A stretch of 32,851 bases of DNA, from positions 1 to 32,851 of IMG/VR virus record IMGVR_UViG_3300006071_000054; one strand, written 5' to 3'. Of this stretch, positions 1-32,851 are shown piece by piece; the stretch's first letter is position 1; each line of letters begins with the position of its first letter. The DNA comes from a virus. Made by a program: the position numbers and the translations under genes. The notes under the pieces were generated by a model that was not told where the DNA came from, ran no database searches, and worked only from the letters and a program-made list of their open reading frames with translations.

Positions 1-119
1 GTCAAATAAAAGTAACAGATCTTTTGTATGTTCCTGATCTACAGAATTTCAATGTTGCTGTAAAAACTGATCCAGCAAAGTTAGAAGCGTATATAAATAA
101 AGTTTGCCGAGGTCGTTGA
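1..119 (+). CDS. C-terminal fragment of an unidentified protein (5' end outside window)
   Basis: A reading frame open from the left edge (first whole codon at base 3) runs to TGA at 117-119 and encodes 38 residues beginning QIKVTDLLYVP and ending NKVCRGR. The composition looks like real protein, but the fragment is too short to assign to a family. Its last codons contain a TATAAATA late-promoter motif (92-99) and probably overlap the 5' end of the tmRNA acceptor piece by about 15 bases. It could be a genuine gene end or chance openness; the upstream sequence would decide. Confidence 0.5.
   Translation, partial: QIKVTDLLYVPDLQNFNVAVKTDPAKLEAYINKVCRGR
92..99 (+). promoter_or_regulatory. T4-type late promoter (TATAAATA) for the tmRNA
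   Basis: An exact match to the T4 late-promoter box lies at 92-99. In T4 the box covers about -13 to -6, so transcription should start near 105-106. That is where the tmRNA acceptor piece, as judged from its pairing, begins. The phage also encodes gp33, the late co-activator, so the motif is likely functional. It lies inside the last codons of the truncated upstream frame. Confidence 0.65.
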
Positions 120-172
120 GAGGAATAGAATAAGCATGCAGGACTCGGGGGCAGTACCCGACTGGTCCACCA

Positions 173-234
173 TAAGAACATTCGCATAAAACCGATCCGG
201 GATACGGAAACAGGCAAACCGAGTGTTCTTAATT
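173..234 (+). other. intervening segment between tmRNA acceptor and coding pieces
   Basis: This 62-base stretch separates the acceptor CCA (170-172) from the first base of the coding piece (235). Its ends are complementary over 8 bp (TAAGAACA at 173-180 with TGTTCTTA at 224-231). The acceptor stem would therefore continue as a long hairpin in the precursor, interrupted only by ACCA opposite ATT. This is the shape expected for a precursor cut by RNase P before 235 and trimmed after the CCA, leaving two RNA pieces. No reading frame is evident in it. Confidence 0.8.
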
Positions 235-297
235 GGGCCAGAAATAGAATCGACTGGTGTAGTAAAGGTTCAAGGAGACCAAAGGCGAATGTTAGGT

Positions 298-339
298 GCC
301 AACGATAATGCACCATTTGAGTTCGCTGTAGCAGCGTAA
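298..339 (+). other. tmRNA tag reading frame (ANDNAPFEFAVAA-stop)
   Basis: Starting at the resume codon GCC (298-300), the frame reads Ala-Asn-Asp-Asn-Ala-Pro-Phe-Glu-Phe-Ala-Val-Ala-Ala and ends at TAA (337-339). With the alanine carried on the tRNA-like end, the tag added to stalled proteins would be AANDNAPFEFAVAA. The ANDN start and AVAA end match alphaproteobacterial SsrA tags, whose hydrophobic C-terminus is recognised by ClpXP. The central APFE segment looks phage-specific, though I cannot compare it with a host copy. Confidence 0.93.
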
Positions 340-399
340 TTCATTGGGTGGGCCACCAGCCTCGAAACAGAAATGGTGGCAATTATAAAGGAAAGCAAA

Positions 400-540
400 A
401 TGAAAATAACTAAGACACAAAAAATCATTCTTGAATTCTACAAGTCAATCATCGATGATAAGCCAAAGAAACAGAAGAAACTCTGGGATAAGATAACCAA
501 AAAGAGTTTTAATTGTAAGAAAACACACGCTATAAAGTGA
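400..540 (+). CDS. small lysine-rich hypothetical protein (46 aa)
   Basis: An ATG at 400 opens a 46-residue frame beginning MKITKTQKIILEF and ending at TGA 538-540. An AAAGGAAAG ribosome-binding site lies 7-13 bases upstream of the start, which supports translation. The protein is very basic (about a third lysine), has one tryptophan and one cysteine, and carries no motif I recognise. It lies directly after the tmRNA and 7 bases before the next gene, so it is probably co-transcribed with both. It may bind nucleic acid, judging only from its charge. Confidence 0.65.
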   Translation: MKITKTQKIILEFYKSIIDDKPKKQKKLWDKITKKSFNCKKTHAIK

Positions 541-547
541 GTATATT

Positions 548-1318
548 ATGTTTTCATTCTTTCATAGAACAGCTGCTCTGCATGTGGATGCATTTACGTC
601 TAATAGAGCAGCATATGAAGTAACACCTATTGTTAATTCATACAAGGCTATGCCTAAGTGGATGGATGAAGTACCAAAGACTACTCAGAAATATGGTTAT
701 AACCATCTTGGTAATATAGTTAATGCTTCAAGGAGAAGCATAAGAACATGTCCTGGTTTTATAGATCTATATCGTAAGGGATTTATCTTAGAGACCTGGG
801 CAGATTTTGTAGTTGATGTTAGGTCTGATAAATTCTCCTACCACTTTACTAATGGCCCAGAGCCAGCGATCTTTCCACCTGACGTAGATATCCTTCCAGG
901 ATTTGAGCGTCATTTTATTATGAAGCTCGGTAGCCCTTGGATGATTAAGACAGAAGAGAGAATACCTTTTATAGCATTGGGCACTGAGTGGTCATTAGAA
1001 CATATTGATGCTAAGATTATACCTGGGTCTATAACATTTAAAGAACATAATGCTACTAATGTATTCTTAGTATTCAAAAGACCAGAACCAGGTAATGAAT
1101 ATCAGTTAAAGATACCTATTGGAGAGCCTCTTCAGCAGTTTGTGCCTTTAACAGAAAGAAAAGTTAAGGTACATACTCATTTAGTATCGCCTGAAGAGAT
1201 GCAAAGGATGATTATTCCAGGTAAGACTTCTGTTCATGGTTGGAGAAAGATTGCTTCTCTTGTAAGAAGAAATGAAAATCGCTCTAAGATGAAATGCCCC
1301 TTTACTTCTTCTGAGTAA
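548..1318 (+). CDS. conserved phage-type protein of unknown function (256 aa)
   Basis: I cannot assign a function. The protein is soluble, with no signal peptide or membrane segment. It is rich in aromatic residues and prolines in the first two thirds (CPGFIDLY, WADFVVDV, HFIMKLGSPWMIKT) and basic near the C-terminus. Its layout, with a CPGF motif, an xxWADxxV strand and a repeated strand/proline pattern, resembles hypothetical proteins I associate with marine T4-like phages; this is recollection rather than a search result. It starts at ATG 548, seven bases after the small gene before it, and ends just upstream of tRNA-Arg. The last 20 residues are basic with several serines and look disordered. 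Confidence 0.8.
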   Translation: MFSFFHRTAALHVDAFTSNRAAYEVTPIVNSYKAMPKWMDEVPKTTQKYGYNHLGNIVNASRRSIRTCPGFIDLYRKGFILETWADFVVDVRSDKFSYHFTNGPEPAIFPPDVDILPGFERHFIMKLGSPWMIKTEERIPFIALGTEWSLEHIDAKIIPGSITFKEHNATNVFLVFKRPEPGNEYQLKIPIGEPLQQFVPLTERKVKVHTHLVSPEEMQRMIIPGKTSVHGWRKIASLVRRNENRSKMKCPFTSSE

Positions 1319-1338
1319 TAGGGTATTATAATAATATT

Positions 1339-1415
1339 GGTTCCGTAGCTCAACAGGATAGAGCAACTGCCTTCTAAGCAGTAGGTTGGATGTTCGAGTC
1401 ATCCCGGGATCGCCA
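1339..1415 (+). tRNA. tRNA-Arg (anticodon UCU)
   Basis: A full cloverleaf can be drawn. The acceptor stem pairs GGTTCCG with CGGGATC (two wobbles). The D-stem is GCTC/GAGC, and the anticodon stem ACTGC/GCAGT closes the loop CTTCTAA, with anticodon TCT at 1373-1375. The T-stem is GGATG/CATCC with loop TTCGAGT. The CCA end is encoded (1413-1415). It reads AGA codons, which dominate arginine usage in the phage genes around it and are usually scarce in GC-rich alphaproteobacteria, so it likely supplements the host. It lies between two protein genes, 20 bases after the preceding stop. Confidence 0.95.
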
Positions 1416-1432
1416 CTATTAAAGGAAGAAAG

Positions 1433-1999
1433 ATGATTTTATACGATAATCTATTAAGCCAAGAGCTATCAGATGATTTGTTAAAGACTCTTTCTGGTCC
1501 TTTCTTTCCTTGGTATTACACACCCTTCACAGCATACAGTAAGCAGTTTGCAACAGAGAACACCAGAGATGTTCCTCAGTTCACACATGGATTCTATGCA
1601 AATAGTCATATAAATTCCAAATATTTTAATATGGTTATTCCTATTATGGATCTCTTACCTAAAGAATATAACAAGAATAATTTAGTAAGAGCAAAGGCAA
1701 ATCTTATCTACAAGAATTCAATGTATCCTATGGGGTGTCATAATACTCCTCATGCTGATATGCCAGATATGGATACAACTTCCCTTGTATATTATGTTAA
1801 TGATTCCGACGGAGATACTGTCTTTTTTCAGGAGACACCAGATACGTTCAATGGTGTAGTAACAGAGACTCTTAGAAATAAACCAAAAAAGAATCAGGCA
1901 GTATTGTTCAATTCTAAACATCTACATACGAGCGTACCTCCAAGAGAAAACGATATCCGTATAATTATAAACTTTGTGTTTAACAATGAGGAAGTATAA
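1433..1999 (+). CDS. 2-oxoglutarate/Fe(II)-dependent oxygenase-like protein (188 aa)
   Basis: The protein shows the prolyl-hydroxylase-type oxygenase signature. The metal-binding H-x-D is His107-Ala-Asp109 (in NTPHADMPD), the distal histidine is likely His165 (KHLHTS), and Arg176 (NDIRIIINF) would bind 2-oxoglutarate. The strand before the distal histidine (QAVLFNS) and the YYVND strand after the HxD fit the double-stranded beta-helix fold. Such enzymes hydroxylate proteins, nucleobases or small molecules; the substrate is unknown. Similar genes are common in marine T4-like phages. The start ATG at 1433 follows AAAGGAAG. It is only distantly related to the oxygenase pair at 3868-4945, which uses an HRH rather than an HAD arrangement. 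Confidence 0.8.
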   Translation: MILYDNLLSQELSDDLLKTLSGPFFPWYYTPFTAYSKQFATENTRDVPQFTHGFYANSHINSKYFNMVIPIMDLLPKEYNKNNLVRAKANLIYKNSMYPMGCHNTPHADMPDMDTTSLVYYVNDSDGDTVFFQETPDTFNGVVTETLRNKPKKNQAVLFNSKHLHTSVPPRENDIRIIINFVFNNEEV

Positions 2000-2000
2000 G

Positions 2001-2405
2001 ATGAAAAAGTTTATGATTGCTGCAGCTGTTGTTCTATTATCAACTCCAGCAATGGCTAAATTTGATATCATAATCTCCAAGACACATCAGTCTATGACTG
2101 TTTATGAGGATGGTAATCTGGTTGATGTTTGGTTTGTTTCTACTGCTCGTAGAGGTTATTCAACCCCTTCTGGCACTTTCCATCCTTATTCCTATCAACC
2201 CATGCACTACTCAAAGAAGTTCGACAATGCGCCAATGCCACACTCTATTTTCTTTTCTGGTGGATATGCTATCCATGCTACTCCTCATACAGTTAATTTG
2301 GGGCGTCCTGCTTCTCATGGTTGCGTTCGTCTCCATCCAACTCATGCCGCAGAACTTTACACTATGACGAAAGGACAACCAACAACAATCCGAATAACGG
2401 AGTAA
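2001..2405 (+). CDS. exported L,D-transpeptidase (YkuD-type), 134 aa
   Basis: L,D-transpeptidases form 3-3 cross-links in peptidoglycan or attach proteins to it, working in the periplasm. The catalytic motif is present: His92 (YAIHATP) followed by Ser105-His106-Gly107-Cys108-Val-Arg110, where Cys108 is the nucleophile. The N-terminus MKKFMIAAAVVLLSTPAMA is a clear Sec signal peptide, with cleavage expected after Ala19. I chose ATG 2001 rather than the in-frame ATG at 1974 because it puts the signal peptide at the N-terminus and avoids a 26-base overlap with the oxygenase gene. The protein is essentially a bare catalytic domain. In a phage it could remodel the wall, protect it from premature lysis, or act in wall opening. 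Confidence 0.87.
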   Translation: MKKFMIAAAVVLLSTPAMAKFDIIISKTHQSMTVYEDGNLVDVWFVSTARRGYSTPSGTFHPYSYQPMHYSKKFDNAPMPHSIFFSGGYAIHATPHTVNLGRPASHGCVRLHPTHAAELYTMTKGQPTTIRITE

Positions 2406-2408
2406 CAA

Positions 2409-2597
2409 ATGAAAAATTCGTCTTCCTACTCTTATTCTCATGCATATGCTGTTAGATGGGCTCTTGAAATCGAACTAAGCAGATTAAGGATTTTTGAGGA
2501 TAGGCAGGAGATGTTTAGAGTGATAAATTATTTTGAAGAGCGAATAGCTGAATTGAAGGAAGAAGAAGCATTATGTTTAAAGGCTCAAGTTTCGTAG
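2409..2597 (+). CDS. small hypothetical protein (62 aa)
   Basis: A short frame starting at ATG 2409, three bases after the L,D-transpeptidase stop, with the serine/tyrosine-rich start MKNSSSYSYSHAYAV followed by a charged helix predicted to be amphipathic (residues 16-58). No known motif. Its 3' end overlaps the gp33 frame by 25 bases, and its GGAAGAAG codons provide the ribosome-binding site for gp33, so the two are likely translationally coupled. Confidence 0.7.
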   Translation: MKNSSSYSYSHAYAVRWALEIELSRLRIFEDRQEMFRVINYFEERIAELKEEEALCLKAQVS

Positions 2598-2791
2598 AAG
2601 AGGTAGAAAAGCTCTGTCGGACTAAGAACATCGAGTATATCGATGCAGTGGTCTTCTGGTGTGAAAAGAATAATCTGGAAATTGAGACAGCCGCCTACTG
2701 GATCAAAAAAGACCCTGTTATGAGGTCTAAGATTCAGTTCGAGGCAGAGAATCTCAATGTCCTAAAACGAGGTGCTCGTCTGCCGGTATAA
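2573..2791 (+). CDS. 33: gp33-like late-transcription co-activator (72 aa)
   Basis: T4 gp33 bridges the host RNA polymerase beta-flap to the sliding clamp and permits activated transcription from TATAAATA late promoters. The helical core here (VEEVEKLCRTKNIEYIDAVV, then EIETAAYWIKK, then the EAENLNVLKR end) follows the T4 gp33 pattern of a helix with YxxA followed by an xxExxA helix and a short C-terminal xNLL-like tail. It is shorter than T4 gp33 (112 aa), lacking the N-terminal extension, as seen in gp33 of marine relatives. The position beside gp59 and gp32 matches T4. The stop codon lies within the next late promoter (TATAAATA 2787-2794). Confidence 0.75.
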   Translation: MFKGSSFVEEVEKLCRTKNIEYIDAVVFWCEKNNLEIETAAYWIKKDPVMRSKIQFEAENLNVLKRGARLPV

Positions 2792-2794
2792 ATA
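2787..2794 (+). promoter_or_regulatory. T4-type late promoter (TATAAATA) upstream of SprT-like gene
   Basis: An exact TATAAATA overlaps the last two codons of the gp33 gene. Expected transcription start is near 2800. A transcript starting there would lack room for a ribosome-binding site before the ATG at 2797 but would carry GGAGG (2813-2817) ahead of the ATG at 2824, which decides the start of the next gene. Confidence 0.6.
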
Positions 2795-2823
2795 GAATGC
2801 ACCCTAAGATATGGAGGCCAGCT

Positions 2824-3300
2824 ATGCTCATACAGACTGTTGGTAAACCGAACCATATATCTTTAAAGATGGCCAAAGAGGCCACGAGGTTCTACGCAGA
2901 ATATCTTATGCCAAAGATATACGATAAAGTGTTCGTTACTTTGGAGTTTAAGAAGTTTCAAAGAGGAAATAATGATTATGCCTACTGCGATGCTATTGAC
3001 GATGGCGAGCAACGTAAGAGAGATTTTGTCATAACATTGGATGCTCGTCTTAATAAGAAAGAGACCCTATTGGCTCTTGCGCATGAGATGGTGCATGTGA
3101 AGCAATATGCCAAAGGGGAGTTAAAGGATCTATTTCGCCCAACCAGAATGGTTCGATGGCAGGGAGAAAGATTTGATCCTGAGGATATGGATTATTGGGA
3201 ATTGCCTTATGAGATCGAGGCGTATGGCCGTGAAAAAGGTCTATATGTGAAGTTTATGACACATTTGGATGAAAAGATAAATGGGTATATCAGCGTTTGA
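2824..3300 (+). CDS. SprT-like zinc metalloprotease (158 aa)
   Basis: The HExxH zinc-protease motif is plain: His87-Glu88-Met-Val-His91 (LAHEMVHVKQY). A conserved downstream LPYEIEAY segment (residues 127-134) probably supplies the third ligand. SprT/Spartan proteins cut DNA-bound or cross-linked proteins; phage versions occur in many T4-like genomes, but their role is not known. I place the start at ATG 2824 because GGAGG lies 6 bases upstream and because a transcript from the 2787 promoter could not translate from the in-frame ATG at 2797. The gene overlaps gp59 by 20 bases, which suggests coupling to replication or repair. Confidence 0.82.
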   Translation: MLIQTVGKPNHISLKMAKEATRFYAEYLMPKIYDKVFVTLEFKKFQRGNNDYAYCDAIDDGEQRKRDFVITLDARLNKKETLLALAHEMVHVKQYAKGELKDLFRPTRMVRWQGERFDPEDMDYWELPYEIEAYGREKGLYVKFMTHLDEKINGYISV

Positions 3301-3868
3301 TGCTTATAGAGAATATGTGGCACTGAAGAACCACTTTACAAAACCTAATTATGACTATATAAAGTATAACGGAAAAACAGGTCTAAAGGTTGACTCTTTT
3401 AATAAGAGGAAAGACAAGCTGTTTTTCGAGAAACTAGCTAAGAAGGATAACGTCCATGAGTTTCTTGTTGCTAACCTTTCTGGTAACCCTAAGTTATGGA
3501 TACGCGATCTCGCGTACTCCGAAACTGCAGAGAATACCTATCAGAGTTGGAAAAAGAAGACACAATCGCTAACATATAATTTTAAGAACGAGGTTGAAGA
3601 GCATCTATATAAGCCCTTCAACTTCAACTTTGTTGTTAAACCAGGCGAGCACCCATTATTGATGAAAGCCTATCTAGCAGGTAGACTGTCTTTTGAGACA
3701 TTTTGTATTATGTTAGAACTCACTAAATCAATTGCCTCATGGGACTCTAAGATGGAGTATGATCCTATTTGGCAGGATCTATCTAATAAAGTTAAGAAAT
3801 ATACCCCTTTCATAAAATATGATAAAGACAAGTTCAGAAAGATAGTGATTGATTTATACGGTGATTGA
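3281..3868 (+). CDS. 59: gp59-like loader of the replicative helicase (195 aa)
   Basis: T4 gp59 binds forked DNA covered by gp32 and loads the gp41 helicase. The N-terminal part matches the family closely: AYREYVALKNHF, then YDYIKYNGKTGLKVDSFNKR, then KDKLFFEKLAKK (about residues 8-55). The rest is all-helical with SFETFCIMLEL (residues 136-146) resembling T4 ISFETFILLD. The length compares with 217 aa in T4. It starts inside the end of the SprT-like gene and ends in a TGATG overlap with the next gene. The separation of gp59 from gp32 by two oxygenase genes is an insertion relative to the T4 order. Confidence 0.88.
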   Translation: MGISAFDAYREYVALKNHFTKPNYDYIKYNGKTGLKVDSFNKRKDKLFFEKLAKKDNVHEFLVANLSGNPKLWIRDLAYSETAENTYQSWKKKTQSLTYNFKNEVEEHLYKPFNFNFVVKPGEHPLLMKAYLAGRLSFETFCIMLELTKSIASWDSKMEYDPIWQDLSNKVKKYTPFIKYDKDKFRKIVIDLYGD

Positions 3869-4386
3869 TGTTTAAAGTTATGCCTATTAAAGAGCATTAT
3901 GAGATCAAGGATCAACTCCTTGAGATTATAGAAAGACAGAATACAACCCCCACAAAATTCGAGAGAGAACAGGTATCCAGAACTGACTGGCACGTTGACC
4001 GTGCACAGATAAGAGAATATTTTAAATTTATATTTCCTATAGTATATCCTTACATGCATCAACTAATGGAGGATGCATTTAACAAGGATGAAAAGATTTA
4101 TGACATCGATCATATTAAGATCAGTAGTTATAGAATGAACCGATATGAAAAGAGTGATTATCATGGCTGGCATAGGCATCCAAACTCATCTTGGCATTTC
4201 ATTTATTATGTCGAGTTACCTGAAGGAGCTCCTGGTACTGAGATACAAATTCCTTTCACGAACGAGCGTGTTAGACCAGATGTAAAAGAGGGCGATCTAT
4301 TAATGAGTCCTTCATGTTTTCTTCATAGAGGACCACCTAATGACTCTAAAGGCAGAAAAACAATTATCGTTATGAATACTAATTAA
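3868..4386 (+). CDS. 2OG/Fe(II) oxygenase-like protein, first copy of a tandem pair (172 aa)
   Basis: The core motif WHRHPNSSWHFIYYVELP (residues 101-118) followed by a DVKEGDLLMSPS strand and a distal His153 plus Arg163 fits the double-stranded beta-helix oxygenases found in many phages. Likely metal ligands are His102 or His104 and His153, and Arg163 would hold 2-oxoglutarate. The substrate is unknown. ATG 3868 overlaps the gp59 stop as TGATG, so translation is probably coupled. The gene directly downstream is a diverged duplicate with the same layout. Together they lie between the helicase loader and gp32, hinting at expression with replication genes, though not necessarily a replication role. 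Confidence 0.75.
   Translation: MFKVMPIKEHYEIKDQLLEIIERQNTTPTKFEREQVSRTDWHVDRAQIREYFKFIFPIVYPYMHQLMEDAFNKDEKIYDIDHIKISSYRMNRYEKSDYHGWHRHPNSSWHFIYYVELPEGAPGTEIQIPFTNERVRPDVKEGDLLMSPSCFLHRGPPNDSKGRKTIIVMNTN
4167..4199 (+). repeat. 33-bp perfect direct repeat, copy 1 (second copy 4726-4758)
   Basis: The bases beginning CTGGCATAGG and ending TTGGCATTT at 4167-4199 recur exactly at 4726-4758. Each copy encodes the metal-binding WHRHPNSSWHF motif of the two oxygenase genes. Flanking sequence differs, so this stretch is much better conserved than its surroundings. Confidence 0.9.
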
Positions 4387-4423
4387 ATTTTGCTTGACTT
4401 TTGGTTTGCTTAGAGGTAATATA

Positions 4424-4945
4424 ATGAAAGAGTTGATAAAGTCAGTTTCTATTAAAGAACATGATAGCATAAAGCAAGAACTGTTAGAAGTTTTAGCAAG
4501 GCAGAATTCGTCTCCTTATTGGATTAATGATGGATGGTATGTTCATAATACGGACTGGTTAGTTGATGCAGGTAAACCAAGAGAATATTGTAAATTCTTA
4601 TATCCTATATTAGCACCTTATATTCATAAAATGTTAATAGAGTCGTATGGGCCAGATTATGAAAACACTACATTTAAAATGATAAATTGTCATTTTAATC
4701 AATATCACAAAGGAGAGTATCATAACTGGCATAGGCATCCAAACTCATCTTGGCATTTTATCTATTATGTGGAGCTTCCAAAAGATTCTCCTCCAACAGA
4801 AATAAGAATTCCGCTAACACAAGAAATTGTTAGTCCGGATGTAAAAGAGGGAGATATGTTAATGGCTCCTTCTCTGTTTTTCCATAGAAGCAAACCTAAT
4901 GCTTCTGTAGAAAGAAAGACCGCCATCGTCTTTAACTTCAGTTGA
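4424..4945 (+). CDS. 2OG/Fe(II) oxygenase-like protein, second copy of a tandem pair (173 aa)
   Basis: A paralogue of the preceding gene with the same order of motifs: SIKEHDSIKQELLEVLARQN at the N-terminus, TDWLVDAGKPREYCKFLYPI, then WHRHPNSSWHFIYYVELP (residues 102-119), DVKEGDMLMAPS, and a distal His154 and Arg164. All putative active-site residues are kept, so both copies could be active with different substrates. I chose ATG 4424, preceded by AGAGG, over the TTG at 4394 because the N-terminus then aligns with the first copy. The gap to the first copy is 37 bases. Divergence outside the core suggests an old duplication. Confidence 0.75.
   Translation: MKELIKSVSIKEHDSIKQELLEVLARQNSSPYWINDGWYVHNTDWLVDAGKPREYCKFLYPILAPYIHKMLIESYGPDYENTTFKMINCHFNQYHKGEYHNWHRHPNSSWHFIYYVELPKDSPPTEIRIPLTQEIVSPDVKEGDMLMAPSLFFHRSKPNASVERKTAIVFNFS
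4726..4758 (+). repeat. 33-bp perfect direct repeat, copy 2 (first copy 4167-4199)
   Basis: Second copy of the repeat, in the same reading frame of the second oxygenase. Recombination between copies would fuse the two genes in frame into one. Confidence 0.9.
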
Positions 4946-4951
4946 TGGTAA

Positions 4952-4959
4952 TATAAATA
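4952..4959 (+). promoter_or_regulatory. T4-type late promoter (TATAAATA) for gp32
   Basis: Exact TATAAATA in the intergenic region before gp32. Expected start is near 4965, the first base of a GGGC/GCCC stem. This gives a leader of roughly 54 bases before the gp32 start. Confidence 0.72.
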
Positions 4960-4962
4960 ACC

Positions 4963-4984
4963 ATGGGCGTTATACGTAGCCCAT
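4963..4984 (+). promoter_or_regulatory. hairpin in the gp32 leader, possible autoregulatory element
   Basis: ATGGGC (4963-4968) pairs with GCCCAT (4979-4984) around a 10-base loop. The remaining leader to the start codon is A/T-rich and looks unstructured, ending in TGGAGAAAA before ATG 5019. In T4 the gp32 mRNA has a 5' pseudoknot from which gp32 spreads over an unstructured leader to block its own translation. A stem followed by an open leader here suggests a comparable design, but I see no second pseudoknot helix. Confidence 0.45.
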
Positions 4985-5018
4985 ACAATCGTAATACATC
5001 GAAATATGGAGAAAATAT

Positions 5019-5924
5019 ATGGTAGATTTTAAGGCTCTCAAAGCAGCTTCGGGTAAGAAGTCTCTCGAAACTCTCACTTCAGAACTCACTAAACTCAAGG
5101 ACAATGGTGCCTCTAAGAACGGTCCTGATGATCGTTTCTGGACAGCAACTGTAGATAAGGCAGGTAATGGTTATGCCGTTATTCGTTTTCTTCCTAGCCC
5201 TTCAGATGAGGATGTCCCATTCGTTAGAATGTTTGACCATGGTTTCCAAGGACCAGGTGGATGGTATATCGAAAACTCCCTAACAACTATCGGTAAGCAG
5301 GATCCAGTTTCAGAGTATAACTCAAAGCTGTGGAACTCTGGTATTGAAGCTAATAAGGATATCGTTCGTAAGCAGAAGCGTCGTCTTCACTTTGTTTCTA
5401 ATATCTATGTTGTTTCTGATCCAGGTAATCCAGCTAATGAAGGTAAAGTTTTCCTCTTCAAGTATGGTAAGAAAATTTTCGACAAGCTCGAGGAAGCAAT
5501 GAATCCTCAGTTTGCTGATGAAGAGGCAATTAACCCATTCGATCTTTGGTCGGGTGCTAATTTCAAGCTCAAGATTCGTCAGGTAGAAGGTTATCGTAAC
5601 TATGACAAGTCTGAGTTTGATAAGACTGGTCCTTTGCTTGATGATGATAAAGAGTTGGAGAAAGTTTGGAAGTCCGAGCATTCGTTGAAAGCGTTTCTTG
5701 AGCCTTCTAACTTCAAGAGCTATGAAGAGCTTCAGGCTCGTCTTACTAAGGTTCTTGGTGAACCTGCTGCTCAGAAACGTGCAGCTGCAAAGGTTGAAGA
5801 AGAAACTCCTTGGCAGGATGAAGATGCTGCTCCTAAGTTCAAAGCAACTCATGCACCTAATTATTCAGGTGATGATGATGACGATGAAGCTATGGATTAC
5901 TTTAAGAATCTCGCTGAGAAATAA
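5019..5924 (+). CDS. 32: gp32-like single-stranded DNA-binding protein (301 aa)
   Basis: gp32 coats single-stranded DNA during replication, recombination and repair. The length equals T4 gp32. The basic N-terminal arm is followed by the OB-fold core (YAVIRFLPSP, VPFVRMFDHGF, WYIEN, FVSNIYVVSDPGNPANEGKVFLFKYGKKIFDKL, FDLWSGANFKLKIRQVEGYRNYDKSEF), and the C-terminus is an acidic tail (DDDDDEAMDYF) for partner binding such as gp59. The whole protein has no cysteine, so the T4 zinc site (His64, Cys77, Cys87, Cys90) is absent; QDPVSEYN stands where T4 has the CPVC motif. Marine T4-like phages show similar variants. Expression is probably from its own late promoter plus read-through from upstream. 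Confidence 0.95.
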   Translation: MVDFKALKAASGKKSLETLTSELTKLKDNGASKNGPDDRFWTATVDKAGNGYAVIRFLPSPSDEDVPFVRMFDHGFQGPGGWYIENSLTTIGKQDPVSEYNSKLWNSGIEANKDIVRKQKRRLHFVSNIYVVSDPGNPANEGKVFLFKYGKKIFDKLEEAMNPQFADEEAINPFDLWSGANFKLKIRQVEGYRNYDKSEFDKTGPLLDDDKELEKVWKSEHSLKAFLEPSNFKSYEELQARLTKVLGEPAAQKRAAAKVEEETPWQDEDAAPKFKATHAPNYSGDDDDDEAMDYFKNLAEK

Positions 5925-5931
5925 AACAATT

Positions 5932-5956
5932 AAGGGAGCCTTCGGGTTCCCTTTTT
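5932..5956 (+). terminator. Rho-independent terminator after gp32
   Basis: Stem AGGGAGCC (5933-5940) and GGTTCCCT (5945-5952) around a TTCG tetraloop, with one G-T wobble, followed by five Ts (5952-5956). It lies between two converging transcription units (gp32 rightward, the hub operon leftward, stop at 5959). The opposite strand has only a weak T-run, so it should act mainly on gp32. Confidence 0.9.
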
Positions 5957-5958
5957 CA

Positions 5959-8142
5959 TTAGAACAATTTAATCTTATCTAACTCTTTGTAGTGAGAACC
6001 TCCAAACCCAAGACGTTCAGCCCACTTAGAAATAACTTCTTGGTCTTGTGATCCATTATAGTCAATTCCAGGAATATAAGATCCTTCACCTTGTTGAGTG
6101 TTAATCATTAAATCTCTTGATTGTTCAAGTTTCTCGCTGACTTCTCCAGCTTTCTGTTTGTAATTATAATCTTCTATTTGTTGTTGTATAGCAGATTGTT
6201 CGATTGTATTAGCAGCTGCCGCTACATTAGGAGATTCAACAGGTACAGGTCTTTCTGGAGCCATAATAGGTTGTGCTGTAGGTATACCAGCCATTTCATT
6301 CATTTTCATAGATAACGCAGATCCAGGTCTTATAGAATCTTTAGCAGACTCTGATAGCTTGGCCATAATACCGCCAAATCCTCCCATACCTCCTCCCATG
6401 GCGAGTTGCATTAGACCAGCGCCATGTTTTTCTGATTCGGTTGGTTGTGGTTTTTCAGCGTCTGGTGCAGCAGATTCTCCTCCGGATTCACCACCAGCTA
6501 TAGTTTTATCTGCTCCTGGTACTGCTTGTTCTTTTCCTCCAGCTGGTGTAGCATCAGGACTACCACCACCTTTACCATATGAGGCTTGGCTTGTTCCTGT
6601 TCCTGATAGTTGAATATGAACAGGATCTTTTTCACCAAGAGGACGAGAAAGCCCATATTTGGCAAGGATGCCCATCTTATCCATTTGACGTGCTTGATTG
6701 CTACTTACGTCAACAGCATTACCTGTTTCATGATTACTTTTGCCAGGAGGATTAGCAGGTATACTTGATTTACCAGAAATATATGCCTGATAAAGTTGTG
6801 CTTGTTTTTCAGCAGTTCTCATACCAGAAGTTACTGAAACAGGTTGACCTGTCTTTGCTTTAAACTCAGATGCGGCTGCAGTAAGTTTTGATACAAGATC
6901 TTTATTAACTCCAGATAAATCTTTACCTGCGAGTGCATTCTTATCAACTTTACCTTCTCCGCCATATTCTTGTTTTGCTGCTCCAGATATAATACCACCA
7001 TGAGCTTCTGGATGTCTTTCTCCTCCAGCATTTGGAGTTGCTGGCGGAGGTGGTGCAGCAGGAGCAGCATCTGGTGCTGTCTCTGATTTTGGTGTGGTTT
7101 CAGGAGTAGAAGTAACTTCTCCAGTTACTTTTTGTTTTTCTTTTGCTTCTGCTTTAGTTTCAGTAGCTGCAGTTTTGTTATCTACCTTTAGTCCTCTGAG
7201 ATAACCAAGTCTGCGACCTGTATCACGTTCAGCAAATGCTGGCTTCTCATAATGTTTTACTACAGCATACATTCTATCCTGATCTGATAGACTTTCGTCC
7301 ATCATAGCAGTCCATGCTTTAGTGTATTCTTTCTTGGTCTTCATTTCCCAGATAGCAGCTTTTGTTTGCTCTGCTACTGTCATATCTTTAGGATATTTAC
7401 CGAATTGTCTCTTTATTTCTTCTGATCTTTGTGGATCCCACTGAACAATGCCCTGTGCCATGTGCACGAATTCGCCACGTGAGTTTACGTCACGATTATA
7501 GGCATTGGGCTTTGCAAGAGACTCTCCAGACATATTGGCTGTGAGAATCTTAGCAGCTTTATCAGAAAGACCTTCAGCTTTTGCAGCTTTATATGCTTCT
7601 TGTTGGTTCTGAGCAAGATTACCAGATGCAACAGTTGCTTTACCTTCACCACCCATATATTTGATAGCTTCATTAGCAGCTATAGCACCACCAGCAATAA
7701 CAATACCACCAGTAGTGATAGTCTTAAGGGTGCTCATAATATTACCGAATATAGATGTATTATTCGTATTGCTGGATAACTGTGCCCAGTTGTTATTCAT
7801 GGCATTAATGCCACCGAATACATTCTTCATCTGGGCAAGAATATCTTGCTGGACGTTTATAGATTCAGATAGATGATTGTTAAGCTGATCTAGCTTATTG
7901 GCCATCTTATTAGAAGTCTCAGCTACCTCTTCTATAGATTCTGTGAGTCCAGCTAATTGTTTTCTTTGGCTTAAGATAGAAGCACCAAGATCTTTAACAA
8001 CTTTAAGAATATTCTTATTATTACCATCAGCAGCCCTACGGAACTCGCCCATAGAACTGTTCATGGATTGATTAATACTCTTAGATATTTCCCTAATTGC
8101 CTGGACATGGCTTGGGGCTGCTTCTTGGTTTTCTTGAACCAT
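5959..8142 (-). CDS. tail/baseplate-hub protein with lysozyme-like and M15 peptidase-like domains (727 aa)
   Basis: Probably a virion peptidoglycan-cutting protein. Residues 1-120 are helical with a likely coiled coil. A glycine/alanine-rich hydrophobic stretch (143-158) may cross or insert into a membrane. Residues about 180-318 resemble the phage tail lysozyme family, with ANMSGES (Glu207 candidate catalytic acid) and AQGIVQWDPQRSEEI. Residues 340-400 are a proline/alanine linker. Residues about 410-512 match the M15/VanY peptidase pattern: SGMRT, then SNHETGNAVDVS (His471, Asp478) and DPVHIQL (His509). The tail is glycine-rich, then helical. The gene is last in the leftward hub operon and overlaps the preceding 55-aa gene as TAATG. 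T4 carries its lysozyme inside gp5; here it is separate. Confidence 0.82.
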   Translation of the reverse strand: MVQENQEAAPSHVQAIREISKSINQSMNSSMGEFRRAADGNNKNILKVVKDLGASILSQRKQLAGLTESIEEVAETSNKMANKLDQLNNHLSESINVQQDILAQMKNVFGGINAMNNNWAQLSSNTNNTSIFGNIMSTLKTITTGGIVIAGGAIAANEAIKYMGGEGKATVASGNLAQNQQEAYKAAKAEGLSDKAAKILTANMSGESLAKPNAYNRDVNSRGEFVHMAQGIVQWDPQRSEEIKRQFGKYPKDMTVAEQTKAAIWEMKTKKEYTKAWTAMMDESLSDQDRMYAVVKHYEKPAFAERDTGRRLGYLRGLKVDNKTAATETKAEAKEKQKVTGEVTSTPETTPKSETAPDAAPAAPPPPATPNAGGERHPEAHGGIISGAAKQEYGGEGKVDKNALAGKDLSGVNKDLVSKLTAAASEFKAKTGQPVSVTSGMRTAEKQAQLYQAYISGKSSIPANPPGKSNHETGNAVDVSSNQARQMDKMGILAKYGLSRPLGEKDPVHIQLSGTGTSQASYGKGGGSPDATPAGGKEQAVPGADKTIAGGESGGESAAPDAEKPQPTESEKHGAGLMQLAMGGGMGGFGGIMAKLSESAKDSIRPGSALSMKMNEMAGIPTAQPIMAPERPVPVESPNVAAAANTIEQSAIQQQIEDYNYKQKAGEVSEKLEQSRDLMINTQQGEGSYIPGIDYNGSQDQEVISKWAERLGFGGSHYKELDKIKLF

Positions 8143-8309
8143 TATTTACTTTTAGCCTCTTCTAGTTCTTTTAGGTATGCCAGAAGCATGTCAACGTATA
8201 TATCTCTTTCAAATGGCATTAGATTTTCTATATCAGATAAAGAATATTTATGATGCTGGACGAGAGAGAACATAGTCTTGTAGTAGTTTCCAAGACTATT
8301 ATATGACAT
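8142..8309 (-). CDS. small hub-operon protein, gp51-position (55 aa)
   Basis: A short frame between gp26 and the lysozyme gene begins MSYNSLGNYYKTMFSLVQ and contains a SLSDIENLMPFERDIYVDML segment before a charged helical end. Both junctions are TAATG overlaps (start shared with the gp26 stop at 8309, stop shared with the next start at 8142), which is strong evidence that it is a real, coupled gene. T4 has gene 51, a hub-assembly factor, directly after gene 26. The position and the 'x-L-x-x-M-P-F-E-R-D-I-Y' pattern, common in small proteins next to phage tail genes, suggest an equivalent, but I cannot confirm homology. Confidence 0.82.
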   Translation of the reverse strand: MSYNSLGNYYKTMFSLVQHHKYSLSDIENLMPFERDIYVDMLLAYLKELEEAKSK

Positions 8310-9016
8310 TATAAGGTAAAAAAATCGTTTAACGAAGTCAAGATAATCTCTCTATCATGATCCTTTTCATTCTTATACTTAATTTTATACTCCATATGAG
8401 GGACACTCAGCAAGAATTTCTGGGTTTCTTGAAATGTCTTAATATTAAGATTTTCTACAAATTCGGCTAAATCTTTCTTCTTATAGTCCTTAGCCGAATA
8501 AACTTCATCTTCATAATAGATAGTGTCGATACAACGGAGAATGAGCTCGAACATATAATCCTTTTCAAGAGCCATAAACTCCTTATCGTCATACAGAGAA
8601 GCAGAAGGATATTTCATAATCATGCCTGATCTATCAGTTATTTCAATCTTGTTACTAGTTTTTTCAGGATATACCATTTTCACATCATCTAGATTTACAA
8701 CAAAATCATAAATCTTTTCATCCTCTGCATCTTTATAAGAAACCTTTACACTGCTATCAACAGAAAACGCCCTTAACCTTAAGAAAATATATTCAAGGTC
8801 AAAAATGGCCAGTTTGTTCACATCCAGTTTTGGGTCAAGTGAACAGTTATTCACTATCTGTTTAATTACTGATAGAATCTCAGTTTCAGTCTGGCCTTCT
8901 TTGGCCATAAGAATTAGTTTCTCTTCTTTAACAAGAAATGGTCTGAACTGAAAACTCTTCTTTAAAGAGGGAATATCAATACTATAAATCGGTTGATCAA
9001 TTTTAGGCAAAGACAT
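8309..9016 (-). CDS. 26: gp26-like baseplate hub subunit (235 aa)
   Basis: gp26 is a baseplate hub component or assembly factor of T4-type phages. The N-terminus MSLPKIDQPIYSIDIPSLKK followed by FQFRPFLVKEEKLILMAKEG is the family signature, found again as PFxVKEEKxLLxA in relatives. The middle has the usual FDLEYIFLRLRAFSV and a DVKMVYPEK region. It is slightly longer than the T4 protein. I use ATG 9016, with TTGGAG 7 bases upstream, rather than the TTG at 9028, which is itself part of that ribosome-binding site. It is third from the end of the leftward operon and overlaps the 55-aa gene as TAATG. Confidence 0.92.
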   Translation of the reverse strand: MSLPKIDQPIYSIDIPSLKKSFQFRPFLVKEEKLILMAKEGQTETEILSVIKQIVNNCSLDPKLDVNKLAIFDLEYIFLRLRAFSVDSSVKVSYKDAEDEKIYDFVVNLDDVKMVYPEKTSNKIEITDRSGMIMKYPSASLYDDKEFMALEKDYMFELILRCIDTIYYEDEVYSAKDYKKKDLAEFVENLNIKTFQETQKFLLSVPHMEYKIKYKNEKDHDREIILTSLNDFFTL

Positions 9017-9031
9017 GCTATACTCCAAATG

Positions 9032-9697
9032 TTATGGTGAAATGTTTATAGAATTATTTTTTTCAAATCCTGCAGGAGCTTGGGCTGGTTGCCCTGGTTG
9101 ACGTTGAATGGAGGATCCTTCAATCGTATAATTGGTATATGCAATACCGACATTTAATTTTACAATAGAATTATCTCCCCATGCAAGTGGAACTTCTCTT
9201 ATAGAAGTCGGAAATGCTTCAAATAAATTTATCTTTTGCACCGGATTACCGTAATTATCATAGACAACTATCTGAATTACAGTGGAATATTGGTCTTTAT
9301 ATTCAACCTGATATTTTGGCTGTTGAGTGTCAGTCCCAGCAAAATCATTTATTGCTCTTAACCATTGATACCAATATTGCCATATCTCTCCATATTCGTC
9401 TAACATCATAGAAAAACTTACTTCTTGATATTGAGCATTAATTGGCATCTTTTGTGTTGCACCAATACCAAAACGATTGATATCAGATGTCATAAGAGAC
9501 ATACCAGGAGCTCTGACCTGATCTATACGAAATTTTAAATTCTCAGCTATTTTCTGAGTAGGAACAGGAACGTTAGAAGAACTTACTAAAGCATTGAAAA
9601 TAATCTGCGGAGTGGCTATATTTACTTCAAAAGCGTTTGCGTACAGATAGCCATAATCGCTAACATTCTGTTTGAATTGGTTTATATTAAAAGCCAT
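9032..9697 (-). CDS. tail-tube-fold protein, gp19/gp54-like (221 aa)
   Basis: The protein resembles T4 tail-tube-fold proteins: an N-terminal strand region (NAFEVNIATP), a LKFRIDQVRAPGMSLMTSDINRFGIGATQK segment, which is typical of tube proteins, a VSFSMMLDEYGEIWQYWYQWLRAI helix region, and C-terminal strands ending in a proline/glutamine-rich tail. As it lies next to gp26 and is distant from any sheath gene, it is more likely the baseplate tube initiator (gp54 role) or a tube homologue at the hub than the main tube protein, but I cannot separate these. Starts at ATG 9697, eight bases after the preceding gene, and ends at 9032 before gp26. Confidence 0.75.
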   Translation of the reverse strand: MAFNINQFKQNVSDYGYLYANAFEVNIATPQIIFNALVSSSNVPVPTQKIAENLKFRIDQVRAPGMSLMTSDINRFGIGATQKMPINAQYQEVSFSMMLDEYGEIWQYWYQWLRAINDFAGTDTQQPKYQVEYKDQYSTVIQIVVYDNYGNPVQKINLFEAFPTSIREVPLAWGDNSIVKLNVGIAYTNYTIEGSSIQRQPGQPAQAPAGFEKNNSINISP

Positions 9698-9705
9698 CGT
9701 TTATC

Positions 9706-10272
9706 CTAATAAGGTGGTGAACCAGAATATCTACGATCTGGATTTGTATTCCATCTCTGTAACGGAAGCATCACAACCTTGGCCCAGTCTGATGGGTGGA
9801 CATAATGAAAAGAGCTTCTTACGTGCCCATACAGATATCTTTTCAGGCAACTCTCGAATCCTTTAAACTGACTCGTGTATGCTTTCAATATCTTATACGA
9901 CACCATAATCTTTGTCGAATCATTGTATTTATCGTTATTCTTGACACCGTTGAGAGCATCCATTAACTGAGCTCTGGCTGACGGAGGTAAATAATGAAGA
10001 TTTAATCCTAAGAACCCGTCTGAATACATTTCTATAATAAGAGTAAGAGGATATGAATCCCAGAAAGGCAATTTAGCCTTAGTCTTTGGATCGTATACAT
10101 ATAGGAACATTTCGCCTATCATTGGCGCTGTCCTTGTAGCAAACAGCTTACTGGGGTCTTTCTTGTTCTCCCCGACATTCTTGGCTGTATCACGAAACCA
10201 ATCTTGGGCGTTCTTGGCAACTTCTCTGCCAGCGCCTTTCAGTAGTTTCTTAAACTCTCTTTGATCGGCCAT
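9706..10272 (-). CDS. conserved virion-type protein between gp4 and the hub genes (188 aa)
   Basis: Unassigned, but its pattern is recognisable from marine T4-like phages: a basic helical N-terminus, then MIGEMFLYVYDPKTKAKLPFWDSYPLTL and EMYSDGFLGLNLHYLPPSARAQLMDAL (about residues 51-105), and a C-terminal HPSDWAKVVMLPLQRW. No enzyme motif or membrane segment. It overlaps the end of the gp4 gene by 23 bases, so the two are translationally coupled, which suggests a role with head completion or DNA-end protection (the place of T4 gp2). The gp2 link is inference from neighbourhood only. Confidence 0.75.
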   Translation of the reverse strand: MADQREFKKLLKGAGREVAKNAQDWFRDTAKNVGENKKDPSKLFATRTAPMIGEMFLYVYDPKTKAKLPFWDSYPLTLIIEMYSDGFLGLNLHYLPPSARAQLMDALNGVKNNDKYNDSTKIMVSYKILKAYTSQFKGFESCLKRYLYGHVRSSFHYVHPSDWAKVVMLPLQRWNTNPDRRYSGSPPY

Positions 10273-10717
10273 AAGACGCTATCCCCAGTTCTTTCTCTGT
10301 CATTAACATAAACTCATATCCACGGTCTCGGCAATATTCTTTAGCAGCTTTCCATTTAGCTGAGTTCACACCCCATGTCATTACCTCAGATATATATCGC
10401 TTTGTCTTTCTGCCTTCCATAATAGCTGGAGGCTGGCACTGAGCAGCTGGTTTCACTTCGATCAATATGGTCTTTGTTCCACCATTGTTAGTCTTACAGC
10501 GAGCAGTGAAATCTACATAATATCTATGAATACGATTATCGATGGGCGATCTATATGGTATAACGGTCTCCTCGCTCTGCCACCAAATAATGTTTGGATC
10601 CTCATCGAGCCTGTGCATGAGCTTCAACTCCCAACCAGAACGATACTCTATATTGGTCGGGTCGCCTTTATACTTGTCTGGATTTTTTGGTTTATAGAAA
10701 CCTTTATACTTCGCCAT
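10250..10717 (-). CDS. 4: gp4-like head-completion protein, nuclease-like fold (155 aa)
   Basis: gp4 (also called gp50/65) completes the DNA-filled head before tail joining. The match to T4 gp4 (150 aa) is clear along the whole length: KYKGDPTNIEYRSGWE, then EETVIPYRSPIDNRIHRYYVDF, then TILIEVKPAAQCQPP, then YISEVMTWGVNSAKWKAAKEY. The arrangement Glu30, Asp69 and Glu87-Val-Lys89 is that of a PD-(D/E)xK/TnsA-type endonuclease, so it may trim DNA ends. It is the first gene of the leftward hub operon, divergent from gp48 across a 55-base gap. Confidence 0.92.
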   Translation of the reverse strand: MAKYKGFYKPKNPDKYKGDPTNIEYRSGWELKLMHRLDEDPNIIWWQSEETVIPYRSPIDNRIHRYYVDFTARCKTNNGGTKTILIEVKPAAQCQPPAIMEGRKTKRYISEVMTWGVNSAKWKAAKEYCRDRGYEFMLMTEKELGIASYGRSKRV

Positions 10718-10728
10718 CTCATTCTTCT

Positions 10729-10736
10729 AATAAATA
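10729..10736 (+). promoter_or_regulatory. possible late promoter variant (AATAAATA) for the baseplate operon
   Basis: AATAAATA matches the late box at 7 of 8 positions and lies in the 55-base divergent gap between gp4 and gp48, placing the expected start near 10742 and a short leader with AAGGA before ATG 10773. No comparable motif is evident on the other strand for the leftward operon. The long rightward operon needs a promoter here, which is the main reason to report it. Confidence 0.4.
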
Positions 10737-10772
10737 ACTATAGAATATTTAGCCTTCAATAAGGATATAATA

Positions 10773-11477
10773 ATGGCTGGTACTAATTTTCCTACTCCTC
10801 CACAAAAGAGATATAGTTCTAGGTGTTTTCCTACAGATCTTATACAAGATGGCAGAGAATATTATACTGATATTTCTTTTGTTGAATATTCGGCTTCTAT
10901 GCAGGTTAATAATGGACCAAGTATTTCTGGTGGTATGGGAATTAAATTACCAATGCCAAGAAGAATTAATGATATAACAAATTTAAATTGGGCTGAGATT
11001 TCTGCAACTGATATGGCAGGTCAATTGGCTTCTCAGCAAATGGGTCAGGCTGGAGCGGCTATACAGGCAGCTGGCACCGGTGCTCAAATTGGAACAGGTC
11101 TTGCTTTAAATCCAATGATGTTTATGATGTTCCAGAGGCCATCATACAAAGAACACACTCTTTCTTGGACCCTTGCTCCTGCCAGTCAAAGAGATTCTGA
11201 CGAATTAAACGACATTATTAATGCTTTCAAGAAGGCTTCATTGCCCACTTTAGACTATGGCGGGGCTCTATTAGGTTATCCAAATATCGCCACTATTAGT
11301 TTTAAACCAGATAAATACTTATTCAAATTGAAGCCTTGTGCTATTATTTCTGTTCAGGTAGATTACACTGGAGCGGGAATGCCTTCGTTTTTCAAGAGCG
11401 ACGCACCAACTGTTGTAAACCTTACTGTTATGCTGAAAGAGATTCAGCTATGGAACAGAAACAATTACGAGATGTAA
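10773..11477 (+). CDS. 48: gp48-like baseplate tail-tube cap protein (234 aa)
   Basis: The segment FPTDLIQDGREYYTDISFVEY near the N-terminus, a glycine/alanine/glutamine-rich middle (about residues 78-108) and a tube-fold C-terminus (LNPMMFMMFQRPSYKEHTLSW, then SSFKPDKYLF-type strands ending QVDYTGAGMPSFF) are the pattern of the gp48 baseplate-tube junction protein of exo-T-even phages. It is shorter than T4 gp48 (364 aa). It starts the long rightward operon after an AAGGA ribosome-binding site and is followed directly by gp53. gp54 is the alternative assignment, since the two share the tube fold. Confidence 0.78.
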   Translation: MAGTNFPTPPQKRYSSRCFPTDLIQDGREYYTDISFVEYSASMQVNNGPSISGGMGIKLPMPRRINDITNLNWAEISATDMAGQLASQQMGQAGAAIQAAGTGAQIGTGLALNPMMFMMFQRPSYKEHTLSWTLAPASQRDSDELNDIINAFKKASLPTLDYGGALLGYPNIATISFKPDKYLFKLKPCAIISVQVDYTGAGMPSFFKSDAPTVVNLTVMLKEIQLWNRNNYEM

Positions 11478-11478
11478 A

Positions 11479-12387
11479 ATGGCCGAGAAGTATTTCGAGA
11501 AATTTCCAGTAATTACATATTCTAATAATCAGGTCGTTGATATTACCAAGAGAGTTGCTCTCATGGAAAAGATATCTACGAACCCATATGTGTTTTATCC
11601 TTATGATATTACTTCTGACGAACGTCCTGATCAATTATCTACAAGATATTATAACGATCCATATAGAAGCTGGATTTTCTATTTAACAAATAAGATAGTT
11701 GATCCATATTATGAATGGTATATGTCAGATAATGAATTTGTTGATTATATTGATAAGAAATATGGATCTTTTGTAAATGCGCAGCAAAAGATTATGTATT
11801 ATCGCAATAATTGGGAAACAGCCATTGAAGAAACTATAACAAAATCTGAGTATAACGCCTTAGACCCAGATGCACAAACTTATTATGAACGTATATATGA
11901 TTCAAGGCAAAATGTAATGGCATATAAAAGATCTCAATTAGATTGGAGATCTAATACTAATAAAATTTGTGGGTATCAAGTTAATGCTATTGCTGATCAA
12001 TTTAAATCATTTAACCAAGATGAAATAGTGACAGTTGTATTTAATGATAGACAATCTGGTAACGGACAATTCTTAAATTCGGCTAATACAGGGCAGTCGA
12101 ATGTCGTCGCTTTGCAGCACATGAGAGGTACATTCTCAACAAGTAATGATGTCGCTATATCTAACGGTAGTTTTATATATGGCACAGAATGTCAAATAAA
12201 ATTACCTCTTACTGAATTTTATCCTTTGTCTAATAATATTCCAGATTCTGTTGAACAATTCTGGTCTCCTGTTTCTTATTATGAATACGAATTAGAAAGA
12301 AAAGAATATAATAAATCTATTCGTGTTCTTGATGCATCGTTTAGAGATATTATTGCTGAAAATTTAAAAGATTTAATGAAGGTGTAA
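11479..12387 (+). CDS. 53: gp53-like baseplate wedge subunit (302 aa)
   Basis: gp53 joins wedges to the hub. The diagnostic N-terminal region reads RPDQLSTRYYNDPYRSWIFYLTNKIVDPYYEWYMSDNEFVDYI (about residues 50-92), matching T4 gp53 where a YGNPQLYWVLLMCNDNYDPYYGW block occupies the same place. The protein is about 100 residues longer than in T4, with an added C-terminal beta-rich part (TECQIKLPLTEFYPLS, VSYYEYELERKEYNKSIRV). It starts one base after the gp48 stop and ends one base before the next gene. Confidence 0.88.
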   Translation: MAEKYFEKFPVITYSNNQVVDITKRVALMEKISTNPYVFYPYDITSDERPDQLSTRYYNDPYRSWIFYLTNKIVDPYYEWYMSDNEFVDYIDKKYGSFVNAQQKIMYYRNNWETAIEETITKSEYNALDPDAQTYYERIYDSRQNVMAYKRSQLDWRSNTNKICGYQVNAIADQFKSFNQDEIVTVVFNDRQSGNGQFLNSANTGQSNVVALQHMRGTFSTSNDVAISNGSFIYGTECQIKLPLTEFYPLSNNIPDSVEQFWSPVSYYEYELERKEYNKSIRVLDASFRDIIAENLKDLMKV

Positions 12388-12388
12388 A

Positions 12389-13648
12389 ATGCCAGTCGGT
12401 GACGTAAAAATTTCTACATTAAAAATCGGTGATCTTGATTTAACTGATTATCAGACTGCAGGTTATGGCGGTATTAATATCTATGAAGATATTTTCAATC
12501 CATACGGACCTGTAGCTGAAATTAGAGTGGTCGATCATTCTGATGCACTTGGTAAAAATAATATTAACGGTTCGTATGATAAAGATGTTGAAATATCTCT
12601 CAGACCTGCCGACCAGGGAGGATCAAGCAGTGGTTCTGGAGAACGTAAATTTAAATTTAAAATGTTTCAGAATAAAAATTTAGATGATCTTTCTCATAAA
12701 AGTGTAGGTGCTGGGCACTTTAAACAATATGATATCAGGTCAGTTTCAGCAGAGATGTTAAATGCTCAAAGTAATTATATGCAGAAAAGTTATAATAAAA
12801 AAACAAGCGATGTTGTTAAAGATATATTAGAAAACGGTTTCAAGACTGATAAGGATGTTGAGATTAAGAGTGAAACTAAGGGTAAAAGACGTGTTATATT
12901 AAACAATGAGCATCCTTTAGATTCTCTTCATAGATTGAATTCTATACATGAGTCTGATACTGATGAATCATCTTGTTTTGTTTGTTTTCAGCAAGCAAAA
13001 GATGGAGATCAGAAATATGTGTTTGCTACTTTTGAAGAACTGTTTAAAGGAGAATCTTCTGTTAAATTAAAGCAGAGAACTGATCTTGATTATGGTAATG
13101 CTTCTGAAGAAGATAAGCAAAATTCTATTATGTGGTTTAAAGCTCCTGATTCTTTTTTCACCGGAACAAGATCTTTGATTAAGGGTAATGAACAAACTTT
13201 TAATCTAACAACACATCAGCCTTGCGATGTTGATCAGAACAAAGAGCCTAATTATAAATTTATTGACCAACCAGTATTTAAAGGTCCAAATTCAGATATG
13301 AAGAAAGTTCCTATTGGCACTGTATATGATAAAGCCAATGATAAAGATAAACATACAACTGCTACAGCTAAAGTAAAGAGAGCAGGATTTCTTGCTCATT
13401 TATCTCAGAATTCGGCAGAGCTTGAAACATATTTCAATCCTGATATTCATCTTGGTTCTATTATTGATTTAGAGATACCTAAAAAAGCTAATAGTGATAC
13501 TTCTCAAGGAGAAAAACAGTTTAATGGTAAAGCTCTCGTTGTTGCTATCAGAACCAAAGTTAAACCAACTGGTCAACAGCCATATGCCACTATGATTCTT
13601 AGAGTTGTGAAGGCTTCTTATAAAGAAGGAGGCGAAGGAGAGGCATGA
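12389..13648 (+). CDS. 27: gp27-like baseplate hub protein (419 aa)
   Basis: gp27-type proteins form the trimeric ring that holds the spike. Features are the strand-rich start (VKISTLKIGDLDLTDYQTAGYGGINIYEDIF), the NPYGPVAEIRVVDHSDAL strand pair, a second barrel with FKFKMFQNKNLDDLSHK and KQYDIRSVSAEMLN (the usual 'xYxLxFxSxE' hub pattern), a KKTSDVVKDILENGF helix and a SIHESDTDESSCFVCFQQ region. Length is close to T4 gp27 (391 aa). Its last codon overlaps the OB-domain gene as ATGA, so hub and spike base are coupled. The C-terminus ends KASYKEGGEGEA. Confidence 0.83.
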   Translation: MPVGDVKISTLKIGDLDLTDYQTAGYGGINIYEDIFNPYGPVAEIRVVDHSDALGKNNINGSYDKDVEISLRPADQGGSSSGSGERKFKFKMFQNKNLDDLSHKSVGAGHFKQYDIRSVSAEMLNAQSNYMQKSYNKKTSDVVKDILENGFKTDKDVEIKSETKGKRRVILNNEHPLDSLHRLNSIHESDTDESSCFVCFQQAKDGDQKYVFATFEELFKGESSVKLKQRTDLDYGNASEEDKQNSIMWFKAPDSFFTGTRSLIKGNEQTFNLTTHQPCDVDQNKEPNYKFIDQPVFKGPNSDMKKVPIGTVYDKANDKDKHTTATAKVKRAGFLAHLSQNSAELETYFNPDIHLGSIIDLEIPKKANSDTSQGEKQFNGKALVVAIRTKVKPTGQQPYATMILRVVKASYKEGGEGEA

Positions 13649-13944
13649 TTAGAATAGCAGAAGTTAGAAACTTTGAAGACGATCCAACTAAATCTGGGCG
13701 TGTTAAAGTAAGAATATATGGTAAGAATAACGACGACCAAGAAGTGAAAGATGATGAACTTCCATGGGCCATGGTCATGCACCCAGTCACATCAGCTGCT
13801 ACTTCAAAAATTGGTATAGTTCCTTCAGGTCTTGTTGTTGGATCTAGAGTTATTATTACATATCTACCAGGTGATGACGCCGAACAATATCCTATTGTTA
13901 TTGGTTCTATAGCACGTGGTGATCTACCAGAAGGTAAATCGTAA
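13645..13944 (+). CDS. gp5-type OB-fold domain as a separate protein (99 aa)
   Basis: The sequence has the five-strand OB-fold of the gp5/VgrG spike base: IRIAEVRNFEDDPTKSGRVKVRIYG, a LPWAMVMHPVTSA strand, SGLVVGSRVIITYLPGDDAEQYPIVIGSIARG. The PWAxVMxP and QxPIVIGS motifs are typical. In T4 this fold is the N-terminal part of gp5 and is followed by lysozyme and beta-helix domains; here it stands alone, 99 residues long. It overlaps gp27 (ATGA) upstream and the next gene (TAATG) downstream. It probably links the gp27 ring to the needle. Confidence 0.85.
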   Translation: MIRIAEVRNFEDDPTKSGRVKVRIYGKNNDDQEVKDDELPWAMVMHPVTSAATSKIGIVPSGLVVGSRVIITYLPGDDAEQYPIVIGSIARGDLPEGKS

Positions 13945-15338
13945 TGGCAGTTACAAAAGAAGCAGATAAAGACACTGGTGGTGATATTAATAATCCTGGT
14001 ATTGATAATCCTGGCTATTCAAAAGGCGATAGTCAGGACAAAGATGCATTCAAAGATAAAAACAATATTTGGAACAACCAGACTATTGATCAAGAAGCCC
14101 CAAAGGTAACAAAAGACGAAGCAGAATATGGTGATGCTCCTTTTGTTAAGAGTGATGACGCCAAAGCATTGAGCGACATAAGAGATAAGTTCGCTCCTAA
14201 TGCTGACAAACCAACTACAGCTTCTGCTAATCAAGGTAAAAATCTACCAGAGATATTACAACAAGTAGATCCTAAATCTCTTGCGCAAATGCTTCCTCAG
14301 ATGATGAAGAGCATGGGACAAGCAAGAGATGTTATGAATATTACTATTCCTTCTGCAAGAATAACAGTGATTAGAGATTCTTTTTCTAATGCTTTAACTA
14401 TTCTAAACGACCAGAATGGTTACGAAACAGTTATAACTGCATTTAGTATTGCTCTTGCTGGTAATGGATATGCATCTATTGTTCCACAATTTGCTGGTAT
14501 TGTTTCTGATGCTATTCTTAATCTTGTCAAAAATGCATTTGCTTATGGCGCAGATAATATACCAAAGCCAATTTATAATCAGGTAGTTGTTGGCACTCTT
14601 GAACCTAATCCTGTTGTTCTACCAGCAGATGTACCTTTGTTGTATGTAAAACAGTATTATCCTATTACCGCTGATCCATATCCTGGATACATTCAGTGGC
14701 TTTCTCCAGATGGAACAAAAAGTGTTTATGTTAAGAGAGGCCCAACAGATTATCCTACTGATTCTGCTCTCCAGGATCTATTCACATCCGCTGAGATAAA
14801 CTTAGCCAAAAATTTAAACCCTTATATTGCCACACAAACATTGACAGTTGATATTCTAAATAACTTGTTAATACAACAAGATCAATTGACTTATGATCAG
14901 GGTATTAATAATAGTCTTGGTAATGGCTCTGGTGGTGGCGGTGGAGGCCAAGGTATGCAACAGCTTCTTGGTATTCTGATGCAGTTAATCCAAAAGTTTC
15001 AAAATGGACAGCTTAAAGAAGGTGTTCTTAACCAAGGTAATATGCAGAAAACATTAGAGAAGTTCAAAAATAACATGGGCGCTCTAAATAAATTGGATCA
15101 ATTGACTGGTAAAGCATTTGGTTTGGGTAATATAGGAGACATCGGTAACCTTCAAGGAATGCTCAGCCAAGCACAAGGTATGCTTGGTAAAGGTGGAGGA
15201 GGAGGTGGCGGTGGTTCTGGTGGAGGCGGTGGAGGTGGAGGAGGTTCTTCTCCAAGTGCTCCATTCACTCAGAATCAGATTAAGGTTACAAATAACATAC
15301 TGAACATTCTTGCTAATAATCAGCCAAAGACGGTTTAA
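13944..15338 (+). CDS. glycine-rich hub-region structural protein of unknown fold (464 aa)
   Basis: Not recognised. Residues 1-100 are highly charged and look disordered (many Asp, Lys, Asn). Residues about 100-330 form a predicted folded region with helices (ILQQVDPKSLAQMLPQMMKS) and strands (ITIPSARITVIRD, VVGTLEPNPVVLP, YPGYIQWLSPDGTKSVYVKRGP). Two poly-glycine linkers follow, the longest a run of glycines broken by one serine near residues 416-435, encoded at about 15190-15250. The last 30 residues are a helix (QIKVTNNILNILANN). Located between the OB-domain and the beta-helical needle, it may act as a flexible connector or a chaperoned hub partner. Partners on both sides are spike parts. 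Confidence 0.75.
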   Translation: MAVTKEADKDTGGDINNPGIDNPGYSKGDSQDKDAFKDKNNIWNNQTIDQEAPKVTKDEAEYGDAPFVKSDDAKALSDIRDKFAPNADKPTTASANQGKNLPEILQQVDPKSLAQMLPQMMKSMGQARDVMNITIPSARITVIRDSFSNALTILNDQNGYETVITAFSIALAGNGYASIVPQFAGIVSDAILNLVKNAFAYGADNIPKPIYNQVVVGTLEPNPVVLPADVPLLYVKQYYPITADPYPGYIQWLSPDGTKSVYVKRGPTDYPTDSALQDLFTSAEINLAKNLNPYIATQTLTVDILNNLLIQQDQLTYDQGINNSLGNGSGGGGGGQGMQQLLGILMQLIQKFQNGQLKEGVLNQGNMQKTLEKFKNNMGALNKLDQLTGKAFGLGNIGDIGNLQGMLSQAQGMLGKGGGGGGGGSGGGGGGGGGSSPSAPFTQNQIKVTNNILNILANNQPKTV

Positions 15339-15340
15339 TA

Positions 15341-16294
15341 ATGTCTGATAAAAATAATAAAAAACTACCTAAGTGTAGTGTGAATAGAGGCGACACAAAA
15401 CCAAAATATGGTTATGTGTACGGAGAAGCAGATGCATGCGGTGGCGGTCATCTACGTTACAGAAATCCTGCAGAAAATGATAAAACATGGGAACAAACTG
15501 TAAAACCAAGTGGTAATTACCAAACTATAGAACACGATCAACAACAAGACGTAGAATTACATACACATCTACATCCTGGTCATACAAGAGTATATGTCGG
15601 CAAAGGTCATTCAAAACAGATTGATGGACAGCATGATGTTAATGGTGAAAAGACTGGTCGTCATGAATATGGTGGCGATGCTGCATATAATAAAAAAGGT
15701 GATCACTACGAAGGTAGTGGCGGCAAAAGAATATGGGGTACTGGCGGTGGAGTGTTTGAACATCACACAAGTCCTGATAGTGGTGGAGGTGGTTCTGGAG
15801 GTAGTGCTGTTGGTGGTATGTTTGGCGATGCAGGTGGTGGTAGCACAGACCAAGGAACAAAACATAATAAAGTTGTTGATGGAGACACAGTAACCAAGAA
15901 CAAAGGTAATCATCACTCAAACAGAGAAGGCGATGAAGTAACTGCTATTTCTGGTAATAAACTTACTATGATCAAAAAAGGCGATTACGCTACTAATGTT
16001 CAGGGAGGCAATTGGGATAGCGATGTATCACAAAAGGCTAGATTTAAGTCTGGTGACGACATGGCTATGTTGACAGATAAGAACTATTCGAGTGCTTCTA
16101 AGGAAAAAACTTCAATATCTTCTGGTAAAGATATGACCATTCATAGTGACGCTAAGAATGATATATCTTCAAAAAGTGATATGACCATTAGTTCTGATTC
16201 TAAGATTACTATTAAGGTTGGTGGCTCCTCTATAACTATTGAAGATGGTACGATCACTATTAAAGCCTCCAAAATCAAATTCGAGGAGGGTTAA
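15341..16294 (+). CDS. gp5-type beta-helical spike/needle protein (317 aa)
   Basis: The C-terminal third shows the short repeating strands of a triple beta-helix, as in gp5 and VgrG needles: SGKDMTIHSDAKNDISSKSD, MTISSDSKITIKVGGSSITI, EDGTITIKASKIKFEEG. The middle has histidine- and glycine-rich repeats (residues 60-180, HTHLHPGHTRVYVGKGHSKQ and GGGGSGGSAVGG). The N-terminus holds 'GYVYGEADACGGGHLRYRN'. It lacks lysozyme motifs. It would form the membrane-piercing needle, capped by the PAAR protein encoded immediately downstream in a TAATG overlap. The histidine-rich segment could bind a metal. Confidence 0.85.
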   Translation: MSDKNNKKLPKCSVNRGDTKPKYGYVYGEADACGGGHLRYRNPAENDKTWEQTVKPSGNYQTIEHDQQQDVELHTHLHPGHTRVYVGKGHSKQIDGQHDVNGEKTGRHEYGGDAAYNKKGDHYEGSGGKRIWGTGGGVFEHHTSPDSGGGGSGGSAVGGMFGDAGGGSTDQGTKHNKVVDGDTVTKNKGNHHSNREGDEVTAISGNKLTMIKKGDYATNVQGGNWDSDVSQKARFKSGDDMAMLTDKNYSSASKEKTSISSGKDMTIHSDAKNDISSKSDMTISSDSKITIKVGGSSITIEDGTITIKASKIKFEEG

Positions 16295-16563
16295 TGCCAA
16301 ACGCACACAAAGAACAAGATCTAAGAAACTGTGGTGCAACCACTATATCACAAGGTCAGAGTTTCGTTACTATTTCAGATAAAAAATGGGCTGTCGAGAA
16401 TGATCCAGACAGTCATGGTGGTGGAGGATTGATTGCCTCTAAATCTTATGTTACCATAAACGGTAAAAAGGTTATTGTTGATGGAGATAATGCTAACCCA
16501 GATAACGCAAGACATATGAACCCAAAAGCAGTGAGTCCCACTGGATTCGTAGAGGTAAATTAA
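16294..16563 (+). CDS. PAAR-type spike tip protein, gp5.4-like (89 aa)
   Basis: PAAR proteins cap the needle of contractile tails and type VI secretion systems with a zinc-stabilised cone. The short strand-turn repeats CGATTISQGQSFVTISDKKW, SYVTINGKKVIVDGDN and a final PTGFVEV are consistent with this fold, and Cys13, His41 and His74 are candidate metal ligands. The gene directly follows the needle gene, as gp5.4 follows gp5 in T4, and overlaps it as TAATG with a GAGGAGG-type site just upstream. The individual PAAR tetrad cannot be seen, so the call rests on fold pattern plus position. Confidence 0.78.
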   Translation: MPNAHKEQDLRNCGATTISQGQSFVTISDKKWAVENDPDSHGGGGLIASKSYVTINGKKVIVDGDNANPDNARHMNPKAVSPTGFVEVN

Positions 16564-17001
16564 ATGGCTAATCTAAAATTAACAAGAGCCGAGACATTAA
16601 CTGGATCTAAGAAGAAAACGGAGTTCTTTTCAGACTTTGTTTCCAGTTTTGTTGTGACTCCAATGGGCAATCAGCTTGGTAGGGTGGTTAACGAAAAAGC
16701 TATTAATCAGTCTATCAAAAATCTGCTTCTTACGGATCTTGGAGAGCGTCTATTCCAACCTAATGTTGGTTCTGATATTTCATATCTTCTGTTCGAACCG
16801 AATTTTGCAGAAAATTATGATATGATTGAAACATTCATAAAATCAACAATTAAGAATTTTGAACCAAGAGCCCAGATTCAGCAAGTATTGTTTGATAATG
16901 ATCTTAATAACGAACATGAGATCTATGTTACTATCGTATACAATCTAATAAATAACCCTGAAATTATAACTTTTAATTTGCTGCTGAAAAGAGTCCGATA
17001 A
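16564..17001 (+). CDS. 25: gp25-like baseplate wedge subunit (145 aa)
   Basis: gp25 nucleates the sheath on the baseplate and belongs to the gpW/gp25 family shared with type VI secretion TssE. Key residues are visible: AINQSIKNLLLTDLGERLFQPNVGSDISYLLFEPNF (residues 46-81) and the conserved Glu-Pro-Arg (NFEPRAQI, 100-102). Length is slightly above T4 (132 aa). The gene is directly next to the PAAR gene and gp6, as in other contractile-tail operons. Little doubt about the assignment. Confidence 0.95.
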   Translation: MANLKLTRAETLTGSKKKTEFFSDFVSSFVVTPMGNQLGRVVNEKAINQSIKNLLLTDLGERLFQPNVGSDISYLLFEPNFAENYDMIETFIKSTIKNFEPRAQIQQVLFDNDLNNEHEIYVTIVYNLINNPEIITFNLLLKRVR

Positions 17002-18846
17002 ATGGCCAATAGCTCTCTTACACTAAGTTCTCTTGATTTTGACACTTTAAAGAATAATCTTAAGAAATTCTTATCTTCACAGGATATTTTCAAAGATTAT
17101 AATTTTGAAGGCTCAAACATCAACGTCCTATTGGATGTATTATCATATAACTCATATCTGAATTCTTTCTATTTGAATATGATAGCTTCAGAGATGTTCT
17201 TAGATTCAGCGCAGAAATATGACTCTATTGTATCTCATGCGAAAGAGCTAAATTATGTTCCTCGTTCGGCTTCTCATTCAGTAGCCGATATTTCTTTCAC
17301 ATTAGAGACAAAAGATCTTAATAATAAATTAACTATCCCAAAAGGGACTAAATTTTATGGCACTAATTCTAATGGTACCTTTAATTTTGTAACAGATCAG
17401 ATTTCAACATATGTATCGGTTAATGACACTTTCTCTGTAGCTAATTTGCTTATTAAAGAGGGTTCATATTTTCAAGATTCATATATTATGAATTATGACC
17501 TCGAGAATCAGCGTTTTCTTATCTCTAATAAGAATATTGATATTAGTAGCATTTCAGTTAATGTAAGTGAGAATTATGGAGCTAATGTAACAGAGTTTCA
17601 AAAAGTTAATACTTTATACAATTTAGATACTTTTTCTAATGTTTATTTCATTCAGGCAGCAGAGAATAATCTTTATGAAATTACATTTGGAGATGGTTTG
17701 TTTGGCCGTAGACCTTTAAACGAAGCTCTTATTACTGTTAAATATATTATAACTAATGGCTCAGATGGTAATGGTGTAAAGGCATTTAGTCTTTCCGATG
17801 ACCTTGGTTTTCTTAATGGTGGCACTGCAAATCCATCTACAATAACAGTCAATAGAGAATCTCAAGGTGGTGCTAATCAAGAATCTATCGAGTCTGTTAG
17901 ATTTACTGCTCCTAGATATTTTGCCACTCAACAGAGAGCTGTTTCTTCTGATGACTATGCTTCTTTGGTTTTAGCTAATTTCGGTGGAGAAATAGGAGAC
18001 GTAGCAGTTTATGGCGGAGAAACCACAGAACCTAAAAAATATGGTCGTGTTATTATTTGTTTAAAACCTTCTTCTGGTGTTATTGCACCTAATTATGTTA
18101 AAAATAAAGTTGTAAACTATCTTAGGGATTATATTGTTATTCCTAATAGAGTTCTTATTTCAGATCCAGAATATATGTATATTTGGATGAATTCTATTGT
18201 TGAATATAACATTTATAAAACTGATAAATCTCCAAAAGATATTCAATCTATTGTTATTAATACTATAACTGATTTCAGCGAAAATAACTTAGAAAAGTTT
18301 AATAAAGATCTTAGATATAGCAGATTGGTAGCTGATATTGATAATTGTGATATAAGTATATCTAGTAATCAATCAGATATTCGTGTTATTAAAAGAATAG
18401 CTCCTAAAATGAAATATCCTTCTACATATTTGTTAGACATTAATAATCCTATTGATGTTTCTGGGGATGTAATAGATAATCAAGATTTATTAGAAAATCC
18501 TACATATGAAGGTAGATTTGACGTTGCTAATATAATATCTTCAAGATTTGATTATATTACATCAAAAGGAGATACATATTCTATTTGTTATATAGAAGAT
18601 GACGGAGAAGGAGTTCTTTCTGTATATTCTATTATTAATAGTATACTAAGTAAAATTGAAGACGTAGGTACAGTTGATTATAAAAAAGGTATATTAAAAA
18701 TTAATAATATAAGAGTTTTCAATTTTGAAAGATACATTTCTATCTATTGTAAAACTATAGGTAAAGATGTTCTTGCTAATAAAACAAAAATAATTATCAT
18801 AGACCCAGTTGATTTAAACATCAATGTTAGAGAGACAAGTTATTAA
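17002..18846 (+). CDS. 6: gp6-like baseplate wedge subunit (614 aa)
   Basis: gp6 builds the wedge ring and belongs to the gpJ-like family. The N-terminal region is diagnostic: LDFDTLKNNLKKFLSSQDIFKDYNFEGSNINVLLDVLSYNSYLNSFYLNMIASEMFLDSAQ (about residues 12-72), followed by AKELNYVPRSASHSVADISF. The middle contains the 'NGxDGNGVKxF' and 'ESIESVRFTAPRYFATQQRAVSSDDY' blocks usual for the family. Length is near that of T4 gp6 (660 aa). It begins at the base after gp25 ends and overlaps the next gene as TAATG, so wedge proteins are made in order. The C-terminal third is isoleucine/asparagine-rich. Confidence 0.95.
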   Translation: MANSSLTLSSLDFDTLKNNLKKFLSSQDIFKDYNFEGSNINVLLDVLSYNSYLNSFYLNMIASEMFLDSAQKYDSIVSHAKELNYVPRSASHSVADISFTLETKDLNNKLTIPKGTKFYGTNSNGTFNFVTDQISTYVSVNDTFSVANLLIKEGSYFQDSYIMNYDLENQRFLISNKNIDISSISVNVSENYGANVTEFQKVNTLYNLDTFSNVYFIQAAENNLYEITFGDGLFGRRPLNEALITVKYIITNGSDGNGVKAFSLSDDLGFLNGGTANPSTITVNRESQGGANQESIESVRFTAPRYFATQQRAVSSDDYASLVLANFGGEIGDVAVYGGETTEPKKYGRVIICLKPSSGVIAPNYVKNKVVNYLRDYIVIPNRVLISDPEYMYIWMNSIVEYNIYKTDKSPKDIQSIVINTITDFSENNLEKFNKDLRYSRLVADIDNCDISISSNQSDIRVIKRIAPKMKYPSTYLLDINNPIDVSGDVIDNQDLLENPTYEGRFDVANIISSRFDYITSKGDTYSICYIEDDGEGVLSVYSIINSILSKIEDVGTVDYKKGILKINNIRVFNFERYISIYCKTIGKDVLANKTKIIIIDPVDLNINVRETSY

Positions 18847-21416
18847 TGCAATTTTCTATTGAATCAATTGTATCTAATTTTATAGAAAATCAGTTCCCTC
18901 GTATCTACAGAGAGCAGGGACCCGATTTTGTCATGTTTACAAAAGCATATTATGAATGGATGGAAAATAAAGATTCTTTTCCAGACACTGATGGTAGTTT
19001 AGTAAAACCTCCTATATATCAAGCTAGAAAGCTATTAGAATATAGAGACATTGACGAAACATATATTGAATTCTTAGAACATTTTCAGCAGAAATATCTA
19101 TATGGTATTCCATTCAGTATTATTATCAGTAAGCGTTATCTTCTAAAACATATATTTGATGTTTATAGATCTAAAGGCACTATTCAATGTTTTCGTCTTT
19201 TATTCAAACTAATCTATGATGAAGATGTTGAAATTTATCTTCCTGGTAAAGATTTATTAAAACCATCAGATGGTTCATGGCATGTCCCACGTTATCTTGA
19301 ACTCTCTAATCAGAGCCCAGCTAATGTTATTGCTCAATATGTTGGTAAAACAATTATTGGTGTTACTTCAAAAACTGTAGCAGTTGCTGAAGATTATGGT
19401 AGAGAATCTCTTTATAGAGACAGACTTAACATTCTTTACATCTCAAATTTAACTCCTAAAGAAGGAGAATTTACTGTTGGAGAAGCAATTGTAGAGTTAG
19501 GACAAGAAAGTAACACAGCTGTAGTAATGAATGCTCCAAGAGTTCTTGGTTCTCTTGCTACGCTTGAAATTTTAAACGGTGGTGATAAATTTATACAAGG
19601 CGATGCATTAAAGATAATGCACAGAGAAGCATATACTAATGCTATAGCATCATTCGGCGATGGTGGTATTGTAAGAGTTATAGAAACTATGAGAAGTCGT
19701 GGTTCTCTATATTTTGATATTCAAAAACCAGGGTTTGGTTTTACATCAAATGCTCAAATATTTTTATATAATAGTCCTTATGATAAACAAGGTCATGGAG
19801 CATCTTTTACTCTCAATTCTCTTACCTTAAGAAAAAAGATTTATTATAATACTGATATTTTCTGCGATCATATGAATAATGTGATTGGCGCTGATTCATA
19901 TGATTTTCCTAAATTACCAACTGCTAATGCTCAAACAATGATTGGTAAAGCATGGAATTATGGAAACAATGTATTTGGAGCTATTGAGTCTATTACTAAT
20001 ATTAAAACAGGTTATGAATATCAAGCTGCAGCTAATGCATTTGTTCGTTCTACTCTTTTGTCTAACACCCTTCCTGGAAATGTGAGTTATAATAACACTT
20101 GGAGTTTATGGAATCTTTCTTATTCTGGTGAAGCAAAAAATTATAGTAATACTGATGTTGTTACTATATATGATGAGAATGACACTAGTGGAACTTATAC
20201 TACTAATGCTTATGTTGGTATTACTACTAATTCTGTTGGCGGCGATCTTAAACTCAATATTAAAGATATAGGTAGTGGTTTTACAAACGGTCAATCTATT
20301 GTAATTTCTTGTAATACAGTAAATGGTTCGGAAATTCAATGGTCTGCTGGTCTTCTTGTACCTGTACTGGGAGATGGAACAAATTTTGACCTTTATTTTG
20401 ATAATAATGATATTGTAGAACTTACAGATAATACTAGTGCATTTATTCCAATTAAAGATATTGGGATGATTAAACAGGTCATTAATGCTACTTGTATGTT
20501 CTTATATGGTAACGTAACAAGTAATTCGACAGCTAATTCTTGTTATAAAGTTGCTCCAGTTATTATGCCAGCACAGTTTTCTGCAGAAGAAGCTGACAAG
20601 TTTTGGACAACTTCCGTATACGATAGAGCCAAAACTCAAACAAAATTTGGTCCATACGGTCATTATATTCTTAGAAAGGTAATGGCAGGTACTAACGATT
20701 TTATTCTTGCTGATCCAACAAGTGGTAATAGTGTTGTTAAAACTGTTAATCTTATAGATTCTGGTAAAGGATATCTGGATGGTGAGCTTGTAAAGGCTTA
20801 TCTCTATGCTGGTATTTCTAATAATGTTAATATTTTAGCACAGGGTTCTGGATATCAAAATACTGACGTAATAATATTTTCTGGAGGTAGTCCTTCTACA
20901 TACGCTTCAGGAAGAGTAGTTACTGATGAAAATGGTTCAGTAGTAGATACTATTATCGTTGAACATGGTTCTGGATATCAAAGTATTCCTAAATTAACAG
21001 TAAAATCTTTTAAAGGTAAAGGTTGTCAGCTGGAAGCTCAACTTTCTGAATTTAATTATAAAAGTGTGATAACTGGTAGGGTAAAAATTAAAGGTTCTGG
21101 TACGGGAAGAGGATACTGGACTAATTCAAGAAGCTTCTTGAGTGATAATAAATATATCCAGGATAGTTATTATTATCAGGATTATTCCTATGAGATCCAA
21201 ACTGGATTCACTTTGGATAAATATAAGAATATTCTTTATGATACGTTTCATCCTTCTGGTAATGAATTGTTCGGCAAATATGTCATGCATGAGGTTGGGG
21301 TTTCGGAATCTAAGATTCTGTACGAATCAGTTGCAGCTAGTTTTGCTATAGTTCTTACTTGTGACGATACGCTTATTACTTCTGATACTACACAACAAAC
21401 AGTTAACGAAATCTAA
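18846..21416 (+). CDS. baseplate wedge protein in the gp7 position (856 aa)
   Basis: The N-terminus (ENQFPRIYREQGPDFVMFTKAYYEWMENKDSF, then LLEYRDIDETYIEFLEHFQQKYLYGIPF and LLKHIFDVYRSKGTIQCFRLLFKLIYDED) is a helical module seen in wedge proteins of marine T4-like phages placed after gp6. The rest is beta-rich, with repeated GSGYQ-type turns (residues about 655-740) typical of surface-exposed tail modules. In T4 the gene after gp6 is gp7 (1032 aa), which bridges the wedge. The assignment as gp7 rests on gene order and size, not clear sequence similarity. The N-terminal helices probably bind gp6 and the C-terminus reaches out towards fibres. Confidence 0.7.
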   Translation: MQFSIESIVSNFIENQFPRIYREQGPDFVMFTKAYYEWMENKDSFPDTDGSLVKPPIYQARKLLEYRDIDETYIEFLEHFQQKYLYGIPFSIIISKRYLLKHIFDVYRSKGTIQCFRLLFKLIYDEDVEIYLPGKDLLKPSDGSWHVPRYLELSNQSPANVIAQYVGKTIIGVTSKTVAVAEDYGRESLYRDRLNILYISNLTPKEGEFTVGEAIVELGQESNTAVVMNAPRVLGSLATLEILNGGDKFIQGDALKIMHREAYTNAIASFGDGGIVRVIETMRSRGSLYFDIQKPGFGFTSNAQIFLYNSPYDKQGHGASFTLNSLTLRKKIYYNTDIFCDHMNNVIGADSYDFPKLPTANAQTMIGKAWNYGNNVFGAIESITNIKTGYEYQAAANAFVRSTLLSNTLPGNVSYNNTWSLWNLSYSGEAKNYSNTDVVTIYDENDTSGTYTTNAYVGITTNSVGGDLKLNIKDIGSGFTNGQSIVISCNTVNGSEIQWSAGLLVPVLGDGTNFDLYFDNNDIVELTDNTSAFIPIKDIGMIKQVINATCMFLYGNVTSNSTANSCYKVAPVIMPAQFSAEEADKFWTTSVYDRAKTQTKFGPYGHYILRKVMAGTNDFILADPTSGNSVVKTVNLIDSGKGYLDGELVKAYLYAGISNNVNILAQGSGYQNTDVIIFSGGSPSTYASGRVVTDENGSVVDTIIVEHGSGYQSIPKLTVKSFKGKGCQLEAQLSEFNYKSVITGRVKIKGSGTGRGYWTNSRSFLSDNKYIQDSYYYQDYSYEIQTGFTLDKYKNILYDTFHPSGNELFGKYVMHEVGVSESKILYESVAASFAIVLTCDDTLITSDTTQQTVNEI

Positions 21417-21428
21417 GAGGGCATAGAA

Positions 21429-23555
21429 TTGTCAAGACAAATAATTAATATTGGTTCTCAACCAAACGACGGTACTGGTGATCCAATCCGTTCAGCCATG
21501 ATCAAGGTGAATGACAATTTCTCCGAGGTTTATGGTAGCTGGACTGCGACAGGCCCTTTCATTATCGCTTCAGATAACTCTAATACGGTTATTACAGATA
21601 AGTCTATAACTGTAGGTCTTGTTAGTGTTGGAGCTAATTTATTTGTTAATTCTACCGCTCTTTTCATCAACGGAAATTCTTATATTTCTTCTGTAGGAGC
21701 TCTTGTTCCAACTCTGAATATTGGATTCGGTCTTAAAGGTAATTCTACAACTTTTGTTGTGGGTAATACTATCTCAAACACTACTATCAGTTCTACAGGC
21801 GGTATTACTGGTCCATCTTATTCTGTTGTTGGTGGTCCTGTAATTGATCAGACTGGTATTACTGTCGGACAGTCTGTTTTAACTAATTCTGCATTAACTA
21901 CGCCAAGTCTTGTTACGGGTAATACAACAGTAAATAGCGTTGGTTTTACAAATAAAAATACAACTATTAATGGCGATCAAGTAATTGCTTCAAATATTAC
22001 TTCTACGTATTTGTTGACAGCTAATTCTATTGATGCTGGAGATATTGTTGCCAACACTGTTAAATTTAAAGGTGGTGGTGGTATTCAGAGCGGTAATATC
22101 GTAGCGAATGCTGTTACTGTTGGTAATGTTTATATGGTTCCTAACTTTATTACAGTTGGTAACGGATTTTCAAATGGCACTGTTGTTGGGTTTGGTGGTG
22201 TTAATACTGGTACACTCAGAGCTTCTGGTAACGTATACGCTAACGGTATTGTTGCTAATACTCTTTATGTTACTACGCAATCTATTGATCAGATTTCAGC
22301 TAATTTGATAACTCTTGGTGCTCTAGCTACAATTAACTCGACATATTTGGTTATGCCGAATATTTTGTCATCTAATACAAGATGTTATGATACTTTACAA
22401 GCAGATCAACAAATAAGAGTTGGTGATCTAAGCACTAACGCTATTATTACGCCAAGTACTCTTACTATTGCTAATGTTTCTAGTAATACTCTTTCTGTCA
22501 ATAAAATATCTTATATGGCAGATATATATTCTAATTCACAGATCATTGTAACTGATACTAATAATAATAAAACTATTATAAGCGGTTCTTCAGTAACTAC
22601 TGGAGACATGACAATTACTAAGACATTTACAGCTGCTGATATTGGAGCTAATACAAATATCTATCTTGGCGGTAGATTGTTAGCAAATACTACATTATTC
22701 ACATTTAACCAATTCCAGATATCTGACAAAGACGGTGGTACTTTCTTTGGCCCAAGTGGTACTTTGTATGTGAATAATTCTACTGTTGAAGCTGGTGGCG
22801 TTACTCTTGCTAGTTTGTCGGTTAGAGTTGGTGGTTCTAAAGTAAATGCTACTTCTGTAGTTGCTCCAACTCTTGTTACAGGTAATGTTTATTCTAATTC
22901 GTTTATTAGACTTGGTTTGAACGATACAGACCCAACTCTAACAAATACCAATATCATGTATGGTATTTCAAATATCGCTTTAGATAGTATTAGTGTTGGC
23001 GTAAACGTAACTAATGCTTCTGGTGTTTATGTAACAGGAACACTTGGTGTTAACGGAGCTCTTATAGCTAATAATTCTAAAGGTAATCTTAATCAAGTTC
23101 TTACTTCAAATGGCAATGGTGTTTATTGGGCAGCTGCTCCTGTTGATCCAGGCGCTATGCAGAAAGCTCAGAACTTAAACGACGTTGCTAATAAAGCAAC
23201 AGCAAGAACTAATCTCAGCGTTCCTGATCTTATTGGTACTGGAGCGTCCGGAACTTGGAATATTAATATTAACGGTAAAGCTAATACTGCTGGACTTGCT
23301 GATACATCAACATTTGCTAACACTGCTGGTAATTCTAATCAATTACAAGGTCAAGTTGTTGGCGCTAGTCCTAATCAGATTATAGCTCTTGATAATCTTG
23401 GTAGACTTCCTGCTGTTGATGGCTCGCAACTTACTAACATTAATGGTTCTGCTATTGTTGGAGATCTTCCTACAAGTTCTGATAAAATTATTATTTCTTC
23501 TACAGAACCTGATCCTGCTCAGGGTGGGCAAAACTGGATTTGGTTTAAGGTTTAA
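21429..23555 (+). CDS. tail fibre/trimeric appendage protein (708 aa), TTG start
   Basis: Starts at TTG 21429 with GAGGG (21417-21421) seven bases upstream; the first residues, IINIGSQPNDGTGDPIRSAMIKVNDNFSEVYGSW, are an N-terminal attachment motif found in several tail-appendage proteins of T4-like marine phages. The shaft is a long series of strand repeats rich in asparagine, threonine, serine and valine (GNVYANGIVANTLYV-type units) with no cysteine-rich region. The end has the common fibre motif AQNLNDVANKATARTNLSV and a GKANTAGLADTSTFANTAGN coil, then a short C-terminus. It probably binds the host surface or carries the adhesin encoded next. It could be a gp10-like or long-tail-fibre equivalent. 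Confidence 0.78.
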   Translation: MSRQIINIGSQPNDGTGDPIRSAMIKVNDNFSEVYGSWTATGPFIIASDNSNTVITDKSITVGLVSVGANLFVNSTALFINGNSYISSVGALVPTLNIGFGLKGNSTTFVVGNTISNTTISSTGGITGPSYSVVGGPVIDQTGITVGQSVLTNSALTTPSLVTGNTTVNSVGFTNKNTTINGDQVIASNITSTYLLTANSIDAGDIVANTVKFKGGGGIQSGNIVANAVTVGNVYMVPNFITVGNGFSNGTVVGFGGVNTGTLRASGNVYANGIVANTLYVTTQSIDQISANLITLGALATINSTYLVMPNILSSNTRCYDTLQADQQIRVGDLSTNAIITPSTLTIANVSSNTLSVNKISYMADIYSNSQIIVTDTNNNKTIISGSSVTTGDMTITKTFTAADIGANTNIYLGGRLLANTTLFTFNQFQISDKDGGTFFGPSGTLYVNNSTVEAGGVTLASLSVRVGGSKVNATSVVAPTLVTGNVYSNSFIRLGLNDTDPTLTNTNIMYGISNIALDSISVGVNVTNASGVYVTGTLGVNGALIANNSKGNLNQVLTSNGNGVYWAAAPVDPGAMQKAQNLNDVANKATARTNLSVPDLIGTGASGTWNININGKANTAGLADTSTFANTAGNSNQLQGQVVGASPNQIIALDNLGRLPAVDGSQLTNINGSAIVGDLPTSSDKIIISSTEPDPAQGGQNWIWFKV

Positions 23556-23558
23556 TTT

Positions 23559-24362
23559 ATGGCTCGTCAATTCATATATCTAACCAGTGGTAGTCAGTGG
23601 ACTGTTCCAGATGATTGGAATAGTGCAGACAATATTATTCATTGTATAGGTGGTGGAGCTACTGGTGGTAATCAAAATGGTGGCGGTGGTGGCGGTTATG
23701 CAAGAAAATCAAATATATCTTTAACAAAACGTAATGTAATTAATTATTCTGTTGGTGGTATTTCTGGAACAAGCTGGTTTATTGATACGTCAACTATTTG
23801 TGCCACTGGTGGTTCTGGGCAATCTCCTGGATCTGGCACTGCTGGTGATGTTTTATACACTGGTGGTACTGGTGGTGGATCTGGTACTACTGGAGGTGGT
23901 GGAGGTGGTGCTGCTGGTCCAAATGGAAATGGTGGTAGTGGGGCTGCAGGTAGCAATTATGGTGGATCTGGCGGCAATGGTGATGCTGGGGCAGGTGGTG
24001 CTGGTGCGCCAACTCCTGGTAGTACGAGTGGTCAGTCAGGATCTCCAGGCAACGAATTCGGTAATGGGTATGGTTGTGGTGGTGGAGGATCTGGTGGAGG
24101 ATTTGGAGGTAATGGTGGCTCTGGTGGCAGTTTTGGTGCTGGTGGCGGTGGTACTTCTAATTTAGCTTCTCCAGGAACTGGAACTCAAGGTCTCATCGTC
24201 ATTGAATACACCCCTGGTCCGACTTCGCCAACACAAAATATGTCTATTAAATACAATGGTCAGTGGGTAAAACCATCCAATATTTTCGTAAGAAATAACG
24301 GTCAATGGACTCAAGTATTAGCAATGTATGTAAAAAATAATGGTCAGTGGATCAAACAGTAG
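23559..24362 (+). CDS. glycine-rich fibre-tip adhesin with NGQW repeats (267 aa)
   Basis: The N-terminal motif SGSQWTVPDDWNSADNIIHCIGGG is the entry to a glycine-rich domain (residues about 30-215). Its GGxGGxGG runs resemble the polyglycine-II sandwich of T4-type gp38 adhesins, which sit at fibre tips and recognise receptors. The last part (residues 233-267) has three 14-residue repeats built as NGQW followed by a hydrophobic strand ending in FVRN or YVKN. The gene follows the fibre gene by 3 bases, so it likely tips that fibre. Base composition is richer in G than its neighbours because of the glycine codons. Receptor unknown. Confidence 0.75.
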   Translation: MARQFIYLTSGSQWTVPDDWNSADNIIHCIGGGATGGNQNGGGGGGYARKSNISLTKRNVINYSVGGISGTSWFIDTSTICATGGSGQSPGSGTAGDVLYTGGTGGGSGTTGGGGGGAAGPNGNGGSGAAGSNYGGSGGNGDAGAGGAGAPTPGSTSGQSGSPGNEFGNGYGCGGGGSGGGFGGNGGSGGSFGAGGGGTSNLASPGTGTQGLIVIEYTPGPTSPTQNMSIKYNGQWVKPSNIFVRNNGQWTQVLAMYVKNNGQWIKQ

Positions 24363-24370
24363 GAATTAAA

Positions 24371-25930
24371 ATGGGAAGACTTACGCCAACATATAAGAAA
24401 GCAATATATGACGAGTTAGTGGATAATATTACTGCTAACACTTCACAGTATTATGCATTTGCTTCTCATCCTATTCCTCTTCCTCCAAACACAGCGCCAG
24501 ATCCTGTATCAGCTGATGATTATTCGGTTGATTTTTTGAACAACTGGTATATGTTATTTGGAAAGAAACTTCAGGCCAAAGATTTTGCTCCTCTAGTATT
24601 TAAGAATCTTTGGACTCCTGGACAGGTTTGGGATCGTTATGATAACCGTTCTAATACTGTTTTTGCTAACAATAGATTTTATTGTCTGGCTCCTCCTACG
24701 GATCCGGATGGTGATTATTATTTCTATAAATGTATTGACAACAATAATTTTGGTATTTCTAATACAAACCCATCCACGCATGGAACACCCATGCAAAGAA
24801 CTACTTTTAAAACAAGCGATGATTATGAATGGAGATATCTAGCCAGAATATCAGCAGACACATTTGGCAGATTTTCTACGACTGATTTCTCTCCTATTTA
24901 CACTGATCCTTCTGTGGAAGCTGATGCTTTTTCATATTGTTCTGTGGATAAAGTTGTTGTAGCTAATGCTGGTATTGGTTATGAAACATGGGCTAATGGT
25001 GTGATTGCCTCGATTTCAAATACTACAGTTCTTCAATTAGACGATAATTGTAAAGCTATTAATCAATATTATAACAATAATGCTATTTACATTTATAATT
25101 CTACTTCTACTTCTGGTCAAATTTTTGGTATTGTTGATTTTTACATTAAGAATAATAATAAATTTGTTGTTCTTGATGGAGAAGCTAACACTGATAATAT
25201 CTCCCCCGGAACCACTCAATATGATATTGCTCCTGCTGTTATTTTTGAATCTGATGGGTTTTCTCCAGTTGGTAGAATTATTATATCACAAGTAAATAAT
25301 GCCAATTCTATCGATCGTATTCAAATGTTAGATACAGGATCTTATATTAGTTGGTGTAATGTTTCTATTAGAACAAATCCGGATTATGGGTATGGAGCTA
25401 ATATCTATGCTGTCGTTCCTCCTCCTGGTGGTCATGGAGCTAACCCAGCTGTAGAATTAGATATGGTTGGATATGGAATTAATATATCTTTTGTTAACTC
25501 CGAAGGTAATACTATACCTACAGACAATCTACTATATAATAAAATAGGTATTCTGAAAAATCCTTGTGTTTTACAAGATGATGGTTCTAAGGGTATTCAG
25601 TATTTTAATCCAACATATAATAATATTATGGTAGCTAATGTTCAATATACATCATTTTCATCAGGACAGTCTGTATATGGAGCTAATAGTAATTCTAGAG
25701 GATATATTCTATATGCTAATACTACTCAGATTTGGGTAGTCGGTGATAAAACATTTATAACAGGAGAAACCTTAAGAAACGCTAATGGTACTCTTCTTGG
25801 TAAAATCAACATTGTAACAAAGGGTGATATTTACACTCAAGATATTACACCTATCTATGCACAGAATATAAATAACATTGCAAGAAGTAATACTCAGACA
25901 GAAAGCTATAAGCTGATTCTGCAAATATAA
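24371..25930 (+). CDS. 8: gp8-like baseplate wedge subunit (519 aa)
   Basis: T4 gp8 is a wedge subunit linking to gp10 and the fibres. The N-terminal half matches its layout: a YYAFASHPIPLP strand, NNWYMLFGKKLQAKDFAPLV (T4: TDMWTHMMGTVKVL), WDRYDNRS, FYCLAPPTDPDGDYYFYKCIDNNNFG (T4: VVCNSAPYN..WLVYRCLD), and DDYEWRYLARI (T4: GYVWEYLFEI). The second half is a longer beta-rich extension, making the protein much longer than T4 gp8 (334 aa). ATG 24371 follows AGGAATTAAA and puts the start ten bases after the previous gene; the in-frame ATG at 24347 would overlap it and has no ribosome-binding site. Confidence 0.82.
   Translation: MGRLTPTYKKAIYDELVDNITANTSQYYAFASHPIPLPPNTAPDPVSADDYSVDFLNNWYMLFGKKLQAKDFAPLVFKNLWTPGQVWDRYDNRSNTVFANNRFYCLAPPTDPDGDYYFYKCIDNNNFGISNTNPSTHGTPMQRTTFKTSDDYEWRYLARISADTFGRFSTTDFSPIYTDPSVEADAFSYCSVDKVVVANAGIGYETWANGVIASISNTTVLQLDDNCKAINQYYNNNAIYIYNSTSTSGQIFGIVDFYIKNNNKFVVLDGEANTDNISPGTTQYDIAPAVIFESDGFSPVGRIIISQVNNANSIDRIQMLDTGSYISWCNVSIRTNPDYGYGANIYAVVPPPGGHGANPAVELDMVGYGINISFVNSEGNTIPTDNLLYNKIGILKNPCVLQDDGSKGIQYFNPTYNNIMVANVQYTSFSSGQSVYGANSNSRGYILYANTTQIWVVGDKTFITGETLRNANGTLLGKINIVTKGDIYTQDITPIYAQNINNIARSNTQTESYKLILQI
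25867..25874 (+). promoter_or_regulatory. possible internal late promoter (TATAAATA) before the 1921-aa gene
   Basis: An exact TATAAATA lies inside the last codons of gp8 (Gln-Asn-Ile-Asn-Asn). Expected start near 25880 would give a 65-base leader to ATG 25945, which has AAGGAA in front. It may be chance in AT-rich coding DNA, but the position before a very large structural gene is favourable. Confidence 0.35.
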
Positions 25931-25944
25931 TATAAGGAATCGAA

Positions 25945-28900
25945 ATGCCTTTAGATACAAATTTTGACGTTTCTCCGTTTTTTGATGATTACGATCCCCA
26001 GAAAAAGTATTACCGAATCCTATATAGACCATCGGTTGCTGTTCAGGCTCGTGAGCTAACACAGACTCAGACGATCATCCAAAATCAGATCGAGCGTTTT
26101 GCTGGAGGCGTTTATACAGACGGTTCACGTATTGATGGATGTAGCCCAACTATCATCCCAAATCTTCAATTTGTCCGTATTCAAGATAAATTTATTGGTA
26201 ATAACGATATTTTTATCAACGATATTCCTACTTCATATCTTCTGGTTGGTAATACTTCTGGTGTTCGTGCTACCATTGAGGTGGCTAAAGAAGGTTTATT
26301 TGTAAATTACCCAAATACCAATCGTTTCTATATAAAATATATTTCAACTGGTAATCAGGTTGGAAATGTAAATTATACCACTTTTGCTAATGGTGAGTAT
26401 ATTAACATATATAATGATTTTCAGGATAAATTTTCTGATCTCGATCCAACTAATATTGAATTTAAAACTCGTGTTATTACAACTAACAGTTCAATTCAGG
26501 CTGTAGGTAAAGGTTACGGATTCAAAATCGAAAACGGTATTATTTACCAAAAAGGTTATTTTCAGAATATTGATGAGCAAAAAATAGTAATCAGAGATTA
26601 CGATCAAAATGTTTCGAATACGTTAGTAGGTTTCGAGACAATAGAACAAATCGTAACTGAAAATCAAGATCCTTCTTTAAATGATAACGCTCTTGGTTAT
26701 CCTAACGAAAACGCTCCAGGAGCTTACCGTCTTAAATTAAATCCTGTTATTATTGCTCGCGAAAAACAAGATATTGCTAATAACGACGCATTCTTTGCTA
26801 TTTTTCAGTTCTCTAATATTACTGGCGAACTTATTATTGATAAAAGCACTGATCCTTATTCTGCTATTGGCGATTTCGTAGCTAAAAGAACATACGACGA
26901 AGCTGGCGATTTCGTTTCAAAGCCATTCCTTGTAGAAGCTGTTCAGAACGACGATCCTACTCTTATAACTTATCAGGTCTCTTCTGGTAAAGGTTATGTT
27001 CACGGATATCAAGTAGAATATACTTCTTCACGTGCCGTTGATGCTCCTAAAGCTACAACTACAAATTATGCTATAAATCAGATCATTACTGCTAATTATG
27101 GTAATTTCGTAAGAGTTCAAGAGTTTGCAGGAATTGTCCCATTAGTATCTTTACCAACAATTAATATCTATCGTAATCCTATTCAGGCTATTACTAATAA
27201 TTATCCTGGTTCAGTTTCTCCAGCATCTAATCCAGTTGTTGGTACAGCTAAAGTTAAATCTATTGTATATGATTCTGGCGTTCCAGGCACACCAACTTGC
27301 ACGTATAAATTATATTTGACTGATATTGAGATGTTATCAGGATATAGTTTTGCTGGTAATGCAAGAGGTTTTGGTCTTGACAATGGACCATATGGAGATT
27401 TCTGGGCAGATGCTGTTGTTGTTAACAACAAAACCATTCTTGATCAAACTGGAAAACTTTCTCTTGTATTGCCATATGGTAAGAAAGCTCTTAAAACTCT
27501 ATTTGTTAATGGGGATTATGATACTAGTTTCTATTTCAGAAACTCAGTAAAAGGTCAGCTATTATCTAATGGATTTATTTCCATAACGACAAGTAGTTCA
27601 CATCCAGGTGGTTACGACGTTATCGGTTACAGCCCTGGTGTTCTTGGAGATACTTTAGAGAATCAGTTCATTATTACTCTTGAAAATAATGTAGCTACTG
27701 ACAATTTCCCTGGCGTAACAGCAAACGTCTTTGTCAACAATAGCAACTATTACGCTAATATTTCTTCTGGACAGATTGCTAGTTATTTTTATCCAGGTGA
27801 ATTCATGTATATTGGTGGTGTTGGATATCGTGTTGAAAACATTGTAAATAATTCAACAGTCCAACTTGCTGGATCTCCTACAGTAACAGCATCAACTGCC
27901 TTTGGTAAATATTGGCCAGCTGGTTATTCTGTTCCTCTTGAGAATAATATCTCTGGTGGTGATAGATACGTAAACGTAACCAGCCCAACAACCCTTTCTG
28001 TTATTTCTGGTGTTGGTAATACTTCTGCACCTCTTACATCTTCTGCTAATGCTATCGTTCAGTTCAGAATGGAGCGTTATTCTGCACAGGCAGCAAAGAA
28101 AGATGTTATAAGAAATGTATATATTAAAATTAACACTGGAACTAATCCAGGTGGTATTAATGGACCTTGGAAACTTGGTATTCCTGACGTATTTGGTATT
28201 AATAATGTTTGGGCGGATGCTAACGATTATTCTACAGCAATAGCCAGCGATGTAACAAATTATTTTGAACTGGATACTGGCCAAAAAGACGAGTTTTATG
28301 ATTATTCACAACTCGTAATTAAACCACAGTTTGCTAATGCTCTTACAGGAACTCCTTATATTGTTGTTTCTGTTGACGTATTCAAAATTAATAGTTCTAC
28401 TGGTATTGGGTTCTTCTCCGTAGATTCTTATCCAACTAGCAATGTTTCTCCAACTCCTAATTCATATATTTCTTGGGCCGAAATTCCAATCTATAACTCT
28501 GGCGCTGTAAACTATGACCTAAGAGATTGTATTGATATTCGTGCTGTTAAATCCAACACAGCTAATTATGCTACAGATTTAGCAGCTGCTACTATCAATC
28601 CTCCAGATTCGTCTGCATTTGTTAGTGACTCTACTTCTTATCTAACAGAACCAGATACTAATATTACATCAAGTGTTGAATATTTCTTAGGTCGTATTGA
28701 TCTTATTACTATTGGTGCTTCTGGGTCTTTGTCCGTAGCACAAGGCGTTCCTTCCGAAAGACCAACAGTTCCTACTGTTGACGTCGACGCTATGTCTATT
28801 TGCACTGCTTATGTTGCACCATTCCCAACACTAAGTGCTGCTGAAGGAAATCTGTATGGAAGACCAGATTATGCAGTAAAGACTAAGATATCTTATAATC

Positions 28901-31710
28901 GTGTTTATACGATGAGAGATATTGGTGTTCTTGATCAGCGTATTCAGCGTCTTGAATACTATAATACTCTTAATCTTCTTGAACAGCAAGCTAAGACTTT
29001 GCAGGTTCCTGATTCTAATGGGTTGAATAGATTTAAGAATGGCTTCTTTGCCGATCCTATGAACTCGCATGCTTTTGGAGACGTTTCTAATATCGAATAT
29101 CGTTGGTCTATCGACTCAATGTTCGGTTATGGTCGTCCAATGTATTCTTCTGAGAATATAAATCTTGTATTTAATGGTAATCTATCAGCTGGTGTTGTTC
29201 AGACTGGTAGATATATTACTCTTCCTTACACTCATGAGTTGATTATTAATCAGCCATTTGCTACTAAGGTAAGAAATAACGCTCAGGATGCATGGGCATG
29301 GACTGGTGTTATGAACCTGTTCCCATCTTATGATATGAACAGAGACGAAACTATGCTTCCTGCTCAGGATGCTCGTATCGATCTTACTCAGCCATTTGCC
29401 GAGTTTGCTAATGCTGTTGCTCAGGCAACTGGTGCTACTGTGTTCGGTACTCGTTACGGCGACTGGAGAACTCTGTCTTCATCGACTGTAGAAACTCGTG
29501 TCAGAAACTATCCTATTGTTACGGTTACTGATACTACTACAAGTCAACAGGATAGAACTGTAACCAATACATTTACTGTTCCTATTACTCAAACATTTGA
29601 TATTGGTACTTACGTAACTGACGTTTCTATTCAGCCATATATGAAGTCAAGAACAATTGCTTTCGTTGCTGGTAATCTAAAACCAAATACACGTGTTTAT
29701 CCATTCTTTGACACAGTTGCTGTTGCGAATTATACTGCTCCAGGTGCTCTGAATACTGCTCTTGGTAATACTATACAGCAAATTGTTGCAACTGCTTCAA
29801 CTACTGGTAAACCAGATGCAGTTTGTAATCGTACTGGTAATTTTGGCGATCCTCTTATTACCGATAGTACTGGTACTCTTTATGGTGTATTCTTGGTTCC
29901 TGATGGACAGTTTAGAACTGGCGATAGAACTTTGCTCCTTATGGATCAGAACGATTATGTTACTGGTGCTAATGCTGCTATTACATCAGCTACTGCAGTA
30001 TTCACGGCTTCTAATATTTCTGTTACTAAAAGAGATTCGACTATTACTACTGTAACTCCTTCAGTTCGTAGTATTCAATCTGTTCAGGACAGAACTTTAG
30101 TAACTGCTTCGAGCTATTCATATATCGATCCTCTTGCTCAGTCGTTCAATCTTGATGCTCCACAAGAACAATCAGGTGTGTTCGTTACTAAGATTGATCT
30201 TTTCTTTAAGACTAAAGATAATAATTATGGTGTAACTGTTGTTCTTTCTGGTATGACTAACGGATTCCCAGACTCTAATAAAGTTTATGGTACTTCTTAT
30301 GTTGCTCCATCAAATATTAATTTGAGCGATGATGCTACTGCAGCTACTACTTTTGTGTTTGATCAACCTATATTTGTGAATGCTGGAGATCAGTATGCGT
30401 TTTATATCGAACCAGAGGCTAACTCTCCAGAATATTCAATGTGGATGTCTGAAATTGGTGGTACTGATGTTACAACTGGCGCTCAGGTTTATACTAACCC
30501 ATACGCTGGCGATGCTTTCCGTTCTTCTAACGCCAAGAGTTGGACAGTTCTAACAAGAGAAGATATTAAATTTAGTATCTATTGTGCTAACTTCGTTGTT
30601 GGTTCTGGTACTGCTGTGTTCGAAAACGAAAACGATGAGTGGATCAAATACGCTCAAGTTGTGCCTTTTGCTAGTGATAAAGTTCCACAGGTTGGGGATG
30701 AAATATTTGTATTGAATTCACCAACTGATATAACTATTCCAAATACTTCTATTACTGGTATTATTCAGTCAATTGATGAAGATAATACCACTTATAAATT
30801 GGATTCTTCTATCGGTGGATTCTTACCTAATACTACTCTTGGTGTCTTTAGATTACCACAGAATAGTAATTCATCGGCAGCAAATGCATCGACTCTGATT
30901 TCTACATTTACTCTTGATTCGTTTGTAAATCCAGTTCTTGATGCTATTGTGCCTTCATTTGCTACAATGCTTCCTGTTGGTGCTTCTATCAATCTATCAT
31001 ACGCTGGTACTGCAGCTCAATCTGGAGCTAAAGATCAGTCTTATATTGATCTTGATTTTGATATTGAGAAAGAAATGATTGATTATGAAAGAGCAGTATT
31101 CTCTAAATCTCTTGAAATGACTCTTGTTCGTACTAAATCTCTAACTGTTAATGCAGTATTCCAGAATACTAACAAGTATCTCTCTCCTGTTATTGATTTG
31201 ACTAAGAAACATGCTCTTGTTATCGAAAACAAAATTAATAATGATAATACAAATGAATATACTAGATATGGTTCTGCTATAGCTAAGTATGTAAGTCAAT
31301 CTGTTGTATTAGCAGACGGTCAAGATGCTGAAGATCTAAAAGTTTATATTACAGGATATAGACCTTATAATACTGATATTGAGATATACGTCAAGTTCCT
31401 TGCTAATGAAGATAGCGATTTATTCCAGAATAAAGTTTGGACAAAATTGGATAATGATGACATTCAGTTATATTGTAATCCTCTAAATACAACAGACTTC
31501 AAAGAATTTACATATAGTGTTCCAAAAACTCCTCCTGTATCACAGGCGGCATATATTAATCAAGATACTGGAGTTATTCAATATCTTGATGCTTCTGGAG
31601 CAGTATATGCTACATTCAAGACTTTTGCAATCAAAATAGTTCTATTGAGTCAAAGTAGAATTTATGTTCCTAAAATTGACGATCTTAGAGCTATAGCTTT
31701 ACAGGTATAA
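25945..31710 (+). CDS. very large virion structural protein with DUF4815-like N-terminus (1921 aa)
   Basis: The N-terminus DDYDPQKKYYRILYRPSVAVQARELTQTQTIIQNQIERFAGG (residues about 14-55) follows the DUF4815 pattern seen in tail proteins that attach to the baseplate. The body is beta-rich with many VNNS, GNTS and PSD-type turns and repeated strand units. A helical block, RVYTMRDIGVLDQRIQRLEYYNTLNLLEQQAKTL (residues about 985-1018), lies mid-protein and may be a trimeric coiled coil. The C-terminus ends in TFAIKIVLLSQSRIYVPKIDDLRAIALQV, a tail common to marine T4-like structural proteins. It is the largest gene in the window, probably a baseplate fibre or wedge extension. Receptor-binding function is possible but not shown. 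Confidence 0.75.
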   Translation: MPLDTNFDVSPFFDDYDPQKKYYRILYRPSVAVQARELTQTQTIIQNQIERFAGGVYTDGSRIDGCSPTIIPNLQFVRIQDKFIGNNDIFINDIPTSYLLVGNTSGVRATIEVAKEGLFVNYPNTNRFYIKYISTGNQVGNVNYTTFANGEYINIYNDFQDKFSDLDPTNIEFKTRVITTNSSIQAVGKGYGFKIENGIIYQKGYFQNIDEQKIVIRDYDQNVSNTLVGFETIEQIVTENQDPSLNDNALGYPNENAPGAYRLKLNPVIIAREKQDIANNDAFFAIFQFSNITGELIIDKSTDPYSAIGDFVAKRTYDEAGDFVSKPFLVEAVQNDDPTLITYQVSSGKGYVHGYQVEYTSSRAVDAPKATTTNYAINQIITANYGNFVRVQEFAGIVPLVSLPTINIYRNPIQAITNNYPGSVSPASNPVVGTAKVKSIVYDSGVPGTPTCTYKLYLTDIEMLSGYSFAGNARGFGLDNGPYGDFWADAVVVNNKTILDQTGKLSLVLPYGKKALKTLFVNGDYDTSFYFRNSVKGQLLSNGFISITTSSSHPGGYDVIGYSPGVLGDTLENQFIITLENNVATDNFPGVTANVFVNNSNYYANISSGQIASYFYPGEFMYIGGVGYRVENIVNNSTVQLAGSPTVTASTAFGKYWPAGYSVPLENNISGGDRYVNVTSPTTLSVISGVGNTSAPLTSSANAIVQFRMERYSAQAAKKDVIRNVYIKINTGTNPGGINGPWKLGIPDVFGINNVWADANDYSTAIASDVTNYFELDTGQKDEFYDYSQLVIKPQFANALTGTPYIVVSVDVFKINSSTGIGFFSVDSYPTSNVSPTPNSYISWAEIPIYNSGAVNYDLRDCIDIRAVKSNTANYATDLAAATINPPDSSAFVSDSTSYLTEPDTNITSSVEYFLGRIDLITIGASGSLSVAQGVPSERPTVPTVDVDAMSICTAYVAPFPTLSAAEGNLYGRPDYAVKTKISYNRVYTMRDIGVLDQRIQRLEYYNTLNLLEQQAKTLQVPDSNGLNRFKNGFFADPMNSHAFGDVSNIEYRWSIDSMFGYGRPMYSSENINLVFNGNLSAGVVQTGRYITLPYTHELIINQPFATKVRNNAQDAWAWTGVMNLFPSYDMNRDETMLPAQDARIDLTQPFAEFANAVAQATGATVFGTRYGDWRTLSSSTVETRVRNYPIVTVTDTTTSQQDRTVTNTFTVPITQTFDIGTYVTDVSIQPYMKSRTIAFVAGNLKPNTRVYPFFDTVAVANYTAPGALNTALGNTIQQIVATASTTGKPDAVCNRTGNFGDPLITDSTGTLYGVFLVPDGQFRTGDRTLLLMDQNDYVTGANAAITSATAVFTASNISVTKRDSTITTVTPSVRSIQSVQDRTLVTASSYSYIDPLAQSFNLDAPQEQSGVFVTKIDLFFKTKDNNYGVTVVLSGMTNGFPDSNKVYGTSYVAPSNINLSDDATAATTFVFDQPIFVNAGDQYAFYIEPEANSPEYSMWMSEIGGTDVTTGAQVYTNPYAGDAFRSSNAKSWTVLTREDIKFSIYCANFVVGSGTAVFENENDEWIKYAQVVPFASDKVPQVGDEIFVLNSPTDITIPNTSITGIIQSIDEDNTTYKLDSSIGGFLPNTTLGVFRLPQNSNSSAANASTLISTFTLDSFVNPVLDAIVPSFATMLPVGASINLSYAGTAAQSGAKDQSYIDLDFDIEKEMIDYERAVFSKSLEMTLVRTKSLTVNAVFQNTNKYLSPVIDLTKKHALVIENKINNDNTNEYTRYGSAIAKYVSQSVVLADGQDAEDLKVYITGYRPYNTDIEIYVKFLANEDSDLFQNKVWTKLDNDDIQLYCNPLNTTDFKEFTYSVPKTPPVSQAAYINQDTGVIQYLDASGAVYATFKTFAIKIVLLSQSRIYVPKIDDLRAIALQV

Positions 31711-31712
31711 AT

Positions 31713-31919
31713 ATGATTAATAATGATGGTTTTGTTAGATCAGAATCGAATCCAGGAGCTATATTAAACGTAGATAATACAGCCCTGGATGCTTATAAAA
31801 GACAGAAAAAACTTATGAAAAATTTAACTACCCATGAAGATAGGTTAGTTAAAGTTGAAGAAACAATGAAAGATGTGAAAATGCTTCTTGAGAAGCTATT
31901 AGAGAAAGCGGAAAAGTAA
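31713..31919 (+). CDS. small coiled-coil virion protein (68 aa)
   Basis: The N-terminus has the NDGFVRSESNPGAILNVDNTALDAYKRQKK motif that recurs in small genes after large tail-protein genes in T4-like marine phages. The C-terminal half (about residues 38-67) is a charged heptad-like helix suited to a trimeric coiled coil. The start ATG lies two bases after the stop of the 1921-aa gene, and its stop overlaps the next start as TAATG. It may be a small linker or assembly partner for the protein encoded upstream; no enzymatic motif is present. Confidence 0.72.
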   Translation: MINNDGFVRSESNPGAILNVDNTALDAYKRQKKLMKNLTTHEDRLVKVEETMKDVKMLLEKLLEKAEK

Positions 31920-32497
31920 TGGTAGCCAATATTGCTAATACTAATCTAACCAATACATTTGATTATTGGAGAAATAGAACGAACGAATGCGCTGACGTTC
32001 TTTCTTCTATTGTAGTCACATGCGACTCTAATACAACTCCAGGTAATGCTCAGATTACTGGAACTATGTGGTCTAATGCTGTATGTATCGGTAATAATTC
32101 AGTAAACACGACAATATATGCTCCGACAAATGCACAAAAAGCCTCGGGAGATTATTTCTTAACTGCAGATGGATCTTGGGTTCTTTCGCCAACAACTACT
32201 TCTAATGGCACTATTATTGGTGGTGCTAATGCTGTTATTGACGAATGGCCAATGGATTCTTTTGCTGGAGTTGAATATTTTGTTGTATTGAAAGATCCTG
32301 CGACAACTAGTTATATTTCTACTAAAATAGTTCTTATTCATGACGATATTCAAGTTTATATGACAGAATATGCTACTCTTTGGAATAAGACACAATTTGC
32401 TACATTTAACGCTATAAAAAATGGGACAAAAGTTCAATTACTTGCAGCTACAACAGCTGCCTCGTTTGTATATAAGTTCTCGAGGAATGCTCTCTAA
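31919..32497 (+). CDS. tail/virion structural protein (192 aa)
   Basis: The start VANIANTNLTNTFDYWRNRTNECADVLSSIVVT is typical of small structural proteins accompanying T4-like fibre genes: a short strand-forming segment followed by a helix with WRxRxNExA. The remaining sequence is threonine/asparagine/alanine-rich with strands around NAQITGTMWSNAVCI, FLTADGSWVLSP and EYFVVLKDPATTSYISTKIVLI, suggesting a beta-rich surface domain. Overlaps the previous gene as TAATG and abuts the next gene. No known catalytic motif. Function likely structural, possibly on the baseplate or as a small fibre. Confidence 0.7.
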   Translation: MVANIANTNLTNTFDYWRNRTNECADVLSSIVVTCDSNTTPGNAQITGTMWSNAVCIGNNSVNTTIYAPTNAQKASGDYFLTADGSWVLSPTTTSNGTIIGGANAVIDEWPMDSFAGVEYFVVLKDPATTSYISTKIVLIHDDIQVYMTEYATLWNKTQFATFNAIKNGTKVQLLAATTAASFVYKFSRNAL

Positions 32498-32839
32498 ATG
32501 GCTACAAAGGCTAATCTGGTTATCGATCAAGGAACGACTTATTCTGTCACAATCAATCTGACAGATGAGAACGGAGATCCTTTGAAGCTCCAGGGATTCA
32601 GAGCCAGTTCTCAGTTACGTAAATGGTATAGTTCAGCGAATGCTGTTAACTTCGACTGTTCTATAAATACAGACGATGGGTCAGTAACACTGGCATTAGA
32701 CGCCTACCAAACCAGTATATTAACTGCGCAAAGATACGTCTATGATGTCCAGCTTTATGACCCAGCAGCCAATACAATCTCGAGAGTGCTCGAGGGGATC
32801 GCTACGGTAACTCCGCAGTCAACTAAGCAGGTTCTATGA
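32498..32839 (+). CDS. small beta-sandwich structural protein, baseplate-appendage type (113 aa)
   Basis: The pattern DQGTTYSVTINLTDENGDPLKLQGF, then SSQLRKWYSSANAVNFDCSINTDDGSVTLAL, then YVYDVQLYDPAANTISRVLEGIATVTP is that of small immunoglobulin-like or BppU-type domains in tail appendages, where the GD(P)LxL motif and YDVQLxD strand recur. It begins the base after the preceding gene and ends with TGA overlapping the start of the next (ATGATG at 32836). It probably adds to the baseplate or fibre complex. I am confident that it is a real gene but less so about its place in the particle. Confidence 0.75.
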   Translation: MATKANLVIDQGTTYSVTINLTDENGDPLKLQGFRASSQLRKWYSSANAVNFDCSINTDDGSVTLALDAYQTSILTAQRYVYDVQLYDPAANTISRVLEGIATVTPQSTKQVL

Positions 32840-32851
32840 TGTTCAAGAAAG
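32836..32851 (+). CDS. start of a further gene, cut by the window edge
   Basis: Two in-frame ATG codons (32836 and 32839) overlap the previous stop as ATGATG, and the frame continues as M-M-F-K-K to the last base. The overlap style is the same as for the other genes of this operon, so a further structural gene probably starts here; its identity cannot be judged from five codons. Confidence 0.4.

Follow-up and report, generated by a model that had tools for sequence, protein, structure and literature searches.

A circularly permuted tmRNA gene without PK1 behind a predicted late promoter octamer in a T4-like phage contig

Introduction

What does a T4-like phage do with a circularly permuted, two-piece tmRNA, and is the product of such a gene a working molecule? 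The question is raised by a 32,851-base virus record from IMG/VR (hereafter the window, meaning the whole stretch of DNA that was analysed), which carries such a gene on the plus strand at positions 105–383. An initial annotation of this DNA held that permuted tmRNAs are scarcely known from phages, which is wrong. A two-piece tmRNA has been described in the T4-like OM43 phage Melnitz, and in 2022, 53 phage genomes with two-piece tmRNA were counted by ARAGORN, with marine or aquatic samples as the source of 50 (PMC9004378). Across all forms of the molecule, 79 unique bacteriophage tmRNA sequences have been reported (PMC11915505), and at least 120 stretches in IMG/VR match one strict permuted-tmRNA pattern. 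With the 53 published genomes and these stretches on record, the presence of a permuted tmRNA gene in a T4-like phage is no novelty. Surveys based on the ARAGORN build used here probably undercount viral permuted tmRNAs, since it detected 74 of 110. What the present sequence comparison adds to the initial annotation is the absence of PK1, the octamer TATAAATA at a fixed position before the gene, and a 12-bp stem predicted in the spacer.

The Carrier Contig and Its Relatives

Judged by its protein matches, the contig is T4-like, as had been proposed: gp32, gp33, gp59, baseplate wedge and hub, and tail tube were all recognized. The genes nearest to the tmRNA are the following.

1339–1415, plus strand: tRNA-Arg, anticodon TCT (ARAGORN, Rfam)
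2573–2791, plus strand: gp33-like late-transcription coactivator (phrog_254, E 1e-14), 2.4 kb downstream of the tmRNA
3281–3868, plus strand: gp59-like helicase loader (phrog_269, E 1.3e-55)
5019–5924, plus strand: gp32 single-strand DNA binding protein (phrog_224, E 2.7e-114)

Contigs whose gp32 is 66–80% identical to that of the window carry the tmRNA at the same place, upstream of gp33–gp59–gp32, and this order is conserved in independent contigs. In most close relatives tRNA-Arg(TCT) is also the first RNA gene beyond the tmRNA. Of the 50 contigs found to have a related gp32, 27 contain a match to the covariance model RF04321 (tmRNA_permuted) that exceeds its cut-off; in one phage contig (G018:C1, 21160–21355 and 21814–21996), a match above the cut-off is accompanied 0.5 kb away by a weak one of 29 bits, perhaps a decayed copy. 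The search used tied 46 of the 110 viral loci to T4 core genes, most viral loci being fragments. A nucleotide search for near phage relatives with the first 25 kb of the window returned tRNA matches only, and the protein encoded at 548–1318 had no relatives in viral_contigs. Elsewhere in the window, a 2OG-Fe(II) oxygenase-like gene pair (3865–4386 and 4394–4945) lies between gp59 and gp32, and a protein of 1921 residues (25945–31710) matches, along most of its sequence, phrog_358, a family of unknown function.

Anatomy of the Permuted Gene

The identity of the RNA gene is carried by two covariance models (Rfam 15, gathering threshold). RF04321 matches 111–339 with 93.0 bits (E 5.7e-17, cut-off 47), and RF01849 (alpha_tmRNA) matches 123–271 with 79.2 bits (E 4.2e-20, cut-off 50), a partial match to model positions 70–183 of 355. 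Of the searches that the initial annotation had proposed, these bore out the two-piece permuted tmRNA, whereas ARAGORN missed the gene even when the sequence was padded and reported solely the tRNA-Arg(TCT) in the window. The parts of the gene are as follows.

105–172, plus strand: acceptor piece, with the 5' strand of H2, the T arm, the 3' acceptor strand and an encoded CCA; the exact 5' end is inferred
145–161, plus strand: T stem-loop, 145–149 with 157–161 around a 7-nt loop (150–156); 100% of alignment cells paired, two-sided changes in 3 of 5 pairs
162–172, plus strand: 3' acceptor strand (162–168) followed by ACCA (169–172)
173–234, plus strand: spacer, presumably lost in maturation, with a 12-bp stem (173–184 with 220–231) stacked on the acceptor stem (fold, pairing comparison)
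235–383, plus strand: coding piece, with the 5' acceptor strand (235–241), the 3' strand of H2, the tag frame and PK2; 3' end inferred
254–286, plus strand: 3' side of an extended H2, 254–259 with 135–141, 268–271 with 123–126, 277–280 with 111–114 and 284–286 with 106–108 (fold, covariation)
298–339, plus strand: tag reading frame from GCC to TAA, encoding ANDNAPFEFAVAA and a stop (direct reading, covariance models)
346–380, plus strand: H-type pseudoknot 3' of the stop, 346–349 with 359–362 and 352–358 with 374–380

Direct reading of positions 60–420 upheld the details of the initial annotation. The piece ends are exact, with the CCA end at 172 preceding the start of the coding piece at 235. 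All seven pairs of the acceptor stem form between 235–241 (GGGCCAG) and 162–168 (CTGGTCC), including the G3-U70 alanine identity pair (G237 with T166, U166 in the RNA), which is G-U in 12 of 12 relatives. The resume-to-stop frame is likewise as described, with the resume codon GCC at 298–300, the tag ANDNAPFEFAVAA at 298–336 and the stop TAA at 337–339. The tag ends in a degron-like VAA, the tail looked for in a permuted tmRNA. In the relatives the tag frame is intact, and the resume context is kept, with T at −5 and A at −4.

Absence of PK1 and an Extended H2

Between positions 280 and 298, where the alpha_tmRNA model would place PK1, the window has none. Its resume codon is offset by 63 nt from the start of the coding piece, compared with 80 nt or more in all 105 alphaproteobacterial tmRNAs in which a tag was found. 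This offset, across the 110 distinct permuted tmRNAs from viruses, is mostly at least 80 nt; it is 62–66 nt in 13, the window included, and 47–48 nt in five, which form the shortest viral class (L093, L109, L121, L132 and L144). A misaligned rather than absent PK1 was considered and rejected, because just 17 nt separate the H2 strand 277–280 from the resume codon. Part of this interval is instead taken up by an extension of H2: the three pairs 106–108/284–286 are compensated in relatives (GCC/GGC, GCU/AGC, GUC/GAC). The linker that is left between the end of H2 (286) and the resume codon is 11 nt, the same length as in E. coli tmRNA (residues 79–89, PMC4236655). The loss of PK1 in the clade of the window, together with a covarying H2 that is read as running almost to the resume codon, was not part of the initial annotation.

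Alphaproteobacteria are listed as having PK1 (PMC1168896). PK1 has been described as needed for tagging, yet a hairpin or single-stranded RNA can replace it in E. coli (PMC3968760, PMC4236655). No report of a natural PK1-less permuted tmRNA was found in the open-access library searched, and no short-spaced tmRNA was recognized in 385 alphaproteobacterial genomes. In that set, 28 genomes contained matches to a short-spacing pattern, where none of the 20 loci retrieved had an adjoining 5' acceptor strand and the remainder, by eye, were not tmRNA-like; a long-spacing pattern matched in 188, and most among the matches listed were plain tmRNAs. As the bacterial sets are pattern-found samples of Alphaproteobacteria, a host tmRNA that lacks PK1 could, if rare, have escaped notice.

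Fold and Covariation

With a folding energy of −91.6 kcal/mol (z −3.4), the predicted precursor lies below 200 of 200 shuffles, and its minimum-energy structure includes the acceptor, T, H2 and spacer stems. In an alignment of 12 relatives (A1), 87.4% of the cells are paired, and 26 of the 40 proposed pairs have two-sided changes. The covariation score is 0.512, as against 0.205 in shuffles; none of 500 shuffles scored as high, and the same holds for the cells paired. Two-sided changes occur in 94 cells compared with 35 in shuffles, and versions of the structure slid along the alignment were lower, none coming close.

The pseudoknot after the stop has a downstream stem of 6–9 bp in 12 of 12 relatives, although the sequences are almost entirely different. 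Its long stem was located sequence by sequence; the MAFFT alignment had given 50% paired cells there because it placed gaps inside the stem. The ends of the spacer pair over a mean of 11.0 bp in viral loci and 7.0 bp in bacterial ones, with 6.3 and 5.3 bp in mis-paired controls.

Origin and Nearest Known Systems

In a tree of 153 tmRNAs, the window groups with L133, L114 and L148 (97/91) and, one level further out, belongs to a clade of ten tmRNAs that all come from phages (99/98); the tree rests on a short alignment and leaves many forks open. PK1-less rows stand in at least two places, so PK1 may have been lost more than once.

The nearest named phages are the Melnitz strains, whose gp32 is 59% identical to that of the window. 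Melnitz (MZ577097) is also T4-like and has a permuted alpha-type tmRNA upstream of gp33, gp59 and gp32, with TATAAATA before the gene. Unlike the window, it keeps the PK1 spacing, its coding piece running for about 80 nt before the resume codon; a TTGACA box precedes TATAAATA by 17 nt, and the tmRNA gene is followed by a glutamine riboswitch. The alphaproteobacterial tmRNAs of RF04321 and RF01849 (e.g., Caulobacter) share with the window the order of the pieces, the tRNA-like domain, an ANDN tag start and the downstream pseudoknot; the window differs in lacking PK1, in its extended H2 and longer spacer stem, and in the predicted TATAAATA promoter. Rhodobacter phage RcXuper (OP186293), a phage of an alphaproteobacterium, has a permuted tmRNA as well (108 bits), whereas its genome is of 147 kb, it is absent among the gp32 relatives listed, and no TATAAATA was seen upstream. 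The RcXuper gene lies in an unannotated stretch (1469–1771 of locus L214, OP186293.1), and the Ruegeria phages vB_RpoS-V10 and DSS3P8, which share its T-arm/CCA sequence, probably carry a permuted tmRNA too. The tmRNA of mycobacteriophage DS6A, as cited in PMC11915505, is phage-borne and unusual in another way: it has no tag frame, while the window retains an intact tag frame and lacks PK1.

A Predicted Late Promoter

Upstream of the acceptor piece stands a candidate promoter element.

92–99, plus strand: predicted T4-type late promoter octamer TATAAATA (position and relatives; no TTGACA-like −35 box)

The transcription start predicted from it, at about 105, adjoins the acceptor piece. In 69 of 110 viral permuted tmRNA loci, TATAAATA occurs 55–105 nt before the CCA end, mostly at 70–81 nt, compared with a shuffle mean of 1.1 and a maximum of 5. 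At the same position it was found in one of 109 bacterial loci, of which only 12 are similarly AT-rich. The octamer also lies 10–60 nt before open reading frames in 63 of 136 cases in T4-like loci (permuted octamers: mean 11 of 131); this speaks for its being used as a late promoter in those loci. Within the window it occurs six times, with 5.7 expected by chance; since there is no excess, the late-promoter reading rests on position and relatives. Two close relatives (L011 and L022) have AATAAATA in place of TATAAATA. As for the late-promoter elements of the window itself, TATAAATA and gp33 are present, and gp55 and gp45 were not identified. An open frame that enters from the contig edge (3–119, no relative found) ends with TGA at 117–119; a gene upstream may therefore reach across the predicted promoter into the first nucleotides of the tmRNA. 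Hybrid promoters, in which TTGACA is followed after about 17 nt by TATAAATA and which thus combine sigma-70 and T4 late elements, stand before viral tmRNA genes at 55 loci and also at L212 (9151–9181). Taken with its fixed place, the octamer at 92–99 lends support to the suggestion in the initial annotation that the tmRNA acts late in infection.

Proposed Function and Alternatives

We consider it likely that the gene is a functional permuted tmRNA of a phage lineage, and the most likely reading of the sequence is a working, late-expressed and SmpB-dependent molecule. Host RNA polymerase, together with late factors of the phage, would transcribe the precursor late from TATAAATA. Maturation would then remove the spacer hairpin, with host RNase P cleaving before 235 and 3' trimming after the CCA at 172, and the two mature pieces would be held together by H2 pairing. 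With PK1 lost, H2 would run to 286 and leave the 11-nt linker before the resume codon. Once charged with alanine, the tmRNA would bind SmpB, which is taken to be that of the host because none was found in 29 related viral records. Late in infection it would rescue ribosomes stalled on broken mRNAs, and the fragments from these ribosomes would be tagged for host ClpXP.

The main rivals to a working, late-expressed tmRNA are plain sigma-70 expression and a decoy function. On the former account, which is doubtful without being far-fetched, TATAAATA at 92–99 is merely the −10 box of a host sigma-70 promoter and expression is early or constitutive. Such a reading can draw on the TTGACA-like box that lies 16–19 nt upstream in 55 of the 69 viral loci with TATAAATA, and on the early promoter described for Melnitz (PMC9004378), where the TTGACA box at sigma-70 spacing may explain why it was called early. 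It fits the window's own group poorly, as the −35 box is lacking at all ten loci, the window included, that have T4 core genes and no PK1, and accompanies only 4 of the 63 octamers before open reading frames in T4-like loci. A decoy, by which the phage tmRNA would sequester host SmpB, EF-Tu or alanyl-tRNA synthetase and so damp host trans-translation, as reported for DS6A, is unlikely. The loss of PK1 would suit it, and inhibition of the host tmRNA in E. coli by one form of phage tmRNA has been reported (PMC11915505); the relatives, however, keep the tag frame, the resume context and the degron-like end, which a pure decoy would not need.

It is more improbable still that the gene serves mainly to swap the host tag for a phage tag and thereby to change the fate of tagged proteins. 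Phage tags do vary widely and include long ones such as ANANFKPEAFTSIDMSMDSELLAA (L091), whereas ANDNAPFEFAVAA, the tag of the window, is much like the ordinary tags of Alphaproteobacteria. Tags of about 24 residues occur in L091, L095, L170, L194 and L200. Integration into host ssrA genes is common (PMC9004378, PMC11915505), which could suggest that the gene is left over from host DNA or from a prophage attachment site, or that the contig is chimeric. Such an origin is hardly credible and was rejected on synteny and covariation: the gene is complete and covarying, independent contigs show it in synteny with T4-like core genes, and it falls within a phage-only clade.

Implications

Whether the working, late-expressed tmRNA favoured here reflects a wider evolutionary pattern is evenly balanced in our judgement: T4-like phages may have evolved, perhaps repeatedly, a permuted tmRNA that lacks PK1 and is driven by a late promoter, a reduced and working form unseen in the sampled hosts, which would flood late infection with ribosome rescue. 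The fixed place that TATAAATA occupies ahead of phage tmRNA genes speaks for expression late in infection, whereas an early role has been proposed for Melnitz; the reason why phages carry tmRNA thereby becomes testable by infection time courses. PK1 is usually called required for tagging, and this phage lineage would be a natural test of what a tmRNA needs in order to work. A natural PK1-less lineage with an extended H2 would mark how far the reduction of a tmRNA can go, and it offers a ready test molecule.
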